A DNA stretch of 64,000 nucleotides from a virus. The stretch spans positions 1 through 64,000 of IMG/VR virus record IMGVR_UViG_3300033148_007258; one strand, 5' to 3'. A model generated the notes under the pieces. The model was not told where the DNA came from. It searched no databases and was given only the letters and a program-made list of their open reading frames with translations. Shown in pieces: positions 1 to 64,000 of this stretch (its first letter is position 1; each line of letters begins with the position of its first letter). The translations under genes and the position numbers were made by a program.

Positions 1-2
1 AA

Positions 3-80
3 AACCCTGTGGCGTTTGAGGTTAAGACGTGGGAAAACAAACAAAAAATAAACCAAAGGAGAAAACAATGGAATTCATAA
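3..80 (+). CDS. 3' end of an unknown protein (truncated by window)
   Basis: The frame starting at base 3 stays open for 25 codons, including PVAFEVKTWENKQK, and stops at TAA 78-80. The text is protein-like, and its stop lies 13 bases inside the next gene, an overlap style seen throughout this genome. Too little is visible to assign a family. It could be chance, but the good reading and the tight junction make a real gene end more likely. Confidence 0.4.
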   Translation, partial: NPVAFEVKTWENKQKINQRRKQWNS

Positions 81-583
81 TAACGGAGCAGCGGCGAGTT
101 GATGGTAGGTGGGTTTTAGAGCATTTGCCGATACAGGTTCCGACTGATACTAACATTTCTTTCATTAAGCAGTTTTTGGAAAATATGAGTCCATACATTG
201 TCAAAATGAATGGAACTGAGGTGAGAGAATGGATTGTTGAGGGGTACTTTGATCAAGACACTGTTCCTTTTGTGATTGCGTGTGTATGGTTGTGGAATAA
301 TGATTATTATGTCGGCTATTCTGTACAAGAGCAAAATAATCGGGCTGAGGGGGAATCGGGTATTCGGATTGCACGGAATCTCTGTTTCGAGAACGCGATG
401 ACAAAGCGTGTTTTTAAACTTAATCCTAAAGAAGAATACGAAAGCGTTCATATTAGGGTGTTTTTATACGCATTAAAAGATGTAATAAAAGGACATCGCA
501 AAAAGAAATTTCCAAACCTACCTGAATATATCCATATCGGAAAAGAAGGCTCTAAGGAGAAACGGGATAATGAAACTGATTAA
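68..583 (+). CDS. hypothetical protein, 171 aa
   Basis: I do not recognise the family. The start at 68 is chosen because AAAGGAG lies 6 bases upstream; an in-frame ATG at 29 has no such site and would add 13 lysine-rich residues. The protein has no signal peptide or membrane segment. The N-terminal half has a strand-rich look, the middle holds the aromatic run VWLWNNDYYVGY, and the C-terminal third is lysine-rich (about residues 135-171). The 3' end overlaps the next gene by 14 bases, so the two are probably co-translated. Confidence 0.8.
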   Translation: MEFIITEQRRVDGRWVLEHLPIQVPTDTNISFIKQFLENMSPYIVKMNGTEVREWIVEGYFDQDTVPFVIACVWLWNNDYYVGYSVQEQNNRAEGESGIRIARNLCFENAMTKRVFKLNPKEEYESVHIRVFLYALKDVIKGHRKKKFPNLPEYIHIGKEGSKEKRDNETD

Positions 584-2141
584 ATATACCATAGCGGGGG
601 CGGCGCTGTTTGTGATGTTCTGGGCGTTGCGGGTAAAATATCCATTGCTGGGCGATAATGTGGCGCGGGTCAAGGACACTGTTATCGGGAGCGACTTATC
701 ATACGGGTTCGGGCTGTATCATCTGGCGTATCTGCTGATGTCGTGGGTACATCCTGCGATTTCCGGCGAAACGGCTCTTGCGTTGACGCATGCGGCTTTG
801 GGCGTGGCGTATGTGTTTATCTGTTACGGCATTGCGCAACAGGGGCTTCCAGGACTGGCTGTGAGGGAAGGGTTTTTCAGGGTCGCCATATTTGCCGGGC
901 TGGTAACGTGCGGCGGCATACAGATATTTTTCGGCTATATTGAGGGATATGGGTTCGCAATGGCGGCAATGGCGCTGTATTTTTATCTGTGCCTGCGGTT
1001 TTTCAACGGGGAGGCGCATGTTTTGTTTCCGGTCGGCGCTTTCGTTGTGATGGCGCTCATGCACAAGCTGTGTATTATATTTCTGCCGTCTCTGGCGTAC
1101 CTGATTTACAAAGGATATGAGGACACGGAAGCGGCGCAGGGGCTAAAGTATCCGGTATTAGCCTGTATAACGCTCTTAGGGGGCTATGTGTACCTAACTA
1201 CCCCCAGGCTGTCTTTATCGCTTATAGCGGCTTCTACTGCGCCGTATGCGGTTTTTTCGTGGGCACATGTAAGCGAGTTCGCCAACGGGATGTTCCTTGC
1301 GACGCCGCTGTTTCCGTTGTTGCTACCGGCGATGTATTTAATCGCGTTGAATCGCGGGCGGATTGATTTCCGCGTGAAGTTCATGGGCGTAGCGGCGGCG
1401 TTCGCCTTGTTGTTCGTCATGCTTGCCAATTTCAATCTGGGTGCGTGCGACTGGGACTTGATGTCGTTCGCGGGTCTGCCGGTTGCAATGTTTGTACTCA
1501 TGACAGGGAGTACAAACTTTCGTGATATTCCATATACAACCATTCAGTATGTTCTCACTGTGTTCCTCTTGATTAGCGGCATAAATACTTTTTCATATAT
1601 TTGGGTAAACGCTTCGGAGTCATCCGCTGACCGGTTTACCGATATTGTGTTGACCGACCCGGCGAATTATTTCACGGCTCCGGGTCGGTCTGCGGAGAAT
1701 TACGCGGCGGTAGTGATAGACGGCAAAGTTCCGGGCGACAGGGCGTTAGAGTTACACAAGCAAGACCTCGCGAAGCACCCGGATCATCCGCGTGCATGGT
1801 TTAACGTGGGAATGCAATATCTGGAGATACAAGAGGATTCAACGGCGGCGTATCTTTTCCGGGAATCGTACAAGCGATTTTATGCTTACAGTCCGCCGTT
1901 TGTGGCGCTGGCGAAGATGGCGTTCATGCAGCGGGACACGGCGGCGTTCTTGGAATACAGCGAGCGCATCCGCGAGGTGTGTATTCTTGACCAGTATTTT
2001 GTGCCGCTCCGGGTGATAGGATTAGACAACGCTGCGGCGCAGTGCATGTATCAGGCGTACCAAATTTACATGGCACAGGGAGAACCGGAGACGGCAATCC
2101 TTTATGCGCAGTGGCTTTTTCAAAGGGGATATGTGAGATGA
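570..2141 (+). CDS. polytopic membrane protein, GT-C glycosyltransferase-like with C-terminal TPRs
   Basis: A 523-aa integral membrane protein with about ten hydrophobic segments over residues 5-345 and a soluble tail (about 385-523) that reads as tetratricopeptide-like helices (LAKHPDHPRAWFNVG). Three spots resemble bacterial GT-C-type proteins with TPR tails: an acidic GDN at 28-30 in the first loop, FGYIEGY at 121-127, and DWDLMSFAGLP at 294-304. Known GT-C enzymes use lipid-linked sugars on the outer face of the inner membrane. By inference this protein could alter host surface glycans. Its ATGA overlap with the next gene suggests coupling. A protein of this kind is unusual in a phage. 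The exact reaction cannot be read from sequence. Confidence 0.7.
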   Translation: MKLIKYTIAGAALFVMFWALRVKYPLLGDNVARVKDTVIGSDLSYGFGLYHLAYLLMSWVHPAISGETALALTHAALGVAYVFICYGIAQQGLPGLAVREGFFRVAIFAGLVTCGGIQIFFGYIEGYGFAMAAMALYFYLCLRFFNGEAHVLFPVGAFVVMALMHKLCIIFLPSLAYLIYKGYEDTEAAQGLKYPVLACITLLGGYVYLTTPRLSLSLIAASTAPYAVFSWAHVSEFANGMFLATPLFPLLLPAMYLIALNRGRIDFRVKFMGVAAAFALLFVMLANFNLGACDWDLMSFAGLPVAMFVLMTGSTNFRDIPYTTIQYVLTVFLLISGINTFSYIWVNASESSADRFTDIVLTDPANYFTAPGRSAENYAAVVIDGKVPGDRALELHKQDLAKHPDHPRAWFNVGMQYLEIQEDSTAAYLFRESYKRFYAYSPPFVALAKMAFMQRDTAAFLEYSERIREVCILDQYFVPLRVIGLDNAAAQCMYQAYQIYMAQGEPETAILYAQWLFQRGYVR

Positions 2142-2287
2142 AAACAATAAAAAAGATTTTTGTTATTATATCACTGGTAGCCCTTCTTGTGGGAGGGATA
2201 TTGTGTTGTATTCTTAACCCGCTTTATTTTTGCGTGGGATTATTGCTCGGCGCTGGAATGGGATTTATAACATGGCGCATCCGTTAA
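2138..2287 (+). CDS. small membrane peptide, 49 aa
   Basis: The start ATG at 2138 shares bases with the stop of the GT-C-like gene (ATGA), and GGGATATGTGAG lies just upstream. The short basic N-terminus MKTIKK is followed by two hydrophobic stretches (about residues 7-23 and 25-42), so it is probably a small inner-membrane protein. It resembles the peptide encoded at 2367-2471 (MKIITKIIIVISLV), and the two look like a small paralogous pair. Function unknown. Confidence 0.65.
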   Translation: MKTIKKIFVIISLVALLVGGILCCILNPLYFCVGLLLGAGMGFITWRIR

Positions 2288-2366
2288 TTAGGGAGAAAAT
2301 TAGGGAATAAACTGGGGAGAAAACTATGGAGAAAACTATTTAATTATTGAGTAGGGGATATGCGAA

Positions 2367-2471
2367 ATGAAAATAATCACAAAAATCATCATTGTTATAT
2401 CGTTGGTGATTTGGACGGCAGTGGCGCTATGGGTAACGCTGGGGCTTGGCATTTTGGTTTGTGCCAAATAA
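2367..2471 (+). CDS. small membrane peptide, 34 aa
   Basis: A very short reading frame, MKIITKIIIVISLVIWTAVA and so on, ending LVCAK. It consists of a basic start and one long hydrophobic helix. Its N-terminus matches that of the peptide at 2138-2287 (MKTIKKIFVIISLV), which supports it as a real duplicated gene. GTAGGGGAT lies upstream. It may be a membrane-active or accessory peptide linked to the GT-C-like protein, but nothing in the sequence proves that. Confidence 0.5.
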   Translation: MKIITKIIIVISLVIWTAVALWVTLGLGILVCAK

Positions 2472-2507
2472 TCACCTTATTAAACACAAGGATTTTAGGA
2501 GGCAATA

Positions 2508-2834
2508 ATGGCTGACAAAATCGGCGACATTATTAAGGAAATCGACGAGATGACGGAGGAGCTGGATGTGCTTGAAGAAATGCACATGTATTTTAAATCC
2601 GATCTTGATCAATACACAGCGCCTGTCGTTGTTGTAACACAAACAAAAATTGGTAGTGTGGATGAGGAGCCGGAAACCAAGCGGTATAAGGTAGAAAGTG
2701 ATGTGTCGTGCGCAAAGATACTGGAACTCATTATTAATGAGAAGAGGATGTGGTTGTCTCAAAAAAAATATTGTTTATGCGAGGCAATGGAAATAAGCGA
2801 ATCAATAAAACCAACAAAAAAGAGGAAGATATGA
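2508..2834 (+). CDS. hypothetical protein, 108 aa, helical N-terminus
   Basis: Start supported by AGGAGGCAATAATG. Residues 1-30 (DKIGDIIKEIDEMTEELDVLEEM) have the acidic heptad look of a coiled coil. The C-terminus is very basic (PTKKRKI). The stop overlaps the next start as ATGA. No known domain recognised. Small coiled-coil proteins of this kind are common among phage early genes, but no role can be assigned. Confidence 0.75.
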   Translation: MADKIGDIIKEIDEMTEELDVLEEMHMYFKSDLDQYTAPVVVVTQTKIGSVDEEPETKRYKVESDVSCAKILELIINEKRMWLSQKKYCLCEAMEISESIKPTKKRKI

Positions 2835-3130
2835 ATCTGATAACGAAAAAGAAAGACGAAACCGAACGCTCAAAACCAGAGATGACTATTTGCACACGGT
2901 GTAAACATTTTTACCAACGAAGCGAGGTTTGGTACGACCAGTTTTGTAAGGCGTCGCCGCTTGAAAAGAGAGTTGATCCTATAGACGGTCGGGTAAAATG
3001 TTTCGGAGTCAATGATTTGGGCAACAGTTATTCAACACACAACGGGTATCATTATGCTCGAAACATTAATACCGACGGTAAGTGTGAAAAATATGAACCT
3101 AAGAAGTCGTGGTTACGGAATATTATATAA
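2831..3130 (+). CDS. cysteine-rich small protein, probable zinc-binding
   Basis: A 99-aa protein starting inside the stop of the previous gene (ATGA). An earlier in-frame ATG at 2750 is discarded because it lies deep in that gene. CTRCKHFYQ, then WYDQFCKASP and a later GKCEKY, give at least four cysteines in the C-x2-C-K-H-F pattern seen in many small phage proteins. It probably binds one zinc ion. Function unknown. Confidence 0.75.
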   Translation: MNLITKKKDETERSKPEMTICTRCKHFYQRSEVWYDQFCKASPLEKRVDPIDGRVKCFGVNDLGNSYSTHNGYHYARNINTDGKCEKYEPKKSWLRNII

Positions 3131-3148
3131 ACTAATCGGCGAGGGAAT

Positions 3149-3394
3149 ATGACCTGGGAACAGTTTGCAAGAACTTTAGAACCTCGTTTATCAAACGCGG
3201 AAATCGATTACTTGTTGTGGGAACAAACAGCCTTTCCGTGCGCTGGCATTAAAACGACGGTTTATCAGTTGCGTCAGGCGGTCAGGGCGTATAGGCGGCA
3301 CATTACTTTGTGTCATGGTTGCGGACATTGGGAAAAATATCACAAGGGTTGGTGTCCGCTTGTAAGGGCGGAGCGTAAAGATACGGTATGTTAA
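3149..3394 (+). CDS. small protein with C-terminal Cys/His cluster, 81 aa
   Basis: GCGAGGGAAT precedes the ATG at 3149. The first 50 residues are helical (ARTLEPRLSNAEIDYLL). The tail carries CHGCGHWEKYHKGWCPL, a plausible zinc knuckle of three cysteines plus histidines. The family is not recognised. It sits in a run of small plus-strand genes upstream of a metallophosphoesterase. Confidence 0.75.
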   Translation: MTWEQFARTLEPRLSNAEIDYLLWEQTAFPCAGIKTTVYQLRQAVRAYRRHITLCHGCGHWEKYHKGWCPLVRAERKDTVC

Positions 3395-3413
3395 ATTTTA
3401 CAAGCGAGGGAAT

Positions 3414-4748
3414 ATGGGTAAGGAATATATACGATGGCGGGATTGTATGCCGCGGGCGCGGGAGCTTGAGGGTCGCCGACGGCGGGGGGAGATTGAGTAT
3501 ACTGACATGGCGCGTATTCTGAACGCGGAGTTTTTCGGCGGAGAGGAGCGGATAACGGCTGAATCGGTCAGATGCAGGTTGCGGCGGGAGCGGTTCGCTA
3601 ACGGCGAGTCCGGCGGGTCGACTGATGTCGTTTATAAGGAGCGTGAGCCGGATGATTATCAACGGTTGTTGAGTGAGAACGCGCGGCTTAGCAAGCGGCT
3701 ACAGAACCGGGAAGCGGACGCAAAGAACGTTGTTCGGGCTTGTTTGGCTCGTGTTGACCGGATGAAGTTTTACCCGCTCAAAGGGAAGCAGTTACCCTTG
3801 CGGGTTGATGCGCGGCAGGAGCAGGAGTTTCACGGAATGCTTTCGGACATTCACTACGGCGAAGAGGTTCTTACGAAAGAGACGATGGGGATCGGCGCAT
3901 ACAACAAGGAAATATGTTTGCGGCGTATGAATAAGTGGCAGGAAAAGATTGTCAAATTTCAAGAGCAGGACAGGTTGTATCACGGGCTGAACGAGCTTGT
4001 GTTGTTTGTGGTTGGCGATATTGCTGCGGGGAATTTTTACCCGAAGCAGCCCTGGGAACTGGACATGAACGAGATCGAGCAGATTTTTTTCGCAATTGAG
4101 GATTTGGGTTCGCGGCTGCGGGAGCTTCGCACTCATTTTACGCATATATCAGTATATTGGGTTCCGGGCAATCACCGGTGGAACAGCAAGAAGGATCAGG
4201 CGCACTGGACATGGTTGCCGGACTTTTTAATCGGGCGGTCTTTACAGATGCTTCTCAGGAATATTGAGGGGATTGAATTTTATATTTCCAACAGTCCAAA
4301 GATGGTGGTTCAGCGCGGCAAGAAGCTGTTTTGTCTGGGGCACGGGCAGGATGCGCGTTCGTTTGTAGGTATTCCCTATTACGGCATAGACAGGGTGTAC
4401 CGGCGGCTGGCAAATTTAACAAAGGTGTTGATTGATTATTATCTGATTGGCCATTTTCACGAGGCGGCGAATTTGAGCGGCGGCGCAATATTCATTAACG
4501 GCTGCGTTCCGGGCGGGTCGCAGTTGAGTATTAACCGCATGAACGTAACTTCTCTGCCGAGTCAGAAAATATGGATGTTTCACCCGCGCGAAGGCGTAAA
4601 CCGGGAATCTAACTTGTGGCTTGATAAGGCGCCTGAGCTTGAGGCTGACGAGCGGGGGATTTTAACGCCGTATAATGATTTCGGGGACCAGAAGGAGCTA
4701 CCGGTCGCTGATTGCGATACGCGGGGCGTTGACCGCCCGCGGCGATGA
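3414..4748 (+). CDS. calcineurin-like metallophosphoesterase with N-terminal DNA-binding-like domain
   Basis: A 444-aa protein. The catalytic core has the ordered motifs of the calcineurin-like superfamily: DIH (145-147), GD (201-202), GNHRW (252-256), an LGHGQD (308-313) and GHFHE (346-350). These residues normally hold two metal ions and cleave phosphoesters. Residues 1-60 are strongly basic and helical (TDMARILNAEFF, then VRCRLRRER), like the small helical domain that precedes the core in many phage metallophosphatases. Residues 80-110 may form a coiled coil. The substrate could be nucleic acid, but that is inference. GCGAGGGAAT precedes the start. Confidence 0.88.
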   Translation: MGKEYIRWRDCMPRARELEGRRRRGEIEYTDMARILNAEFFGGEERITAESVRCRLRRERFANGESGGSTDVVYKEREPDDYQRLLSENARLSKRLQNREADAKNVVRACLARVDRMKFYPLKGKQLPLRVDARQEQEFHGMLSDIHYGEEVLTKETMGIGAYNKEICLRRMNKWQEKIVKFQEQDRLYHGLNELVLFVVGDIAAGNFYPKQPWELDMNEIEQIFFAIEDLGSRLRELRTHFTHISVYWVPGNHRWNSKKDQAHWTWLPDFLIGRSLQMLLRNIEGIEFYISNSPKMVVQRGKKLFCLGHGQDARSFVGIPYYGIDRVYRRLANLTKVLIDYYLIGHFHEAANLSGGAIFINGCVPGGSQLSINRMNVTSLPSQKIWMFHPREGVNRESNLWLDKAPELEADERGILTPYNDFGDQKELPVADCDTRGVDRPRR

Positions 4749-4771
4749 GGCTTATAATAAAGGGAGGGTAT

Positions 4772-5062
4772 ATGGAAAACAATATTAATCTTTATCAGTT
4801 GACAACAAGTTCTGGAAGGTTTAGTGATATACGGGGTACTTTTTATGTGGTTGCGGGTGATCCTACTACGGCGCAGGACGTATTGATGGGGATGTTAAAG
4901 GAAGCGGATTATGGGGCAGGGCAATATAAAAAGGTTATAGCCATTAATTTACTTGCAGAGGGAGTAAAAAAAGCAGCAGATGGAGCGCCCCGCTTCTGCC
5001 TTGATGATAACAGCGCTCTTTTTGATGATAATAAATTGATTATTGCGAGCGACCGGCAATAG
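4772..5062 (+). CDS. hypothetical protein, 96 aa
   Basis: AAAGGGAGGG lies a few bases before the ATG at 4772, which is preferred over the in-frame ATG at 4745 that overlaps the phosphoesterase gene. The protein has a central FYVVAGDPTTAQDVLMGMLKE stretch and a hydrophobic VIAINLLAEGV. No domain is recognised. It is the last plus-strand gene before the convergent minus-strand operon. Confidence 0.72.
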   Translation: MENNINLYQLTTSSGRFSDIRGTFYVVAGDPTTAQDVLMGMLKEADYGAGQYKKVIAINLLAEGVKKAADGAPRFCLDDNSALFDDNKLIIASDRQ

Positions 5063-5119
5063 GTCTTTGCGTTGGAGCGAGAAAAAGGGGGAGCCGTGTT
5101 GATTGCCGGTTCCCCCTTT

Positions 5120-5141
5120 GCGTTGTGCGCCCGCGCCGATT
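5120..5141. repeat. 22-bp direct repeat, copy 1
   Basis: A 22-bp sequence beginning GCGTTGTGCGCC is repeated exactly at 5980-6001. Each copy lies just 3' of the end of a minus-strand gene (ends at 5143 and 6021). It is GC-rich and may form part of a transcript end or processing site, but no T-run follows on the minus strand. Confidence 0.8.
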
Positions 5142-5142
5142 G

Positions 5143-5442
5143 TTATGAAAGCCTGAGCAACCCCTTTGCCGCGCGGATGGCATCGCGGTTTTTAGTTGCC
5201 CGCTCCGACCATATCTCGTCAGACATTGAGTGGCATTTTCCGCGCGTATCGATGGCTGCCTCATATGCCGCTTCTGTTGCGTCGCGGCATATAACTAACG
5301 ACGCCACGTTTTCCCAGTTGCCATGATGCCATCGCAACACTGCCCGTTTTTCCCGGACAGCCTCCTCGATGGCTGACAAACCGATTAATTTGGGGCCTTC
5401 TTCTTCAGCCCCTGCGTAATAACAATACATTTCTTGTTCCAT
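5143..5442 (-). CDS. hypothetical protein, 99 aa (distal gene of minus operon)
   Basis: Read leftward from ATG at 5442, preceded by CGGAGGTGCGAC, the ribosome-site pattern shared by every gene of this operon. The protein is acidic at the start (MEQEMYCYY), with WHHGNWENVA in the middle and an alanine-rich, helical C-terminal half. No family is recognised. It is the last gene of the operon that begins near 7400. Confidence 0.75.
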   Translation of the reverse strand: MEQEMYCYYAGAEEEGPKLIGLSAIEEAVREKRAVLRWHHGNWENVASLVICRDATEAAYEAAIDTRGKCHSMSDEIWSERATKNRDAIRAAKGLLRLS

Positions 5443-5490
5443 GTCGCACCTCCGTTTTTTACAGTAATTAACAGATTTCTGGCGGCTTTG

Positions 5491-5688
5491 TCAAGCGGTT
5501 TCTGTGCCGTATATTTCTTCAGCATCTTCAATATAGGACAGCAGATAAACCGCCACGTAGTGTTTCCCGCACTTTGGGCACTCAACGTGCCGGTCAATGC
5601 CTTGAGCGTCCGAGAACGCTGTTTCCCATTCGTCTGGCGGCGTGCCGCATTCCGGGCACACTAATTCTTTTAATTTTAACTCGTTCAT
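5491..5688 (-). CDS. zinc-ribbon small protein, 65 aa
   Basis: Start at 5688 with CGGAGGTGCAAG upstream. It holds two CPxCG knuckles, CPECG at about residues 11-15 and CPKCG at about 37-41, separated by 21 residues, so it probably folds as a single zinc ribbon. The acidic tail is YIEDAEEIYG. Such proteins are common in phage early operons and may bind nucleic acid or protein. No specific role can be seen. Confidence 0.8.
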   Translation of the reverse strand: MNELKLKELVCPECGTPPDEWETAFSDAQGIDRHVECPKCGKHYVAVYLLSYIEDAEEIYGTETA

Positions 5689-5720
5689 CTTGCACCTCCG
5701 TTTTTAGCAGGGCGGGACTG

Positions 5721-5954
5721 TTAATGTTGTACTATCCGGAACCCGATCGCCGCCCGCACTTCTGACGGTAAATCGATAGGGTTGACTTTGCGCTCTTTTA
5801 CCATAGGCTCCCGCAGGTCTGCTGTTTCGCAGCAATACTGATTGACGCCCTGCGGCGACAGTGCGTTTATCGACATACTGTATACACCCGTGCCGATTAT
5901 CACAGTATACCGGTCGAGGGTTGCCCCGCCGTTATCATAGATTGTTATTTTCAT
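5721..5954 (-). CDS. conserved small phage/plasmid-type protein, 77 aa
   Basis: Start at 5954 with GGAGGTGTGAA upstream. The text KITIYDNGGATLDRYTVIIG, then YSMSINALSPQGVNQYC, matches a small uncharacterised protein type that I know from phages and conjugative elements across bacteria (TIYDNGG, DRYTV and SPQG-NQY are its usual hallmarks). It has no membrane segment. The biochemical role is unknown in the family as far as I know. Confidence 0.85.
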   Translation of the reverse strand: MKITIYDNGGATLDRYTVIIGTGVYSMSINALSPQGVNQYCCETADLREPMVKERKVNPIDLPSEVRAAIGFRIVQH

Positions 5955-5979
5955 TTCACACCTCCATTATTACGGCGGG

Positions 5980-6001
5980 GCGTTGTGCGCCCGCGCCGAT
6001 T
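5980..6001. repeat. 22-bp direct repeat, copy 2
   Basis: Exact copy of 5120-5141. Here it is preceded by GGG, so GGGCG-TTGTG-CGCCC can also fold as a short hairpin. It lies between the gene ending at 6021 and the start of the one beginning at 5954. Confidence 0.8.
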
Positions 6002-6020
6002 TGAGTTATATGTGAAGCTG

Positions 6021-6356
6021 TTATTTCACGAATCTAAAAATATTATCACTGATTGTCTCAAGCGGAAAGTCGTTATTGACTCCGCCGGTATAGTCTTGAT
6101 AATTTTTTGCCGTACGGATTAGAAAATAATTCCACCAGCGGACATCGCCGACCTTGAAATAATATATTTTTCCGCTGTTTGTAGTGAGAAAGCCGTAAAG
6201 CTCGAAATGTCCCCGATGGTATGTAATGTTTTTCACGTACGGTTTTACGAGTGCGGTAAATTCTTGTTTGAATAGCTTGTAAAAAGCATTAAATTCAGGC
6301 GTTAAACCCGTTGAAGACTGAAAGCCAGCCTTAAATAATTGTGTTGATTCTTCCAT
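6021..6356 (-). CDS. hypothetical phage protein, 111 aa
   Basis: Start at 6356 behind CGGAGGTGTGAA. The protein has a helical N-terminal half (FNAFYKLFKQEFTALVKPYV) and a strand-rich C-terminal half with the aromatic patch VGDVRWWNYFLIRTA followed by QDYTGGVNNDFPL. That C-terminal pattern recalls small uncharacterised plasmid and phage proteins, but I cannot name a family with certainty. No signal peptide or membrane segment. Confidence 0.78.
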   Translation of the reverse strand: MEESTQLFKAGFQSSTGLTPEFNAFYKLFKQEFTALVKPYVKNITYHRGHFELYGFLTTNSGKIYYFKVGDVRWWNYFLIRTAKNYQDYTGGVNNDFPLETISDNIFRFVK

Positions 6357-6450
6357 TTCACACCTCCGCTGTTATATCTTTTTGTGTAGTGCCGGATACT
6401 GCAATAACAAAAGCTCTTATTGCGGCTTTTAGCAGTATCGGGTAATTACT

Positions 6451-6618
6451 TCACGAAAGATCGGGGATCACAAGATGGCTTCTGCTTTCCACGCCATCTC
6501 TTACAATTTTCATTGTGCAGGTTGCCTTGTACTTCCGATAATTCGTTTTTACGAACTCGTCTACTTCATCAATAGACTTAGTTCGTAATACTGCCTTGAC
6601 GATGTAACTTTTTTTCAT
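6451..6618 (-). CDS. hypothetical protein, 55 aa
   Basis: The start at 6618 (MKKSYIVKAVL) is chosen because GGAGGTCTGCT sits immediately upstream; an in-frame ATG at 6642 would lie before the ribosome site. The small, basic protein has alternating strands and one helix (SIDEVDEFVKTNYRKY), then CTMKIVRDGVES. The pattern SYIVKAVLRTKSIDEVDEF suggests a tiny alpha/beta fold. Function unknown. Confidence 0.72.
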   Translation of the reverse strand: MKKSYIVKAVLRTKSIDEVDEFVKTNYRKYKATCTMKIVRDGVESRSHLVIPDLS

Positions 6619-6693
6619 AGCAGACCTCCGCAGTTGTTTCAAGCCTCGTCAGTGCCGGTATGTCCGGCAGACCGCCCGTAGGGGCGGTTTCGG

Positions 6694-6894
6694 CTACGAA
6701 AATAAAGGGCGCGCGCTCGTATACTCGGGCACAAGCCCCTCGTTCACGTCCCGCGCAAAAGCCCTCGCGGCTACGGGACGTGTAAACATAAACAACTCAG
6801 TGTGCGGCAAGTGCATCACGTTATGTGTTGCACTGCCACTTTCACAGGCGGCACAAGCAAGCACAACCTCAACTATATATTCTTTTGCATTCAT
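6694..6894 (-). CDS. hypothetical protein, 66 aa
   Basis: Start at 6894 with GGAGGTGTGAA upstream and an ATGA overlap with the gene before it (6891-7148). It begins MNAKEYIVEVVLACAACESG and continues HNVMHLPHTELFMFTRPVAA. Its first strand resembles the start of the 55-aa neighbour (SYIVKAVL), so the two may be distant paralogues. Function unknown. Confidence 0.68.
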   Translation of the reverse strand: MNAKEYIVEVVLACAACESGSATHNVMHLPHTELFMFTRPVAARAFARDVNEGLVPEYTSARPLFS

Positions 6895-7148
6895 TTCACA
6901 CCTCCATGAGACCGCAATTTCTCGACCGCGATCTCAGCCTTGCAATCATCGCACAAGGCTATGTTGTTTACCTCCGCCGATTTTGTCTCATTGCGAGACA
7001 ACGGATTGTGACAACACCCGCAGCTATCTATAGTGATCGATCCGAGACCGAGCCCCTCCGGCTCAGCCGGTACAACATACGTTGGATAATTACCCGTACG
7101 AGCCAACCGTCGCACATTGTCTTGCACATTTTCTTGATACGTTCTCAT
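6891..7148 (-). CDS. small protein with Cys knuckles, 85 aa
   Basis: Start at 7148 with CGGAGGTGTGAA upstream. A helical N-terminus (QENVQDNVRRLA) leads to a C-terminal zinc-ribbon-like part with CGCC at about 43-46 and CDDC at about 67-70, separated by a hydrophilic loop. It probably binds zinc. It overlaps the next gene by 4 bases and so is translationally coupled to it. Role unknown. Confidence 0.78.
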   Translation of the reverse strand: MRTYQENVQDNVRRLARTGNYPTYVVPAEPEGLGLGSITIDSCGCCHNPLSRNETKSAEVNNIALCDDCKAEIAVEKLRSHGGVK

Positions 7149-7211
7149 TTCACACCTCCGATTATGTTGTTTATTGTTTTACAACTGTTAACTCAAAGTT
7201 TAAAAAAAGAG

Positions 7212-7364
7212 CTATTTGAATTTACCTTCAGCTTTTAACTGCTTAATATATTCTTTTAGCATTGTTTCAACTTGATTATTGAAACTGCGATTATTCATTA
7301 ATGCCTGCCTGTTAATATCTTTAATCAGGCTATCTTCAATTCTTATTCCCTTAAGGGTTCGCAT
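7212..7364 (-). CDS. ribbon-helix-helix (Arc/MetJ-like) DNA-binding protein, 50 aa
   Basis: A 50-codon frame on the minus strand, ATG at 7364 and TAG at 7212-7214. It reads as a complete ribbon-helix-helix unit: strand KGIRIED (5-11), helix A SLIKDINRQALMNN (12-25), a turn, and helix B FNNQVETMLKEYIKQLK (28-44). Such proteins dimerise, insert the beta strand into the major groove, and usually repress transcription. It is the first gene after the promoter at 7404-7432, so autoregulation of the operon is likely. The ribosome site is CAGGTGCAAC, weaker than in the downstream genes. Confidence 0.85.
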   Translation of the reverse strand: MRTLKGIRIEDSLIKDINRQALMNNRSFNNQVETMLKEYIKQLKAEGKFK

Positions 7365-7392
7365 GTTGCACCTGTTTTACTTCTGTTTTACT

Positions 7393-7405
7393 TTGTTGTA
7401 CGCAA
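7393..7405 (+). promoter_or_regulatory. putative operator, TTGTTGTACGCAA
   Basis: TTGTTGTACGCA here recurs, inverted, at 47526-47537 just downstream of the early promoter beside the XRE repressor gene, and a related TTGCGTATACAA lies at 47441-47452. The site covers the start-point side of the minus-strand -10 box (7404-7409). It is probably bound by the same regulator, most simply the XRE repressor encoded at 46980-47414. Confidence 0.55.
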
Positions 7406-7432
7406 TATAACATATATAGTTCCATTTGTCAA
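7404..7432 (-). promoter_or_regulatory. sigma-70-type promoter for the minus-strand operon
   Basis: On the minus strand, TTGACA (7432-7427) is followed after exactly 17 bases by TATATT (7409-7404). This is a perfect -35 box with a one-mismatch -10 at ideal spacing. The predicted transcript starts near 7397 and reads into the ribbon-helix-helix gene at 7364. The early promoter at 47483-47511 has the same TTGACA-17-TATATT architecture. Confidence 0.8.
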
Positions 7433-7569
7433 GTACTTTTTTTCGAGTATTCCCCTGCGCGCGCCGTAACTTGTTGTAATTGCTGGCGGATACAACGGTA
7501 AAAAAAGTTTCTAAGGGCATTACCCCGCAAAAGCCGCGCAGGGCTAAAAATAAAAAGTAACTTAGAAAA

Positions 7570-7766
7570 GAAGGCTATTTTTCCCTGTAACCCCTTGTTG
7601 GTACATACGTTACAGGATTCCCAAAAATGAGAAAAAGAAGGTGAAAAGAAGGCAAAAAAGAAGGTAAAAAAGAAGGCTATTTTCGCCCGTAACTTATTGC
7701 CAGTAAATGCCTTACAGGATTCCTAAAAATAAGAAAAAGAAGGTAAAAAAGAAGGTAAAAAAGAAT
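7570..7766. repeat. two tandem ~102-bp purine-rich repeats with internal inverted repeats
   Basis: GAAGGCTATTTT starts copy 1 at 7570 and copy 2 at 7672. Each copy then has a stem (CCTGTAAC 7584-7591 with GTTACAGG 7609-7616; in copy 2 CCCGTAA with TTACAGG, one mismatch), then GGATTCC, then runs of GAAGG(T/C)AAAAA. The second copy ends in repeated GAAGGTAAAAAA units. The arrangement of stem, spacer and polypurine track is conserved between copies, which suggests a function such as protein binding or DNA unwinding. Confidence 0.75.
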
Positions 7767-7800
7767 AATCTAACAATACTACAAAGAAAATAATACTGTA

Positions 7801-7878
7801 GTAGTAGTAATAGTGTAGTATAGTAGTAGTAGTTATAGTGTAGTAGTATTAATAATCTGTAGTAGTTATAGTGTAGTA
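7801..7878. repeat. three 20-bp iterons (GTAGTAG-rich)
   Basis: GTAGTAGTTATAGTGTAGTA occurs exactly at 7826-7845 and 7859-7878, and with one change (A for T at position 9) at 7801-7820. The copies are directly repeated, are AT-rich and lie next to the purine-rich repeats. Directly repeated sites of this size are typical of initiator-bound replication origins in phages and plasmids. An operator array is the alternative. Confidence 0.75.
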
Positions 7879-8240
7879 TTATTTTCTGTCATAAATCCAC
7901 TTTACTGCCATATTTCTGTTTTTACTACAACCACTCTATTACAAACCTTTACCACGCCACTCATTACACAACCTTACTACTTCACTGTCGCGATCCATCG
8001 TTGCGCCCGGTCAGTGCCGCTCCTTGTGTCAGGAGGCTTAGACCAACCGCAAGCACCTTTGCGCTTAGCAGCGCTATCTGACTACCTTACTGACTACTTT
8101 CGACCATTCTTTTAAGCACAATTCGTATTATTCTACGAGCACGTGGGGGATGCCGATTTTATTCCGGGCGGTCGCCCAGTAAAAACTGAGCACAAATAAC
8201 AATCGGGGCAATTCCCGGCTGTTAAGCACGATCCCGGCAC

Positions 8241-8265
8241 GTCAATGGACTGGCAGTCCGTTGAC
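8241..8265. promoter_or_regulatory. 25-bp near-perfect palindrome
   Basis: Two 12-base arms (GTCAATGGACTG and CAGTCCGTTGAC) flank a single central G. Eleven positions pair exactly and one is a T-G wobble. In DNA it would suit a dimeric regulator or recombinase; in RNA it would need a larger loop and so is less likely to act as a hairpin. No gene is adjacent on either side within 250 bases. Confidence 0.6.
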
Positions 8266-8534
8266 CCATTGCTTGTATGTGCCGTAATATCAGCGTGTTA
8301 CAGCGCACTGGCGGGAGCGCGGTATCAACACGGGTACTAACTTTTGAGGTAATTTGCGGCGGCGTGGGCGCTGTACCGGCGTTGATGGATTGTATCGCGG
8401 GTGTGTGCGCGCGACTCAATGACGCCGCCACCGCTCACGTGCGGGCGTATCCCATGTTGTATAGCAACGTCCTTGTGTGCGCAAAAAATTTTGAAAAAAA
8501 TTTCTAACACTAAGGAAATACAAGGAGTTAGGAT

Positions 8535-8819
8535 ATGCGCGGATGGGTGGTGATATGGATTAAAGTAAGGGGGAGAGGCTACGGGAGATAGGGGGACTGG
8601 GGAGTGTGGTGGGCGTGCACATTATTTTGATACCGAGAAAGCGGGGATACGGGCAAGAAATAACCCCGTCACGGTTTCGTGGTGACAACAGGTGACGGGG
8701 GTCAGATTTAATAAAATCGGGGGAGCCTTTAGGAAAGGACACAGGGGTTAGCGCCCTGTGAGGCGGGTTCGACTCCTCCACTATATACACGATTAAAGGG
8801 CGGAGAAAGTTCCTTTTTT
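8535..8819 (+). ncRNA. candidate small RNA or leader with tRNA-like fold and terminator
   Basis: Three folded parts occur in order. First is a 9-bp stem CCCCGTCAC/GTGACGGGG (8664-8672 with 8692-8700). Second is a tRNA-like three-way element: GGGGGAG/CTCCTCC (8719-8725 with 8773-8779) enclosing a CCTTT/AAAGG hairpin, a 7-bp CACAGGG/CCCTGTG stem with a 7-base loop (8740-8760), and GGGTTCGA. Third is AAAGG/CCTTT with a six-T run (8795-8819), resembling an intrinsic terminator. An 18-codon frame with a good ribosome site (8535-8591, MRGWVVIWIKVRGRGYGR) opens the region. The boundaries are guesses. Confidence 0.4.
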
Positions 8820-8937
8820 ATTGATAATGAATTTTTTAAGGGGCATGGAGGGGGCGCGAAAAAAAGTTGAGAAATAGCTTTGAAAACAGTGATTGGGTTT
8901 TATATTAAGGTCGACGAGGTTGATAAAGGGAGTAGAA

Positions 8938-9499
8938 ATGAACAGGCGGAACGTATTAAAAGTTTTGGGCGTGGGGGCGTTGGCGCCGATGGCGTTTTTA
9001 AAAAACATATTTAAATTTGGCAACAAAAGGATCAGTGGCGATGTTGAATCGGGTCAAGTGCTGCAGATGTGCTGGGGTGTACATTTACATCCGGTTCACG
9101 GCAGATTGCCTGGTGTTCCACCTGGTGTTGATATAATTTCACCCAGGGGGTGCATACTCGCCGGGGAAATAAGGGACGTTGCTGTTGAACAACCAGACCA
9201 GCGGTGTATGCTCACGGGGATAGACCTCCCTGATAAAATCTATAAATCTCGGCAACGTTTGTTGAATGATGGTTATAGGGTTGTATCTGGAGCAAGTGAT
9301 GTTATTAGGGGTGTTTAAGAGTGTATCTAAAACAAGTGATGTTATTAGGGGTGTTAAGGTTCCTAAGAGTGTTTATGAGGAGCAACTTGAAATTGAAAAG
9401 CCGTTTATTTGTCGCATGGTGTCTCCTGAAGATTTTACGTCTTGGAGAAGTATATTGGTATCTAATTTAGAGGCAAGGAGCAAAAATGGAAACGGGTAG
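8938..9499 (+). pseudogene. Tat-leader protein gene split by a 40-bp tandem duplication
   Basis: The first part (8938-9318, 126 aa) begins MNRRNVLKVLGVGALAP, a twin-arginine-type leader, and stops early. The second part continues in another frame to 9499 (VKVPKSVYEEQLEIEKPF). A 40-bp direct duplication (9283-9322 and 9323-9362) creates the break. Removing one copy gives one in-frame 173-aa protein. GGGAGTAGAAATG marks the start. The leader closely matches that of the gene at 10133. The mature part has no recognised fold. It could be a broken gene, a slippage-switched gene, or an assembly error. Confidence 0.65.
9283..9362. repeat. 40-bp imperfect tandem duplication
   Basis: GTATCTGGAGCAAGTGATG and what follows, ending GGGGTGTT, is repeated after exactly 40 bases as GTATCTAAAACAAGTGATG. 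Because 40 is not a multiple of three, the second copy shifts the frame of the Tat-leader gene and exposes a TAA at 9316-9318. The copies differ at a few positions, so it is not simply a sequencing stutter. Confidence 0.85.
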
Positions 9500-9680
9500 G
9501 ATTCCTTGTGAAGAATGGCAGGGAATAAAAGGCGCTGTTGTTAAACAGTCAGACTTGCAGCGTGCGGGTGAAGCTCTGTGTGATGAGATTTTAGAGGATC
9601 AACAATATATACACTATATTGAGGGTAATAAATGGAAGCGCATAAGAAGAAAAGGTTGGAAGAGGATGGCTGGGCGGTAG
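9486..9680 (+). CDS. hypothetical protein, 64 aa
   Basis: AAGGAGCAAAAATG gives a strong ribosome site at 9486, inside the last codons of the split Tat-leader gene. The protein is acidic in the middle (EALCDEILEDQQYIHYIEGN) and strongly basic at the end (KWKRIRRKGWKRMAGR). Its last 49 bases overlap the next gene in another frame. Function unknown. Confidence 0.6.
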   Translation: METGRIPCEEWQGIKGAVVKQSDLQRAGEALCDEILEDQQYIHYIEGNKWKRIRRKGWKRMAGR

Positions 9681-10111
9681 GCGACGCAGAGGAATTTTTG
9701 GGGATAGATAAACTTAATCAGCTACAAGGGGCTGAGGCGCATAAAAAGCATTATGTTGTTTATTATGGGGGCATGCGCGGGAAGATACATTCCATTTTTA
9801 AAAAAGCATTTAATCCATATATTAAGATACGCGATGTATTAACCGACAAACTGATTGTTTGTTATTATCCGAAGAAATCATACGGGGAAATAGTGCGGTT
9901 ATTGGAAGAGCGAGATTCAACGGTGGCTGTTTTTGGTAGAATAATAGCGGATCGTACAGACCATTCGATTATTCAGATTTGGGCTGAGAAGTTTGAAGTT
10001 TTGCCGAAATATCAAGAGGGCGATAGGGAAAAATTTATTGGTTGTGCCCCAGATTTGACAGGGGGATTGTCTTCTGAAGAATACATCAGGAGGAATCGTG
10101 GTGGCGAATAA
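9632..10111 (+). CDS. hypothetical protein with XRE/antitoxin-type N-terminal strip, 159 aa
   Basis: Residues 2-26 (KKKRLEEDGWAVGDAEEFLG) match the opening strip often seen in small XRE-like regulators and antitoxins, but no helix-turn-helix follows. Residues about 65-125 (KKSYGEIVRLLEERDSTVAV, then FGRIIADRTDH) look like an OB-like strand-rich domain, and the tail CAPDLTGGLSSEEYIRRNR is typical of small antitoxin-like proteins. It could regulate a toxin or the operon, but no partner is obvious. The ribosome site is weak (GAGGGTAATAA). Confidence 0.65.
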   Translation: MEAHKKKRLEEDGWAVGDAEEFLGIDKLNQLQGAEAHKKHYVVYYGGMRGKIHSIFKKAFNPYIKIRDVLTDKLIVCYYPKKSYGEIVRLLEERDSTVAVFGRIIADRTDHSIIQIWAEKFEVLPKYQEGDREKFIGCAPDLTGGLSSEEYIRRNRGGE

Positions 10112-10132
10112 AAATTATAAAAAGGAATTAAA

Positions 10133-10711
10133 ATGAACAGGCGAAAGGCTTTAAACGTATTAGGCGTCGGGGCATTAATGCCGGTTGCTACGTTTGGTGG
10201 GTTGAGTAAGATTTTTGGGTTAGGGGAAAAAGCGGGCGAATATGGATTGTCCAAATGGGGTAAATCTTTTCTTGCGTGTTCTTTTTATAGTCCGCACTAT
10301 AATTTTTATCATCGTTCATATTATGGTTTTCCAGGGATTATTGTGAACGATATGAATATGTCTATGATGGAGAACGTTGTTCGGTCTCTTTTGTTGGAAT
10401 GTCCTCAATATTGGGATTATGAGCATAGCTATCGTGATTTTGGTAAGGGGGAGGTTGTAGTCGAAAAGGAGATAGATGAACGCAACCGGCAAATGTTAAG
10501 GGCATATCAAAGGGCTGGTATTAAGAAACGGATTGCATGGGAGCCGAATTTGGGGCGGTTTAGTAATGAAAACAACTGGGGCTGGATGGATGATAGTGAG
10601 CGGAAAATCATTCTACTTGACAGGGGTATAATAAAAATAGCACAGGGCAACGCGAAAAATATTTTAAGACAACTGCCGTTGGATAAATTTTTGGGGATAA
10701 GCAATGGGTAG
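10133..10711 (+). CDS. Tat-leader exported protein, 192 aa
   Basis: AAAAGGAATTAAAATG precedes the start. The N-terminus MNRRKALNVLGVGALMPVAT is nearly the same as that of the gene at 8938 and has the RRxxLxxLGxGA pattern of twin-arginine signals, with a hydrophobic stretch to about residue 25. The mature part is rich in tyrosine and tryptophan (FYSPHYNFYHRSYYGFPG; then NNWGWMD) and has no recognised fold. The stop overlaps the phosphohydrolase gene by 8 bases. If the leader works, the protein is exported folded, perhaps with a cofactor. Confidence 0.7.
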   Translation: MNRRKALNVLGVGALMPVATFGGLSKIFGLGEKAGEYGLSKWGKSFLACSFYSPHYNFYHRSYYGFPGIIVNDMNMSMMENVVRSLLLECPQYWDYEHSYRDFGKGEVVVEKEIDERNRQMLRAYQRAGIKKRIAWEPNLGRFSNENNWGWMDDSERKIILLDRGIIKIAQGNAKNILRQLPLDKFLGISNG

Positions 10712-12344
10712 GGTTATGGTTTTGGGGATTGATGGATGCCCGGAAGAAATGCTAATGAAGTGGATGCTCGATGGCGGCGGTTGGTTACCGAATTTCAAGC
10801 GGCTGTATGATAGCGGTGCGTTTTTGACGATGCGAAGCACAGTTCCTTATTGGACGGTTCCGGCGTGGTTGTCGATGCTGACAGGGAAAACGCCGAAGCG
10901 GCTGAATGTGTTCGGGTTTTATCACCGGAAAAAGGAGTCGTATGAGAACGAACTGGTGAGGATTGACTGGGAAAAGCATAATCCTCTATGGCGGATACTA
11001 TCGGATGCCGGAAAGCGGTCGATTTTTGTGAACGTTCCCACCACAGAGCCGCCAACAAAGGGATTTAACGGCGCGATGGTCGGCGGCTCTATTATGAACC
11101 CCGATCCACATAGGATAGCCTATCCGGCGGGTCTTAACCGGTGGCTGCTTGAGCAAGGATATGTCGCGGACGATTATGCGTCTCTTGCCAACAACCCTAT
11201 TAAGCACGCCCGGAAAATGATTCGGGCGGATATGAAACGTATAGAGATAGCGAAACAGTTAATGGCCGATGTGTGGGATTTATTTATGTTCGCTTTTTAT
11301 TTCAGCGACCCGATTCTACACCGGTTCTGGAAGTATATTGACGAAAAACATAAGGATTATGAGGATAAGGGAGAGTGCCGCGAGGTTGTTTATGAGTATT
11401 TCAAGATGGTCGACGACTTTCTGGGATACTGCCTTGACCGGTTGCCTGCGGACGGGAACCTGTTTGTGGTGTCGGATCACGGTATGGGACAGCTTCGGTA
11501 TTTCGTTGACTTGAACAAGTGGCTATTTGACAATGGGTATATGGCGCTGAAAAACAAGGGGCGCAAGCGGTTCAATATGTATCATTTTCAGTATACGAGA
11601 CTGTATGACTGGTTGCGGCGGGCGTATCTGCCGTTCAGGGGTATTGGATTGGCTAAGGGGGTGCGGGATCGGGTATTTGGCGCGCTGCCAAAATGGGAAC
11701 GCACCAGCGCTGATGTTGACTGGGAGAGAACGAGGGCGTATAGCTTCGGGAAGGATTCCATATATTTTAATTTAAAAGGACGGGACCCGCAAGGGATGTA
11801 TTGGACAAAAAAGGGAACTTTGGGTTTGTATGGCAAAATATTAAAGAGTTTGCATTCTTTGCGCGATCCCGATACTGGCGAGTGTATTGTTTGGGATACA
11901 AAACACAATTGGCTTGTTGATACGATGCAAGCAAGGCTGTTGCCCGATATGTTTATTGAGTTCGAGGGCGGGTCGTACTATATCAGCAATCAGGGCGAGG
12001 CGGCGCCAGGGGGAAAGCTGTTTTATGAACGGAAAGAGACCAGCGCCGCGCATAAGCGGAACACGATATTTGTCGGGTACGGGCATGATATTGAGAAGAA
12101 AACGGGCGGTACGGTTGATATTTGCGATATTGCGCCGACCATATTGCACATGCTGGGCGTTCCGATACCCGATGACGTCGATGGCGAGGTGTTATCCGGG
12201 CTTTTTAGGGAAAAATCGCCGTTAAGGGGGCAAAAAGAGGTCAGAAAGAGCCGAAAAGCGGTGGCGCGGGACACGGAAGCGGCGGTTTCGGGCGAATCGG
12301 ACGCTGTGGTAGAGAAGCGGCTACGGGAACTGGGGTATTTATGA
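10704..12344 (+). CDS. AlkP-superfamily phosphohydrolase / type I phosphodiesterase (COG3379-like)
   Basis: A 546-aa protein with the ordered metal and catalytic motifs of the alkaline-phosphatase superfamily: GID (D10), STVPYWTVPAW with the likely nucleophile T51, SDPILHRFW (D202, H206), VVSDHGMG (257-262) and a C-terminal GHD/ICDIAPTILHMLGVP block. Family members hydrolyse phosphodiesters or transfer phosphate groups, including on envelope polymers. No signal peptide or membrane segment is visible, so it probably acts in the cytoplasm. It overlaps the Tat-leader gene and is probably co-transcribed with it. Enzymes of this type are not standard phage genes, so a moron or envelope-modifying role is plausible. 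Confidence 0.88.
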   Translation: MGRVMVLGIDGCPEEMLMKWMLDGGGWLPNFKRLYDSGAFLTMRSTVPYWTVPAWLSMLTGKTPKRLNVFGFYHRKKESYENELVRIDWEKHNPLWRILSDAGKRSIFVNVPTTEPPTKGFNGAMVGGSIMNPDPHRIAYPAGLNRWLLEQGYVADDYASLANNPIKHARKMIRADMKRIEIAKQLMADVWDLFMFAFYFSDPILHRFWKYIDEKHKDYEDKGECREVVYEYFKMVDDFLGYCLDRLPADGNLFVVSDHGMGQLRYFVDLNKWLFDNGYMALKNKGRKRFNMYHFQYTRLYDWLRRAYLPFRGIGLAKGVRDRVFGALPKWERTSADVDWERTRAYSFGKDSIYFNLKGRDPQGMYWTKKGTLGLYGKILKSLHSLRDPDTGECIVWDTKHNWLVDTMQARLLPDMFIEFEGGSYYISNQGEAAPGGKLFYERKETSAAHKRNTIFVGYGHDIEKKTGGTVDICDIAPTILHMLGVPIPDDVDGEVLSGLFREKSPLRGQKEVRKSRKAVARDTEAAVSGESDAVVEKRLRELGYL

Positions 12345-12370
12345 ATGAGAGAACGCTAAAAGGGGATTAT

Positions 12371-12574
12371 ATGGAAAAACAAAAAGAAAAATCAAGCGGA
12401 AAAATTTTTGTGGGTTTAACATATAAGGGCGTTCCAATTATTCCCGATAGCCATGTGCCAGAAGATGAATTTTGGTATTATAGCGAAGGTAAATGGTATG
12501 TTTATAAAAATGGAAAATCCAGAGAAATGAATGACAAAGAACTGGAAACGATTTATAGAGGGTTGAAACCATGA
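12371..12574 (+). CDS. hypothetical protein, 67 aa
   Basis: AGGGGATTATATG supports the start at 12371; an in-frame ATG at 12341 overlapping the phosphohydrolase stop (ATGA) would add 10 residues. The small protein has two aromatic strands (DEFWYYSEGKWYVYKNGKS), like a short beta-hairpin domain. The stop overlaps the next start by 4 bases. Function unknown. Confidence 0.68.
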   Translation: MEKQKEKSSGKIFVGLTYKGVPIIPDSHVPEDEFWYYSEGKWYVYKNGKSREMNDKELETIYRGLKP

Positions 12575-12900
12575 TACGATTTATTGATTTGTGGGGGCGG
12601 ATATATGTAACCAAGGGAGGCGATGAGCGCCGCCGTACTCATTTTGCATTTTGCAACATACTAAACGATGAACTTGAAGAGTTTAACAAAATAATTACAT
12701 GGGAAAGCTGGAAATCTTTTGAGAAGGACTTTGGATACGAGATCAAGGCTAAATCTATTACCCCATTTGGAAGGGATGTTCAAAAAAGTAAACTGAAAAC
12801 GAAAGAGATAGAACGCTATCACGGATTATGTCCAGCGTGGGTATTTAAGCCGTGTAGGTGTTATTTGTGTCAGGGAGAAACCGAAAAATCGGGTGGTTAA
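12571..12900 (+). CDS. hypothetical protein with C-terminal Cys cluster, 109 aa
   Basis: Coupled to the gene before it by an ATGA overlap. The tail CPAWVFKPCRCYLCQGE carries four cysteines, probably a zinc site. The body contains WESWKSFEKDFGYEIKAKS. No family recognised. It lies 6 bases before the Panacea-domain antitoxin gene, so it is the nearest candidate for that protein's toxin partner, though nothing in its sequence shows toxicity. Confidence 0.7.
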   Translation: MIRFIDLWGRIYVTKGGDERRRTHFAFCNILNDELEEFNKIITWESWKSFEKDFGYEIKAKSITPFGRDVQKSKLKTKEIERYHGLCPAWVFKPCRCYLCQGETEKSGG

Positions 12901-12906
12901 GGAATA

Positions 12907-13377
12907 ATGGTAAACGTTTTTGATGTAGCTGAATATATTTTAAGAAGAAACAAGGGCAAGTTAATGCCTGTTTGGAGGCTTCATAAATTGTTGTATTATT
13001 GTCAAGCATGGTCGCTGGTTTGGGACGGGGTCTCTTTGTTTGATGAAGACATCCATGCAGGGGATAATAGCCCCATAATCGAAAAGCTATATCAATATCA
13101 CAGGGGGAAGTTTCATATAAGGAAAATAAAACGCGGCAATCCAGAAAACCTTACTCAAGAACAAATCGAGACGATTAACAGCGTTTTAGATTTCTATGGT
13201 GAAAAATCATCACAATTTTTGGGTGATTTAATTCGTTCAGAAACCCCGTGGCGAGAAGCTCAACTGATTTTCTCGGAAAGAAAAAAAAGTCAACGAATTA
13301 TTTCGCCAAAGTCAATGGCAAAGTATTATGGCGCATTGCCGTTGATAAAAATTCAGGTGGTTGAGGAATTATTTTGA
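12907..13377 (+). CDS. Panacea-domain (DUF4065, SocA/GepA-like) antitoxin
   Basis: A 156-aa protein whose start, NVFDVAEYILRRNKGKLMPV, then LHKLLYYCQAWSLVWDG and NSPIIEKLYQYHRG, is the diagnostic pattern of the Panacea (DUF4065) domain. In known toxin-antitoxin pairs this domain neutralises widely different toxins, and SocA also delivers its toxin for proteolysis. The helical C-terminal half ends KIQVVEELF. The gene follows a 109-aa cysteine-rich gene and precedes a structured RNA. No familiar toxin fold lies next to it, so the partner is uncertain. Confidence 0.88.
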   Translation: MVNVFDVAEYILRRNKGKLMPVWRLHKLLYYCQAWSLVWDGVSLFDEDIHAGDNSPIIEKLYQYHRGKFHIRKIKRGNPENLTQEQIETINSVLDFYGEKSSQFLGDLIRSETPWREAQLIFSERKKSQRIISPKSMAKYYGALPLIKIQVVEELF

Positions 13378-13466
13378 ATAAAATTAAGCACGGAATGAAA
13401 ATATTTTTATATTTTTTCAGAAATTATGGAACATTTTTTGTTTTCAGTTGTATTAACTATAGTGGC

Positions 13467-13752
13467 AAATTAGGTTCCGGCTATATATTCCTCCATTTTA
13501 CCCCCGTTGAAGGTCTCCCCTCGGTTCGGGTGACAACGAATGATTATCCCCTCGGTTCGGGAATTAATATATACACGAGTCCACTGTGGCGCTCCGGGAA
13601 GCCGGAAAGCAAGTGGAAACCTTTATCATTGGATTCCTAAAACGGGTTGGCTGAATTTGTCCGGAACCAATTTTGCCGACTCAGTATCCGGGGGGAATTT
13701 TTTAATAACCGCTATTCATTCCGCATAGACGGAGTTGACGGCGGTTTTTTTT
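13467..13752 (+). ncRNA. candidate structured RNA leader (possible riboswitch) ending in a terminator
   Basis: A long-range stem pairs AAATT-A-GGTTCCGG (13467-13480) with CCGGAACC-AATTT (13661-13673): 13 base pairs with one bulged A. Inside are two copies of CCCCTCGGTTCGGG (13517-13530 and 13548-13561), and a nested hairpin TCCACT/AGTGGA (13580-13585 with 13612-13617) capped by TCCGG-GAAG-CCGGA (13593-13606). The GGTTCGGG copies resemble the 5' strand GGTTCCGG and could compete for its partner. An intrinsic terminator follows (13707-13752), then the lipoprotein gene. The layout suits a metabolite- or protein-sensing leader. It does not match a class I can name. Confidence 0.5.
13707..13752 (+). 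terminator. intrinsic terminator upstream of lipoprotein gene
   Basis: AACCGC (13707-13712) pairs with GCGGTT (13741-13746), with an inner TTCCG/CGGAG pairing, followed by eight T residues. It lies 8 bases before the ribosome site of the lipoprotein gene, so it may act as an attenuator controlled by the upstream fold. Confidence 0.65.
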
Positions 13753-13777
13753 GTGCTGAAGGAGAAAACGATGTGCC

Positions 13778-14149
13778 ATGTATGCCCGGCTATGCGTCGT
13801 CCTGTTTGTGTTTTTGTGTGGGTGTGCCGCTTCTCAGCGTGCGGATCGCGCTCATTACAGCGATACGGTTATTATAGAAGCGGAGATTCTGGCGTGCAGC
13901 GATGCGAGCACGGCGTATGACCTTATATGGCGGCTGAGACCGTCGCTGATGTTTCGGGCGACGCGGGGGGTTCGCCGGAATTATCCGGTGGTTGTGTATT
14001 TAAACAATATGAGGCTTGTCGGTGTTAAATCACTTGAGTTAATTAGCGCGCGGGGGCTTCGTGAGATCAGGTATCTTGATCCGGGTGCGGCGACCGTGCG
14101 ATATGGGACAGGGCACGCGGCAGGCGTGTTTGTGATTACGTTTTATTAA
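13778..14149 (+). CDS. lipoprotein with TonB-receptor plug-like domain, 123 aa
   Basis: Residues 1-16 (MYARLCVVLFVFLCGC) form a signal peptide ending in a lipobox-like LCGC, so the mature protein is probably lipid-anchored at C16. The rest reads like a TonB plug or carboxypeptidase-associated fold: YPVVVYLNNMRLVGVKSLEL, IREIRYL-like LREIRYLDPGAATVRYG, then GTGHAAGVFVITFY. I recall this layout (RRLRP, VYLDG, REIRYLSASDAT-RFGTG-GG-I-VTT) from small lipoproteins of Gemmatimonadota and related FCB bacteria. The start at 13778 is the in-frame ATG after AAGGAG, with long spacing. It is probably a surface-altering lysogenic gene. Confidence 0.7.
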   Translation: MYARLCVVLFVFLCGCAASQRADRAHYSDTVIIEAEILACSDASTAYDLIWRLRPSLMFRATRGVRRNYPVVVYLNNMRLVGVKSLELISARGLREIRYLDPGAATVRYGTGHAAGVFVITFY

Positions 14150-14163
14150 CTAATAGGGAATAT

Positions 14164-14209
14164 AGCCCAGTGCCGTTTACCGGCTCGATAGGGTTAATCC
14201 CGCTGGGCT
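14164..14209 (+). ncRNA. three-way-junction hairpin in leader of XRE gene
   Basis: AGCCCAG (14164-14170) pairs with CTGGGCT (14203-14209). Inside are two small hairpins, GCCG-TTTAC-CGGC and GGG-TTAAT-CCC. It lies between the lipoprotein stop and the XRE start. It may end the upstream transcript or act as a leader structure; only weak T-richness follows. Confidence 0.45.
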
Positions 14210-14225
14210 TCAAATATAATAGGTG

Positions 14226-14498
14226 ATGTTTGGGTATAACATGAAAACATTAAGGGGATTTGGCGATTTATTTAGAGAGTTGCGCATTAAAAACAGATAT
14301 ACATTAAGGGCATATTGCAGAAAATTCAATTATGACCCTGTTTATATTAGCGAACTTGAAAAAGGGAGAATTTCCCCGCCGAAAAACAGGGATGCAATCG
14401 AAAATCATGCCAGGTCGCTTAATTTAAGTGAAGGATCAAGGCAATGGGCGGAATTTTGCAATCTGGCTGTAGAGGGTAGGGGGAAAATGTCCGTATAA
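14226..14498 (+). CDS. XRE-family helix-turn-helix regulator, 90 aa
   Basis: Residues about 12-60 (FGDLFRELRIKNRYTLRAYC, NYDPVYISELEKGRISPP) are a compact Cro/C1-type helix-turn-helix with the usual ISELEKG recognition segment. The C-terminal part is short (RQWAEFCNLA). AGGTG precedes the ATG at 14226. It is followed by a HELLH metallopeptidase gene, a pairing that recalls XRE plus ImmA/IrrE-type protease switches. Confidence 0.85.
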   Translation: MFGYNMKTLRGFGDLFRELRIKNRYTLRAYCRKFNYDPVYISELEKGRISPPKNRDAIENHARSLNLSEGSRQWAEFCNLAVEGRGKMSV

Positions 14499-14545
14499 TT
14501 ATGTTGATTTATAAAGAGGTTGTTGACAGTATAATTTATTAATAG

Positions 14546-14605
14546 CCCCGCGGGCGGGGATGTGAGGACGGGTTGTGGTGTAAAGCCAAAGCGCGGGGTT
14601 TTTTT
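14546..14605 (+). terminator. terminator with competing hairpin (possible attenuator)
   Basis: CCCCGCG (14546-14552) can pair with the distant CGCGGGG (14592-14598), which is followed by seven T residues, making an intrinsic terminator. The same left strand can instead pair locally as CCCCGC/GCGGGG (14546-14551 with 14554-14559). The two folds exclude each other. The ribosome site of the metallopeptidase gene starts 13 bases after the stem. Confidence 0.5.
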
Positions 14606-14622
14606 GTGCTTAAAGAGGAACA

Positions 14623-14985
14623 GTGAATGTATGTTTATATGGAGTGGAAGTGATATTACCAAAGAAGATTAAGTGTGGTGGACATATTTACAGGGTTTTG
14701 TTTCCTTACCAGTTTAAAGAGCGGTCGGACTTATGTGGTCAAGCGGATCATGATGTTGCACAGATTAGGATTAGAAACAGCGATCCCTGTGGTAATACAG
14801 TGGTTGATTCACGGGTGTTTGAAGTGTTTGTACACGAATTATTACATGTTGTTGATTTTGTTTACAATGGAAACGAGTTAGATGAAGAGATGAACGAACG
14901 ATTAGGGCAAGGTGTGGCGCAGGTTTTACTTGATAACTTTGATTTATACTTGAAAAATGGTCAGAAAATTATTGTGAAGCGGTAA
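14623..14985 (+). CDS. HELLH zinc metallopeptidase-like protein, 120 aa
   Basis: A GTG start with AGAGGAA 5 bases upstream. It holds one HExxH zinc motif, HELLH at 71-75 in EVFVHELLHVVDF, and a downstream acidic helix LDEEMNERLGQGVA that could supply the third ligand (E87 to E92). Earlier cysteines (C18, C39, C56) may be structural. At this length it is a minimal gluzincin-like domain. Because it follows an XRE regulator, an ImmA-like role (cleaving a repressor after a signal) is possible but not shown. Confidence 0.72.
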   Translation: MNVCLYGVEVILPKKIKCGGHIYRVLFPYQFKERSDLCGQADHDVAQIRIRNSDPCGNTVVDSRVFEVFVHELLHVVDFVYNGNELDEEMNERLGQGVAQVLLDNFDLYLKNGQKIIVKR

Positions 14986-15028
14986 TGCGGGAAAAGCATG
15001 AAAATCGCCATTGAAAAAGAGGATGATA

Positions 15029-15187
15029 ATGAAATGTCCGGCGTGTGGCTCTCGTAAGATTAAACGGGCATATATAATCAGGGAGCATGGTAAGATTACT
15101 GCTGACAAACATCGTTGTCAAGAATGTAATTATATTTTTGATGTTTTACAGGAAGGAAAAAACAATAAAAGACCTGTAACTGCGTAA
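15029..15187 (+). CDS. zinc-ribbon small protein, 52 aa
   Basis: A short frame, ATG 15029 to TAA 15185-15187, with AAAGAGGATGAT upstream. It carries two cysteine pairs, CPAC at 3-6 and CQEC at 30-33, in a classic zinc-ribbon spacing (MKCPACGSRKIKRAY, then HRCQECNYIF). It resembles transposase or transcription-factor type ribbons that bind nucleic acid. No closer assignment. Confidence 0.72.
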   Translation: MKCPACGSRKIKRAYIIREHGKITADKHRCQECNYIFDVLQEGKNNKRPVTA

Positions 15188-15354
15188 CGGGGACGTGTGT
15201 GGATGGTGCGGCGGCGTCTGCATTACAGGTTATTAGCTGGTGATGGGTGGTGAGGCTGCACACCGCCAGATTGCTCGTGAGGTACGAGGCGCGACGAAGC
15301 GCAGACCATCGGCGCTTATGATGCGTCCGCGGGTGATTGGGAGGTGCTTTTTTT

Positions 15355-15795
15355 ATGAGTATCGAAAGTGTAGAGAACAGGTATCATGTCAACTATCAGA
15401 CGGCAAAGGGTCTGAATCGCACGCTGTACGGGCAGACGGACAACGCGTCCCGCGATGCACAGCTTGGCGACAAGCTGACGCATATTGCGGGTAATGCTTG
15501 TTTACATGGTTCTGACGCTTCCTCGAACCAGGGCGGGTATACGAATAACAGGTTCGTATTCACCGACATCGGGCTATATCCCCCGTATGCCGGGCACACT
15601 CAGTTGCTTGTATTTCTGAATGGCAACATTCAGTTCTACAGCGCTACAGCCGGTGCGGGAGACTACAACACGTCGTTTGACGAGGGAGAAGATGCCAGTA
15701 CCGCAACAAGGTCAGAGCCAACTAAGGCAGGCTCTTACATACAGTTCAATTCAAGCCTTAACGACGAAGACGAAGTTATTATAATCGTTTTATAA
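15355..15795 (+). CDS. putative structural protein, 146 aa
   Basis: GGGAGGTGCTTTTTTTATG supports the start at 15355. The protein is strand-rich, with repeated small polar residues (NRTLYGQTDNASRDAQLGDK; GHTQLLVFLNGNIQFYSATA) and an acidic end (NDEDEVIIIVL). It is the first gene of the long virion module, 16 bases before the exported protein at 15811. A decoration or fibre-associated role is a guess. Confidence 0.72.
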   Translation: MSIESVENRYHVNYQTAKGLNRTLYGQTDNASRDAQLGDKLTHIAGNACLHGSDASSNQGGYTNNRFVFTDIGLYPPYAGHTQLLVFLNGNIQFYSATAGAGDYNTSFDEGEDASTATRSEPTKAGSYIQFNSSLNDEDEVIIIVL

Positions 15796-15810
15796 AGGGA
15801 GGTGACGAGA

Positions 15811-16680
15811 ATGAATAAGTGCAGATTTTTGGTAGCGTTAATCGCAATCATCTCCCTGTGTGTTTTTGTTGGAGATGCGCAGGCGCAGAAAGTTGAGCTT
15901 GTGGGGACGTCGCATATAGATTCTGCTGTTGTGGGCGCGCTTCAGATGTACAATATCAGCGGTGCGGCAATAGGCATCGGGGATAACGTGGCGCTTGACA
16001 GCCGGTTTATTCAGATTTACAGCGGCGACTCTTCGGTATTTTATCATCAGGTCATTAAGGGCGCTAATCTGGCTGTTGATATTGATTCGCTGGGTGTTGG
16101 GGGGACGTATCTGAATCTTCCCTGCCAAATCGGTATTTATCACGGCGGCGCGGCTGTTGCGACGGATACGGTATATATATATGGCGATGTGTTTCCGAGG
16201 GGCGGAGGCACGGCGACATCTTCCGTTATCGATACGGTTGTGCCGATTGCCAACGACTCAATGGATGTTTCGCAGTATCTCTGGAAAAACATTGATTCGG
16301 TGGACGCACAGTTAAATACTTGTCAAAAAATGACCATATTGGCGGCGCCGTTATTTGCTATTCAGGGCGGAGTTGCGACCAGTTATACTATCGGAACCGC
16401 CATGGAGGCGATAGCCGACAGCTCTTACGGATTGGTGCAGTTGTATGGACCGCTTACGATGGGTGTGGTTGATGGCGCGACGCCCGCTGATTCAACGGCA
16501 ACGACTACGGTGCGGCGCGGCAATCTTCTGGTTCCTGCCGCAGGCGGAGATTTCAGTTTGACAGCCATTGCGGCTGGCGACTCGGTCAAGGTAATGCTGA
16601 ATCTGATTCGCGGCGGCGCGGTTGCGGCTGAACTCGTGTTTGACAACAACACGCGGGCACGGGTATTCAAGAAGAAATAA
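15811..16680 (+). CDS. Sec-exported beta-rich protein, 289 aa
   Basis: The start at 15811 follows GGGAGGTGACGAGA. Residues 1-24 (MNKCRFLVALIAIISLCVFV, GDAQAQK) are a standard signal peptide with cleavage after AQA. The mature part is rich in Thr, Ser, Ala and Gly, with many alternating strands and aspartates (DSAVVGAL, NDSMDVSQYLWKNIDSVDAQ). No family recognised. It sits between virion genes and just upstream of the terminase, an unexpected place for a secreted protein. Confidence 0.82.
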   Translation: MNKCRFLVALIAIISLCVFVGDAQAQKVELVGTSHIDSAVVGALQMYNISGAAIGIGDNVALDSRFIQIYSGDSSVFYHQVIKGANLAVDIDSLGVGGTYLNLPCQIGIYHGGAAVATDTVYIYGDVFPRGGGTATSSVIDTVVPIANDSMDVSQYLWKNIDSVDAQLNTCQKMTILAAPLFAIQGGVATSYTIGTAMEAIADSSYGLVQLYGPLTMGVVDGATPADSTATTTVRRGNLLVPAAGGDFSLTAIAAGDSVKVMLNLIRGGAVAAELVFDNNTRARVFKKK

Positions 16681-16689
16681 TGCGAAAAT

Positions 16690-16724
16690 CGGGGCGGGTT
16701 AATCGCCCGTCCCGAAGTTTCGGG
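16690..16724 (+). terminator. two overlapping hairpins after exported-protein gene
   Basis: CGGGGCGGG (16690-16698) pairs with CCCGTCCCG (16706-16714), nine base pairs with one G-T. An alternative CCCGA/TCGGG hairpin (16711-16724) shares its right arm. No strong T-run follows, so it may be a Rho-type end, a processing site or a leader element. A CCGAAACTTCGGGAT version of the second hairpin recurs in the terminator after the capsid gene (25670-25684). Confidence 0.45.
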
Positions 16725-16734
16725 ATGACGACCT

Positions 16735-16881
16735 ATGCCGAAAGATTTTGAGGATTGCGTGAAGCGGGGCGGTTATATCCGCACCAAGAAATTGCCGGGA
16801 GGCAAGTATATTCATATCTGTTTTGACGACCGAGGTTCACATGCGGGAGAGATTAAGGTCAAGAAAAAGAAGAAGAAGTAA
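16735..16881 (+). CDS. small conserved phage protein, 48 aa
   Basis: ATG at 16735, TAA at 16879-16881. It reads MPKDFEDCVKRGGYIRTKKL, then GGKYIHICFDDRGSHAGEIK and ends in a lysine run. The C-V-x4-G-x-IRT, Y-x-x-x-C and H-x-GE pattern is one I associate with tiny proteins near phage terminase genes. It may bind metal or nucleic acid. Only two bases separate it from the next gene. Confidence 0.7.
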   Translation: MPKDFEDCVKRGGYIRTKKLPGGKYIHICFDDRGSHAGEIKVKKKKKK

Positions 16882-16883
16882 TT

Positions 16884-17522
16884 ATGCCGGATGAACCATT
16901 TTTCACAAAGTATAAGCAAGTTCTCAGAACATATATGCAGAGGCGGGATATTTCCTATCGCGGGCTTGAAAAGCTATTAAGGAAGCGGTTTCCCGACAGG
17001 GCAAGGCTTCCAGGGCAACAGCGGATACATGAAGTAATTGGCGGTTCAGGGTATGTTGCGGGCAAGACTTATCACCGTCATTTTTCAATGAATGATTTTC
17101 TATTGGTTCTTGAGGCGCTTAAACTTGAGATGCGCATTGTCAACAAACGGAACAAGACCACCAAGAATGTTGACGAGGAGATGCCCGACCCCAGAACCAG
17201 TTTTATTGACGGATTTAAGCCGGAGGATTTTGACGACCCTCAGAAACGTATTCAGTATTTTAAGGTGCTTGCCTGTGATGGAGAGACACCGGCTAATGTT
17301 AGATTAAAAGCTGCAGAGCGGATTCAAGCACATTATGGGGATGTTACTAAACAACCGGTTATAAAAATTACTCAAGAGGACGTTGGAGACGGCGAACAAG
17401 ACGAACAATATGAGGATGACGAGTGCCCAGACCTGGTTGCAGGGTTATCTGAAATCACTGAAGAAGAAATATCCAGCGCTGGACCTGCAAAACCTTCATC
17501 CAAAACAGAAGGATTGGATTGA
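16884..17522 (+). CDS. putative terminase small subunit, 212 aa
   Basis: It lies directly before, and overlaps, the large terminase gene. The first 90 residues are basic and helical (YKQVLRTYMQRRDISYRGLE, LRKRFPDR, then HRHFSMNDFLLVLEALKLEM) and suit DNA binding. The middle (DPQKRIQYFKVLACDGETPA, NVRLKAAERIQAHYGD) matches the helical oligomerisation region of small terminases. The tail is very acidic. The assignment rests mainly on position and this layout. TerS recognises phage DNA and stimulates the packaging ATPase. Confidence 0.7.
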   Translation: MPDEPFFTKYKQVLRTYMQRRDISYRGLEKLLRKRFPDRARLPGQQRIHEVIGGSGYVAGKTYHRHFSMNDFLLVLEALKLEMRIVNKRNKTTKNVDEEMPDPRTSFIDGFKPEDFDDPQKRIQYFKVLACDGETPANVRLKAAERIQAHYGDVTKQPVIKITQEDVGDGEQDEQYEDDECPDLVAGLSEITEEEISSAGPAKPSSKTEGLD

Positions 17523-19335
17523 GAAGGATATATGCGAACGCAATCTTTATTATTTCTGCGAACGCATTCTCGGCGGTTATTCGGTTCTTGATCCCGAGTA
17601 CCACTGGGAAATCTGCCAGAAGATTCAATCGCCTAAGTGGTGTGACAACTGCTCGTTCTTTGACAAGAGTATTACCAGTGTAAAAACCGGCAGCAGACGT
17701 AATTACTGCAAGTATCACAAGCGGCGCACCAGCCCCTTTGGGACGTGTCCCGAATATGGCGCGAGTCATATACAGCAGATGTATCTGGAGCCGCGCGACC
17801 ATTTAAAGACGACGACAATTTCCATTGGTTCGACTCTCTGGATGCTGGCGCGGGACATCAATACGTCGCACTTGATATTCTGTGCGACCGACGCTCAAGG
17901 TATTAAAATAAAAAGTCCTATTGTCAATCATTGTACTCATAATGCCAAACTTCGCAGGTTGTGGCCACACCTGAAGATAGAGAATGCCATTTTGAACAAC
18001 GAGAACAATCTTCAATTTCTGCGACCGAATTTATCACTTAAAGAGCCGTCGGTTACGGTTATGGGTATTGATAAGGCGGTGGAGAGCGTTCATTATACCC
18101 GTGTTCTTTATGACGACCTTACGGGATTGAAAAACATGCTTACGCATTCCATGCGGGAAAAGACATTCAGGCAGTATGAGGCGACCGAAGAGCTTGTGCG
18201 TTCGGAATTTCCAATACGTATTATGGTGGGAACGCGGTGGCACAAAGAGGATGTTCCGGGGAAGTTGTTTATACATGAGATTTTTGACTGGGATGTGCGG
18301 ACGTGCGAGTTGTTTTACCGGGTAAATGAACGGGGAGAGAAGGAGACTATTACCGATAACGATATAGTGGAAATACTGCAAAAGTATCAAGCGACGGGCG
18401 ATGCAAGAAAGGCGCTTGGCAATATATACGTTCCCTATTCACGGGTTATGACGCCGGAAGTCATTATGCGGAAAGTGAAGAAAGCGCCGAAGAATTTTTA
18501 TAAATATTTCTGTCAGCATCATAATAAGACAACCTCTTCCACGACGCAGGCGTTTAAGCCGGAATGGTTTTTACCGGCAGTCGTGAGTATTCAAGAGAAG
18601 GATATACCGTTTCCGCGTGATTTGATGTATTTTTACATTTGTTATGACCTTGCATCGGGCAGTCGTGACCGGAACGCCAGCAAGGTCGGGCGCGCCGTCT
18701 GGAGCGTGGACTGTAACAAGATGGTGTATTTGTGGGAGGTTTTTGAAGGATTTCTCCGGCAAGATGAAGTGGCAGAAATGATTTTTGAGGATGATTGGAA
18801 CTACAAGCCGCAATATTTTACATCAGAGAGCGGCACATTGATAAACCAGCTTGAACAGTATCTTGAGCTGGCGCTCAAAGTAAAAAAGGAAGCGTTGTTA
18901 AAAAGCGAAAACGAGGTTGACAGGATGCGCGGTCAACAGATTAAGATGCCAAATTTTGACAAAATCACCAAAAACACCGCAGACCGTGCAAAGCTCCCGC
19001 GCATTATAGCGGGGCTTCAGGGTTTGTATCAGACGGGCAGGATCAAGCATGTCGGCGACCCGGAAAAGTTCAAGCCGCTTATAAATCAGTTGACGAATAT
19101 TGAGGAAATGGAGCGTCATATTGACCTTGCGGATGCGGCGGCGGATATATCGTTCTGTATGAATTATGCGCCGAACAGAGAGAGCGTCGAGAGTACAATG
19201 GCGCGGCGTTCTTACAATGAACCGAACATTGACCCCGTCAGTAAGCAGGCGTGGGCTAATGTAAAAAAAATATTGAACGACAGCGCCCCCGTCGTGCAGG
19301 ATGCTTGCGTTTTCATAGAGGAAGGAATGTGGTAA
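17410..19335 (+). CDS. terL: terminase large subunit (packaging ATPase/nuclease)
   Basis: 641 aa from the ATG at 17410; an upstream TTG at 17383 is a less likely start. The P-loop is atypical, LEPRDHLKTTT (126-136), Walker B is RVLYDD (231-236), and a coupling motif GTRWH is at 274-278. The C-terminal nuclease has D413 in YDLASGSRDRN and a late DAADISF. An inserted Cys/His cluster (CDNC at 78-81, CKYH 100-103, C113) suggests a zinc finger not present in textbook TerL. The enzyme pumps and cuts DNA at the portal. It overlaps the small subunit by 113 bases. Confidence 0.93.
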   Translation: MRMTSAQTWLQGYLKSLKKKYPALDLQNLHPKQKDWIEKDICERNLYYFCERILGGYSVLDPEYHWEICQKIQSPKWCDNCSFFDKSITSVKTGSRRNYCKYHKRRTSPFGTCPEYGASHIQQMYLEPRDHLKTTTISIGSTLWMLARDINTSHLIFCATDAQGIKIKSPIVNHCTHNAKLRRLWPHLKIENAILNNENNLQFLRPNLSLKEPSVTVMGIDKAVESVHYTRVLYDDLTGLKNMLTHSMREKTFRQYEATEELVRSEFPIRIMVGTRWHKEDVPGKLFIHEIFDWDVRTCELFYRVNERGEKETITDNDIVEILQKYQATGDARKALGNIYVPYSRVMTPEVIMRKVKKAPKNFYKYFCQHHNKTTSSTTQAFKPEWFLPAVVSIQEKDIPFPRDLMYFYICYDLASGSRDRNASKVGRAVWSVDCNKMVYLWEVFEGFLRQDEVAEMIFEDDWNYKPQYFTSESGTLINQLEQYLELALKVKKEALLKSENEVDRMRGQQIKMPNFDKITKNTADRAKLPRIIAGLQGLYQTGRIKHVGDPEKFKPLINQLTNIEEMERHIDLADAAADISFCMNYAPNRESVESTMARRSYNEPNIDPVSKQAWANVKKILNDSAPVVQDACVFIEEGMW

Positions 19336-19877
19336 TGGAATTATTATTTTTTGGACTGTTGGTCGTGTTGACCTGTTATCTCGCGTGGGAAAAATATGTT
19401 AATGCCGTTCAGCGGGAGCGGGAACTCAACGCGTTTTTTGCCGATAATGAAAAATTGCGCACCGAACTGGCGGGGGAGCGTCAGGATTTTATGGGGCGCA
19501 CCAGAGAGACGGTGTCGGAGATTCTGGACCGGCAGGACGGTCTTATTCGAGAGCTTTTGAAGAATTTAGAGGAAGACCGGAAACAGCATGAAATCTTTAT
19601 GCGGTCGATGTATGGTGATTTTACCGACCGGTGGATGGCTTCGAGTCTGACGGAATATATGCAAAACCAAGTGCCGTCGCCGAACACGGGGGGTGTGCAG
19701 CCGCAAGAGGAGCCACCCGATTTGTCGCCGGATGAAGATGTGGTTGATTACACGGCTATGAAACCGGGGGAAAAGCGGCGTTTTATTAATGCCATACCGC
19801 CTGATCTGGCGGGGTCTTCGCTGGTGTCGGGACTACCATTAACCATGAAAGAAGATGATAATGGAAAAGAAGCATAG
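19335..19877 (+). CDS. membrane-anchored coiled-coil protein, 180 aa
   Basis: The start (TAATG) overlaps the terminase stop. One N-terminal membrane helix (MELLFFGLLVVLTCYLAW) leads to a long, charged coiled coil (about residues 20-95: QRERELNAFFADNEKLRTEL). The tail (about 110-180) is proline-rich and acidic. It is not a known packaging protein. It may anchor something at the host membrane or be a minor virion protein. The last 17 bases overlap the next gene. Confidence 0.78.
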   Translation: MELLFFGLLVVLTCYLAWEKYVNAVQRERELNAFFADNEKLRTELAGERQDFMGRTRETVSEILDRQDGLIRELLKNLEEDRKQHEIFMRSMYGDFTDRWMASSLTEYMQNQVPSPNTGGVQPQEEPPDLSPDEDVVDYTAMKPGEKRRFINAIPPDLAGSSLVSGLPLTMKEDDNGKEA

Positions 19878-20391
19878 CAATAGATTTGTTCACCGTGCGG
19901 CAAGCGAGAAGGATATAGGGCTTTTAGTTTACAAAGCAATAGAATCAGACAGATTACTACCCGTACTTGACGAGTTCGATATTATCAGTCCGCCGACTAT
20001 TGATAATTTCATACAGCCGCGTGTTCCGACGGGTATGGGGTTGCCGTATTTCAAAGGGGCGCTTCGGGCGGTTTCTTTATATCAGAAACCGATGGTTGTG
20101 GGGATATTCGGCGTGTATGGACGGCGGAAAAAGAGCCGGAAAGCCTCCATGTTCGCAACGCTTATTGACGAGACACAGAGTGAATATTATGACGATGCTC
20201 TGGAATATTTTATTACGTGGGTGTTTAATGAGCTTGATGTGCGGAAACTGAGTATTCGCTTGTTTTCCGATGACAACATGATCAAGGCTCTTGAGAAGCT
20301 GGGTTTTGAAAAGCACTATGAGAAGAAGGATATAAAGCGCAACGGCGTTTACGTTGACGTTATAGTAATGAGTAAAATCAATTCATCTTGA
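19861..20391 (+). CDS. GNAT-like acetyltransferase, 176 aa
   Basis: The second half has GNAT features: FATLIDETQSEYYDDALEYF before LDVRKLSIRLFSDDNMIKAL (the N..A..L segment) and EKLGFEKHYEKKDIKRNGVY, the usual GF followed by a hydrophobic strand. The glycine-rich acetyl-CoA loop is poorly conserved, so the protein may have diverged. It sits between the terminase and portal genes, where one expects structural proteins; a role in modifying a virion or host protein is possible. Start at 19861; an ATG at 19855 is also possible. Confidence 0.62.
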   Translation: MEKKHSNRFVHRAASEKDIGLLVYKAIESDRLLPVLDEFDIISPPTIDNFIQPRVPTGMGLPYFKGALRAVSLYQKPMVVGIFGVYGRRKKSRKASMFATLIDETQSEYYDDALEYFITWVFNELDVRKLSIRLFSDDNMIKALEKLGFEKHYEKKDIKRNGVYVDVIVMSKINSS

Positions 20392-20402
20392 GGTCACAGT
20401 TT

Positions 20403-20417
20403 ATGATTTCAAAACAG
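20403..20417 (+). repeat. 15-bp direct repeat, copy 1
   Basis: ATGATTTCAAAACAG is repeated exactly at 20673-20687. The two copies lie in the gaps on either side of the small gene at 20443-20649, and each is preceded by a related AGGTCA string. This suggests duplication of a short leader together with insertion of one gene. Confidence 0.75.
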
Positions 20418-20442
20418 AGCGTAAAAATGAAAGGAATTTAAA

Positions 20443-20649
20443 ATGTCAGAAGAATTAAAAGACCCCTGGGCGCATCGTTCAGAAGGTATGAAATGCCATA
20501 CCTGTATGTGGTATGTTCCGAAATTTGCAGAAAAGCAAGTAGGAACAGAATTGGGAAGATGCCGCAGACATGCTCCTACCATGAATGGGTATCCGGTAGT
20601 TTTTCATAAAGATTGGTGCGGAGACCATAAATTGGATGAGAATAAATAG
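20443..20649 (+). CDS. conserved cysteine-rich phage protein, 68 aa
   Basis: CHTCMWYVPK (about 18-27), then GRCRRHAPTMNGYPVVFHKD and WCGDHK. This C-x2-C, C-x2-H, WC-x-x-H pattern is a small zinc-binding protein type found in many phages of different hosts. AAAGGAATTTAAAATG provides the ribosome site. No enzymatic role is known to me. Confidence 0.88.
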   Translation: MSEELKDPWAHRSEGMKCHTCMWYVPKFAEKQVGTELGRCRRHAPTMNGYPVVFHKDWCGDHKLDENK

Positions 20650-20672
20650 TAGGTCATCCAAGAACTTGGATA

Positions 20673-20687
20673 ATGATTTCAAAACAG
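20673..20687 (+). repeat. 15-bp direct repeat, copy 2
   Basis: Exact second copy of ATGATTTCAAAACAG, followed here by GAG, which forms part of the ribosome site of the next gene (CAGGAGTAGAATTATG). Confidence 0.75.
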
Positions 20688-20697
20688 GAGTAGAATT

Positions 20698-20961
20698 ATG
20701 GCAGACAGAGATACAAGCATACCGGGTTATTACCTAAAGGTTGCGCCGGTACTGGCGCGGCAAGTCAAGGAGGGCAGCGGCGTTCTTGAGGGCGGCGCGT
20801 CGTTTACGGAAGGGGATTACATCGTCAGCAATCCCAGCGGTCTTGAGTTTGTAATGTCGGGCATTGAGTTTGAGGCGTTGTATGAGTATGTGGGCACGCA
20901 TGATGAATATATCGCACAGCCGGATAAGCCGATTAAGAAAGTGGCAAAGAAAAAGAAATAA
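20698..20961 (+). CDS. hypothetical virion-associated protein, 87 aa
   Basis: ACAGGAGTAGAATTATG is a good ribosome site. The protein is strand-rich (GYYLKVAPVLARQVKEGSGV, FTEGDYIVSNPSGLEFVMSG) and ends in a lysine tail (KKVAKKKK). Size and position between terminase and portal suggest a minor head protein. No family is recognised. The stop overlaps the next start (TAATG). Confidence 0.78.
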   Translation: MADRDTSIPGYYLKVAPVLARQVKEGSGVLEGGASFTEGDYIVSNPSGLEFVMSGIEFEALYEYVGTHDEYIAQPDKPIKKVAKKKK

Positions 20962-21143
20962 TGAAGACGTTCATATTCAAGCCCCGTCTTGAGCGGGGGT
21001 TTTACACGCGCATACACCGGGTGAAGCGTCAGGAAATCTTGGACAGAGAGCATAAAAAAGAAATACTTGAAGCAATTTTAGACAGGGATGCGGTGACGGG
21101 AAGTGGTGAAAACCAAGAAAAAGAAAGAGCCGAAAGAGACTAA
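20961..21143 (+). CDS. hypothetical protein, 60 aa
   Basis: It starts inside the previous stop (TAATG) and ends inside the portal gene (41-base overlap). Basic N-terminal half (KPRLERGFYTRIHRVKRQE), acidic helical second half. Small proteins in this spot often act in head assembly, but no family is recognised. Confidence 0.65.
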   Translation: MKTFIFKPRLERGFYTRIHRVKRQEILDREHKKEILEAILDRDAVTGSGENQEKERAERD

Positions 21144-23283
21144 TTCCGCAAAAGATAAAAGGCTTCACAAGGACATTCTTACCGAAATACAGGCGGACGA
21201 AACAGCCAAAGAGTCTTTTGAGGCGACGTGGTGGGAGTGTTTTTATTTTTATATCGGGCAGCAGTGGCTTCGCTACATCCGTTCTTCTTCCAACATCAAC
21301 ATGCCCGAACCTGTCAATATAAGCTCCAAAAGCATCCTTCCTGTAACGAATCATATACGTGAAATCTGTGAAGTTTTGCGGGGGAAGTTTCTCAAGCGAC
21401 CGAGTATTCCCGGCGTTAGTTCTATCAACAGGTCGATTGAGAATCGTCGCGGCGCCGAGGGCGCCGACCACCTTGTGAAATACCGCTATCGCATCGACAA
21501 AGACCAGTCGCGGCGTGTTGAAAGAGACACTATGCTGCAGATGTATGGTAATGCGTTCATCAAGCTGGTATGGAACAAGGATTTGGGCGAGGAATACCCC
21601 GTGCCGACGGAATGGGAAGAGATTGACGATTTACAACAGCTAACGGTTATGGTTTGCCAGTACTGCGGGGAAATCGGCGAGGACAGTTATGACAAATGCC
21701 CGATGTGCGGCGGCACTGACATTTACCCGCGCACTACGGAAAAGAAAAACAAGAAACGGATTCCCAGTAAATCCGAATGGAAAAAGCGTGGCGATATTGA
21801 AATTGAGCTTAGGTCGCCCTTTAATATTATTCCCTACAGATATGCAAAAAACTGGGAAGGTCTTGTTCATCTTACCGACAGGTCGGTACGACACACTTCA
21901 TGGGTCAAGCAACATTTTCCCGACATAACAATCAGTGAGGACGAGCTTGAATCCGTTGATTCGATTGATGAAGATGCGGATGTCGCCATGCTGGGCGGAG
22001 ACGTCAGCAACCCGCCTGCCGTAGCCGCGTCCGGGATGGTGAGAATATATGAGCATTATAAGCGCCCCTGCAAGGAATATCCTAACGGGCTGGTTGTTCT
22101 GCTCACGAAGGGACAGATACTTTATAAAAAAGAACGGATGCCGTATTTTGACAACCTGCCAAAGAAATACATGGATTATCCCTATATCCATTTCAAGTAT
22201 TCTATTGTGCCGGGAATGTTTTGGGCGCAGGGCGCTGTTGAGCCGCTTATTCCGATACAGAAGCAGTTCAATCAGCTTGACCGCCACATTATTATCTGGA
22301 CGAAAAAGAGCATCGGGTCAAAGATAATTGTGACGAATGACTGCGGTCTACTCCAGAAGGATATTAGCGGTTCTGAGGGTGAAATCTGGAATTTTGATTA
22401 TAAACCGAACCAACCGGCGCCACAGATAATACCGGGCGTTGATTTGCCGATAGGCGTGTGGAAGCGGCGGGAGGATTTGAAGCTCGACATGTATCGCGTG
22501 AGCGGCGCGGAGCAAATCATCAGGGGGGAAACCGGCGCCGGCGAAGAATCGGGTATTGCTATAGGAATCAAGCAGGAAAACGCTCAGGACAGACTCTTGC
22601 CGATACTTGAGGGCATTGACGAACAGGATATTCAATACCACAGGCGCAAGTTGATGTATTTGCAGCAGTTTGCAGATTACGATCAGCAGATTGACATTAT
22701 CGGCAAAGACGGCAAGCCGGAAGTTGTGAGTTTTAACAGCAAGGATATTGGCAATAATTTTAATGTATTCATGGACACGGGAACTGGGGGCGTCCGGTCG
22801 CACACTATTGATATGCAGTTTGCTCTTGACCTTATGGATCGTGAGGTCATTGACCGGGTTGACCCGAAGATGCGCACCGAAATCGTCAAAAAGGCGGGGC
22901 TGCCGCAGTTTACCCCTGATTATTCGGATGACGAGAAGAAGGCTGAGCGTATTATCGACCGCCTGAAGGGCGGGGATTATAATGTGTCGCGGTATGAACC
23001 GATTAACCAGTTTGACGATGATGAGACTGTTTACCGGGTGTTGAGGTCGTGGATTATCAGTCCTTCATTTGAAGAACTGGTGAAAGATAATCCCGAACTA
23101 CTCGAACACGCCAATCGGGTATGCGGCGAATATTATGAACAAGTACAAAATGCTTTAGCGAATAGAATGCAAATGGAACAGGGAGCGCCTCCGGGCGGGC
23201 AGGCGTCGCCACCGCCGCAGGTTGAGGCTATGCGGGGAGGTATGCCGTCGCCACAGAGCGCGCCCCCTGTGGTCAGTATATAA
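21103..23283 (+). CDS. portal protein with zinc-ribbon insertion
   Basis: A 726-aa protein starting at GTG 21103 (GTG 21106 is also possible). The N-terminal WWECFYFYIGQQWLRYI, central PYIHFKYSIVPGMFWAQGAV, FNQLDRHIIIWTKKSI and VSGAEQIIRGETGAGEESGI are typical of podovirus-type portals. The portal ring is the DNA gate at one capsid vertex and the dock for terminase. Residues 185-202 carry two CxxC pairs (CQYC and CPMC), a zinc-ribbon insertion. The proline-rich C-terminus (about 690-726) probably extends into the head. Confidence 0.92.
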   Translation: MVKTKKKKEPKETNSAKDKRLHKDILTEIQADETAKESFEATWWECFYFYIGQQWLRYIRSSSNINMPEPVNISSKSILPVTNHIREICEVLRGKFLKRPSIPGVSSINRSIENRRGAEGADHLVKYRYRIDKDQSRRVERDTMLQMYGNAFIKLVWNKDLGEEYPVPTEWEEIDDLQQLTVMVCQYCGEIGEDSYDKCPMCGGTDIYPRTTEKKNKKRIPSKSEWKKRGDIEIELRSPFNIIPYRYAKNWEGLVHLTDRSVRHTSWVKQHFPDITISEDELESVDSIDEDADVAMLGGDVSNPPAVAASGMVRIYEHYKRPCKEYPNGLVVLLTKGQILYKKERMPYFDNLPKKYMDYPYIHFKYSIVPGMFWAQGAVEPLIPIQKQFNQLDRHIIIWTKKSIGSKIIVTNDCGLLQKDISGSEGEIWNFDYKPNQPAPQIIPGVDLPIGVWKRREDLKLDMYRVSGAEQIIRGETGAGEESGIAIGIKQENAQDRLLPILEGIDEQDIQYHRRKLMYLQQFADYDQQIDIIGKDGKPEVVSFNSKDIGNNFNVFMDTGTGGVRSHTIDMQFALDLMDREVIDRVDPKMRTEIVKKAGLPQFTPDYSDDEKKAERIIDRLKGGDYNVSRYEPINQFDDDETVYRVLRSWIISPSFEELVKDNPELLEHANRVCGEYYEQVQNALANRMQMEQGAPPGGQASPPPQVEAMRGGMPSPQSAPPVVSI

Positions 23284-23415
23284 GCATTAAGCTCTGACGC
23301 CGGGATGCGTCTACGGTTGTCAGGGTGCGGGAAGTGAATGCGTTACAGCCACGAACGGCTGAACTCGCAGATATGCGTAAATATCAACGTTAAGAAAAAG
23401 TTGTGGAGGTTAGTT

Positions 23416-24366
23416 ATGTCAGAAGAAACACCTACACCGGAAGAGACTCCGGCGGCAACAACAAAGACGAATGAGGCTCCTCAGGAAAAAGCGGGGGAGA
23501 CTCCTGTCGATTCGTCACCGGCAGACCAAAAGGGCACAGAGAACATGGTTCCTCAATCGCGCGTCAATGAGATAACGGCAGAGAAGAATAAGTACAAGGA
23601 ACAACTTGAAGCGCAGGCTGATTACGAGGAACTGAAATCGTTATTGCCCTTTGCAAAAATAGGACAGGTAGTAAGCAAACAAGCTATGTCCAGTCCCGAA
23701 AAACAGGCGCTCCTTGATTCTCTTATAGGCAAGGGGCAGACAGCGACACCGAAAACGTCACAGCAGGTAGAGCAGACTCAGCAGGATTTGGCGACTAAGT
23801 ATCAAGAGGATATAAATGCCCTTGCGTTACTTGATGAAACCGACCCTGCGCGCGCCGTGTTGGAGAAAAACATCCAGAATACTCAAGCGTTGTATCGAGA
23901 CCTGAGCCAGCAGAAACAGGAATTTGAGCGGCGCGACCAGCAAGCGCGTGAACGCGACGCCCGGCTGGTGAATGATGTGCAGGATTTGCGATTTGATATA
24001 ATATTTGAGCGGAAGATGAACTCGCCTGAGTTCAAGGATGTCGACCCGGAAGACAAGGAACAGTATCGCGAATATTGCACCAAACGCATCTGGGCTGATT
24101 ACGAAAAGGCGCAGCAGATGGGCGTTGCTCCCCCTGACTGGGAAAAGAACATCCCGAAGTATCTTGCCAAAAAGAAGGCTGAGATTGAGAAGGTTGAAAT
24201 GCGCGGCGTTAAGAAATACCAAGAGGCTGAAGAAAGAAAACGGCAAGCCGAGAGCGTTCCCGGCGGCGCTTCTTCAGGCGTTGATGTCAAGACGCTGCCT
24301 GCTGACAAGATTAAGGAATTGAGTTATCAGGAAGCCGCTATTGAACTTGCGAAATTGAACGAATAG
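23416..24366 (+). CDS. putative capsid scaffold protein, 316 aa
   Basis: GTGGAGGTTAGTTATG fixes the start at 23416; the in-frame ATG at 23338 has no ribosome site. The protein is highly charged and helical: an acidic, threonine/proline-rich start (EETPTPEETPAATTKTNEAP), then long coiled-coil stretches (SRVNEITAEKNKYKEQLEAQ; KQEFERRDQQARERDARLVN). Its position between portal and major capsid genes is the usual place for scaffold, which guides shell assembly and is then lost. Confidence 0.85.
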   Translation: MSEETPTPEETPAATTKTNEAPQEKAGETPVDSSPADQKGTENMVPQSRVNEITAEKNKYKEQLEAQADYEELKSLLPFAKIGQVVSKQAMSSPEKQALLDSLIGKGQTATPKTSQQVEQTQQDLATKYQEDINALALLDETDPARAVLEKNIQNTQALYRDLSQQKQEFERRDQQARERDARLVNDVQDLRFDIIFERKMNSPEFKDVDPEDKEQYREYCTKRIWADYEKAQQMGVAPPDWEKNIPKYLAKKKAEIEKVEMRGVKKYQEAEERKRQAESVPGGASSGVDVKTLPADKIKELSYQEAAIELAKLNE

Positions 24367-24419
24367 AGCATAGAGCAAGAAGGTCGGGGCTGGTTTAATA
24401 TTGAAAGGAGTGGTTTTAA

Positions 24420-25646
24420 GTGGCTGTTTTAAGACCAACAGATGTTACTGAAGCACTAAAACGTCAACAGGCGGAAAAAGCAATAGAACTGATGAACACG
24501 AGCGCACCAACATTCGGACGGATTCCGGTTGCTAAGGAAAAAATACGCGGTAACGGTATTTATTTATCGGTTAATACCACAGCACCCTGGGGTTCGACCG
24601 GCGCTCGTAATGTGGATGAAACTCTGCCGATTGCACAGCGTTCGGCGTGGCAGAACCCCATTATCACGGCTAAATACCGGTATACGCGGGTTCATCTGGC
24701 AAATCAGTTGATTGCACTGGCACAGAACTATAAAGACGCTTATGTTGTTGCGAAAGCCAATGCGGAACTCGCCGCCATGAAGACTTTCTACAAGCTACAG
24801 AATTGGCATGTTTTTCGAGATGCTAAGGGTACGCTCGCAGTGGGGTCTGAATGTCCGACTGCAACAACCATGACCATGGCTTCGCCCGATTATACGCGCG
24901 GGTTAAAGCCGGGTATGCTTGTCGATATAGCGGATGCGGGTACGGAAACAACGGCAAATGTTGAATCTATTACCATCAGCACCATTGATCGTCCAGCATA
25001 CACAGTAACCTTCAGCGATACATGCAACACAAGTTTTGCTTCGGGAGATACCGTTGTGATGCAGGGCGACCGCGATACGACCGCCACGAAGAATATTTGC
25101 GGGTTCAAATCCGGGATTATCTCTTCAGGCACGTATTTCGGCGTCAACGTTGGAACGTATGAAGAATGGGCAAGCAACGTCAAGACCTTTAGCGGTACGC
25201 CAACGCCCTTGACGGAAATGAACATGTTTGAGGTTCTTAACCTTATTGAAGCGAATACAGGCAGTGGCGAGATGAACCTTGAGCTGCTTTGCAACCAGCC
25301 GGTCTATAACGAGTATTATTTGATGCACGTTCCTGCGGCGCGGTACGAACAGGGCAAGGCTATTAAGGGTGGACATACCGGGTTATACTTTCAGGGTCAT
25401 GAACTTATCAAGGATACTGACTGTCCCGCGGATGATATGTTCTTCTATGAACCGACGACATGGAATAAGTATGAAGTTCAGCCCGATCAGTGGGGAGATT
25501 CAGGAGGCAAGTGGCAGAGTGAATCGTTGTCTGGCAATAAGGATAATGTTGGAAGTTACTTCAGGAGCTATATGGAAGTCGCATGTAAAGCGCCAAAGAA
25601 AAACGGTCGCTTAGGCGACATTTACACCAGCCAGACGGTGAAATAA
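24420..25646 (+). CDS. major capsid protein (HK97-type fold, inferred)
   Basis: A GTG start with GAAAGGAGTGG upstream. The 408-aa protein follows scaffold and is closed by a strong terminator, as for most phage major capsid genes. The N-terminal helix is MAVLRPTDVTEALKRQQAEK. A helical TRVHLANQLIALAQNYKDAY, VVAKANAELAAMKTF resembles the spine helix of HK97-like capsids, and an inserted strand-rich domain spans about 150-230 (CPTATTMTMASPDYTRGLKP). The assignment rests on context and composition. Confidence 0.88.
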   Translation: MAVLRPTDVTEALKRQQAEKAIELMNTSAPTFGRIPVAKEKIRGNGIYLSVNTTAPWGSTGARNVDETLPIAQRSAWQNPIITAKYRYTRVHLANQLIALAQNYKDAYVVAKANAELAAMKTFYKLQNWHVFRDAKGTLAVGSECPTATTMTMASPDYTRGLKPGMLVDIADAGTETTANVESITISTIDRPAYTVTFSDTCNTSFASGDTVVMQGDRDTTATKNICGFKSGIISSGTYFGVNVGTYEEWASNVKTFSGTPTPLTEMNMFEVLNLIEANTGSGEMNLELLCNQPVYNEYYLMHVPAARYEQGKAIKGGHTGLYFQGHELIKDTDCPADDMFFYEPTTWNKYEVQPDQWGDSGGKWQSESLSGNKDNVGSYFRSYMEVACKAPKKNGRLGDIYTSQTVK

Positions 25647-25656
25647 ACAAGGTTAT

Positions 25657-25700
25657 GGGCGGGGGCGTTCCGAAACTTCGGGATAAACCCGCCCGCCTTT
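25657..25700 (+). terminator. terminator-like hairpin after the capsid gene
   Basis: GGGCGGG (25657-25663) pairs with CCCGCCC (25688-25694), with an inner CCGAA/TTCGG hairpin, followed by GCCTTTAAA. The T-run is short, so read-through to the tail genes is likely. This would give the capsid gene more transcript than the genes behind it. Confidence 0.65.
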
Positions 25701-25719
25701 AAATGGTTGTGAGGTTGGG

Positions 25720-26340
25720 ATGGGAATATTCAGGATACCGGAACACAAGTTGCGGAGACGATATAGAAACAAGCTATATGAGCCGGATGAGCGTATTCTT
25801 GAAGCGATACAGGTTGTTGACCCGTTCATTGATATTCGATGGGATAGAATGACGGGAAATTTTGCGTTTCTACGTTATTCTCCGGCATTCACTTATCATG
25901 TGTATGACCGCGTAAATGCAATGACGCGGAAAATACATGTGCAAGAGAGTGTTAAATGGCTTGATGCAGTTCCGGTAAGTCAGATGGGAATGTGGGTCGT
26001 GGACATCGTGCCGCGTTGCGAGATAGATATTAAAACGTGGCAGATAAGGAAAGACGCTGAAGATGAACGCAAACGGGAAATAGCGGCGCGGAAGGCTGAT
26101 GAGGACTGGTTGAATATGTACAAAGACGATGCAGACCTTTATTACGAGCAGGCGCGTGATGAGCACAATCTTGGTAAGGGGTCATGGCGGCGTGATTCAG
26201 GAAACCGGAGAACCGGCGGTAAGCCCTGGCTTGAGAAGATGAGTTCCGCAGAGGTTGCGGAAGAAAGAGAAATCGCCGCAACGATTAAAAACATTCCCGG
26301 CGCGGGAGTGTATGTTAATACTGAAAGCGACAACAAATAA
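25720..26340 (+). CDS. hypothetical head-tail region protein, 206 aa
   Basis: It begins MGIFRIPEHKLRRRYRNKLY with a basic first helix, then a strand-rich domain (DPFIDIRWDRMTGNFAFLRY, SPAFTYHVYDRVNAM). The last 90 residues are a charged helix and a glycine/arginine linker. Its position directly after the capsid gene suggests a head-completion or structural role. No named family recognised. Confidence 0.78.
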   Translation: MGIFRIPEHKLRRRYRNKLYEPDERILEAIQVVDPFIDIRWDRMTGNFAFLRYSPAFTYHVYDRVNAMTRKIHVQESVKWLDAVPVSQMGMWVVDIVPRCEIDIKTWQIRKDAEDERKREIAARKADEDWLNMYKDDADLYYEQARDEHNLGKGSWRRDSGNRRTGGKPWLEKMSSAEVAEEREIAATIKNIPGAGVYVNTESDNK

Positions 26341-26351
26341 CAGGAGGCAGT

Positions 26352-27008
26352 ATGGCAGTATTAGGTTATTTACTTGAACCCGGCACAGACCCGTGGCTGG
26401 ATGATTATCCCGACGAACACGGGGTTCCGCGGTTGTTATTGGACATCAGACAAATTCCGCTTGAGTTATATCCGGGAAAGTTTTATGACATCAACGATTC
26501 GGATGCCCGGTTGCTTGAGAGAGAGTATGGCGCACGCGGGCTTGTGGCATTTGAAGATGCGAAATTCAGACTGAATGTGCAAGTCATTAATGCACCGGAT
26601 CAAAAAGAGTTTGATGGTTTTAAAAACCAGTTAAAAGCCCTGATATTGGAAGGAAAGATAAGGGCTTATGAGCGGTGGCTGGTTCATGTCGACCAGATGG
26701 AGAAAACGCGGAAACAGCGTTATTCTGAGCGCCAGCAGAAAGCGCAGCAGAAAGACCTTCAGGAGGAAGATAGACCTCCGAAACTTGAACAGGCTCGTAC
26801 TTTCATTCGGGAGCAGAAGATCAAGAATAAAATAAAGCAGTGGCGTGAACAATTGGCAAAGAAAGATTATTCAGGTGTTGTGGTTGGTGAGATTGTTCCG
26901 ACCAAGCTGGCACAGTATTATGATGTAATGCCTGCACCGGCGAACGATTTCGGCATCACACAGACTGGCGCGCCGTCAGGCGCAATCGTTGAGCAAATAC
27001 GCATCTGA
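26352..27008 (+). CDS. hypothetical head-tail region protein, 218 aa
   Basis: AACAGGAGGCAGTATG supports the start. The N-terminal 80 residues form an alpha/beta region (VPRLLLDIRQIPLELYPGKF, YDINDSDARLLEREYGARGL). The next 100 are a long, charged helical segment (QMEKTRKQRYSERQQKAQQK). The tail is hydrophobic and glycine/proline-rich. It may be a minor structural or assembly protein. Confidence 0.78.
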   Translation: MAVLGYLLEPGTDPWLDDYPDEHGVPRLLLDIRQIPLELYPGKFYDINDSDARLLEREYGARGLVAFEDAKFRLNVQVINAPDQKEFDGFKNQLKALILEGKIRAYERWLVHVDQMEKTRKQRYSERQQKAQQKDLQEEDRPPKLEQARTFIREQKIKNKIKQWREQLAKKDYSGVVVGEIVPTKLAQYYDVMPAPANDFGITQTGAPSGAIVEQIRI

Positions 27009-27024
27009 GAGGTATTGGTGTAGT

Positions 27025-27648
27025 ATGGCAAACAAGACAATGCAGGATTACATTGACGAGTCCTGGCTTTTGTTCAACAAACCGGCGTCGAGCAATTTTT
27101 ATACGTCGGCGGAAATGGTAAAAACCGTTGAAAAAGCGCGAGGCGCACTCTGGAACAAGGTACTCGATGCGGGGCAGAACTATGGCTTGACTTATGAGCC
27201 ATATACGTTTGCGAGCGGGGAATATGAGAAAGACCTGCCGGATGATTTCCGCATTGGTATTGCCGCGTACAATTATTCTGATGGAACACCTATTGAGCTT
27301 GAACTTGACTGGAGCGCCGATTCATTTCCAGAATCGCTATATAAACTCAATAATTTTCAGTGGACTATAGCGGATGACAAGTTCAAGGTAATGAAAACCA
27401 TAACGGGCACGGTCAGGTTTTATTATTATCGAGATATCGTTGCATTGGATAAACTGACCACAGAGGACACGCAGATACCGCGCGTTTTGCAGGATGATAT
27501 TCCCATATATGTTGTCTGGAAGATGTTTGCCACTGCACATTCTCCGTCTGCGGAAATATATAAGAAGGAATGGGAGAAAATATTAGCTTCAGCTTCGGGG
27601 CGTGTTATGAGGGTTAAGAAACCCCGACTTATACGGGACGCAGAATGA
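27025..27648 (+). CDS. head-tail adaptor-like protein (gp6/gp4 type), 207 aa
   Basis: The start at 27025 (MANKTMQDYIDESWLLFNK) follows GAGAGGTATTGGTGT. The helical opening, then YTSAEMVKTVEKARGALWNK and YTFASGEYEKDLPDDFRIGI, with a later YYYRDIVALDKLTTEDTQIP, is like the connector proteins that bind below the portal in short-tailed phages. I infer this from layout and position; the sequence match to known adaptors is only general. Confidence 0.7.
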   Translation: MANKTMQDYIDESWLLFNKPASSNFYTSAEMVKTVEKARGALWNKVLDAGQNYGLTYEPYTFASGEYEKDLPDDFRIGIAAYNYSDGTPIELELDWSADSFPESLYKLNNFQWTIADDKFKVMKTITGTVRFYYYRDIVALDKLTTEDTQIPRVLQDDIPIYVVWKMFATAHSPSAEIYKKEWEKILASASGRVMRVKKPRLIRDAE

Positions 27649-27649
27649 T

Positions 27650-27841
27650 ATGCCGAGACGAAACAGGAATGCAGGTCAGCGGGAAACAAATGTCAGTAGG
27701 TGGGATTGGATAAGCGTGCTCTGGGTCAAGAAAAAGGGGAATAGCTCATTGCCGTCAGGGTTTCATTTGCCAGACCATTATTCTAAGAAAGGTAAGCACG
27801 AGCACAATAAACCAAAAAGGCAGAGTGACCGCACATCATAA
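27650..27841 (+). CDS. small basic protein, 63 aa
   Basis: It starts two bases after the previous stop and is very basic (MPRRNRNAGQRETNVSRWDW; KKGKHEHNKPKRQSDRTS). It has no clear ribosome site, so translation would rely on coupling. Its reading ends at TAA 27839-27841, exactly where the frame of the next structural gene becomes open. It may be a real nucleic-acid-binding peptide or serve to deliver ribosomes to the next gene. Confidence 0.5.
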   Translation: MPRRNRNAGQRETNVSRWDWISVLWVKKKGNSSLPSGFHLPDHYSKKGKHEHNKPKRQSDRTS

Positions 27842-27900
27842 TAGAGCGCCTATATAATACCAGTCAGGGTGCGAATCCCGACGAATCGCCGGTCAGGTTA

Positions 27901-29454
27901 ATGTCGGAATATGCCGTGATGATGAAGAACATGGTGTATGATGAGGGAAACAATATTGTGCGGCGTCGGGGAATGCAGCGTATTACCGAGACTCCGATAT
28001 TTGATACGGATGCTGTGACGGAACTGCCGATTGATGCGCTGTTTTATACACAGACAGAAGCGGGGGACGGTCACTGGGTTGCTTTTGCAGGCACAGGTGC
28101 GCACGTATTCAACGAGACGAAGGGCGACTGGGACACCTTTGTACAGACGGGATTAACGGCGGGCTTGCAATGGTGCGGCGTTACATTCAACGGGACATTC
28201 ATTGCAACCAACGGCACGGACAAGATGCAGAAATGGGCGGGCACGGTTGATGATGAAGGCGTTCCGACCGGATGGACGACGGTAGATGATAACGGCGAGG
28301 GCGGCTTTTACAGCAACATTCCCTATCCGAAGTATATAGCGGTTCATAAAAACCAGCTTTTTGCGGCGGTATACCGTGATACGGCAGGCGGCGAAATTCA
28401 CTATAATCAAGTACGATATTCACCGATTACGCCGACGGTAACACCGTTTCAAGACTGGGATGCTAATGATATTTTCAACGTCAAACTCAACGAGCCGGTT
28501 TCAGGGATACTGTCAGACGCCCACAGTGATGTTCTTGTAATAACATCGGTAAACCAGACCGAGATACTTACCGGCAGTAGCAGTGCGAACTTTGGGCAGG
28601 TTCTTGTTTCTGGCGACACTGGCTGTCTTTCGCAAGCGACTATGGCTAATACCGATCTGGGCTTAGTATGGCTTTCCAAGCAGGGTGTGGTTGTATTCGA
28701 TGGCAGCGCCGTGCAGAAGTTTTCGACTAACGTAGATAGATATTTTCGGGGATTCAATACAGACAGGTTCGAGTATGCGTGTGCCGCTTATTATCAGGGA
28801 TACAACCAACAGAAGAAATGGTATCTGCTGAGCGTCACGCTCAAGTATGAAGAGGAGACGCTGGATTACAACAATTTCATACTGGGGTTTGATTTCAACA
28901 GGGATGCCGCCGCTTTTACCATAACCGGCTGGGATGCGGACTGTTTTGCGGTCGGGGAAAGCGAAAACAGCGACATACTCTATTTCGGCGACCGGAACGG
29001 GCTTGTGTGTCGTGCGGACTATGGGTTTGACGATGACGGCAATCCTATTGATTCACAGTTGATTCTTGGGCCGTTCACGGGCGGAGACATGGTTTACGAG
29101 AAGGCTTATCATAATGCGCACATACTGCTGGCGAACGTCAGCCCGCTTACGCTGAAGTTTACCTATTCAACGGACTTAGAGAACCTTGAGGATTCGGACG
29201 GGAACACGGTGTTGCCGAAATCGCGGAGCATAGATTTTACCGGTCTTGAGACGCCGGATTTATTCAACAGCGTGAAGTTTGACCAAGAAAAGGTGTGGGA
29301 GAATTACGCATTCAAAGAACATACGATTGCGCTGCCGCGGTTGACGGGGAAGACGTTGTTTTTAGGAATTGGCAATTCAGGCATTGTGAAAGATTACGCA
29401 ATACATGGCGTGCGCGTAGATTCGTATGAACATGGAATGTCGAGGGCGGTTTAA
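27901..29454 (+). CDS. tail hub / head-closure protein, beta-propeller-like (P22 gp10-type, inferred)
   Basis: A 517-aa strand-rich protein (HWVAFAGTGAHVFNETKGDW; FNGTFIATNGTDKMQKWAGT; GLVWLSKQGVVVFDGSAVQK) with the repeated look of a beta-propeller, like the tail-hub proteins of short-tailed phages. The ATG at 27901 has no ribosome site. The frame is open upstream to 27829 and reads IERLYNTSQGANPDESPVRL, typical of the N-terminus of this class, but has no ATG, GTG or TTG there. The true start may therefore be a rare codon (ATA or ATC near 27835-27843). Confidence 0.8.
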   Translation: MSEYAVMMKNMVYDEGNNIVRRRGMQRITETPIFDTDAVTELPIDALFYTQTEAGDGHWVAFAGTGAHVFNETKGDWDTFVQTGLTAGLQWCGVTFNGTFIATNGTDKMQKWAGTVDDEGVPTGWTTVDDNGEGGFYSNIPYPKYIAVHKNQLFAAVYRDTAGGEIHYNQVRYSPITPTVTPFQDWDANDIFNVKLNEPVSGILSDAHSDVLVITSVNQTEILTGSSSANFGQVLVSGDTGCLSQATMANTDLGLVWLSKQGVVVFDGSAVQKFSTNVDRYFRGFNTDRFEYACAAYYQGYNQQKKWYLLSVTLKYEEETLDYNNFILGFDFNRDAAAFTITGWDADCFAVGESENSDILYFGDRNGLVCRADYGFDDDGNPIDSQLILGPFTGGDMVYEKAYHNAHILLANVSPLTLKFTYSTDLENLEDSDGNTVLPKSRSIDFTGLETPDLFNSVKFDQEKVWENYAFKEHTIALPRLTGKTLFLGIGNSGIVKDYAIHGVRVDSYEHGMSRAV

Positions 29455-29771
29455 TGGGCATTTCGCCGTTACACAGGATACACACGGGGCGCGCATGGAT
29501 TGACAGGGCGCTGAGTACGGTAGTTGATAAAATCAACGAGATGCTGAATTATGAGGTGTTGACGTGTACGTTTAGTGAAGCGAATACGGATACGGCGTTT
29601 ATGCATAATCTCGGCAAGATACCGAACAGGTTTCATGTAATTGCCATTGAGGGGGCGTATTCATACGGCATTATCACAAAGGGAACGACTGCCAATACGA
29701 ACATACGGGCTTATTTTCAATGCACGATGGCGGGCGTGACCGCTTATATAAAGGTGTGGCGTGAAGACTAA
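29454..29771 (+). CDS. small tail-associated protein, 105 aa
   Basis: Its start overlaps the previous stop (TAATG). A short helical N-terminus (HTGRAWIDRALSTVVDKINE) is followed by a beta-rich domain (HNLGKIPNRFHVIAIEGAYS, TTANTNIRAYFQCTMAGVTA) that resembles small host-binding or fibre-adaptor domains. I do not recognise a family. Confidence 0.78.
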   Translation: MGISPLHRIHTGRAWIDRALSTVVDKINEMLNYEVLTCTFSEANTDTAFMHNLGKIPNRFHVIAIEGAYSYGIITKGTTANTNIRAYFQCTMAGVTAYIKVWRED

Positions 29772-29772
29772 C

Positions 29773-30198
29773 ATGGAAACATTGACGGATTTAATAAAAC
29801 GGCACGAGGGATTCAGGGAGACCGTTTATAAATGTCCGGCGGGCAAACTGACGGTCGGTTACGGGCATAACCTTGAAGATAATCCGATGTCGGAGCAGGT
29901 TGCGGAAATGTTGCTTGACGAAGACATAGATGAAGCGATTGAAAACTTGAAACAGGTTATTCCTGTGAACAAGCTGAAATATGAGAATGTGGTAAGGTTT
30001 AATGCGCTTGTTACTATGATGTATATATTTGGACTGGAGGGATTTAAGGGTTTTCGTAAGATGGTAGCCGCCTTAAAACGAGACCCTATAGATTGGTCGC
30101 TTGTAGCGGCGGAAGCGATGGACAGCCGGTGGTACAGGCGGTATCCGGTACGCGCTTCCGAGATAGTGCGGATGCTTCAATTTGGGGTGATGACTTAA
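29773..30198 (+). CDS. endolysin, T4-lysozyme-type muramidase (GH24)
   Basis: A 141-aa protein with the GH24 signature. E12 is in KRHEGF, C21 is in YKCPAG, and T27 is in LTVGYGHN. The spacing Glu-8-Cys-5-Thr matches the E/D-or-C/T triad of this family, with Cys in place of the usual Asp, as in several phage enzymes. It cuts the NAG-NAM bond of peptidoglycan at lysis. No signal peptide, so release needs a holin. It lies in the tail region, about 15 kb from the holin-like genes at 45365-46120. Start 29773; an in-frame GTG at 29761 is possible. Confidence 0.92.
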   Translation: METLTDLIKRHEGFRETVYKCPAGKLTVGYGHNLEDNPMSEQVAEMLLDEDIDEAIENLKQVIPVNKLKYENVVRFNALVTMMYIFGLEGFKGFRKMVAALKRDPIDWSLVAAEAMDSRWYRRYPVRASEIVRMLQFGVMT

Positions 30199-30199
30199 A

Positions 30200-33037
30200 A
30201 TGAATATGAAAACATTGTTATATATATGCTTGATTATGGCGGTGTCGGGCACGGCGTGGGGACAGACGGCGGTGCATGATACGAGCACCGCGTTCGACGA
30301 TGGATACATATACGCTTCTGATTCGCTTTACAGTGTAGCACGGGGGGCGACGACCGGCGATGGCGCTCAATCCACTTATCTTTGGTTCGGGCAATACGAT
30401 GATTTTGGCGGAGATAGTCTTATTGTTCGTGCGTTTCTCACCTTTGGTTTTGGCGATATTCCGGGAGGCGCAATCATTGATAGTGCAAAAATTATATTTG
30501 ATGGCAGGACCCCTAATTACGGTACTCATTTTTGGTATAATATTTATGTGGCGACATATTCTTCAATTGTTACATCAGAGTTTAATGCGTTCATTGGCTG
30601 GCAAAGCGGAATGCAGACATATACGGGAGATTCGTTGGCAATTTCACTTTATTCAGGGGATTATTCGGCAGACGACAACGTGATGTATATGAGGCAGTCA
30701 GGGCTTGATAGTATTACGGCTCACATCGGAGACAGCCTTAAATTGGTGATACTGAGCCGTGAAGATGTAACAGCAGACACCCCAACTAATGAAGAAAAAA
30801 TACAATTTGAGGACAGCGCAAAAATAATTGTCTCATATCATACAGGGAGCGGTGATTCACCGCGTACTCTTACAAACTTTGATGTTTATGCGGCGGGACA
30901 GGATACGGCGCTTTATACCGTTCATGCCGATACCGGCGATTTTTCTATGTGGGATAGTATCATTGTGTATGACGCGACAGATACGGCGACAGTTTACGGT
31001 GTATTCACGAGCGGGTCTCTGGCGGACACGGCGGGTACTCTAAGCAATTTGACGATCAATACTCTCGATACCCTGATTGCGGTGATGTACGCTCCGGTCG
31101 ATACAATAGTTTATTCACTAACCGACACCATTACAACGCTTTCAGCGCCTTCCCAAAATTATCATTATGTACGCGCCGGAGCTACAGGTAATAATGATGG
31201 TACAGACTGGACGAATGCGTGGACGGAATTACCTGCAACTTTAATACGCGGAGATACTTATTATATTGCAGATAGTACATATTCAGAATATACTTTTGAC
31301 GATGCTGAAGATGACAGCACGTATATTTATATCAAGAAAGCAACCGAATCAGCGCACGGCACTGACACAGGATGGGACAGCTCATACGGTGATGGGCAGG
31401 CAATATTTACAGAGCAAATAAACTTTCTTAATGGATACTATATATGGGACGGTGTTACAGGCTCCGGAAGTGATACTACCTCATACGGGTTCAAGGTAAC
31501 CTGGGATGGCGATACTACTGTTGAACATTACTTAGTAGGAATGCCAGGTATGGGTTACGGTACCTCACAGGTAGATCATATTACCTTTTCTCATACGTCT
31601 CTGGCGTGTCCTGGTGAAGCTGCAAGTAACGGAGGAGCGCTGGCTAATATGAGTATTTATTCAGCTCCTCGCAATGCAGGTTATGCGGCAGAACAAATAA
31701 CTATATCAAATAATTATTTGGCATTCGGCTCTTCTAATATGCTTATTCGATTTTGGCGTAATTGTATTATAGAAGGCAATTATTTCGATGCTAATTGGAG
31801 TAGTTCACAAAATCATGGTCAGGCGATTTCTTCAGGGACAGATAGTACTGTAATATTAAGGAATAATACGTTTAAAGACCCATTGGTTTTTATATTAGGA
31901 GGGCATAATCAGGAGAACTATAATTGGAACATATATAATAATCTTGTTATTGGCGGGGATTTAACGGCAGGATTTGGTCTTGCGGAGTCATATCGAACAG
32001 ATGCTTTTAGAAACTGTGATATGTACCATAATACCTTTATCGGTGTTGACTTTGGGGGGCGAGGCGCATTGTTTGTGGGCACTTTGTCGGATACGACAAA
32101 CGCTACCAGCAGAGCTTACAATAATTTGTTTTATAATTGTATTCATCCACGTTTAGACAATGCTGATGCCACTGGAGACCCTGCAATCTATCACGATTAT
32201 AATATTTATTATAATTGTACCGGTAATTTTTATCCCGATTCAAATGATGTTGTTACAACAGGCGACCCGTTTATTGATTCGGCTAATGATGATTTCAGAC
32301 TTAAGCAGGCGACTGCTGCCGGTGTTCCTCTTTCTTCTCCATATAATGTTGATATATTAGGTAATGTCAGAGGCGCCGATGGTTTTTGGGACAGGGGAGC
32401 TTATGAATATACCGCCGGAGGCTTTAATGTGTCCAATGTTACTGTAAGTGACACAACGTACCGGTCGGCAATTATTTCTTTCGATACGGCAGCAACGACG
32501 GGGCTGGATTCGTTTGTTGTAATATCGGCGTCGGACAGCAGCGAGCTTGAGAATTTCTGGCATTCGACCAGCGGGATGCTGGACTCGGCAAAAACGCTGA
32601 CGAAAGATTCTCTTTACAACTATCGGATTGTGGCGTACTATGACGGCGTTGACACTTTTTATACTGGTCCGCTCAGCTTTACGACGTTGGATGACCGATA
32701 TGTCAACAATCTGCGGCTGACTGACATCGGGCTAACATCCTGTACGGCTGAATGGGACACGTCTTACGGCGCTGTTAAAACGGCATTTGATAGCATGAGA
32801 GCAATTAACGATGCGGATTCAACACTCCTGAAAATGTTTGGAACGGATACGACCGGCGTTATAGATAATCTGACGCCGGAAACGACATACTGGATCAGGA
32901 TCGTGGGATATGCCAGCGATACGTTGTACTATTCAAATAAAGGCAAAATAAGGACTCTTGGAAATGTTTTATACAGGGGGAAACCATCGGGCTGGAACGG
33001 CAAGAAGCGGCATGGTTGGAACAGGGGCGGCGGTTAA
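30200..33037 (+). CDS. Sec-exported beta-helix/Fn3 protein (spike- or depolymerase-like), 945 aa
   Basis: The signal peptide MNMKTLLYICLIMAVSGTAW-GQ has a clear cleavage site. Residues about 30-220 are a strand-rich domain. Residues about 320-740 form a right-handed parallel beta-helix (YVRAGATGNNDGTDWTNAW; NNLVIGGDL; asparagine ladders) of the type found in pectate-lyase-like enzymes and tail spikes. Two fibronectin-III-like domains follow (about 745-925). Spikes of this fold bind or cleave polysaccharide. Sec export is at odds with assembly into a cytoplasmic virion, so it may be secreted or displayed on the host. Confidence 0.82.
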   Translation: MNMKTLLYICLIMAVSGTAWGQTAVHDTSTAFDDGYIYASDSLYSVARGATTGDGAQSTYLWFGQYDDFGGDSLIVRAFLTFGFGDIPGGAIIDSAKIIFDGRTPNYGTHFWYNIYVATYSSIVTSEFNAFIGWQSGMQTYTGDSLAISLYSGDYSADDNVMYMRQSGLDSITAHIGDSLKLVILSREDVTADTPTNEEKIQFEDSAKIIVSYHTGSGDSPRTLTNFDVYAAGQDTALYTVHADTGDFSMWDSIIVYDATDTATVYGVFTSGSLADTAGTLSNLTINTLDTLIAVMYAPVDTIVYSLTDTITTLSAPSQNYHYVRAGATGNNDGTDWTNAWTELPATLIRGDTYYIADSTYSEYTFDDAEDDSTYIYIKKATESAHGTDTGWDSSYGDGQAIFTEQINFLNGYYIWDGVTGSGSDTTSYGFKVTWDGDTTVEHYLVGMPGMGYGTSQVDHITFSHTSLACPGEAASNGGALANMSIYSAPRNAGYAAEQITISNNYLAFGSSNMLIRFWRNCIIEGNYFDANWSSSQNHGQAISSGTDSTVILRNNTFKDPLVFILGGHNQENYNWNIYNNLVIGGDLTAGFGLAESYRTDAFRNCDMYHNTFIGVDFGGRGALFVGTLSDTTNATSRAYNNLFYNCIHPRLDNADATGDPAIYHDYNIYYNCTGNFYPDSNDVVTTGDPFIDSANDDFRLKQATAAGVPLSSPYNVDILGNVRGADGFWDRGAYEYTAGGFNVSNVTVSDTTYRSAIISFDTAATTGLDSFVVISASDSSELENFWHSTSGMLDSAKTLTKDSLYNYRIVAYYDGVDTFYTGPLSFTTLDDRYVNNLRLTDIGLTSCTAEWDTSYGAVKTAFDSMRAINDADSTLLKMFGTDTTGVIDNLTPETTYWIRIVGYASDTLYYSNKGKIRTLGNVLYRGKPSGWNGKKRHGWNRGGG

Positions 33038-33648
33038 TGAGACGGGCGCTGCGGTTCAAATACACGATAGGCGCCGCGATATTTTATATCGTTCTTTTTG
33101 CGGTGGTAATGACATTTTTTTGCGATGCGGCGGGAGCGCAGGTTAAGGATTTTGTGGGAAAGCCGGTTAAAGGCGCGTTTCTGCGGCTGACGGATGCGAA
33201 CAAATGGTACGTACCGGGACTGGATTCATGGGTAGTGGCGCACAGTTTTTTTGACGGCGTAAAAGATGCAAAGGAACATTATCTTGGCACGAACAGATAC
33301 TTCAAAGGCAAAGAGGATTGGCATACGTATAAGGCGCTTCGGGATATTTCGCTCATTATGGCTTCGCTTAACATGGCGCGTTCGATTTTTATTGATAAAA
33401 TGTCTTACAAAGATTTTACGAAGAGCGCTTTGAGGGCGGCGCTGATACGGGCGTTGGTTTTCGGCGTCGTTTATAAGACGGCTAAGGCGGGGTTTCCGGC
33501 GTACAACGACCCGTTTTTCAACCGGCACAGCATATACTATCCGACCGTGCGGGGCGGGCGAATTGTGGACGGATACATCGGGACGGGGCGGTTTACGACA
33601 ATAAGCGTGGACTTACTAAAATTAGCGGGGATATGGAAGCTAAGATGA
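33037..33648 (+). CDS. exported or membrane-anchored protein, 203 aa
   Basis: The start at 33037 overlaps the stop of the beta-helix gene (TAATG). MRRALRFKYTIGAAIFYIVL, FAVVMTFF then CDAAGA-QV is a signal peptide or an N-terminal anchor. The mature part is helical, basic and aromatic (SWVVAHSFFDGVKDAKEHYL, LRDISLIMASLNMARSIFID). No domain recognised. It lies between two large surface-type proteins and may act with them. Confidence 0.78.
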   Translation: MRRALRFKYTIGAAIFYIVLFAVVMTFFCDAAGAQVKDFVGKPVKGAFLRLTDANKWYVPGLDSWVVAHSFFDGVKDAKEHYLGTNRYFKGKEDWHTYKALRDISLIMASLNMARSIFIDKMSYKDFTKSALRAALIRALVFGVVYKTAKAGFPAYNDPFFNRHSIYYPTVRGGRIVDGYIGTGRFTTISVDLLKLAGIWKLR

Positions 33649-35933
33649 TACAATACAAAAAGATAGCGGTAATCGGGGCGTGTCTGCTGGGACTGGCGTT
33701 ATGGTGTGCGGCGGTTATATCGTTCGGTAGCACGGAAGGCGGGGACTTTGCAAATGTTACCAGTGGCAGTGTATCGGTTGCCAGGCTGACGGATACATCG
33801 GCGGTTGTTATTTATGAGAATAGTGGGACGCCCAAAAGGGGTGAAGCTCGATTCGGGCGGGTTTCAGGTGACAGTATTTTAATAGGAAGCGCATACACAT
33901 TTCCTGCTGGTAATATCTCGAATTATGTGCCAGCGGTCTGCCGTTTGAACGATTCTCTGTTTGCTATTTCTTATGTGTCAGATATGACGGCAGATAAAAT
34001 TTTTACTGTCGTCGGTATATATGAAGCGGACACGTTGAGATTTACTGATTCCACACTTGTTGATGGTTTGAACGTCAATGGTAATGGTGATGTTGTTCGC
34101 CTTAATGATACAACATATATACTTGTTTATGCTGCACATACCAACAATGGATTTACGCGTAGGGCAACCTATACTTCCGATGGCACGGTAACACTTGGAG
34201 ATTCTACCGAGTATGCGGGTGGTGGAACTGTGGGGTATCAATCGGCCGTTGCTATAACGGATACCAGTTTTGTTTTTATAGATGTACAGGGGAGGGCATA
34301 TATAGGATATTATTCTGCAACACATGGAGACACTATAACATATTCCCCCCGCTTTGATATTCAGCCCGCAAACATTAATTATGATGGTGATTTGTTATTG
34401 TTGAACGACAGCACCCTTATTGCGGGTTATGTTGATTTATATGGTGCAATTGATACGGCAAAAGTGGCAGTCGGGCGTATTGTGAATAATGATTCGATTT
34501 ACTTTTATAAAGGTACTGCTTTTTATCATGGCGACCTTGTAACAAGTATGAGTCTTGCAAAAACAGGAGTTGATAATTTTGTTATTAATTATGAGGCTCC
34601 TGAAAATAATGGCAAAGCCGTTTCGGTAAATCTTGTAAACGATACGGCATTTATGTTCAGCGATACATCTACCTTCAGCATGACGGGTATGAACCGATTT
34701 GCGGCGGATTATCTCACTACAAATAAGTATTTTTTTGGTTATGACTACAGTGGGACTGGTTATCTGACCATAGGCACAGTTACGGGGGGATTGTGGAATC
34801 CCTACGGTGAAACCATGACGCCTATCAGCAAGACGGCATTTCGGTTCAGCGCGAAAGATTCAAGCGGGACGCGGCTTGTGCTGTATCTCTACGGCACGGC
34901 GGGCGCTATACTGGATTCCGTGCAGAGTGCGGGCGGAAGCGGCGCTTATACATGGACGGATACCAATACTGACGCGACGCGGGATTGGAACCAGTTATGT
35001 ACGCTGTATGTCGCCGTCAAGGAGAGTCTTGCATACGGCGGAGATACTTTGATGACGCGCATGATTCAGTATACTTATGAGGATAAACCGGCGACGTTCA
35101 CGTACAAGGGGTGGGCGGCGGATTCGCTGAAGTTCACGGTCGCCGACGCCGACACGGACATTATGTTTGTGCTCTACGATACGACGCGGAGCGTTTATTA
35201 CGGTGAGGACGGGGATACTTCCAGCACAATGCTCATAGATACCGTCAAGAACTATGACGGCAGCGTTATCACGGGCAAGGTGGACACGGCGGGCAAGTAT
35301 GTTCTGCGGCTCGGCGGCGTCAACCCTGACAGCGTTGTCAACTGGAAGGGATATTATACCGCACGTTCTTGCAGCCGGATCGACAGCTTTTTTATAGGCT
35401 ACCGCGATTCTACCAGTTTGACGCTGTATGTTGCGGATACGACCGGCACGGGCATACAGTACCGCGTTACCAATGTTATGACCGGCGACATCGACACTCT
35501 GGCGCGGACACAGGCGGACGGCGTGGTTGGTTCTTATACACTGGGCGGTCTTTCATACAATACGGTTTACCAGTTCAGTATCGTGCGAGACGATTCAGGG
35601 GCGACCATTCCGTCAAAGTTACAGGCGGATTCGCTTTTTACCGACCCGACCGAACCGACGCTGACGCTGACGCGGCTTAGCGCGGATACCGTGCAGGTAA
35701 CGCTGGCGGGCAACGGCAATCCCGACAGCACCTATTATTATCTATTCGACCGCTATCAGCGGGACATGGTAGATACTACGGCTTATTATGTCGGAAAGAC
35801 GGCATATCAGGCGAGTAAGTTCTGGGCTACGTTACAGTGGTGGAACGGGCGGAAGTTCGCTTACATGGATAATACGCTCCCGCGCATTATCAACGTGCGC
35901 TGGTCGTCAGGGATAACAAAACCAATCCATTAA
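33645..35933 (+). CDS. membrane-anchored or exported beta-repeat protein, 762 aa
   Basis: The start at 33645 follows GGAAG and overlaps the previous stop (ATGA). A basic N-terminus and hydrophobic segment (YKKIAVIGACLLGLALWCAA) are followed by propeller-like repeats over about residues 35-380 (VARLTDTSAVVIYENSG; VPAVCRLNDSLFAISYVSD; VVRLNDTTYILVYAAHTN). Each repeat contains a L-N/T-D-x-S/T motif. The C-terminal part has fibronectin-III-like domains (IDSFFIGYRDSTSLTLYVAD). It may be a surface or fibre-like adhesin. The N-terminal anchor is unusual for a virion protein. Confidence 0.78.
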   Translation: MIQYKKIAVIGACLLGLALWCAAVISFGSTEGGDFANVTSGSVSVARLTDTSAVVIYENSGTPKRGEARFGRVSGDSILIGSAYTFPAGNISNYVPAVCRLNDSLFAISYVSDMTADKIFTVVGIYEADTLRFTDSTLVDGLNVNGNGDVVRLNDTTYILVYAAHTNNGFTRRATYTSDGTVTLGDSTEYAGGGTVGYQSAVAITDTSFVFIDVQGRAYIGYYSATHGDTITYSPRFDIQPANINYDGDLLLLNDSTLIAGYVDLYGAIDTAKVAVGRIVNNDSIYFYKGTAFYHGDLVTSMSLAKTGVDNFVINYEAPENNGKAVSVNLVNDTAFMFSDTSTFSMTGMNRFAADYLTTNKYFFGYDYSGTGYLTIGTVTGGLWNPYGETMTPISKTAFRFSAKDSSGTRLVLYLYGTAGAILDSVQSAGGSGAYTWTDTNTDATRDWNQLCTLYVAVKESLAYGGDTLMTRMIQYTYEDKPATFTYKGWAADSLKFTVADADTDIMFVLYDTTRSVYYGEDGDTSSTMLIDTVKNYDGSVITGKVDTAGKYVLRLGGVNPDSVVNWKGYYTARSCSRIDSFFIGYRDSTSLTLYVADTTGTGIQYRVTNVMTGDIDTLARTQADGVVGSYTLGGLSYNTVYQFSIVRDDSGATIPSKLQADSLFTDPTEPTLTLTRLSADTVQVTLAGNGNPDSTYYYLFDRYQRDMVDTTAYYVGKTAYQASKFWATLQWWNGRKFAYMDNTLPRIINVRWSSGITKPIH

Positions 35934-35947
35934 GGTGGTGGAAATAA

Positions 35948-36646
35948 ATGCCGAGAACACGCGAAGGCGGGACACAAGAAGAAACATTGATGACACAGGC
36001 GGCATATCCTATTGTTGCTCGTCCCGTTGACTTTTATTATGACGGCGAGCGATATAACAACACAGGATATTTCAAGTGGAAACGGGATTCGTTGACATCG
36101 TATTATTATCTGGAGCGGTGTGCGACTTTTGACGGGACATTCGCACTGGTTACTGACGGCAAGATAACCACTCCGGCAAGCGGCACATGGGTGTCGTTCA
36201 GGGATGTTGATGTTGACCCGCGCTCGTTTTATTACCGCCTGCGGGCACAGGACGGCAACCTGAATTACAGCCGGTATGCTGGTCCAATCAAGCCGGGCGA
36301 CACGTCCAGCGAATGTATCGTGAAGGTGTACGTCAAGAAATCCAACGGCGCTGTATATACCGGCGAGAATCGTCCGATAGTGAAGCTCGTGCCGGAAGAT
36401 GCGGACAAGATATTTGAGTTTAATAGCGCTAAGATATATTCTACAGAAAAGAACGTGGGTGTACGCTGTGAGGAGAAATCGGGATATGCAGAGCTGACCG
36501 TGCTTCGCAGTTCGGCAATCAGTAATTTAAAGTATAAACTGACAATAATAATCGGCGGTGAACCGATAACAGAGACGGGTATAACCATACCCGACCAAGC
36601 GGAAGTCTGGCTGAACGATTTAGTTACTTGGCTTCCGGCAGCATAA
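35948..36646 (+). CDS. Fn3-like structural protein, 232 aa
   Basis: AAGGTGGTGGAAATAAATG is a good ribosome site. Residues about 30-110 read as a fibronectin-III-like sandwich (NTGYFKWKRDSLTSYYYLER, SFYYRLRAQDGNLNYSRYAG). Residues about 120-232 form a second beta domain (ECIVKVYVKKSNGAVYTGEN, AELTVLRSSAIS) resembling carboxypeptidase-type repeats. Unlike the proteins before it, it has no signal peptide. A tail appendage is likely. Confidence 0.75.
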   Translation: MPRTREGGTQEETLMTQAAYPIVARPVDFYYDGERYNNTGYFKWKRDSLTSYYYLERCATFDGTFALVTDGKITTPASGTWVSFRDVDVDPRSFYYRLRAQDGNLNYSRYAGPIKPGDTSSECIVKVYVKKSNGAVYTGENRPIVKLVPEDADKIFEFNSAKIYSTEKNVGVRCEEKSGYAELTVLRSSAISNLKYKLTIIIGGEPITETGITIPDQAEVWLNDLVTWLPAA

Positions 36647-36663
36647 ATGAGAGGTGATTAAGG

Positions 36664-37578
36664 ATGTACGTTCCACCGTGGGTATGGGAAACGGGTGCGA
36701 AGTTAGGTTTGAGTTTTCTTGGAAATCTTTTGGGCGGCGGCGGGAAGGATACTGAGAATTACAGGGGGTACGTTGGCAGCCAGCGGCAGATGTCCGATTA
36801 TGAGATGCGGCGGCGTAAACTGCGTGACGCGCAGATGGATAAGCTACGGCTACCATATTTGAGTAAAATCGGACAGCTTCTTAACGAAACCACGCCGTTC
36901 AGCACCGCCAAGTACATGAACCGGCTTCAAGCAGATACGCGAAATCCATATCTTGGAACCGGCGAAGCGCCGCCCCCGCTGACGACTGCACCTTTTACGT
37001 TCGGGTTCAATAAACCCGGAACGACTGAATATAATTATTTTAATTGGACACAGGAAGACATCGATGAGGCGGCGCGCGACCAATGGTTGGAATGGCAAGA
37101 TAAAACCGGAGGCGACATAGGTTTCGAGGAGTGGAAAAAGAAGTATTTCGACCCTGAGTCTATTTTCAACATTCCCGGTACTGGCGACATAAATCCAAAG
37201 GTATCTGGCGGCGGAGGCGATGGTGGCGGCAGTGGTGACGGCGACGGCGGCGGCGGCGGTGGGAATACATATACGGGTCCTGGTTATTACGGGTATCAGA
37301 ATCCGGGACAGAAAGCTTCTTATACAACGCCGGGAGGCGAGTTCACGTGGCTACCGGAAACAAGCAAGAGCGCGCTGGGGTGGTTGAGTCAGCAGGCATA
37401 CGGTAAGATGAATCGACCAACCGTGCCGTTCAAGCGTCCTCAGGGCACGGATATACAGAAGTTTTTCAACAAGGCATTAAACAATGCGCAGTTTCGCCGT
37501 CCGGTTCAGGGCGGGATACTGCCATTACCAAGCAGGGGATACCGGCGACCGCCCGGAGCGAAATATCCGCCTGTATAA
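36664..37578 (+). CDS. putative internal virion protein, glycine-rich linker, 304 aa
   Basis: It begins MYVPPWVWETGAKLGLSFLG, a hydrophobic helix, then GNLLGGGGKDTENYRGYVGS. A helical part follows (YEMRRRKLRDAQMDKLRLPY). Residues about 179-201 are almost only Gly and Asp. Together with the next three genes it looks like the set of ejection proteins of podoviruses, which leave the head with the DNA and build a channel through the host envelope. The family is not individually recognised. Confidence 0.7.
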   Translation: MYVPPWVWETGAKLGLSFLGNLLGGGGKDTENYRGYVGSQRQMSDYEMRRRKLRDAQMDKLRLPYLSKIGQLLNETTPFSTAKYMNRLQADTRNPYLGTGEAPPPLTTAPFTFGFNKPGTTEYNYFNWTQEDIDEAARDQWLEWQDKTGGDIGFEEWKKKYFDPESIFNIPGTGDINPKVSGGGGDGGGSGDGDGGGGGGNTYTGPGYYGYQNPGQKASYTTPGGEFTWLPETSKSALGWLSQQAYGKMNRPTVPFKRPQGTDIQKFFNKALNNAQFRRPVQGGILPLPSRGYRRPPGAKYPPV

Positions 37579-37604
37579 AAAAACATAAGGTGTCGTGATG
37601 GTCT

Positions 37605-39980
37605 ATGTTAAACTATTCAATACCGAATTACCAGAGTTATTCACGGCGTTATAAGACGGGTCAAACGCAGAATGCACGGCTGCCGTCTTTGACCAACCAA
37701 GGCAGGATAGGCGGCATTGACGTACGTCCGCGTCCCGACCGGTTGTTGCCCCGTGTAGAACGCGGCGGGTTCAGGCAGCAGCGCGTTCCGGCGCAGAAGG
37801 GCGGTTCGTATTCAGGGCTGCCGATGTCGCGTCCGGGCAACGCTGGCACAAACTATGATTCGCCATTTTACAGGGGATTCGATTCGCCGTATTCGCGCGA
37901 TGAACTGCATGAGCAATATGATGACAAGGGGCGGGTAATCCGGCGGACACGCAAGACGGCGCCTTTTTTCGGCGAACAAGGGAGCACGTTTCGACCGATT
38001 CCACCGGGCGCGCACCCGCCGTTGAACGAGCAGGGGAACGTGTTGTCCGATTTAAGTGGTAATAGATTTAACAGTGCCTATCAACAGAATCAGTTTACGC
38101 CACCGCCACCTTCAGCCGGTGCAGCGCCACCGCCTCCAGAGGGGGCGCCTCCCGATAGAGGTACGTGGGAATCGTCAATGACTCCATTTAATGCGTGGAA
38201 TACGCCAGCCACTACGATAGATGAATTGTTGGCACAACAAAAACAGTGGGAACAATATTACGAATTACGACAGCGAGAGCTTGATTTTGCGTTGCGCAAT
38301 AAAGAAATCACACAAGATGAATACAACCAGTATTTAAACGATTTAAATGCCGAAGAAAATCAATGGGATGAGTACTATAGAACAACAGATGCGCAACTTG
38401 GCGGTGGGGCTGGTACGGACGGCGCTCCGCCCCCAAAAGCAGTATGGGACGCTGGCGTACAGCCGCCGAATTATACAGAAAGCCCGGCGTATGATTTTGG
38501 CGGATTGCAAGAGCAAAAGGTCGCGTGGCAGAATTATAGGAATCAGTATTTTGCCTCACTCAACCAAGCGTTGGCGGACGGGCAAATTGACCGAGCTACA
38601 AAACAGTATTATACCGACCAGTTTCGGCAAGCCAATGAACAGTTCCAGAATTATTTTAAACCATTAAACGATTATTATACAGCCGTTCAGAAGTTCCAGA
38701 ATCAATTGCAAGCGGGTACGATGGACCCCTTGCAATTGTTTGGGCTTTATCAGGATGCGGCACAGAAGTTTCAAGATAATTACGGACAGCCCGGTTTTGA
38801 TTTACAGGCACAGGGGATGCTCGGCGATTTAAGAAAACAGTTGGAGGATTATTATAAAAACTATCAAGAACCGAACGCGTCAAACCAACCGCCCGGCACG
38901 ACTACGTGGAAATCAACAATAACGCCGTTTGATTTTGAGGGAATGACGCCAGCCACTACAATGGACGATTTGTTGGCACAGCGGACACAGTGGAATCAGT
39001 ATTACGGCAGCCGAAAACAGGAACTCGATTGGGCGCTGAGTCAGGGTTCAATAACGCAGGATGAATATAACCAGTATTTGAGCGATTTAGATTATGAACA
39101 AAAGCAGTGGGATGATTATTACAACGATTTATATGGGCAACTGGGCGCTGACAATCCTCCGCCGCCGACTCCGCCAGAACCACCTGCACCGCCCACTCCG
39201 CCCGGCGAAGGCGAAGACCTCTTAGGGCAGCAGTTGCTTGAATATGCAAAGAATTATTTGTCGGGTAAGGATTTGTTCCCGACTGAGGAGCAACTACGCA
39301 ACCGGTATTCGGGTCAACTTAAAGATATAGATATTAAGGGGGAACGTGACGCGCGGGCGATTGCACAGTGGATGAACGAACAGGGGTTCCTGCGGTCGGG
39401 CGAGACAGGGCGCAGGCTCATGGAAAACGCTATTAACTATCAAGATCAGGCACGGCGATTTATAACGGATGTTGCCTCGCAGGCTGAGCAGCAGGGGCGC
39501 TATGAGAAGGGACAGCGGTTTAGTCAAGTTAGCGATTATGCACAACAGTTGTTTGACCGGAACCTGCAACAACAGCAGATGGATTTAAGCAGACTACTGG
39601 CAGGTGGACAGATTAGCGACATGGAGTTCCAGCAGGCGATGCAGGAAGCGGAGTTCAACAGAGCGACACAGCAGATGGACTTTGAGAACCTTCTGGCATA
39701 TCTGACGGGTGAACGCGATTTCTTTAAGTGGGAGACCGAGTTCGGCGCGGGCGGCATCGGCGCGGAGAACAGCATTCTGGCAAAATACAAGAACCTTCTT
39801 GACCCCGATAATCCTTTCACCAATCCCTACGGCATTATGATGGGTCTTAGTGGATTAGCCGGTCAAAGTCAAGGGAATATGTCGGATTTAGCGCAATGGC
39901 TGACGGAGAATATCGACTGGGATAAATTTGGAGATTGGATTAATAGTTGGGGCAACGATAACGGTGGTGATACAGCATGA
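37605..39980 (+). CDS. putative internal virion protein with tandem coiled-coil repeats, 791 aa
   Basis: Two repeats of about 75 residues are clear: ATTIDELLAQQKQWEQYYEL, ITQDEYNQYLNDLNAEENQW (about 205-260) and ATTMDDLLAQRTQWNQYYGS, ITQDEYNQYLSDLDYEQKQW (about 445-510). A diverged third copy lies between them. They are joined by proline-rich linkers (PPPPTPPEPPAPPTPP). The N-terminal 200 residues are basic and proline-rich; the C-terminal 200 are helical and glutamine-rich. This fits an elongated ejection protein. The start at 37605 is preceded by AAGGTG. Confidence 0.72.
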   Translation: MLNYSIPNYQSYSRRYKTGQTQNARLPSLTNQGRIGGIDVRPRPDRLLPRVERGGFRQQRVPAQKGGSYSGLPMSRPGNAGTNYDSPFYRGFDSPYSRDELHEQYDDKGRVIRRTRKTAPFFGEQGSTFRPIPPGAHPPLNEQGNVLSDLSGNRFNSAYQQNQFTPPPPSAGAAPPPPEGAPPDRGTWESSMTPFNAWNTPATTIDELLAQQKQWEQYYELRQRELDFALRNKEITQDEYNQYLNDLNAEENQWDEYYRTTDAQLGGGAGTDGAPPPKAVWDAGVQPPNYTESPAYDFGGLQEQKVAWQNYRNQYFASLNQALADGQIDRATKQYYTDQFRQANEQFQNYFKPLNDYYTAVQKFQNQLQAGTMDPLQLFGLYQDAAQKFQDNYGQPGFDLQAQGMLGDLRKQLEDYYKNYQEPNASNQPPGTTTWKSTITPFDFEGMTPATTMDDLLAQRTQWNQYYGSRKQELDWALSQGSITQDEYNQYLSDLDYEQKQWDDYYNDLYGQLGADNPPPPTPPEPPAPPTPPGEGEDLLGQQLLEYAKNYLSGKDLFPTEEQLRNRYSGQLKDIDIKGERDARAIAQWMNEQGFLRSGETGRRLMENAINYQDQARRFITDVASQAEQQGRYEKGQRFSQVSDYAQQLFDRNLQQQQMDLSRLLAGGQISDMEFQQAMQEAEFNRATQQMDFENLLAYLTGERDFFKWETEFGAGGIGAENSILAKYKNLLDPDNPFTNPYGIMMGLSGLAGQSQGNMSDLAQWLTENIDWDKFGDWINSWGNDNGGDTA

Positions 39981-40990
39981 ACATGTTAGACATACTTGGA
40001 CCGACAGCGCGTGGAATGACGCGCGGGCGGCAGGCGGTAGAGGAGCGGAAACGCAAGGCGGCGGAAGCTATGCTCACCAAGATGCTGCGGGAATTGCAGA
40101 TTCAGAACGAGCAACAAAAATTGGATTTGAATAAGGGGCGACCGGAGCGCGAGGAATTTGCCCGCTGGCTCGATCTTGCGAAAGAAGGCGTTGATATACC
40201 GGAATCGAAATATAGGGGGCTACAAAGTTTAAGTAAAAGAGTACAGCGGGAAAAAATGCTTGAGCGGCTTAAAACGGGAGACGAATCGGCTATTCGGGCG
40301 GCGTGGGAAGACGCTCTCAATCTGGGTGTTCCAGAGCGGACACTGAATTTAATGATAAGAAACGCACAGAAAAGAGCAAAGGAGTGGGGGCAGGGTTATA
40401 AAAAGGGAGAATTAGATATTCAAAAAAAGGAAAGGGATTTAGCTAAGGCGAATCAACCTCCAGAGCCAGAACCCGTTAAAGCTAATCTGGTGTCTAATTT
40501 TTGGAAGGAAGTTAATAATATCGTAGACAGTTCTTGGCCGGAAGTAATATCGCCAGAAGAGGCATATAGCAAGGTTTTGAGTCGCTGGAAAAAGCGATTT
40601 GGCAGATTACCGGAATACAAGCAAGCGATAGAGTATATTGAATCCTCTGTCAAAGACGAGTTTTCTTCGGAAGGGGTATTAGAAAATGTAGCGCCCCCTT
40701 TTCCCTATGCGACAGAAATACCAAAAGGTTCAGTTAATCTTTTTGGTGCACCTACGTCGGGCGGGGCTGGTCAATTAAGCGTGCCCACACCGGCTACGGG
40801 AATACGGGCGGTAATTGGTATGTTGCGCAGCGCTGATCCCGCTGAAAAGGCACAGGGGAAAATCAAGCTCAGGGATATGCTGGTAAAGATTAATCCCGAA
40901 TATGCGAACTATAAACCAGAAGATTTTACCGATGAAATAATAGAGATTATTATCAAAGGTCTTCAGCAGGGCACAATAGGTATTAAATAA
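39977..40990 (+). CDS. putative internal virion protein, 337 aa
   Basis: It starts in an ATGA overlap with the repeat protein. The first 60 residues are a charged helix (GRQAVEERKRKAAEAMLTKM, LRELQIQNEQQKLDL), the middle is helical, and two proline-rich spacers are present (PPEPEPV; PPFPYATEIP). The last 70 residues are a compact helical domain. Position and composition place it with the ejection proteins. No named family. Confidence 0.7.
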   Translation: MNMLDILGPTARGMTRGRQAVEERKRKAAEAMLTKMLRELQIQNEQQKLDLNKGRPEREEFARWLDLAKEGVDIPESKYRGLQSLSKRVQREKMLERLKTGDESAIRAAWEDALNLGVPERTLNLMIRNAQKRAKEWGQGYKKGELDIQKKERDLAKANQPPEPEPVKANLVSNFWKEVNNIVDSSWPEVISPEEAYSKVLSRWKKRFGRLPEYKQAIEYIESSVKDEFSSEGVLENVAPPFPYATEIPKGSVNLFGAPTSGGAGQLSVPTPATGIRAVIGMLRSADPAEKAQGKIKLRDMLVKINPEYANYKPEDFTDEIIEIIIKGLQQGTIGIK

Positions 40991-40993
40991 ACA

Positions 40994-43900
40994 ATGAACG
41001 GACAGGATAAGAAAAAAGGTTTAATGTCATTAGTGCAGCGGACGTTTAGTGGCGCAGCGCCATCGTTGCCTCAAGCGGGGCAAACGGATAGGCAAACGCA
41101 GCTAAAATCGCTGATTAGCAAAACGTTCGGGGGATTACCAGAACCTACTCAAAAGCCACCGTCTTTTGGAATGCCAGAGATTAAACCCGTTACCGCTCCG
41201 GCAAGCAGCGCGGCTGTTGCACCCTCTGCACTGCGGGCACAGCGGGCAAAGAGCGTCAAAAAGCGTGGTGGAATGACTGACGAAGAATGGTCGCGTGTAT
41301 TAGGTATACCGATACCCGAACCGGAAAAACAGAGTCTTTACAAGGAGATTCAAAGCGTTTTGGCACGCGGCACATCGGCGGCGACGTTCGGGTTGAGTGA
41401 TTTAATTCCCTTGCCGGGTGGAAAGGGTGCGCGTGATTTACAACCCAAATCAACGGCGGGATCGCTGGCGGGTGCGGGTGCAAGCGTTTTAGGTTTTATT
41501 AAAGGCGCTCCTGTCAAGACCGCCAGTAAATTATTGGAAAAAGCTGTACCGAAAACACTTGTTGGAGCAATGGGCAAGAGTGGCGCGACATTAGGGCTGG
41601 CGTCTGGATTGTCTGAAGTATTACCAGCCGCCACTACCAGCGATAAGCCCGTTGAGGATATTTTAAAGAGCACAGCTACCAGCGGTGTAATTGGCGCTCT
41701 ATTCCCCGTGTCTGGAGCAATAACCAACAGGGTGTTAAGAATACCTGTCGCATTGGCTGTTTTTGACAAGATACGAGCGGGAACAGGACAATGGTTTACC
41801 GCCGACGACGTTCTTAGAGGACTCAAGGACGGCACAATAGATAGTAAGGAATTAGCAAATCACGCTTTCAATTATCTGTTGGAGTCTTATTTTGTGACAA
41901 AACAACCGGCATTACGCAGGTCTTTGGTAGCTTTAAAAAAACAGGCGGAAACCACAAAAAAACCTATACCCAGGGATAAACTTGAATCACTGTTTAAGAA
42001 ATATAAGGCGGAACCGGAGACTAAAGAGGCTCCTGTTGAGCCACCCGCAAAACCCGAAGCGCCGCTGGAAACGGGGAAACCCGTCCTTACTAAACCGTTC
42101 GCAGAAAAGCAAGTAGCCCTCGAAGCCAAAGGTGTGCCGTCGGAAGGGAAAGCGGATGTATCGACCATGGGAGCATCTATAGAACAAGCAAGGACGATGT
42201 CAGAGAAGACTCAGAAAATGTTCGATAAACAGCGCGCCGATATTAAGCAGCTAAAGTCAGGCAGATACCAAAGATTAAAAAATAGCATTAAAAGAGCCAC
42301 AGTGGATGTAAGTGGGAACGTAAAGAATGCGCTCTTGAAAAACGGCGGAGAAGAAGGACTGCGAGCGGTGCGGCGCTTCAACCTTCGCAAGGGTGCAACC
42401 AGTAAGGCTCAAGCGATTATCAACAGGTCTTTTGATCGGGTATTCAAAGGATTGTCAAAGAAAGATGAACGTCTTTTATATGATGTCATACAAGCGAAAC
42501 GAACCATTGCCATAGATGAATATAAACCAGAAATGCGGCATCCGGGCGGTTTGGGTGGAGATGCCATGAAGCAATGGCTTAACGATCCCACGAAAGTTCC
42601 TACTGAGAAGCGGGCGATGCTTGAAGAAAGGGCAAATGAATATTTTAATGTCATGCGAGAGCAGCTTGGCGATTTATATAAAAACGGGCTATTAACGCAA
42701 GAACAATATAATAACCTATTAGCCAAAGGCGACTATTCAAGCCGCAAGTTTATACAGCATATTGATCCCGAAAGAACTGGACTTGACAGACAGGGGCGTA
42801 GGATCAGTGTCCCCGACAGTGGCATTAGGGCATTAACATCGGGGAGTGAAAAATCGTTATCAAACAACGCCCGTGAACTTTTATCTGAAGTGGTGACGAG
42901 GACACAATCGAGGATATTGCGTAACAACGCCAATAAGGCGCTTTATGAAGTAGCTAAAAAGAATCCCAATAATGGTGTTGTGTCGTTGGAGAAGGCTATT
43001 CGCACGACTAAAGCGGGAAAACCTGTTTATCAAAAGCCCACCGCTGATTTTGAAAAAATAAGTGTTATGATAGACGGGAAGCATAAAGAAATGTTGATGC
43101 CGAGAGACATGGCGGCTGAGTGGACGATGAACGACCCATTAATTAACCAAACATTAGCTACTGTTATCGGCTGGCTTTCCGGTTCTAAAATCTTAAAACC
43201 TTTTGCAACCGGATTGAACCCCGGATTTGCAGTGCCGAATTTACCAAGGGATATTGCGCATATCTGGGTGGCATCAGAACAGTATTCTTCCACACTTCCA
43301 GTATATCTCGCACAAATGGCACGCGATTTACATACTGTTAAAAAAGATGCTTTTACACGTAAGGGGCGATGGGAAAAATATATAGACGAGGGTGGTGGCA
43401 TGGAGTTCCTTACCCATCAGGGGCGACTAAAACCCAGCTCTCGTGGAGTATGGGGCGCCCTCCAAAGGTTTATGGGTTATGTTGGAGAAACATCGGAGAT
43501 AGGGACGAGGCTTGCACTCCGTGAAAGGGGAATACGCAATGGGCTTTCCCCTGAAGAAGCAACGGCAGAAGCGCGGGATTATCTCGACTTTAGTCAAGGG
43601 GGGTCGTTTGTTAAGGCCCTTGATTCTGGCATACCCTATTTAAACGCTGGCGTTCAGGGGACACGGGGCATTGTCAGGGCGGCGCAACGCAATCCAGCTC
43701 GTTTTGCATATCAAATTGCACAACTTGGCACAATAGCATCCAGTTTATATTTAGCAAACCATCACGTCAACAAAGAATGCTGGGATGCGATTTCTGATAG
43801 AGAAAAAATAAACAATTTCATTATCACAACACCCTTTTCCTATAAAGATAAAAACGGCAACACGCGATACATATATTTCAAAATAGCGAAAGACCAGGGA

Positions 43901-44770
43901 CAGAGGGTTTTTGCTACCATATTCGAGAGCTTGATGGGCAAGTATTTAGGTGAAGATATTGATCTGAGTATGGCGGTAAAGGCGGCGGAAGATGCCATAC
44001 CCATAATTCCGACACAGTCAATTCCACCGTCAATAGATGCACTTTTGGGATATGCTTCCAATTACGATTTTTGGAAAGACGAGAATATATGGAAGGGCAC
44101 AGAAGATATAAAACCGGAATTGGAATATAATAAATATACTAATCCAGCGTGGAAAAAAGCGGGAGAGATAACGGGGCTTTCGCCGGAACGTCTCAGTTTT
44201 GGGGCACAGCAGTTTTTTACTTACGGCAATATTTGGACGGCTATGGCAGGTGAGGGGTATAAACAGTTAAAGCAATTAACGCAGGGCGGTCCGGCAGGCG
44301 AAGATGAACGGAAGTTTGTTGAAAGGCTTATACACCTGCCTGTTGTACGCAGGTTTGTGAGTTCCACGTCTCCGTATCAGGAAATTAGAGATGAGATTAA
44401 AGGGCTGAAGGTTGAGGAAAATTCCAGAAGAACATTGCAGAATCGCGAATTTGACAAACTTTTAGATAAGAAGTCGAACGACAGCACATTAAGGGCATAT
44501 CTTGTAAAACAATCACCAGAAGACAGAACACGGCTCCTACAAAGAATGAAAAGATACAGACGGCTTGAGGATGTTCCCGAAAGGTCTTGGTGGTTACAGA
44601 TTGCCGATTTAGCGCCAGAGCAAAGGGCGCAGGTTTTTTATAAGAAATATTCTCAAGCTGATGAATCCCAAAAAAGGGTGTTGTTGAAATATGCAAAGAC
44701 GGTTCCCGGTATTACATCAGAAAGATTTCGGAAAAAATTTATAGAACTCTCAAAAATAAACAAGAGGTGA
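40994..44770 (+). CDS. large polyvalent internal virion protein (LPD38-like), 1258 aa
   Basis: The longest protein in the window. Residues about 1-100 are a disordered, basic, proline-rich leader. Residues about 110-300 contain small-residue-rich hydrophobic helices (STAGSLAGAGASVLGFIKGA; GVIGALFPVSGAI). Residues about 400-1000 include PFATGLNPGFAVPNLPRDIA and LNAGVQGTRGIV, the pattern of the large polyvalent protein-associated domain 38 found in phage proteins ejected into the host. The C-terminus is helical and charged. It probably travels with the DNA and may span the host membrane. Confidence 0.8.
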   Translation: MNGQDKKKGLMSLVQRTFSGAAPSLPQAGQTDRQTQLKSLISKTFGGLPEPTQKPPSFGMPEIKPVTAPASSAAVAPSALRAQRAKSVKKRGGMTDEEWSRVLGIPIPEPEKQSLYKEIQSVLARGTSAATFGLSDLIPLPGGKGARDLQPKSTAGSLAGAGASVLGFIKGAPVKTASKLLEKAVPKTLVGAMGKSGATLGLASGLSEVLPAATTSDKPVEDILKSTATSGVIGALFPVSGAITNRVLRIPVALAVFDKIRAGTGQWFTADDVLRGLKDGTIDSKELANHAFNYLLESYFVTKQPALRRSLVALKKQAETTKKPIPRDKLESLFKKYKAEPETKEAPVEPPAKPEAPLETGKPVLTKPFAEKQVALEAKGVPSEGKADVSTMGASIEQARTMSEKTQKMFDKQRADIKQLKSGRYQRLKNSIKRATVDVSGNVKNALLKNGGEEGLRAVRRFNLRKGATSKAQAIINRSFDRVFKGLSKKDERLLYDVIQAKRTIAIDEYKPEMRHPGGLGGDAMKQWLNDPTKVPTEKRAMLEERANEYFNVMREQLGDLYKNGLLTQEQYNNLLAKGDYSSRKFIQHIDPERTGLDRQGRRISVPDSGIRALTSGSEKSLSNNARELLSEVVTRTQSRILRNNANKALYEVAKKNPNNGVVSLEKAIRTTKAGKPVYQKPTADFEKISVMIDGKHKEMLMPRDMAAEWTMNDPLINQTLATVIGWLSGSKILKPFATGLNPGFAVPNLPRDIAHIWVASEQYSSTLPVYLAQMARDLHTVKKDAFTRKGRWEKYIDEGGGMEFLTHQGRLKPSSRGVWGALQRFMGYVGETSEIGTRLALRERGIRNGLSPEEATAEARDYLDFSQGGSFVKALDSGIPYLNAGVQGTRGIVRAAQRNPARFAYQIAQLGTIASSLYLANHHVNKECWDAISDREKINNFIITTPFSYKDKNGNTRYIYFKIAKDQGQRVFATIFESLMGKYLGEDIDLSMAVKAAEDAIPIIPTQSIPPSIDALLGYASNYDFWKDENIWKGTEDIKPELEYNKYTNPAWKKAGEITGLSPERLSFGAQQFFTYGNIWTAMAGEGYKQLKQLTQGGPAGEDERKFVERLIHLPVVRRFVSSTSPYQEIRDEIKGLKVEENSRRTLQNREFDKLLDKKSNDSTLRAYLVKQSPEDRTRLLQRMKRYRRLEDVPERSWWLQIADLAPEQRAQVFYKKYSQADESQKRVLLKYAKTVPGITSERFRKKFIELSKINKR

Positions 44771-44775
44771 TGGGC

Positions 44776-45342
44776 ATGAGTAAAATCAAAGACTCGAAAA
44801 TGATTATTGTGGCGGCGCTGGTTGTCCTGCTTAGCGCGGCAGGGGTTACTGTCGGCGCGAAAAACAGAGCCAGCCCGGCGGCGGAGTACGGGTTCGACCG
44901 CACTAATGTTTCTTATATCGTGTACAGTGAAACGGATTCGCTGGAGGGCACGGCTGATACATTATATAGCAATGTCTACGCGATTCCGCGGGCTGAGTAT
45001 TTCTCATTGTCGGTAGTTCTGGACACGAATACTACGGCGAACAGCGGCGGCGTTCTGCCGAAAGTGGGGTTACAGTATGCCATATTGAGCACAAACCGGC
45101 GGTTTCTCTTACAGGACGACAGCACGTCTATATGGTGTACGTTGACGGACAGCATTCGGAGTTTCGCGGATTTTACCAATACACACGCGAATTTCGACAG
45201 CGACTTGAGCGGCAATGAATACGGCGAGATTCACACCGTTGCACCGGCGCCGTGTATTTATATTCTTTTTAGAATTTACACAGCGACAGGGCACGCGGCG
45301 GGCAGTGTTTATCGGTATGTCATGGAGTTTTTCCCACAATAA
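44776..45342 (+). CDS. Sec-exported beta-rich protein, 188 aa
   Basis: GAGGTG lies 6 bases before the ATG at 44776, so that start is preferred to the GTG at 44767. MSKIKDSKMIIVAALVVLLS, AAGVTVGA is a signal peptide or anchor. The mature part is strand-rich and threonine-rich (VSYIVYSETDSLEGTADTLY; YFSLSVVLDTNTTANSGGVL), similar in style to the exported protein at 15811. No family recognised. It is followed directly by the lysis genes. Confidence 0.78.
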   Translation: MSKIKDSKMIIVAALVVLLSAAGVTVGAKNRASPAAEYGFDRTNVSYIVYSETDSLEGTADTLYSNVYAIPRAEYFSLSVVLDTNTTANSGGVLPKVGLQYAILSTNRRFLLQDDSTSIWCTLTDSIRSFADFTNTHANFDSDLSGNEYGEIHTVAPAPCIYILFRIYTATGHAAGSVYRYVMEFFPQ

Positions 45343-45364
45343 TGGTAGGGGGTGTGAGGGTGGA

Positions 45365-45625
45365 ATGGCAGAAAATGGCGGCAACAACAAAGTAACCCTT
45401 ATTGAAATCAAGGCGACTCTGTCACAGATTCAGGGTAAGCAGGAGGAAGCCCATCACGACATCAGGGAAATCAAGGAGGCTCTTTTTGAGCCGGACAGGG
45501 GATTGTTTGCCCGTGTGAAAACGAATACGCAATTCCGCAAATCAGCCAGTAAGGTTTTGTGGGCATTTTTTATTGCCATAACAGGCGGAATTGCCGTTGT
45601 GCTACGAGAATTTATTCTTAAATAA
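45365..45625 (+). CDS. XhlA-like holin-associated membrane protein, 86 aa
   Basis: The start at 45365 (MAENGGNNKVTLIEIKATLS) is preceded by GAGGGTGGA; the in-frame upstream extension lies inside the previous gene. A coiled-coil N-terminal part (IKATLSQIQGKQEEAHHDIR, EIKEAL) leads to a single C-terminal membrane helix (VLWAFFIAITGGIAVVL). This layout is typical of XhlA-type lysis accessory proteins. It opens a three-gene membrane cassette. Confidence 0.75.
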   Translation: MAENGGNNKVTLIEIKATLSQIQGKQEEAHHDIREIKEALFEPDRGLFARVKTNTQFRKSASKVLWAFFIAITGGIAVVLREFILK

Positions 45626-45653
45626 TCATCATCATTTAACATCGGGAGGCATC

Positions 45654-45917
45654 ATGGACAGTATTTTAGGATTTATCACAGATAACGTGCTGGCGTCGAT
45701 TCTGTCGGCATTAGCAATCATTGGCGGTTACTTCTTCAAGAAGGGTTCAAAGAAAATCTTTACCGTTCTCTGGGAAGTGACCGAAGTAATCAAGGCGATA
45801 TTGGACGCATTTCAGCTGGACGCCGATGGGAAGGTCGTTGTCACGAAGGAAGAAGTGCAGAAAATCAAGAAAGAGATTTCGGACGTACGTGCGCTGTTCG
45901 CAAAGCCGACTCCATAA
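45654..45917 (+). CDS. putative holin, 87 aa
   Basis: CGGGAGGCATCATG marks the start at 45654. An N-terminal hydrophobic stretch (FITDNVLASILSALAIIGGY) is followed by a basic patch (FFKKGSKK), a second moderately hydrophobic helix, and a charged helical tail (VTKEEVQKIKKEISDVRALF). Size and neighbours suit a holin, which would let the endolysin reach the cell wall. No signature motif, so the assignment is by context. Confidence 0.65.
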   Translation: MDSILGFITDNVLASILSALAIIGGYFFKKGSKKIFTVLWEVTEVIKAILDAFQLDADGKVVVTKEEVQKIKKEISDVRALFAKPTP

Positions 45918-46120
45918 TGAACAGGTTCAGGAAATACTGGCGGCTATTGAATCTTTTTAGGGTCATCCGGGATTTGACAAAACACCCTGAAAAGATTAAG
46001 CAGAAGAAAGCGCTCATCACGCTTACACTTGGAATATGCGCGGCGCTGACGTACATTCTCGACCCTGATATTGTGCGGCAGATACAGGATTTTCTGCTCA
46101 GCATCATCAACGGGATGTAA
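45917..46120 (+). CDS. small membrane protein of lysis cassette, 67 aa
   Basis: It starts inside the previous stop (TAATG). A basic first half (NRFRKYWRLLNLFRVIRDLT) is followed by one membrane helix (KKALITLTLGICAALTYIL) and a short amphipathic tail. It may be a second holin or antiholin-like partner. It is the last gene of the long virion operon, ending 100 bases before a strong terminator. Confidence 0.7.
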   Translation: MNRFRKYWRLLNLFRVIRDLTKHPEKIKQKKALITLTLGICAALTYILDPDIVRQIQDFLLSIINGM

Positions 46121-46220
46121 CCACTTTATCCCTATATTGTTGTATATTAGTATATCTCATCCACCGTGCGTGGAAGGAGTTCCGGTGCCGTCACTAAACA
46201 CGTGGCGTCATCTGCCAAGA

Positions 46221-46243
46221 AGCCTCCGGTTAGGGGGCTTTTT
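46221..46243 (+). terminator. intrinsic terminator between convergent operons
   Basis: AGCCTCC (46221-46227), loop GGTTA, GGGGGCT (46233-46239), then TTTTT. A 7-bp stem with one G-T pair and a U-run ends the virion operon. The minus-strand beta-barrel gene ends at 46246, so the hairpin sits exactly at the junction. Confidence 0.85.
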
Positions 46244-46245
46244 GT

Positions 46246-46956
46246 TTAAAACGAGATACCTAAGCTAAGGGGAATGTACTGCGTATTGTCATCGTCGGTA
46301 AAAATAATGCAATATCTGGCTTCGAGAAAGAGGTCTACATCGGGACTTATCGGAAAGAATAAACCCGCACCAATGTTCAGAATTGGCTTTGTTTCACTGT
46401 CACCATCAAGTGAAAAGGAATCGCCTCTGTAATAAAAAGATATGTCATCTATTGAAAAATAGTTTATTCCCATTCCCCCCAAAAGATAAAACTTGGTTGA
46501 ACTTTCTTTTGGTGATAATATTGTTTTCAGGCTTAATGTAGCAGATAAGGCAGAGGCGTTGGCACCACTAATTGTCAAGCCGGAAACATTTCTAATATTC
46601 ACACCGGACTCATCGCTTACCCAATCAAGAAAACCATCTTCATCAAATCCAAACATAATATAATGGCTATTTATATTTAAATAGAGGGTTTTCGTTAGCG
46701 GTATATTTGTGCTACCCAAAAACCCAAACCCATTGTTCCAACAATCGCCGAATTCATCAGGTGCGGAAGGAAATGAATATATAAAACCGAACCCCCCTTT
46801 AGTTTTAACCCCTTCTTTGTTTTGAGTTTCTTGCTCATTGGTTGTTTGTATTATCTGCGGCGGCGGCGCAATAGCCTCAACTTTGGTTAGAGAAGTATAT
46901 CCGCATTGCACAAAACTTGCGGACACGAATAAAGCAACGATTAAAAAACGCTTCAC
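46246..46956 (-). CDS. outer-membrane beta-barrel protein (lysogenic conversion candidate), 236 aa
   Basis: A GTG start at 46956 with GGAGGGTTTATT upstream. MKRFLIVALFVSASFVQC is a signal peptide; C18 could be lipidated, although the lipobox is poor. A linker (about 25-55) is followed by eight or so alternating amphipathic strands with aromatic girdles (GGFGFIYSFPSAPDEFGDCW; LYLNINSHYIMFGFDEDG; DLFLEARYCIIFTDDDN) ending in LSLGISF, the C-terminal aromatic typical of outer-membrane barrels. It lies 23 bases behind the repressor gene on the same strand, so it is probably made in the lysogen. Barrels of this kind could block phage adsorption or bind host factors. Confidence 0.8.
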   Translation of the reverse strand: MKRFLIVALFVSASFVQCGYTSLTKVEAIAPPPQIIQTTNEQETQNKEGVKTKGGFGFIYSFPSAPDEFGDCWNNGFGFLGSTNIPLTKTLYLNINSHYIMFGFDEDGFLDWVSDESGVNIRNVSGLTISGANASALSATLSLKTILSPKESSTKFYLLGGMGINYFSIDDISFYYRGDSFSLDGDSETKPILNIGAGLFFPISPDVDLFLEARYCIIFTDDDNTQYIPLSLGISF

Positions 46957-46979
46957 AATAAACCCTCCTTGTTTTTAAG

Positions 46980-47414
46980 TTATTCTTCCTCACTACTGCT
47001 GCGGTATATAAACAGCATGTCGATATAATCCTGCTTTGTGGGTTTTTGATTGGCGCGGAAACAGATAGACTTCAACCACTGAACTTCGGCTTCATTGATA
47101 AACATCATACGCATAGTCTTTTCATCTTCGAGAAGTTCCCGCAGTCCGTCAGTGATACCGGTATATTCGGGGGCGGGTTCGTGGACGGCTGGTGGATCGG
47201 GTTCGGTGTTCTCTCTAAACAAGTCTTCCCATTTAATATTAAGCGCCCTTGCAAGTCCTTTAATGGTACTTACATGAAAATATGGTCTGTTGCCGTTTTC
47301 TAATTCAGATATAGTAGAGCGATCAATGCCAGAAATTTCTGCAAGTTTTTGTTGAGTCAACCTCTTGCCTTTCCTGAAAAAACGTATATTATCACCAATT
47401 TTTTTTGCGTCCAT
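46980..47414 (-). CDS. XRE-family phage repressor (CI-like), 144 aa
   Basis: Residues 6-60 (IGDNIRFFRKGKRLTQQKLA, EISGIDRSTISELENGNRPY) are a well-formed Cro/C1 helix-turn-helix. A proline-rich linker (about 72-88) joins a helical C-terminal domain. It is transcribed away from a divergent early promoter, the standard place of a lysogeny repressor. No self-cleavage (S24) domain is present, so induction must differ from lambda. No clear ribosome site precedes ATG 47414, so a leaderless message is possible. It probably binds TTGCGTA-type sites at 47441, 47526 and 7393. Confidence 0.9.
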   Translation of the reverse strand: MDAKKIGDNIRFFRKGKRLTQQKLAEISGIDRSTISELENGNRPYFHVSTIKGLARALNIKWEDLFRENTEPDPPAVHEPAPEYTGITDGLRELLEDEKTMRMMFINEAEVQWLKSICFRANQKPTKQDYIDMLFIYRSSSEEE

Positions 47415-47440
47415 AATTCGATAATAATTAGTATATTATG

Positions 47441-47452
47441 TTGCGTATACAA
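47441..47452 (+). promoter_or_regulatory. putative operator, TTGCGTATACAA
   Basis: A short palindrome-like TTG...CAA site 27 bases upstream of the repressor start, in the repressor's own control region. It is related to TGCGTACAACAA at 47526-47537 and TTGTACGCAA at 7396-7405. Autoregulation by the XRE repressor is the simplest reading. Confidence 0.5.
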
Positions 47453-47482
47453 TTAATATATGATGTAAATACAAAATTTCTC

Positions 47483-47511
47483 TTGACAAATTGTTGTGAT
47501 TGTTGTATATT
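47483..47511 (+). promoter_or_regulatory. sigma-70-type early promoter
   Basis: TTGACA (47483-47488) and TATATT (47506-47511) are separated by 17 bases. The predicted start lies near 47519. It reads rightward into the small genes, the integrase and the replication region. The same box pair drives the minus operon at 7404-7432. Confidence 0.82.
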
Positions 47512-47525
47512 CCTTACAGACTAAA

Positions 47526-47537
47526 TGCGTACAACAA
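47526..47537 (+). promoter_or_regulatory. putative operator, TGCGTACAACAA
   Basis: An exact inverted match of 12 bases to 7393-7404. It lies just downstream of the early promoter, covering about +8 to +19, where a bound repressor would block transcription. Confidence 0.55.
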
Positions 47538-47560
47538 CAATCAATCATAAGGAGGTTCTT

Positions 47561-47719
47561 ATGTGTTCAGAGAACAATCACAATTTCGGCTCGCCGAATT
47601 CTGCGCCGGGAAATTATATTAATTTTGCAATCTGTACAAAATGTGGCGCTGTTCTTGAAATCCGTTATGACGTCGAGAGCAGAAAACTTTACACCAGATT
47701 GATTGACCTGAAAAAATAA
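47561..47719 (+). CDS. small Cys-containing protein, 52 aa (first early gene)
   Basis: AAGGAGGTTCTTATG gives the start at 47561; the in-frame ATG at 47525 lies inside the operator. It reads MCSENNHNFGSPNSAPGNYI, then CTKCGAVLEIRYD, with one CxxC pair, so it may bind zinc as a dimer or with C2. As the first gene after the early promoter it fills the place of Cro-like or antirepressor genes, but it does not look like a helix-turn-helix protein. Confidence 0.72.
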   Translation: MCSENNHNFGSPNSAPGNYINFAICTKCGAVLEIRYDVESRKLYTRLIDLKK

Positions 47720-47725
47720 TGTTTT

Positions 47726-47887
47726 TTATCTATGTCCGGTTGGCGGGTTTAACCCGCTCAGCGTATTGTATAGATATGTAATAAAATCTAATATTGCTTT
47801 TTGTTTATCTGGTTCAATAAAACACGTTATTTTCTCATTGTTCATGGCTGTTTTTACGATTTCGACTGTTGCTTCGAGGTTATCCAT
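47726..47887 (-). CDS. small helical protein on the minus strand, 53 aa
   Basis: Between two plus-strand genes, the minus strand holds an ATG at 47887 with GGAAG upstream and a TAA at 47726-47728. The product, MDNLEATVEIVKTAMNNEKI, then EPDKQKAILDFITYLYNTLS, has protein-like composition and amphipathic helices. It fills an otherwise empty 200-base gap. An antisense gene in an early operon is unusual, and no family is recognised. Chance cannot be excluded. Confidence 0.5.
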   Translation of the reverse strand: MDNLEATVEIVKTAMNNEKITCFIEPDKQKAILDFITYLYNTLSGLNPPTGHR

Positions 47888-47921
47888 GATGACTTCCGTT
47901 AATGGTTAAAGGAGTCCAGTT

Positions 47922-48107
47922 TTGAGTAATAATGGTAAAGACGAAAACAAGAGCGTTATGATTCGTATTCGGCGCAAGAACCGTGACCAGTTGCGCAAGC
48001 TATGTGAACTCGATAAACGCATGAATCTCATTGATGAACTCGACTTCATTATTGAAAACGAATTAAGGTTAAGGCTAATGGAGACAGAAAAGAAGCCTTA
48101 TCGGTAA
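47922..48107 (+). CDS. ribbon-helix-helix-like protein, 61 aa
   Basis: A TTG start with AAAGGAGTCCAG upstream. SVMIRIRRKNRDQLRKLCEL, DKRMNLIDELDFIIENEL reads as strand, helix, turn, helix, the ribbon-helix-helix order, with a basic strand. It may be a DNA-binding regulator of the early operon. The fit is by layout rather than by a diagnostic motif. Confidence 0.68.
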   Translation: MSNNGKDENKSVMIRIRRKNRDQLRKLCELDKRMNLIDELDFIIENELRLRLMETEKKPYR

Positions 48108-48184
48108 TATATTTTTTTCTTGTCTCTGAAGCAAGGGAAATCTTATCGAATTTATTTTCAATGTTTTACGAGGAGTATATTTAA

Positions 48185-48529
48185 GTGGCAACAAAAGAAA
48201 CTGTTTTCAAGAATGAAAAAGGTGAAATTTGGCATTATTATAGAAACGACTATATGTTTTATGTGGCCGACAAGAAGATAGGGCAAATGGTAAAAAAGTG
48301 GCAGAATGCATCTTATTTTGCCACTTATTGGTATCCCGATGGTCGGATTTGCCATCAATATATTATACCCTATAAGCTAAAAAGGCGTGCAATCTCTGCC
48401 CTCAAGGGAACGTACCCGAAAAACAACAACAGTGATTCAAAACATACATCCCATTTTGTGCACACCAACTCTAAAATAAGCCATTCTAAGGGCAAAACAA
48501 AGACGGGTGTATGTTCAGGGTCGGTATAA
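48185..48529 (+). CDS. hypothetical basic protein, 114 aa
   Basis: A GTG start with ACGAGGAGTATATTTAA upstream. The first 65 residues are rich in aromatic strands (EIWHYYRNDYMFYVADKKIG, YFATYWYPDGRICHQYIIPY). The last 40 are low-complexity Ser, Lys, His and Thr. No family recognised. Confidence 0.72.
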   Translation: MATKETVFKNEKGEIWHYYRNDYMFYVADKKIGQMVKKWQNASYFATYWYPDGRICHQYIIPYKLKRRAISALKGTYPKNNNSDSKHTSHFVHTNSKISHSKGKTKTGVCSGSV

Positions 48530-48571
48530 TGTCTTAAAACGCAAAATTCAACACTTGATAAGGCTAAAAGC

Positions 48572-48790
48572 ATGAACCTCATCAGATGTAGAGAACCCCG
48601 CCGAAAACTAAAGATTATCAAGGAGGAGAAAAGCAGGGTCATGCCCTGGGTTAAGCGCCGATATTATGCCGCCGATAACGGCGATGTGTTTTTGTGCTGG
48701 TCGGGACTCAGGGTTAAATATGATGAATCGGGTCAGCCGATTAAATATAAAGTGAATCACTGGCGAAAGGTAGAGGGTTATGAACGATAA
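48572..48790 (+). CDS. hypothetical basic protein, 72 aa
   Basis: An ATG at 48572 with AAGG upstream; an internal ATG (MPWVKRRYYAADNGDVFLCW) behind AAGGAGGAGAAAAGC is an alternative start and has the better ribosome site. It is a basic, strand-rich protein. It overlaps the next gene by 11 bases. Function unknown. Confidence 0.65.
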   Translation: MNLIRCREPRRKLKIIKEEKSRVMPWVKRRYYAADNGDVFLCWSGLRVKYDESGQPIKYKVNHWRKVEGYER

Positions 48791-49247
48791 CAACGGAGCG
48801 GGCAAGTGGTTCCGCTACAGACAACAGACCATATTTCACAAGGCAGAAACCATGAACTATAACATTCAACAGGAAGTTCACCGGTTTCTGTGGCAGTTCA
48901 AGCCGCAGAGCCGGATTGCCCGCCTGATGGGCATTGCCAACACTACGCTGGACGGTTGGTTCCGTCGGGAGACTTTCCCCCTGTGGGCGGTCGTGCTACA
49001 CCCGAACTATGACGAGATCATCGAATATATCGGTGAAGTTCATCGGGCACTCAAAACCCGACAGGAACAGCATGCCGTGAACTCGCTCGACATAGACCGT
49101 CGGCTGATTGACACCAAAACCGCCGCCGCATCAAGGGACTATAATTTGTTTATGCGGTGCAAGGCGGCGCTCATAAAGACAGTTAAGGACTGGCGTGGCG
49201 ATTTTTGCGCCAGTGGAACGCAGTTTGATTTGGGATTTGAACATTAA
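48780..49247 (+). CDS. putative helix-turn-helix protein, 155 aa
   Basis: Residues about 30-62 (EVHRFLWQFKPQSRIARLMG, IANTTLDGWFRRETFPLWAV) have the spacing of a helix-turn-helix in which IANTTLDGWF would be the recognition helix. The second half is helical and basic (DIDRRLIDTKTAAASRDYNL, FMRCKAALIKTVKDW). It starts inside the previous gene. A DNA-binding role is likely; target unknown. Confidence 0.68.
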   Translation: MNDNNGAGKWFRYRQQTIFHKAETMNYNIQQEVHRFLWQFKPQSRIARLMGIANTTLDGWFRRETFPLWAVVLHPNYDEIIEYIGEVHRALKTRQEQHAVNSLDIDRRLIDTKTAAASRDYNLFMRCKAALIKTVKDWRGDFCASGTQFDLGFEH

Positions 49248-49263
49248 ACAAAAGGAGCAGTAA

Positions 49264-49602
49264 ATGGCTAAAATCATTTTTGAGGGCAAAGTGCCCGAAT
49301 GGGCAGAATCGTGGATTTGTGTGGAATCCAGAGAAATAGATGAATTTCTTGGGTTTTCACCATTCAAATCTATTGAGGACTTACACACCTCTCCGGTGGA
49401 TTTTGATTTAATCCCCGTTCGCTGTCGTTGTAATGCAAGGTTCACCGAGTTTGTCATCATGGGCAACGGCAACGGCGGGCAGAGTCAGGATTTCAAGACG
49501 CCGTACACGTGTGATGAAGAAGAGCCGGAATGTCCCATAGGCTATAAAGCAGTTTGCCACGAGAATGACAATCATTGGTGGTGTGAATACGATCCAGATT
49601 GA
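49264..49602 (+). CDS. hypothetical cysteine-containing protein, 112 aa
   Basis: AAAAGGAGCAGTAAATG marks the start. Cysteines occur as CVES, CRCN and a later CDEEEPECPIGYKAVC, with NDNHWWCEYDPD at the end. This could be a zinc site or disulfides. The start AKIIFEGKVPEWAESWICVE looks like a small beta domain. No family recognised. Confidence 0.72.
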   Translation: MAKIIFEGKVPEWAESWICVESREIDEFLGFSPFKSIEDLHTSPVDFDLIPVRCRCNARFTEFVIMGNGNGGQSQDFKTPYTCDEEEPECPIGYKAVCHENDNHWWCEYDPD

Positions 49603-49613
49603 GGGCATAAACA

Positions 49614-50183
49614 GTGTTATCATTTAATCTAAACTTAATTTATCAGATTATAGCAATTCTATTTGTTGTGGGGATAATAATTGATATACGGAAGCTATGG
49701 GTAGCTACTCCCCTGTTCTTCGTTTTTATTTTATCAATACTTTACGGAAAGGGATCATGGTATTGCTTAATCACCATTGGACTATATTTGTTGCTCATAA
49801 CCACAAAAAGGCAAAACTGTATTTTGCTTGGTTTTCCGTTATTGGTCGCGCTATCAATTCAGCTTTCATTTTTCATTCACCAATGGGACTACTTTTCAAT
49901 GTATAAAGACGCATTAACTCTATCGTGTATAAGCACAGCCGCGTTCCTGCTTGTCTCGCGGAACTTGCGGGATATTCCGCTTGCGTTGATGTTTCTTTCC
50001 TTCGCGGTGTTCTGGCATCAATTCTGGATTATTGAGGCTAATCTTGTGCTGGCGGCTTATATCTTGTGGCAGATTTGTGTCAGCATTCCCGGATCGTGGT
50101 TGTGGGGAATCGGCATCAAGATATGGGAAGGTGCATCGGGGCTGATGCACCACTACAGCAATCATGCACAGTATTCATGGTAG
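49614..50183 (+). CDS. polytopic membrane protein, 189 aa
   Basis: A GTG start at 49614. Five or six hydrophobic helices fill most of the sequence (LNLIYQIIAILFVVGIIIDI; FFVFILSILYGKGSWYCLIT; LLGFPLLVALSIQLSFFI; LMFLSFAVFWHQFW). No enzymatic motif is visible. A membrane protein among early genes might exclude other phages, but that is only a guess. The RNA island starts just downstream. Confidence 0.75.
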   Translation: MLSFNLNLIYQIIAILFVVGIIIDIRKLWVATPLFFVFILSILYGKGSWYCLITIGLYLLLITTKRQNCILLGFPLLVALSIQLSFFIHQWDYFSMYKDALTLSCISTAAFLLVSRNLRDIPLALMFLSFAVFWHQFWIIEANLVLAAYILWQICVSIPGSWLWGIGIKIWEGASGLMHHYSNHAQYSW

Positions 50184-50189
50184 GTGGGG

Positions 50190-50355
50190 GTAATTAATCT
50201 GATGGGCTTGCAACAGATAAAGGGCGAACCAAAACATGGAGGGAACTGCCTATGGGCTGATAAGGCAACTGTTGGTTTCATGGCAAGAGTATACGTTGGA
50301 CTGAAAATCAGTAAATGAACAATCTGCCGCCCCCTGGGCGGTTCCGCGGGGCGGC
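50190..50355 (+). ncRNA. structured RNA region ending in a strong hairpin
   Basis: AACCAA and TTGGTT enclose a TGCC/GGCA hairpin in the first half. The 3' end is a perfect stem GCCGCCCC (50326-50333) with GGGGCGGC (50348-50355), extended inside by GCGG-TT-CCGC. The region has no reading frame and leads straight into the tRNA-like element at 50359. It may be part of one larger RNA gene. Boundaries are uncertain. Confidence 0.4.
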
Positions 50356-50358
50356 ATA

Positions 50359-50413
50359 CTGGCGGAGCTGGTGTTCCTACAGGGACGTCGGGGTTCGATT
50401 CCCTGACCGCCAG
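50359..50413 (+). tRNA. miniature tRNA-like element, 55 nt
   Basis: CTGGCGG (50359-50365) pairs with CCGCCAG (50407-50413) as an acceptor stem, and CGGGG-TTCGATT-CCCTG (50389-50405) is a normal T arm with the conserved TTCGA. Between them there is room for only one more hairpin (GTTCC-TACA-GGGAC), so a D arm and a normal anticodon arm are missing. It could be a decayed tRNA, a tRNA mimic, or the 3' part of a larger RNA that starts near 50190. Confidence 0.45.
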
Positions 50414-50466
50414 CTAAGGCAATATTTAAATCACCACTATATTAATTAATAACGAGGAGCATTGAC

Positions 50467-50673
50467 GTGGACACCAAAACTGGAAATGTTTTAAAATTTT
50501 CTAACAAGGAAAAACTCATCAAAGCACAAAAAAGACGGATAGCATTAGGCGAGCCCTTATTGGAAGAATTGAAATGTATGCCTGATCCTAATTGCCGATA
50601 TTGCTACGGCAGAGGGTATACCGGTAAAGACACAATTACGGATTTATATGTTCCTTGTAAATGTGTTAAATAA
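50467..50673 (+). CDS. small DnaJ-type zinc-finger protein, 68 aa
   Basis: A GTG start behind ACGAGGAGCATTGAC. The helical N-terminus is followed by CRYCYGRGYTG and a closing PCKCVK. CxxCxGxG is the knuckle found in DnaJ zinc domains and many small phage proteins. It probably binds zinc. Function unknown. Confidence 0.78.
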   Translation: MDTKTGNVLKFSNKEKLIKAQKRRIALGEPLLEELKCMPDPNCRYCYGRGYTGKDTITDLYVPCKCVK

Positions 50674-50681
50674 TAACGGTT

Positions 50682-50921
50682 GAGCGAGTGGCGAAATTGG
50701 CAGACGCTATATCAATCCAGTAAATCTTGGTAAGGTCTACGAATTTTAGTGAAAAAAGGTTTGTTTGTGTACCTCTGAGTAGCTGATAACTGTGGATTGT
50801 GCAAGTATGGGGAGATGAAAATTAGAAGGAAAAGGGCAACTCCTATGCGGGTAGAAAATTAGACTAAATCACAAACCTACCCAAAGAAAGCCTACTGCGG
50901 GTTCGAGTCCCGCCTCGCTCT
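50682..50921 (+). tRNA. tRNA-Leu-like gene with ~170-nt insertion between D and T arms
   Basis: The ends form a perfect tRNA frame. The acceptor stem is GAGCGAG (50682-50688) with CTCGCTC (50914-50920), the D arm is TGGCGAAATTGGCAGACGC (a tRNA-Leu hallmark), and the T arm is GCGGG-TTCGAGT-CCCGC (50897-50913). Instead of an anticodon arm and variable loop there are about 170 bases that fold on themselves. TTGGTAAGG (50728-50736) pairs with CCTACCCAA, with bulges, and GTTTGTG with CACAAAC. An intron is the simplest reading, but I cannot find the group I core, and no anticodon can be assigned. Confidence 0.55.
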
Positions 50922-51015
50922 CTAATCGGGGTTACTTATAGTAATCCTCCTCGTACCGGGCGCCGGGTTTACAAGTGGCTCGGCGTTCGGGTTAATTTTA
51001 GGCGGGAGACGCGAA

Positions 51016-51276
51016 ATGGGAATGTATGATTGTGTAAATTTTGAAATGAGGTGTCCTGAATGCAATATGTTGATTAACGATTTTCAAACAAAGGATACTT
51101 CTGGCGATAGAGTTTTGCAGTTAAATTCAGTTGATATAAGGGAGGTGTTCAATTTTTATACTTTTTGTGATAATTGTAAAACGTGGATTGAGTTTAACAG
51201 AAAACCACAAAATATAACCATTGATGATTTTGAAATGACAATCGACACGAGTAAGAAGGTGGATAAACATGGCTAA
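51016..51276 (+). CDS. conserved MGMYD-type zinc-binding phage protein, 86 aa
   Basis: GGCGGGAGACGCGAAATG marks the start. MGMYDCVNFEMRCPECNMLI, NDFQTKDTSG and then FCDNCKTWIEF form a recognisable small protein type in phages: an MGMYD start, a CPxC pair, an FQ(S/T)KD motif and a second CxxC pair. It probably binds one zinc. Biochemical role unknown. Confidence 0.85.
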   Translation: MGMYDCVNFEMRCPECNMLINDFQTKDTSGDRVLQLNSVDIREVFNFYTFCDNCKTWIEFNRKPQNITIDDFEMTIDTSKKVDKHG

Positions 51277-51436
51277 AGTCTACATTTATCGCTGCCCGCG
51301 GTGCGGTAAAGAGTATCCGTTAAGAGCGCGCGGGATTATCTTTGTCTCCTGCCGGTGCGGCGTGGAGATGCAGTTCGTGAGAACAGAGACCGAAGCCAAG
51401 AGTAAAAAGCCAGAGGAAAAAGCAAATGTCGAATAA
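51269..51436 (+). CDS. zinc-ribbon small protein, 55 aa
   Basis: ATG at 51269 lies 8 bases inside the previous gene, behind AGAAGGTGGATAAAC. It reads MAKVYIYRCPRCGKEYPLRA, then VSCRCGVEMQFV and a charged tail. CPRC at 9-12 and CRC at 28-30 make a short ribbon. It overlaps the next gene by 11 bases. Small zinc ribbons are frequent in this genome. Confidence 0.72.
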   Translation: MAKVYIYRCPRCGKEYPLRARGIIFVSCRCGVEMQFVRTETEAKSKKPEEKANVE

Positions 51437-51611
51437 CCAACGCATCACCCGCGAGCAAGCCGCTCACCGTCTTGGTGTGTCGGTGAAGCATGTTGACCGG
51501 CTTATAGCGGGCGGGTGGATTAAGGCAATTAATGTTTCTACGAGCGGGCGCAGATGTGTCCGCATTTCTACATCCAGCATCGACCAGTATGAACAAAAGG
51601 CGGCGATATGA
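51426..51611 (+). CDS. excisionase-like MerR/HTH_17 DNA-binding protein, 61 aa
   Basis: RITREQAAHRLGVSVKHVDR, LIAGGWIKAINVSTSGRRCV, RISTSSIDQY is the standard short winged-helix excisionase layout: helix, turn, recognition helix, wing and a final strand. Such proteins bend attachment-site DNA and steer the integrase towards excision. It lies two genes before the integrase gene with overlapping ends, which supports that role. Confidence 0.82.
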   Translation: MSNNQRITREQAAHRLGVSVKHVDRLIAGGWIKAINVSTSGRRCVRISTSSIDQYEQKAAI

Positions 51612-51892
51612 CAACCAGCGAAGAATATTTCACCGATTCCCCGATACATCCAGGGGAATATCTGCGAGACTTTATTAAGGAAATAAAAATCACGTCAAAA
51701 CAATTGGCTCAACAACTGGAAATAGATGAGCAAACCTTAAGGGCGATACTGGATGGTAAGTCGCCTATTACTTCGCCAATAGCTGAACGTTTGGGGGATA
51801 TATCGGAAATTCCTGCATGGTTTTGGAATAGGTTGCAAATCCATTATGATACAAACCGCGAATATAATTTATGGCGGCGGCGACATGAATAG
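51608..51892 (+). CDS. HigA-type XRE protein, 94 aa
   Basis: SPIHPGEYLRDFIKEIKITS, KQLAQQLEIDEQTLRAILDG, KSPITSPIAERLGDIS, then PAWFWNRLQIHYD is the diagnostic HigA (VapI) antitoxin pattern, including HPGE..L, the helix-turn-helix and the W-x-x-LQ tail. No HigB-type toxin is next to it, so it is probably an orphan that acts as a regulator of the xis-int operon. ATGA overlap with the excisionase-like gene. Confidence 0.85.
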   Translation: MTTSEEYFTDSPIHPGEYLRDFIKEIKITSKQLAQQLEIDEQTLRAILDGKSPITSPIAERLGDISEIPAWFWNRLQIHYDTNREYNLWRRRHE

Positions 51893-53012
51893 TATCGCTT
51901 TACAAAACGGTTCAATATACCTGAAGAGCCGCCAGGGGCAACAAGAGCCGTACTGGTATTATCGGCGGCGAATTGGAAAAAAGTATGTGCTACGGGCACT
52001 GAAAACACACGACCCTGAGGAGGCTAAGCGTCGCGCAGGACGATACTGGGACTGGATGACAAACGCCGAATTGATTTCCAATAAAAATATTCGAGCACCG
52101 CAGAAAAAGCTGCGGACATTTAAGGACGTTTACGGTCAGTATATTGCCGAAGTACGTGACGGGGCATTTGATAATCGACGCACCACCGTTTTGTCGAAAG
52201 AATGCATCTATCGGGTTTTGTTCAAGCACACAGAAATCGGCAACATGCTGATTGACCAGATTACCGTTGCCGACATCGGTCTTGCTCTTAATACAATCAA
52301 GCGCGAACGAGGCATGTCGGGCGCACGTAGAAACCGATATCGTTCTGAGCTTCGGCGATTCTTCAACTATGCCATTACTCTCGGTGTTGTTGAACACAAT
52401 CCCGTAATTAAAACAACGCACCTCCCGGAAAACAAGCAGCGTAAAAATTTCCACCTGTTTACGCCGGAAGAAATCCGCAAGCTATTTGAGGCGGCGAGGC
52501 AATATCCGAAAGGCGACACAAAGCTCCCCCTGCTGGCACTGGCATATTATACCGGAATGCGTATCAGTGAAATCCTGAGTCTGCAACTGGACAGTATTAA
52601 TCTTGAAACAGGGGAAATGGCTTATTATTCGTCTAAAACACGCAAGGAAATGTATGTGTTTATAGCCGATAAGCTACGGGATATATTGCGGGAGTACATA
52701 GCTACTTTACCAGAAGATTCGGTTTGGCTGTTTCCGGCAGACCGCAGCGCGGGACATCTTGTCTATGCGCGGTCGCAATGGCGACGCCTTATCAAAGATG
52801 CGGGGATCAAACATATACCGGACAGGGCTTGGCATACGTTCCGGCACGGGTTCATAACGCGGATGCTGGAAATGGGCGTTCCTCCCTCCGTGATTGCACA
52901 GTTTACGGGACAAACGGTTGCAATCATCGAGAGGGTTTATAACTGGATCGGGGAAAACAAAGACCTCTTGCGGGGGGTAATGAAAAAATATGAGGAATCA
53001 GATAACACATAA
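51885..53012 (+). CDS. int: tyrosine-type integrase
   Basis: 375 aa from ATG 51885; the upstream in-frame ATG at 51846 lies in the HigA-like gene. An N-terminal arm-binding domain (about 1-65) and a core-binding SAM-like domain (about 75-170) precede the catalytic domain. The catalytic set is R226 in TGMRISE, K251 in SSKTRKE, H317 and R320 in HTFRH, and nucleophile Y352 in ERVYNW. The usual second histidine is Q343 (TGQTV). The gene abuts an attP-like site with a tRNA-Arg 3' half and arm-type repeats, so it probably integrates the phage at that tRNA gene. Confidence 0.93.
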   Translation: MNSIALQNGSIYLKSRQGQQEPYWYYRRRIGKKYVLRALKTHDPEEAKRRAGRYWDWMTNAELISNKNIRAPQKKLRTFKDVYGQYIAEVRDGAFDNRRTTVLSKECIYRVLFKHTEIGNMLIDQITVADIGLALNTIKRERGMSGARRNRYRSELRRFFNYAITLGVVEHNPVIKTTHLPENKQRKNFHLFTPEEIRKLFEAARQYPKGDTKLPLLALAYYTGMRISEILSLQLDSINLETGEMAYYSSKTRKEMYVFIADKLRDILREYIATLPEDSVWLFPADRSAGHLVYARSQWRRLIKDAGIKHIPDRAWHTFRHGFITRMLEMGVPPSVIAQFTGQTVAIIERVYNWIGENKDLLRGVMKKYEESDNT

Positions 53013-53020
53013 ATCATGTG

Positions 53021-53060
53021 GACTGGAACGGACTGGAACGGACTGGAGCGGACTGGAAGA
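53021..53060 (+). repeat. four tandem 10-bp arm-type repeats (GACTGGAACG)
   Basis: Units are GACTGGAACG, GACTGGAACG, GACTGGAGCG and GACTGGAAGA. Two inverted copies lie beyond the tRNA-like core at 53312-53331. These are probably the sites bound by the integrase N-terminal domain. Confidence 0.8.
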
Positions 53061-53073
53061 TACCACTGTTTTT

Positions 53074-53094
53074 GTTTGTACTGTAGTTTGTACT
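53074..53094 (+). repeat. paired GTTTGTACT sites, left arm
   Basis: GTTTGTACT at 53074-53082 and again at 53086-53094, 12 bases apart. The same motif occurs as a pair 12 bases apart in the right arm (53358-53365 and 53370-53380). One turn of spacing suggests a protein that binds side by side, such as the excisionase-like protein or a second integrase surface. Confidence 0.7.
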
Positions 53095-53151
53095 CACTCC
53101 GCCGAAACGAGGGATAAGGCGGGAAACAGTTCGTGCTTAATCCGTGCTTGT

Positions 53152-53192
53152 ACGCCAGGAAGGACTCGAACCTTCAACCTACGGCTTAGAAG
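53152..53192 (-). other. attP core: 3' half of tRNA-Arg(UCU)
   Basis: On the minus strand the sequence runs CTTCTAA (anticodon loop with UCU), GCCGT, AGGTT, the T arm GAAGG-TTCGAGT-CCTTC, then acceptor strand CTGGCGT. The bases before CTTCTAA do not pair with the anticodon stem, so identity with a tRNA gene begins at the anticodon loop, which is the usual crossover zone of tyrosine integrases. Insertion would restore the 3' end of the host tRNA-Arg gene. Confidence 0.82.
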
Positions 53193-53311
53193 TCCTTTGT
53201 TGTATTACCCGCAACTGAACACTCCCGAACAAGCTAAATCGTTACACACATTGAAGTTACACGGTATTGCACCACCGGATTTTGGGCGCATTCGGCGAAA
53301 AGGCAATGTTC

Positions 53312-53331
53312 TTTTCCAGTCCGTTCCAGTC
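53312..53331 (-). repeat. two inverted arm-type repeats, right arm
   Basis: CGTTCCAGTC (53322-53331) is the exact inverse of the left-arm unit GACTGGAACG; TTTTCCAGTC (53312-53321) is a partial copy. Together with 53021-53060 they bracket the core. Confidence 0.78.
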
Positions 53332-53357
53332 CATATCAAGCACGCACAAAAAATAAA

Positions 53358-53380
53358 GTTTGTACCCGTGTTTGTACTCA
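53358..53380 (+). repeat. paired GTTTGTAC sites, right arm
   Basis: GTTTGTAC at 53358-53365 and GTTTGTACTCA at 53370-53380. The second copy shares GTTTGTACTCA with the left-arm site at 53086-53096. Same spacing of 12 and same orientation as on the left. Confidence 0.7.
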
Positions 53381-53434
53381 TCACGGAAAACAATATAATG
53401 AATTTGCGGGAAAGATGCAATGGAGAAAAGTGTA

Positions 53435-54028
53435 ATGGCTAATGTTAGAGTGTATTTGGGCGGGACGGGCAACAAGAGCGCGTGGCGGGCACGGTTGATT
53501 AATATGCTGAACGCGGATGTGATTGATTATTTCAACCCGCTCGTTAATGAGTGGAACATAATGACGGCTGTCAAAGAAGAAGCATCGCAGAAGGCGATTT
53601 GTGACTATCTGCTCTGTGTTATCACCCCGAAACAGATTGATGTATACGCCATAGCTGAGGCGGTGAATAATAGTCATGCGTGTCCCGATAGGACGTTATT
53701 TTGTTACCTGAGACATGATGACGGCGAAATGTATGGGGACAATCAAGAGTGCTGGTTGTTTATGACGGCGTCGCTAATCGGGTTTAATGGCGGGCACTGT
53801 TTTGAATCGCTGGAAGAGGTGGCAGATTTCCTTAACCGGCGAGCTCAAAAACGCAGAAATCACTGGATACTGCGGGCTGAGGACAGCGATTTAACGGACG
53901 GGAGTTTATTAATCCGGCGGATACTTCTGCGGCTTGGCTTATCCAACAATGAACTTGTCGAGAATTTTTATAAACTTGATAAAATCGATATGGATGTTCT
54001 GGAACGATTATACGAGGAAATGAAATGA
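53435..54028 (+). CDS. nucleoside 2-deoxyribosyltransferase-like protein, 197 aa
   Basis: The start at 53435 (MANVRVYLGGTGNKSAWRAR) follows GGAGAAAAGTGTA. VYLGGT-x3-S-x-WR, then DYFNPLVNEWN, a following E, and CDYLLCVITP match the nucleoside 2-deoxyribosyltransferase-like family (Nuc_deoxyri_tr2). Relatives transfer deoxyribose or hydrolyse N-glycosidic bonds, and several act in nucleotide sensing. The last 65 residues are an extra helical domain (EDSDLTDGSLLIRRILLRLG). It is the first gene of the operon after attP. Confidence 0.8.
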   Translation: MANVRVYLGGTGNKSAWRARLINMLNADVIDYFNPLVNEWNIMTAVKEEASQKAICDYLLCVITPKQIDVYAIAEAVNNSHACPDRTLFCYLRHDDGEMYGDNQECWLFMTASLIGFNGGHCFESLEEVADFLNRRAQKRRNHWILRAEDSDLTDGSLLIRRILLRLGLSNNELVENFYKLDKIDMDVLERLYEEMK

Positions 54029-54351
54029 CATTAAAGGATGTTTATACATTAGAGGATGCTATGGAGTATATCGGCAACTCCAAGTCATGGAAAAAAGCGT
54101 GGGCAGTAAGCAGGCGTAAGTGGGAACTGATTCAATGTGGCACAAGAAGTTATCAAAGATGTTATTATTGTGGATTCTGCCTTGTTCTACAAAATCAGAA
54201 CGGTTTTTTATCATGCGAGGGTGTTTGCCCAGTTGAAGTATATTGTGGTGGTTTGCAATATAAACGAGATAATGCCACTAAGGTTATACAATATCTTGAT
54301 GCTAATAAAGAGCGCATTTTCGCAATGGATAAAAAGAAGGAAAAACTATGA
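54025..54351 (+). CDS. cysteine-rich protein, paralogue of 63554-63931, 108 aa
   Basis: ATGA overlap with the gene before it. YTLEDAMEYIGNSKSWKKAW, RRKWELIQCGTRSYQRCYYC, GFC, then CEGVCPVEVYC and NATKVIQYLDANKERIFAMD. It shares YIGNSKSW, RRKWELI, CGFC, NAT.V.QYLDANK.RIFA with the protein at 63554. The six or so cysteines suggest a metal site, possibly an Fe-S or zinc cluster. Family unknown. Confidence 0.75.
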   Translation: MTLKDVYTLEDAMEYIGNSKSWKKAWAVSRRKWELIQCGTRSYQRCYYCGFCLVLQNQNGFLSCEGVCPVEVYCGGLQYKRDNATKVIQYLDANKERIFAMDKKKEKL

Positions 54352-55079
54352 GCACTAAAATCGAGTGGGCGCAAAACCCAGACGGCACACGGGGCGAGAC
54401 TTGGAACTTGTGGCATGGATGCGGAAAAATCAGTCCGGGCTGTAAATACTGCTATGCGGAACGGTTCGCAAAGCGGCTTGGAACGTGTGATAAATATGAT
54501 GGTACGATTAAGTATTTCTTTGAGCGCATAGATCAACCACTACATTGGAAAAAGCCAAGAATGATATTCGTCAACAGTATGAGCGATTTATTTCATGAGA
54601 ACGTATCTTTTGAAGCAACCGCAACTATTATATCTACAATGAGCGCAACCCCTCAACATATTTATCAGATTTTAACAAAGAGACCAGAACTGGCATTGCG
54701 ATATACTTTTCCGTCAAACGTTTGGCTCGGCGTGTCGGTGGAATCCCCTGAATATCTGCATCGGATCGAGACACTGCTGAAAATTCCGGCGGCGGTGCGG
54801 TTTGTGAGTTTTGAACCGTTACTTGAAGATGTTGGAAATTTAGATAAATATTTACTTGACAATTACGGGAATAGAGAGTTGCTCTCGTGGATAATTTGCG
54901 GTTGTGAATCGGGTCCAAGGCGGCGACCGTGCAAGCTGGAGTGGGTACGGAATATCGTTGAGCAGTGCCAGAATGCAGGCGTGCCCGTATTCGTAAAGCA
55001 GCTTAACCTTGACGGCAAAGTGGAACATGATATTGAGAAGTTCCCGCCGGATTTTCGGATTCGGGAATTTCCGAAATAG
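54348..55079 (+). CDS. phage Gp37/Gp68-type (DUF5131) radical-SAM-like protein, 243 aa
   Basis: ATGA overlap with the gene before it. TKIEWAQ, WHGCGKISPGCKYCYAERF (C25, C32, C35), FVNSMSDLFHE, ILTKRPE, NVWLGVSVE and CGCESGPRRRPC are diagnostic of the phage Gp37/Gp68 family. Its cysteine triad resembles the cluster-binding loop of radical SAM enzymes. The natural reaction is not settled to my knowledge. Its neighbours suggest a nucleotide- or DNA-related job. Confidence 0.9.
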   Translation: MSTKIEWAQNPDGTRGETWNLWHGCGKISPGCKYCYAERFAKRLGTCDKYDGTIKYFFERIDQPLHWKKPRMIFVNSMSDLFHENVSFEATATIISTMSATPQHIYQILTKRPELALRYTFPSNVWLGVSVESPEYLHRIETLLKIPAAVRFVSFEPLLEDVGNLDKYLLDNYGNRELLSWIICGCESGPRRRPCKLEWVRNIVEQCQNAGVPVFVKQLNLDGKVEHDIEKFPPDFRIREFPK

Positions 55080-55089
55080 GGGTCTTAAT

Positions 55090-55257
55090 ATGGTATATCT
55101 AATGATTGGATTTATCGTTTTCGGCGCGTATTTGGGAATATGGTCTGCCGTGATGTTCGCCCTTTGGTGGTACAACCGCAAGCATAGCTGGATTTTGCAG
55201 GTGCGGCATTGTATCGATGACCAATTTCGATATTTCGAGGAGATGCAATCAAAATAA
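55090..55257 (+). CDS. small single-span membrane protein, 55 aa
   Basis: AGGGGTCTTAATATG supports the start at 55090; a longer in-frame reading from 55009 lies inside the previous gene. One membrane helix (YLMIGFIVFGAYLGIWSAVM) is followed by a basic, aromatic cytoplasmic tail. Function unknown. Confidence 0.65.
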   Translation: MVYLMIGFIVFGAYLGIWSAVMFALWWYNRKHSWILQVRHCIDDQFRYFEEMQSK

Positions 55258-55271
55258 GGAGCAGAAATCCG

Positions 55272-55559
55272 ATGCAGAAACTTACTAAAGACGAGTACAG
55301 AAAAAACTGTAAGCGCATACCGATACTTATTAACCCACAAACCATCGTACTACTAAGGACGTTTGATAAGATTTACTGTCACGAAATATCAGATTTGTAT
55401 GATGATTTTTTCGACTCGGAATATGTAGCTGAACACCCTGACGAAATTGCTCAAGAGGCTGCTGAAGAATTTGTAAATCAATTAAACGATTTGTGGACGC
55501 CCAGATTCATGCAGTGTCTTAGAAGTGAGATTGACAAAAGGTTGAAAGAGGCGGAATAG
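55272..55559 (+). CDS. hypothetical acidic helical protein, 95 aa
   Basis: AAGGAGCAGAAATCCGATG precedes the start. The next two genes carry a related (G)AAA(T/C)CCGATG leader. The protein is acidic and helical (DDFFDSEYVAEHPDEIAQEA, AEEFVNQLNDLW), with a C-terminal SEIDKRLKEAE. No family recognised. Confidence 0.72.
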   Translation: MQKLTKDEYRKNCKRIPILINPQTIVLLRTFDKIYCHEISDLYDDFFDSEYVAEHPDEIAQEAAEEFVNQLNDLWTPRFMQCLRSEIDKRLKEAE

Positions 55560-55571
55560 GGGGGAAATCCG

Positions 55572-56012
55572 ATGTGTCTTTATAAGTGCGGAAAAATAAT
55601 CACACTGAAAAAAGATTTGAAGGTGTGGGCAAAACGATTAACCAACCTTGATGAGACAGACGAGTTTTCATTAATTTTTGACGATGGTAAAATGAATTAT
55701 ACAACAAAAAGGCTATGGCATAAAGAAGAAAATGAAAGCGATGTTGATGAAAGTGAAACAGGTCAGCAATATCAAGCACATTGGCACTTCTTTTTAAAAA
55801 AGAAAGATGCCAAGAGGTTTGTGAAACATCACGTTCTTGAATTTGAGGTTTTGGTAAAAGAGTTCAATTACATAATCCCCGCTGGCACGACCGTGCAATA
55901 CGGCGATTATCGGTTTTTCAATCCAACGCGGTTCGCCCCTGCGGTTGTCAGTGGGACGTTCATTAATCCACGAGTAAGGGAAGAAGGGCAGAAACCCGAT
56001 GTGTCTTTATAA
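55572..56012 (+). CDS. MCLYKCGK-family protein 1, 146 aa
   Basis: Together with the next gene it forms a tandem pair of paralogues. MCLYKCGKIITLKKDLKVWA opens it, HWHFFLKKKDAKRFVKHHVL lies in the middle, and YIIPAGTTVQYGDYRF, then VVSGTFINPRVREE close it. The start resembles small phage proteins that begin MCLY. The C-terminal part looks like a short beta-helix or pentapeptide-like edge. Function unknown. The last 14 bases overlap the paralogue. Confidence 0.78.
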   Translation: MCLYKCGKIITLKKDLKVWAKRLTNLDETDEFSLIFDDGKMNYTTKRLWHKEENESDVDESETGQQYQAHWHFFLKKKDAKRFVKHHVLEFEVLVKEFNYIIPAGTTVQYGDYRFFNPTRFAPAVVSGTFINPRVREEGQKPDVSL

Positions 56013-56481
56013 GTGCGGGAAAACAGTAACGCTGAAAAAGGATTTGAAGGTGTGGGCGGCGCGGATATTTAGATATGGACATGAGGATGATGAAATTTCT
56101 CCATTTCACAGGCGTCTTATTAACCCAGATAATTATAACACAAAAAGATATTGGAGTAAGGCGGACGAAAAGTCTTTTATTGAGAAAAGCGAATGCGGAA
56201 AGTCCTATAAAGCGGATTGGCATTTCTTTAGGCGTAAAAAGGCAGCAGAAGTGTTCAAGTGCTATGTAATGAATTATTTGACAAGAGGCTCTCGCCGTGT
56301 AGATAAAACTATCTTTGAAGGTGTAACTGTATATGACTATATCATTCCCGCAGATACAAGAGTGCAATACGGTTATCAGGAAGCGATATTATACATGAAT
56401 CAAGTAATCGCTTTACCAGTAGTGGTAAGCTCGATATTCATTAATCCACGAGTTAAGGAAAAGGAGGTACAGGAGAAATGA
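55999..56481 (+). CDS. MCLYKCGK-family protein 2, 160 aa
   Basis: Its first 20 residues (MCLYKCGKTVTLKKDLKVWA) are nearly the same as those of its upstream paralogue. It shares DWHFFRRKKAAEVF, YDYIIPADTRVQYG and VVSSIFINPRVKE. The middle differs, so duplication was followed by divergence. The AAACCCGATG leader is also duplicated. ATGA overlap with the next gene. Function unknown. Confidence 0.78.
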   Translation: MCLYKCGKTVTLKKDLKVWAARIFRYGHEDDEISPFHRRLINPDNYNTKRYWSKADEKSFIEKSECGKSYKADWHFFRRKKAAEVFKCYVMNYLTRGSRRVDKTIFEGVTVYDYIIPADTRVQYGYQEAILYMNQVIALPVVVSSIFINPRVKEKEVQEK

Positions 56482-56720
56482 TAATTGAGGCTTATGCGTG
56501 TGATAATTGCAAGAAAAGAATACAAAAAGCAAAAGACGTGAATGACGATAGTTGGATTAGAGTTGCTCCAGTTATGATGTGTTTTCCTGTACGCATTGAG
56601 GTTAGGCGGGGCAGCTCCCAAGTTGTTAATGAATTTAAGATGCCTGTTCATTTTTGCAATTGCAAATGTTTTGTAGAATATATCACGAAAGAACATAAGT
56701 ATACAAGACCAAAGGAGTAA
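56478..56720 (+). CDS. zinc-finger small protein, 80 aa
   Basis: Start in an ATGA overlap with GGAGGTACAGGAGAA upstream. CDNCKKRIQKAK near the start and FCNCKCFVEYI near the end give four or five cysteines with a HF-C-x-C-x-C pattern, like small treble-clef-type zinc fingers. The region between is strand-rich. Role unknown. Confidence 0.75.
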   Translation: MIIEAYACDNCKKRIQKAKDVNDDSWIRVAPVMMCFPVRIEVRRGSSQVVNEFKMPVHFCNCKCFVEYITKEHKYTRPKE

Positions 56721-56724
56721 TAAC

Positions 56725-57006
56725 ATGGGAAAAATAACATTTGTTCCCCCTGGACTCACCTATCAGGAATGGCTGATTTATTGCTGGCAGTATCACAAGC
56801 GTTGCGGTTGGATGCTTGGCGATTTTTGGAGTCGTCAAATGGAGGCTATGGCTTATGCGGATGACGAAAACCTTGAACTGCTTGCGCGGGCGTTTCCCGA
56901 AGAGGTGGGCGGTTTAAGGCGGTTCCGGTCTGAAAGCGGCTGGTGGGATGAAGTTGAACGCAAGGGGGATGAGTTTATGAAAAGACAGGAGGCGCAATAT
57001 GTCTGA
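56725..57006 (+). CDS. hypothetical tryptophan-rich protein, 93 aa
   Basis: AAAGGAGTAATAACATG marks the start. YQEWLIYCWQYHKRCGWMLG, DFWSRQMEAMAYADDENLEL is helical and aromatic; the tail is charged. Eight bases overlap with the annealing-protein gene behind it, so it may be a partner of that gene. Family not recognised. Confidence 0.72.
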   Translation: MGKITFVPPGLTYQEWLIYCWQYHKRCGWMLGDFWSRQMEAMAYADDENLELLARAFPEEVGGLRRFRSESGWWDEVERKGDEFMKRQEAQYV

Positions 57007-57904
57007 ATCGAAAAACGATAACATGAAATTATGGAAAGCTGTTGAAAAAACGGATGAGGCGTTTACGCGAAAGGTTTCTTATATAAGCAAGCGTGGTGGT
57101 AAGCGGGAGTTTACAGCGATTAATGCAATATATGAAATTAAACGCGCAACAGAACAGTGGGGGGCGCTTGGTCAAAAGTGGCGTTTTGAACATCAAATTG
57201 TTCACTTCAACGACACTGAACTGGTTTTGTTGGTAAGGTTGTGGGCGCCGGGCGCAGAGTACCCAGTTGAGCAGTATGGCTGTGCAGATTGTGGTGAATC
57301 TGGTAGACACGCTAAGAACGAAAGCCATAAAAAGGCACTGACTGATGGCATGACGAAATGTCTTTCTTTGCTCGGTTTTTCGGCAGATATTTTCACCGGA
57401 TCGTGGGATGACAACAAATATATTGAACCCGAAAAATCGGCAAGGTCAACTAAATCTACACCGAAACCTGCAAGCACAAAGGGTGCGGTGGGCAATGAGG
57501 AAACCCGCAAGTGCCCGAAATGCGGCGGCACAATGAAGGTTCATACCTTTGCGAATAGCGGAAAAACGGTATGGTCGTGTCGCGGGAAGAAGGAAGACGG
57601 CAACTGGTGTAACTATAAGATTGATTATGGAAAAGGCGAGGATGCGGGAACCTCTGGGACGCTGCCGTTGGACAAGGGCGAGCTGGAGGATGTATATGTG
57701 GAAATCAAAAGGATTCGTGGATTGCTTGGCTGGTCAAAGGCGGATTTACAGGCAAAGGCTGACGAATGGGGCGGCGACCTAACAACGCTTGTCGGCGCAA
57801 AGCTGGTGCTTGATAAACTTGAACGTGAAGGTATGGTGCAGCGCATCCAGCAAGCCAATCAGAAAAAAGAAGAGGTTCCGGCGGAAGATGGATTTCCGTT
57901 TTAA
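56999..57904 (+). CDS. single-strand annealing protein (Rad52/DUF1071-type) with zinc ribbon, 301 aa
   Basis: Residues 10-145 carry the features of phage annealing proteins of the Rad52-like or DUF1071 kind: KRGGKREFTAINAIYEIKRA, LVRLWAP, HKKALTDGMTKCLSLLGFSA and DIFTGSWDDNKY. Residues 172-204 form a zinc ribbon (CPKC; C194; C204). The end, DGFPF, resembles the acidic PF-type tail of single-stranded DNA-binding proteins that recruits partners. It would anneal single strands during recombination-driven replication or repair. Confidence 0.82.
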   Translation: MSESKNDNMKLWKAVEKTDEAFTRKVSYISKRGGKREFTAINAIYEIKRATEQWGALGQKWRFEHQIVHFNDTELVLLVRLWAPGAEYPVEQYGCADCGESGRHAKNESHKKALTDGMTKCLSLLGFSADIFTGSWDDNKYIEPEKSARSTKSTPKPASTKGAVGNEETRKCPKCGGTMKVHTFANSGKTVWSCRGKKEDGNWCNYKIDYGKGEDAGTSGTLPLDKGELEDVYVEIKRIRGLLGWSKADLQAKADEWGGDLTTLVGAKLVLDKLEREGMVQRIQQANQKKEEVPAEDGFPF

Positions 57905-57916
57905 AGAGGTGTGATA

Positions 57917-58105
57917 ATGGCTAAACAACCAGATAAGAGCGTAAGGCTCGAATGCTCCTGTATCGACTGGCGGGAGAACAATCCGATATTCGTTAATATG
58001 TTTATGTACATGATGATTCACGGACAGGGCGGATACAAGGGAAAACTATACAATTATTGCCCCTGGTGCGGCAAGGAGTTAGAGAAGATCGAGGTTAATA
58101 AATAA
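57917..58105 (+). CDS. small Cys-rich protein, 62 aa
   Basis: GAGGTG lies 6 bases before the ATG at 57917. CSCIDWRENNPIFVNMFMY, then NYCPWCGKELEKIEVN. A CxC and a CPWCG knuckle make a small zinc ribbon. It lies between the annealing protein and two methyltransferases. Role unknown. Confidence 0.75.
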   Translation: MAKQPDKSVRLECSCIDWRENNPIFVNMFMYMMIHGQGGYKGKLYNYCPWCGKELEKIEVNK

Positions 58106-58119
58106 TTTTTTTGTGCCGT

Positions 58120-58142
58120 CCGCCGTCGCGTAAAAACGGCGG
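58120..58142 (+). other. GC-rich hairpin ahead of methyltransferase genes
   Basis: CCGCCG (58120-58125) and CGGCGG (58137-58142) form a 6-bp stem. On the plus strand it is followed by AAAA, so it is not a good terminator in that direction. It could stabilise or regulate the methyltransferase message. Confidence 0.4.
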
Positions 58143-58168
58143 AAAATTTACGAGGTAAATTAGGCGGA

Positions 58169-59239
58169 ATGGAAACGAATGTGATACATACCGGTCATGT
58201 GCTGGATGTTCTGCGGGAAAAGATACCCGATGAAAGCATAGATTGCTGCGTAACTTCTCCGCCTTACTACGGACTCCGCGCCTACGGCACTGAACCGCAG
58301 ATTTGGGACGGCAATGCGGATTGTGAGCACGAGTGGGGGGAAGACATACCTGAATTTCACAAGGGGCAAGTTGAACAAATAAAGTGGAAAAATGCTAAGG
58401 GCGCTGGTTTCGGTCAGACAGCGAAAATGGGTAATTTCTGCATTCACTGCGGCGCGTGGTGCGGGGAACTTGGTTTAGAGCCGCATCCGTCTGATTTTAT
58501 TCGCCACCTTGTACAGATATTCCGGGAAATCAAACGAGCGCTGAAGAAAAGCGGGTCGCTCTGGATTGTGCTTGGAGATACGTACTGGGGTTCAGGTGCG
58601 GGCACACAATATGAACCGAAAGGCGATTGTAAAGAATCTTATATCATGCCTTATATTTCCAAAAAATCGCAACAAAGAGTGAAAAAATCAAATTGGCTAC
58701 AGCCGAAGCAGTCACTTCTCATTCCGCACCGTGTGGCTATTGCGATGCAAGAGGACGGCTGGTGTCTCCGCAACACCGTGATTTGGCACAAACCGAATGC
58801 AATGCCCGCGTCCATCAAAGACCGTCTGAATAATGTCCACGAGTATATGTTTCATTTCGTCAAGAGCCGCCGCTATTACTATGATTTGGATTCAATTCGT
58901 GTAGAATCTCAACATATTAGTGGCGGTAAATTTGGCGCGTTGGCTTTACGTCAAAACGAAAAAATTGAGCAACGAGAACATCCACTTGGAAAAAATCCCG
59001 GTGATTTGTGGAGTATTAACACTCAGCCGTGCCCGGAAGCGCATTACGCCGTGTTTCCCGAAGAACTGGTTGTAAAGCCGATTAAGGCAAGCTGTCCGCT
59101 TAGAGGCGTGGTATTGGACCCGTTTTGCGGCATCGGGACTACACTCAAAGTGGCGCATAAACTCGGCAGAAAATATATCGGTGTGGATTTAAACACAGCC
59201 ATAGCCGAGCGGATCATGTCGCAGGAGATACCGTTTTGA
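58169..59239 (+). CDS. DNA amino-methyltransferase (TSPPY type), 356 aa
   Basis: The catalytic motif TSPPYYG (29-35) lies at the N-terminus and the cofactor motif DPFCGIGTT near the C-terminus, the beta-class order. TSPPY is typical of N4-cytosine or N6-adenine enzymes. A CIHCGAWC segment between them may bind zinc. It would methylate phage DNA, most likely to evade restriction or mark replication. No restriction enzyme gene is nearby. ATG 58169 has only a weak ribosome site. TTGA overlap with the next gene. Confidence 0.9.
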   Translation: METNVIHTGHVLDVLREKIPDESIDCCVTSPPYYGLRAYGTEPQIWDGNADCEHEWGEDIPEFHKGQVEQIKWKNAKGAGFGQTAKMGNFCIHCGAWCGELGLEPHPSDFIRHLVQIFREIKRALKKSGSLWIVLGDTYWGSGAGTQYEPKGDCKESYIMPYISKKSQQRVKKSNWLQPKQSLLIPHRVAIAMQEDGWCLRNTVIWHKPNAMPASIKDRLNNVHEYMFHFVKSRRYYYDLDSIRVESQHISGGKFGALALRQNEKIEQREHPLGKNPGDLWSINTQPCPEAHYAVFPEELVVKPIKASCPLRGVVLDPFCGIGTTLKVAHKLGRKYIGVDLNTAIAERIMSQEIPF

Positions 59240-59847
59240 ACGAGAACGGCAGTAAGATAATATTGGATTTATGCGGGGGAACCGGTGCATGGTCGAGACC
59301 TTATGCTGAAGCCGGTTATGATGTGCGGAATATTACATTACCAGAATATGATGTCCGTACATTTAAACCGCCTGAAAATGTTTACGGGATATTGGCTGCG
59401 CCGCCGTGTACGATGTTTAGCATAGCCAGGACTACTGCAAAAAAACCAAGAGATTTAAAGGGTGGAATGGAGATTGTTGTTGCATGTCTGAATATTATTT
59501 GGAATTGCAGATATAAAAACAGACTAAAATTTTGGGCATTAGAAAATCCAATGGGCATATTGAGACAATTTCTTGGCGTTCCAAGATTTACATTTGATCC
59601 TTATGAATATGGAAATCCCTTTACTAAAAAAACAGATATTTGGGAATATTTTAATATTCCTAAAAAGAAACCATTAAATCCGTATCAATATGATATTATT
59701 AGTGCGGGCTTGAAAGGAAGAAAATATAAAACAAGATTATTTGCTATACCTTGTTGGGGTGAGGATATTACTACAGGTAATCAAAAGATTAAAAGAGCAA
59801 TTACGCCCTCCGGATTTGCGCAAGCGTTTTTCAGGGCGAATCAATGA
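59236..59847 (+). CDS. C5-cytosine-methyltransferase-like protein, 203 aa
   Basis: A TTG start inside the previous stop. DLCGGTGAWSRPYAEAGYDV (11-30) is the SAM loop, AAPPCTMFS (54-62) holds the catalytic PPC (56-58), and LENP (102-105) the ENV/ENP motif, as in Dcm-like enzymes. At 203 aa it is far shorter than classic C5 enzymes and has no large target-recognition domain. Short versions of this type occur in phages. The target is unknown, and it might depend on a partner. Confidence 0.82.
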   Translation: MNENGSKIILDLCGGTGAWSRPYAEAGYDVRNITLPEYDVRTFKPPENVYGILAAPPCTMFSIARTTAKKPRDLKGGMEIVVACLNIIWNCRYKNRLKFWALENPMGILRQFLGVPRFTFDPYEYGNPFTKKTDIWEYFNIPKKKPLNPYQYDIISAGLKGRKYKTRLFAIPCWGEDITTGNQKIKRAITPSGFAQAFFRANQ

Positions 59848-59863
59848 ACGAAAGGACAGAACC

Positions 59864-60139
59864 ATGAATAAGCGTGAAGCAGAAATACTCGAAGAATGCA
59901 AGCGTCTGCTCGTTGAGGCGTTCGAGAAGGGGATTGAAAAGGGGAAAAAGCAGGGACGGACTGGATGGGAGAAGATGAGTTCTGAAGACTTTGGGTGGAG
60001 AGCGTCTGATCACTTAATGGAATTAACAGACAAACCCATTAGATTATGCACCACCGAAAAATCATTAGAATTACTTACAGACGGCATCACCTACGCCGCA
60101 TTCGCCTATTATCGGCTAAAACAAGGAGAAGGGAAATGA
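59864..60139 (+). CDS. hypothetical helical protein, 91 aa
   Basis: GAAAGGACAGAACCATG marks the start at 59864. A charged helical start (KREAEILEECKRLLVEAFEK) is followed by a glycine/lysine stretch and FGWRASDHLMELTDKPIRLC. ATGA overlap with the next gene. No family recognised. Confidence 0.7.
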   Translation: MNKREAEILEECKRLLVEAFEKGIEKGKKQGRTGWEKMSSEDFGWRASDHLMELTDKPIRLCTTEKSLELLTDGITYAAFAYYRLKQGEGK

Positions 60140-60345
60140 AACGAGAAATCTATGAATGTAATACTTGCGGAGAACACGCTTTTAGTTTTGCTGGAAGAAA
60201 TACGTGGATTACTATTTCACCTTCAGGCAAGATGGAAATCGTCACATCAGGTGAAGATGGAATGGAAATTAACAACCGGACTAATGAAGATATGCATTTC
60301 TGTAGCGATAGTTGCTTGATCCAATTTATCAGAAAACAGTATTGA
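60136..60345 (+). CDS. zinc-finger small protein, 69 aa
   Basis: Start 60136 in an ATGA overlap. YECNTCGEHAFSF near the start and FCSDSCLIQFI near the end make a C-x2-C ... C-x3-C arrangement, probably a single zinc site similar to small treble-clef fingers. TGATG overlap with the next gene. Confidence 0.72.
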   Translation: MKREIYECNTCGEHAFSFAGRNTWITISPSGKMEIVTSGEDGMEINNRTNEDMHFCSDSCLIQFIRKQY

Positions 60346-60581
60346 TGGCACGAACGATAATATTGAAAGAGAAGCGTACATTCAGGGAACAACGAGCGGC
60401 TCAAAAAGACCACGATCGACGCATATTACAGGCAGACGATGAAAAACGAACCTCCAAAGAGTGGCTTGTGCGAAAAATACTTCAAAAACTGGATTTGAAT
60501 GACAAGGATTATGTTAAGGCGCATTACCGGTTTATGCTCGTTAACAAGAATGTGTTACAACAAATAGCAGATTTGTTATAA
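60345..60581 (+). CDS. hypothetical basic helical protein, 78 aa
   Basis: Starts in the previous stop (TGATG). MARTIILKEKRTFREQRAAQ, KDHDRRILQADDEKRTSKEW is strongly charged and helical. The C-terminal half contains a hydrophobic helix (VNKNVLQQIADLL). It lies 14 bases before the replication protein gene and may be a replication accessory. No family. Confidence 0.68.
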   Translation: MARTIILKEKRTFREQRAAQKDHDRRILQADDEKRTSKEWLVRKILQKLDLNDKDYVKAHYRFMLVNKNVLQQIADLL

Positions 60582-60595
60582 CGGAGATTTGGAGA

Positions 60596-61363
60596 TTGTA
60601 CGGCGGCGGGTTTATAGCGATACACAGAAAGATACGGGAAAGCTGGTTGTGGCGGTCGGGGGTATACAATTATTTCCAAGCGTGGACGGACTTGATTATG
60701 GAAGTATGTTATATGCCGCAGAAAAGGGTCTATAAAGGCGAGCTTTACGAACTCAAGCGGGGCGAAATGCTTTACAGCTTGCAATATTTGGGGGAACGCT
60801 GGGGCTGGAGCACAACAAAGGTGGAGAAGTTTTTGTCAATTCTCGAAACAGACAAAGCTATAAAAAGGGTAAAGAAAAAAGGAAACTCAATTAGCAGGCT
60901 AACTATATGTCAATACGACATTTACAATCCGCCTCAAGACGCTCCACAAAACTTAGAAAAAACTTCCAAAAAACTTAGAAAAGAAGAATCTAACAATACC
61001 AACAAGACAAACAAAAAAGAAGTTTATACTCGTGTTTTTGATTTTTGGAATAAGCAGAACGTTATCAAACACCGTAAGCTCCACGAAAAAGACATTGCAA
61101 GAATCAACGGCGCCCTTACTGAATTTACCGAACAAGAAATTCTCGAAGGCATTAGAAATTATGCCAACATTCTCTGTAGCGACAGATACTATTTCAATTA
61201 TAAATGGACATTGCGGGATTTTTTAATGCGGGGGTTAAGAAAGTTTGTTTCGGCGGCACAACCATTTGGGAATTATGCAAAAGATAGAAACCAAGAGCCA
61301 GAGCCTCTTGATTCTGGCGTTAGTCGTGTTGTTTACAAGCGTGGACGTACCGTTAATGAGTGA
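60596..61363 (+). CDS. replication initiator / helicase-loader-like protein (DnaD-like), 255 aa
   Basis: A TTG start behind GGAGATTTGGAGA. The N-terminal half is a winged-helix layout found in many phage replication proteins (FIAIHRKIRESWLWRSGVYN, LKRGEMLYSLQYLGERWGWS, TTKVEKFLSILETDKAI). A low-complexity linker (about 125-145) leads to a helical C-terminal domain (DFWNKQNVIKHRKLHEKDIA, ALTEFTEQEILEGIRNYANI) typical of DnaD/DnaB-II-like loaders. The gene directly precedes, and overlaps, the DnaB gene, which supports a loader role. Confidence 0.8.
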   Translation: MYGGGFIAIHRKIRESWLWRSGVYNYFQAWTDLIMEVCYMPQKRVYKGELYELKRGEMLYSLQYLGERWGWSTTKVEKFLSILETDKAIKRVKKKGNSISRLTICQYDIYNPPQDAPQNLEKTSKKLRKEESNNTNKTNKKEVYTRVFDFWNKQNVIKHRKLHEKDIARINGALTEFTEQEILEGIRNYANILCSDRYYFNYKWTLRDFLMRGLRKFVSAAQPFGNYAKDRNQEPEPLDSGVSRVVYKRGRTVNE

Positions 61364-62774
61364 TCGTATTCCACCGCAGGCGGTTGACATAGAGATGGCG
61401 GTTATAGGCGCCATGATGCACTATGAAGGGGCTACGGATGTGGTAGTCGGTGTATTCACGAAGCCGGAAGTATTCTACAAGGCGGCTCACAGCATCATAT
61501 TCAAGGCGATACTACAGCTCTACAACAAGAATGTCAATGTTGACCTTGTTACTGTTAAAGACCGATTAGAGAAGTCGCACCTACTTAAACCTGCGGGCGG
61601 CGCGTATTATCTGACCGAGTGTCTCAATCAAGTTACAGCGGCAAGTAATGTCGGCTATCATGCAAAGATTGTTTATGAAAAATACATCTTACGGCAAATC
61701 ATCGAGACGGGTCGGGAAATCATTGAACGGGGATACGACGCCTCTGACGGGGCAATGGAAATACTGGACGGTGTTGAGAACAAGATACTCGGCATCAGGG
61801 AATCCGGCGCTGAAGACAAGACAGAGTCTATCGGCAAGATTGTTCCACGCGCAATGGATGAGGTTGAGTTCCTTCAGTCGAATAAGACAGGGATCATCGG
61901 CGTTCCCTGCGGACTGTCGTCATTTGACAACAAGACCGGAGGGTTCTTTAACGGCGACCTTATTATTATTGCGGCGAACCCCGGTGTCGGGAAAACGGCT
62001 TTCGCGGTGTATTACGCTTATGCGGCGGCAACGAAACACAAGCAGTCTGTTGGCTTTATCAGTCTTGAAATGACGAAAGAGCAGATATTTTATCGGATAT
62101 TGAGCATCAAGAGTTTTGTGCCTTATGAGGACATTCGGCGCGGCAGAGCGACCGCGGAGCAGCAACAAAAGCTGGTTCAATCAATGGCTTATCTGGAAGA
62201 CAAACCAATTTACATTAACGACCGGGGCGGCATCAACCGGCTGGAGCTACGGTCGCAAGCGCGGCGGCTCAAGAAACGGTACAAAATCGACATCCTGTTT
62301 GTGGATTATTTACAGCTTATGAGCGGCGTGAACGAATCCAGCAGGCGGCTTGAAATCGAGGCTATAACGCGGTCGTTAAAGGCGTTGGCTAAGGAGCTGC
62401 GTATCCCTGTCGTGGTGCTGTCGCAATTGAGCCGTGAGTCTGCCAAACAGAACCGGCTTCCCCGACTGGATGATTTGCGGGAATCGGGGTCAATCGAGCA
62501 GGACGCCGACACGGTGATCATGTTACACCGCAAAAATATGGATGGCGACGGCAGCGCCACTTATAACATAGAGGGCGAAAGCGTTATGTCGCCGGATGAC
62601 GAGGGGTTGATTATCACGGAGTTTTTATTCCGCAAACAGCGCAGCGGGTCGACGGGTAAAATATACTTAAAAACGTCTCTGCCGAACAACCATTACTACT
62701 GCTTGGAAACAAGATATGGAGCTGAGGATACCGAGCGACACGACCCGAAAAAGCTGGCGGCGGGGGATTATTAA
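61356..62774 (+). CDS. dnaB: replicative DNA helicase, DnaB family
   Basis: 472 aa from ATG 61356; upstream in-frame ATGs lie inside the previous gene. An N-terminal DnaB domain (RIPPQAVDIEMAVIGAMMHY) precedes the RecA-like motor: Walker A NPGVGKT (208-214), GFISLEMT (233-240), Walker B FVDYLQL (315-321), VVVLSQLSRE and LRESGSIEQDADTVIMLHR. The hexameric enzyme unwinds DNA at the fork. Length is as usual for the family, and no intein is visible. Confidence 0.96.
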   Translation: MSDRIPPQAVDIEMAVIGAMMHYEGATDVVVGVFTKPEVFYKAAHSIIFKAILQLYNKNVNVDLVTVKDRLEKSHLLKPAGGAYYLTECLNQVTAASNVGYHAKIVYEKYILRQIIETGREIIERGYDASDGAMEILDGVENKILGIRESGAEDKTESIGKIVPRAMDEVEFLQSNKTGIIGVPCGLSSFDNKTGGFFNGDLIIIAANPGVGKTAFAVYYAYAAATKHKQSVGFISLEMTKEQIFYRILSIKSFVPYEDIRRGRATAEQQQKLVQSMAYLEDKPIYINDRGGINRLELRSQARRLKKRYKIDILFVDYLQLMSGVNESSRRLEIEAITRSLKALAKELRIPVVVLSQLSRESAKQNRLPRLDDLRESGSIEQDADTVIMLHRKNMDGDGSATYNIEGESVMSPDDEGLIITEFLFRKQRSGSTGKIYLKTSLPNNHYYCLETRYGAEDTERHDPKKLAAGDY

Positions 62775-62790
62775 CAAAAAGGAGTAAACT

Positions 62791-62988
62791 ATGAATGCTT
62801 CAGAAGAAAAGAGACACCGGGAACAAGTCGAGTGTCTGAAGGCGATAGCCGACCGGCTGGCGGACATTGAGCGGGCGTTGCAATATATGGTGAAGCACTA
62901 TAAGCCCCTGGTTTTAAATGAGCGCATTGGAAAAACACGCCTAAGAACACTCATGAAGGGACAATGGAAAAATGAAAAAAACAGCTAA
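62791..62988 (+). CDS. hypothetical helical protein, 65 aa
   Basis: AAAAGGAGTAAACTATG marks the start. The first 45 residues (SEEKRHREQVECLKAIADRL, ADIERALQYMVKHY) have coiled-coil heptads; the tail is basic. The last 17 bases overlap the next gene. No family recognised. Confidence 0.7.
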   Translation: MNASEEKRHREQVECLKAIADRLADIERALQYMVKHYKPLVLNERIGKTRLRTLMKGQWKNEKNS

Positions 62989-63550
62989 ACAGAAGGGGAT
63001 TGTTGAGTTTCGGCTGGAGGGGCTTGCCAAAGAGCGGGGGCTATCGGTTAAGGCGTTTCTACAGCAGCGATATGAAACGGACGGGTCGATGCGCAGGCTT
63101 GCCGAAGAAATGTGGTGTTCAGCGTATCCTCTATATATGGCGATGAGGCGTCGTGGAATCAAGTGTGTGGGGCGCACCAAGCATGGGCAAAAGGCTGGAA
63201 CCGGTAAGGTTCAACGTCGCGTTGCGGATTACGGCGGGGCAAGCTGGCTTCGAGAAAGAATACAACAGGGCTGGCGGCAAGCCGATATTGCACGGTTTCT
63301 CCAATGTACCACAGGGAGCATGTACGGGCTGTTGAATCATTTTGGCGTGAACTATGCAAGGGTTAAAAACACCGCCGAAGACAATGGTCGCCATGCCGTT
63401 AAAAAGAGAAACGGTAAAGCCAAAAAGTGGCAAGCGCCCTGCAAGGTTCTGACGGGCGATGAACTTCCGTCGAAAGAATATTACCTGCAACAAATTGAAA
63501 GAGCGCGGCAGAACGAGCACGGCTGGTTTTATCTTGAGGGGCAGGGGTGA
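62972..63550 (+). CDS. putative DNA-binding protein with two helix-turn-helix-like segments, 192 aa
   Basis: The N-terminal part (LAKERGLSVKAFLQQRYETD, GSMRRLAEEMWCSAYPLYMA, MRRRGIK) and the middle (SWLRERIQQGWRQADIARFL, QCTTGSMYGLLNHFGVNYAR) each read as helix-turn-helix elements of the homing-endonuclease-associated or transposase type, and both have the closing RRGIK/HFGVNY segment. A basic linker follows. It could regulate replication or late genes. Confidence 0.7.
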   Translation: MKKTAKQKGIVEFRLEGLAKERGLSVKAFLQQRYETDGSMRRLAEEMWCSAYPLYMAMRRRGIKCVGRTKHGQKAGTGKVQRRVADYGGASWLRERIQQGWRQADIARFLQCTTGSMYGLLNHFGVNYARVKNTAEDNGRHAVKKRNGKAKKWQAPCKVLTGDELPSKEYYLQQIERARQNEHGWFYLEGQG

Positions 63551-63553
63551 GTT

Positions 63554-63931
63554 ATGAAGGTGAGTGATATTTATACAGCAAGAGATGCCAAGGAGTATAT
63601 CGGCAATTCTAAGTCATGGCGGAAGGCATGGCTGGCAAGCAGGCGCAAGTGGGAACTTATTCGGGCTGGAAAAAGACGATATAAACGAAAAAACAATTGT
63701 GGTTTTTGTTTTGTGATAGCACATAGTGGGGGATATGTTGGCTGTTTATTGTGTCCTGTGTTGGATTATTGTAACCGTATAGAAGCCGGGCGAGGCAACG
63801 CCACTGAGGTTTTGCAATATCTCGACGCCAACAAAAAGCGCATTTTTGCATTAGATGAGAAACGGGTGGAAAATATGTGGATTAAAATATTTAGGAAATT
63901 GATTATAGATAATAACACGAAAGAAGAATGA
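63554..63931 (+). CDS. cysteine-rich protein, paralogue of 54025-54351, 125 aa
   Basis: YTARDAKEYIGNSKSWRKAW, RRKWELIRAGKRRYKRKNNC, GFC, then GCLLCPVLDYC and NATEVLQYLDANKKRIFALD. The cysteine positions and framing motifs match the protein at 54025, but it has an extra C-terminal helix (WIKIFRKLIIDNNTKEE). The two copies bracket the replication module. A metal-binding role is likely; function unknown. Confidence 0.75.
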   Translation: MKVSDIYTARDAKEYIGNSKSWRKAWLASRRKWELIRAGKRRYKRKNNCGFCFVIAHSGGYVGCLLCPVLDYCNRIEAGRGNATEVLQYLDANKKRIFALDEKRVENMWIKIFRKLIIDNNTKEE

Positions 63932-63941
63932 GGTGTTAACA

Positions 63942-64000
63942 TTGGAAAAATTTACGCAAGGACTGATTGCATACGGGGAAGCTCTGAAGCGAATACGGGG
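63942..64000 (+). CDS. 5' end of an unknown protein (truncated by window)
   Basis: A TTG start with GAGGTGTTAACA upstream reads EKFTQGLIAYGEALKRIR to the end of the window. The ribosome site and protein-like text make it a real gene start. Too short to classify. Confidence 0.6.
   Translation, partial: MEKFTQGLIAYGEALKRIR

What the first reader, a model, noticed from the sequence alone, without database searches (positions are those of the whole stretch)
53021..53380. Complete attP-like site with two families of arm repeats around a tRNA-Arg(UCU) half
The core (53152-53192) is the 3' half of tRNA-Arg(UCU) from the anticodon loop onward. Four GACTGGAACG repeats lie on the left and two inverted copies on the right. 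A second motif, GTTTGTAC, occurs as a pair 12 bases apart on each side. This is an unusually readable integration site, and it predicts the host target. Phage genes on both sides mean the sequenced molecule was probably not integrated.
Basis: partly seen in the sequence, partly recalled or inferred. Interest (0 to 1): 0.75.

Follow-up and report, generated by a model that had tools for sequence, protein, structure and literature searches.

The report
Phage attP at tRNA-Arg, arms reassigned
This is the spot where a temperate phage splices itself into a bacterial tRNA-Arg gene; it is a well-preserved but ordinary kind of site, and comparison with other phages suggests that the integrase grips the GTTTGTAC pairs rather than the showier 10-bp repeats singled out first.

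Summary
A tyrosine integrase gene (51885-53012) ends 8 bp before a 360-bp attP whose core (53152-53192) is the 3' half of a tRNA-Arg(UCU), anticodon loop onward. The record is 67,996 bp with a 114-bp terminal direct repeat, phage genes on both sides and no tRNA gene called, so it is an unintegrated genome. Both repeat families are far beyond chance. The GACTGGAACG copies are less perfect than stated (three exact, three degenerate). The implied reading that integrase binds these 10-bp repeats is probably wrong. A separate IMG/VR phage, with an integrase only 19% identical, carries the same GTTTGTAC pairs, 12 bp apart, direct, on both sides of another tRNA half, without the 10-bp repeats; seven further phages show the same direct-pair geometry with other sequences (shuffles 0/2000). 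GTTTGTAC is therefore the likely integrase arm site. The 10-bp array, four left and two inverted right, is best explained as the binding array of the adjacent L5-type excisionase, but that is inference. The host was not found, so the attB prediction remains untested. A new member of a known kind; modest interest.

The parts
51426..51611 (+). xis-like gene: 61-aa HTH_17 excisionase family protein
   Evidence: TIGR01764 excise 29.0 bits (cut-off 28.8); PF12728 HTH_17 30.4 bits (cut-off 27); best phage matches are annotated excisionases/HTH proteins of cluster A mycobacteriophages, 45% over 49 aa, E 0.01
51608..51892 (+). HigA-family antitoxin-like HTH protein between xis and int
   Evidence: TIGR02607 57.2 bits, cut-off 47.7
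51885..53012 (+). tyrosine integrase, 375 aa from the ATG that overlaps the higA-like stop (ORF open from 51846); R239, R333, H334, Y365 (numbering of the 388-aa ORF) conserved; Q where the usual second His stands
   Evidence: PF00589 82.8 bits, PHROG_1 187 bits, alignment
53020..53058 (+). left 10-bp array: four tandem GGACTGGA units; proposed excisionase (RDF) binding array
   Evidence: function inferred
53074..53093 (+). left integrase arm-type pair GTTTGTAC-tgta-GTTTGTAC, 12-bp spacing
   Evidence: same motif in L063 attP
53132..53150 (+). CGTGCTT repeated 11 bp apart beside the core (inverted copy at 53337); role unknown
53152..53192 (-). attP core: 3' half of tRNA-Arg(UCU), anticodon loop CTTCTAA (53186-53192) to acceptor stem; crossover placed in the anticodon loop by inference
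53314..53332 (-). right 10-bp array: two inverted GGACTGGA units; 22 of 23 bases of 53314-53336 mirror 53016-53038
   Evidence: I2, I3
53358..53377 (+). right integrase arm-type pair GTTTGTAC-ccgt-GTTTGTAC, 12-bp spacing, same orientation as the left pair

Best explanation
The stretch is the attP of a temperate phage. The integrase made by the gene just upstream binds the two GTTTGTAC pairs (one pair per arm) with its N-terminal domain and the tRNA-like core with its catalytic part. It recombines the core with the same sequence in the host's tRNA-Arg(UCU) gene, most likely in the anticodon loop. After integration the phage copy of the 3' half completes the host tRNA at the int-side junction, so the tRNA stays functional, and the displaced 3' half marks the other end. 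The 10-bp GGACTGGAAC array is most likely the array on which the neighbouring L5-type excisionase assembles to switch the reaction to excision. Shown: sequence features, gene families, self-closing record, shared motif and geometry in other phages. Inferred: which protein binds which repeat, crossover position, tRNA repair, direction control.
For: Integrase and excisionase families. Core matches a full tRNA-Arg(UCU) at 39/41. L063, an IMG/VR phage with a 19%-identical integrase, has GTTTGTAC pairs 12 bp apart, direct, starting 10 and 234 bp after the int stop, on either side of a tRNA 3' half that also begins at the anticodon loop (GAA), and no GACTGGAACG. In 24 other integrase loci, 8 (L063, phiMa, Roos, CR191, Lrm1, GIW2016, 42E, iA2) show a direct pair with 11- or 12-bp spacing repeated 171-273 bp further on, downstream of int; none shows an inverted set; 0 of 2000 shuffles. 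CrimD, L5 and Giles arm sites are reported as pairs flanking the core (PMC3203893). For the array: the HTH_17 factor RdfS binds 40 bp of attP as a tetramer, one protein per 10 bp (PMC11963761), the size and period of the left array. About half of mapped tRNA-gene islands are anticodon-centred (PMC4383910).
Against: No host attB, attL or attR was found. Tandem 10-bp spaced sites can be integrase sites: an array of that period lies downstream of the epsilon34 core, and both integrases match DUF6538 weakly. An excisionase array on both arms in inverted orientation would be unusual; the Kampy region, with the nearest excisionase relative, has no GACTGGAA. L063 was found by searching for the motif, so the shared motif, though not its double-pair geometry around a tRNA core next to int, was selected for.
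Confidence: 0.68

Rival explanations
1. One reading: the 10-bp GACTGGAACG repeats are the integrase arm sites (tandem on one side as in lambda, inverted between arms as in CrimD), and GTTTGTAC is bound by the excisionase or another protein.
For: A 10-bp tandem array also lies downstream of the epsilon34 argU core; both integrases give weak DUF6538 matches; inverted arm pairs are reported in CrimD.
Against: GTTTGTAC pairs, not the 10-bp repeats, recur with an integrase and a tRNA core in L063; direct 11-12 bp pairs recur in seven more phages, inverted 10-bp sets in none.
Confidence: 0.2
2. Both families are contacted by the integrase, or by integrase plus a host factor, in a two-layer arm system.
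For: Both families occur on both arms and nowhere else as paired sets in the genome.
Against: No second arm family was seen in any of the 24 comparison loci; one N-terminal domain normally reads one arm sequence (established knowledge of lambda Int).
Confidence: 0.08
3. The 23-bp inverted repeats 53016-53038 / 53314-53336 are the ends of a small mobile insertion and have no role in recombination.
For: 22 of 23 positions mirror each other, a little beyond the 10-bp units.
Against: No target duplication is visible at the ends; no other copy in the genome; the insert would have to contain the core and the left arm pair but not the right arm pair.
Confidence: 0.04

Closest known systems
attP of IMG/VR phage IMGVR_UViG_3300031760_000293 (L063)
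   Same: int, then GTTTGTAC pair, tRNA 3' half from the anticodon loop, second GTTTGTAC pair; same order, orientation and 12-bp spacing
   Different: GAA-anticodon (Phe-like) tRNA, 224 instead of 284 bp between pairs, no 10-bp array, integrase only 19% identical
Salmonella phage epsilon34 attP (argU, tRNA-Arg UCU)
   Same: core is the 3' half of tRNA-Arg(UCU) from the anticodon loop, 17 bp downstream of int, same orientation
   Different: integrase about 19-22% identical; no GTTTGTAC; no equal-spaced double pair found
Arm-type pairs of mycobacteriophages L5, Giles, CrimD and (found here) Kampy
   Same: pairs of short repeats on both sides of a tRNA or tmRNA core; Kampy encodes the nearest relative of this Xis
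   Different: different motifs; CrimD pairs are inverted between arms
RdfS of ICEMlSym-R7A (HTH_17 recombination directionality factor)
   Same: same HTH group as the Xis here; one protein per 10 bp over about 40 bp of attP
   Different: RdfS site was found in one place in attP, without a strict 10-bp consensus; binding is not shown here

Membership tests
tRNA-targeting tyrosine-integrase attP | adjacent tyrosine recombinase gene | tested here: met
   51885-53012, PF00589 E 3e-23
tRNA-targeting tyrosine-integrase attP | core is a tRNA 3' part reaching the acceptor stem | tested here: met
   39/41 to a complete tRNA-Arg(UCU)
tRNA-targeting tyrosine-integrase attP | arm-type repeats on both sides of the core | tested here: met
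tRNA-targeting tyrosine-integrase attP | matching attB in a host tRNA gene; attL and attR in a lysogen | tested here: inconclusive
   no exact core copy in genome contigs or viral contigs; host unknown
lambda-type bivalent tyrosine integrase | catalytic residues | tested here: met
   R239, R333, H334, Y365 invariant in alignment; the usual second His is Gln
lambda-type bivalent tyrosine integrase | N-terminal arm-binding domain | tested here: inconclusive
   DUF6538 only below cut-off, 21.9 of 27 bits; structure model unusable, pLDDT 40
L5/RdfS-type excisionase (HTH_17) | HTH_17 / excise domain encoded near int | tested here: met
L5/RdfS-type excisionase (HTH_17) | binds the 10-bp repeat array | not testable with these tools
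   needs gel shift or footprint
tRNA-dependent lysogeny (short core, phage-encoded tRNA; PMC10865867) | core of about 10 bp that does not rebuild the tRNA, plus a phage tRNA of the same isotype | tested here: not met
   core spans about 41 bp of tRNA and no tRNA gene is called in the genome

The most novel reading that the evidence does not exclude
The attP carries a mirror-arranged excisionase array on both arms (four units left, two right), so that the direction switch acts on both prophage ends through a sequence-readable 10-bp filament code, layered over a GTTTGTAC integrase arm code shared by very distant integrases.
Probability: 0.22. Interest if true: 0.45.

Novelty: new member of a known kind. 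Interest (0 to 1): 0.3.

Why it matters
Arm-type and excisionase sites are usually mapped one phage at a time at the bench. Here the two kinds could be told apart by comparison alone: a direct pair 11-12 bp apart, repeated 170-290 bp on, lies just after int in nine of the 25 loci examined, so likely arm sites and the tRNA target can be read from raw sequence of uncultured phages. The phage itself has no close relative in the collections searched, and the site predicts how it enters its host.

Tried and rejected
Relatives by integrase, terminase, DnaB and capsid peptide patterns: none in viral contigs, and for the integrase none in genome contigs. Exact core in viral and genome contigs: none; the genome pattern ended in GCGTA, which may lie beyond the shared block, so that blank is weak. 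Arm-array pattern in IMG/VR: 10 hits, none with an integrase, a tRNA or GTTTGTAC, read as chance. Integrase structure: pLDDT 40, discarded, no fold search made. Alignment-based locus search: alignment not conserved enough. Resemblance of the core T-arm sequence GACTCGAACC to the 10-bp unit (2 mismatches, 53163): by my estimate expected by chance in about 3% of cases, not used. GTTTGTAC as a repressor operator: exact copies elsewhere are only at 1490, 1510 and 14826, not upstream of the repressor or of xis. IHF consensus sites in the attP: none found.

Full report
What is there. The window is part of a 67,996-bp virus record whose first and last 114 bases are identical, so the assembly closes on itself. 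It carries terminase, portal, major head protein, replicative helicase, helicase loader and methyltransferase genes. ARAGORN calls no tRNA in it.

The integration module. Three overlapping genes run rightwards: an excisionase-family HTH_17 protein (51426-51611), a HigA-family antitoxin-like protein (51608-51892) and a tyrosine integrase (51885-53012). The excisionase's nearest phage matches are excisionases or HTH proteins of cluster A mycobacteriophages (45% over 49 aa, E 0.01). The integrase is divergent: best phage matches are 24-26% identical. Its conserved residues include R239, R333, H334 and Y365; a Gln replaces the usual second His.

The attP. The core 53152-53192, read on the minus strand, is CTTCTAAGCCGTAGGTTGAAGGTTCGAGTCCTTCCTGGCGT. 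It matches 39 of 41 bases of a complete tRNA-Arg(tct) in contig L022. Likeness to tRNA starts at the anticodon loop. Counts in Islander (PMC4383910) make the anticodon loop one of the two common crossover places. Because the tRNA reads towards int, the rebuilt tRNA would lie at the int-side end of the prophage (inference from orientation).

The repeats. GGACTGGA occurs four times at 10-bp steps left of the core and twice, inverted, on the right; as GACTGGAACG three of the six are exact. GTTTGTAC occurs as an exact pair 12 bp apart on each side, all four in one orientation. Neither arrangement is chance.

Who binds what. The deciding evidence came from elsewhere. A scan of IMG/VR for GTTTGTAC-N4-GTTTGTAC gave 78 contigs, most of them probably chance. 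In one, L063, the pair lies 10 bp after an integrase stop codon, a second pair lies 224 bp further on, and between them lies the 3' half of a GAA-anticodon tRNA starting at the anticodon loop. That integrase is only 19% identical to ours. It has no 10-bp array. I then looked, without naming a motif, for two equally spaced pairs of any 7-mer around int in 25 loci: nine, including this window and L063, show a direct pair spaced 11 or 12 bp, repeated 171-284 bp on, always downstream of int; only this window shows an inverted set; 2000 shuffled regions gave none. Kampy, with the nearest excisionase relative, also has an arm-like pair spaced 12 bp (CGTGACCCTCA). GTTTGTAC therefore has both the geometry and the recurrence expected of integrase arm sites.

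The 10-bp array. The adjacent Xis belongs to the HTH_17 family. RdfS, of the same HTH group, binds a 40-bp stretch of attP as four proteins, one per 10 bp (PMC11963761). The left array is four units of 10 bp. This is the best guess for the array, not a demonstration: 10-bp-spaced repeats also occur downstream of the epsilon34 core, where they may be integrase sites, and the inverted right-hand copies are not explained by the RdfS picture. I put about 0.45 on excisionase for the array and 0.7 on integrase for GTTTGTAC.

What is not known. The host was not found. The core is absent as an exact match from the species genomes and from other viral contigs, and no bacterial lineage could be opened for search from a virus record. 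So the claim that the phage enters a tRNA-Arg(UCU) gene rests on the core alone.

Placing it. Integration into tRNA-Arg(UCU) from an attP of this layout is known, for example epsilon34 at argU. Paired arm sites are known (PMC3203893). This is a clean new example in a phage without close relatives, with a corrected reading of which repeats the integrase most likely uses.

Noticed in passing
window 50681-50921 (+): Split tRNA-like gene: GAGCGAGTGGCGAAATTGGCAGACGC and GCGGGTTCGAGTCCCGCCTCGCTCT form a perfect Leu-type acceptor, D arm and T arm, separated by about 190 nt with group-I-intron-like stretches; ARAGORN and Rfam call no tRNA or intron and the fold is not unusual.
   Followed up: partly
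window 6637-6695 (-): Hammerhead type II ribozyme match, 36.7 bits against a gathering score of 37, E 8e-4.
   Followed up: no
window 53132-53150 (+) and 53337-53344 (-): Third motif in the attP, CGTGCTT(G), twice 11 bp apart beside the core and once inverted in the right arm.
   Followed up: partly
window 46246-46956 (-): Outer-membrane beta-barrel-like protein (PF13505, 27.0 bits, just under cut-off) beside a Cro/C1-type repressor at 46980-47414 (-): possible lysogenic conversion gene and a hint of a Gram-negative host.
   Followed up: no
window 10704-12344 (+): Type I phosphodiesterase / nucleotide pyrophosphatase family protein (PF01663, E 8e-32) in a phage genome.
   Followed up: no
window 51608-51892 (+): HigA-like antitoxin without an obvious HigB beside it, placed between and overlapping xis and int.
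   Followed up: no
window 1490-1520: GTTTGTACTCA and an inverted near copy 17 bp apart inside the 523-aa ORF 570-2141.
   Followed up: no
L035 783-1093 and L055 9839-10054: IMG/VR contigs with long 12-bp tandem arrays of GTTTGTACnnnn in two blocks; no integrase hit in the stretch held with the HMM used.
   Followed up: no
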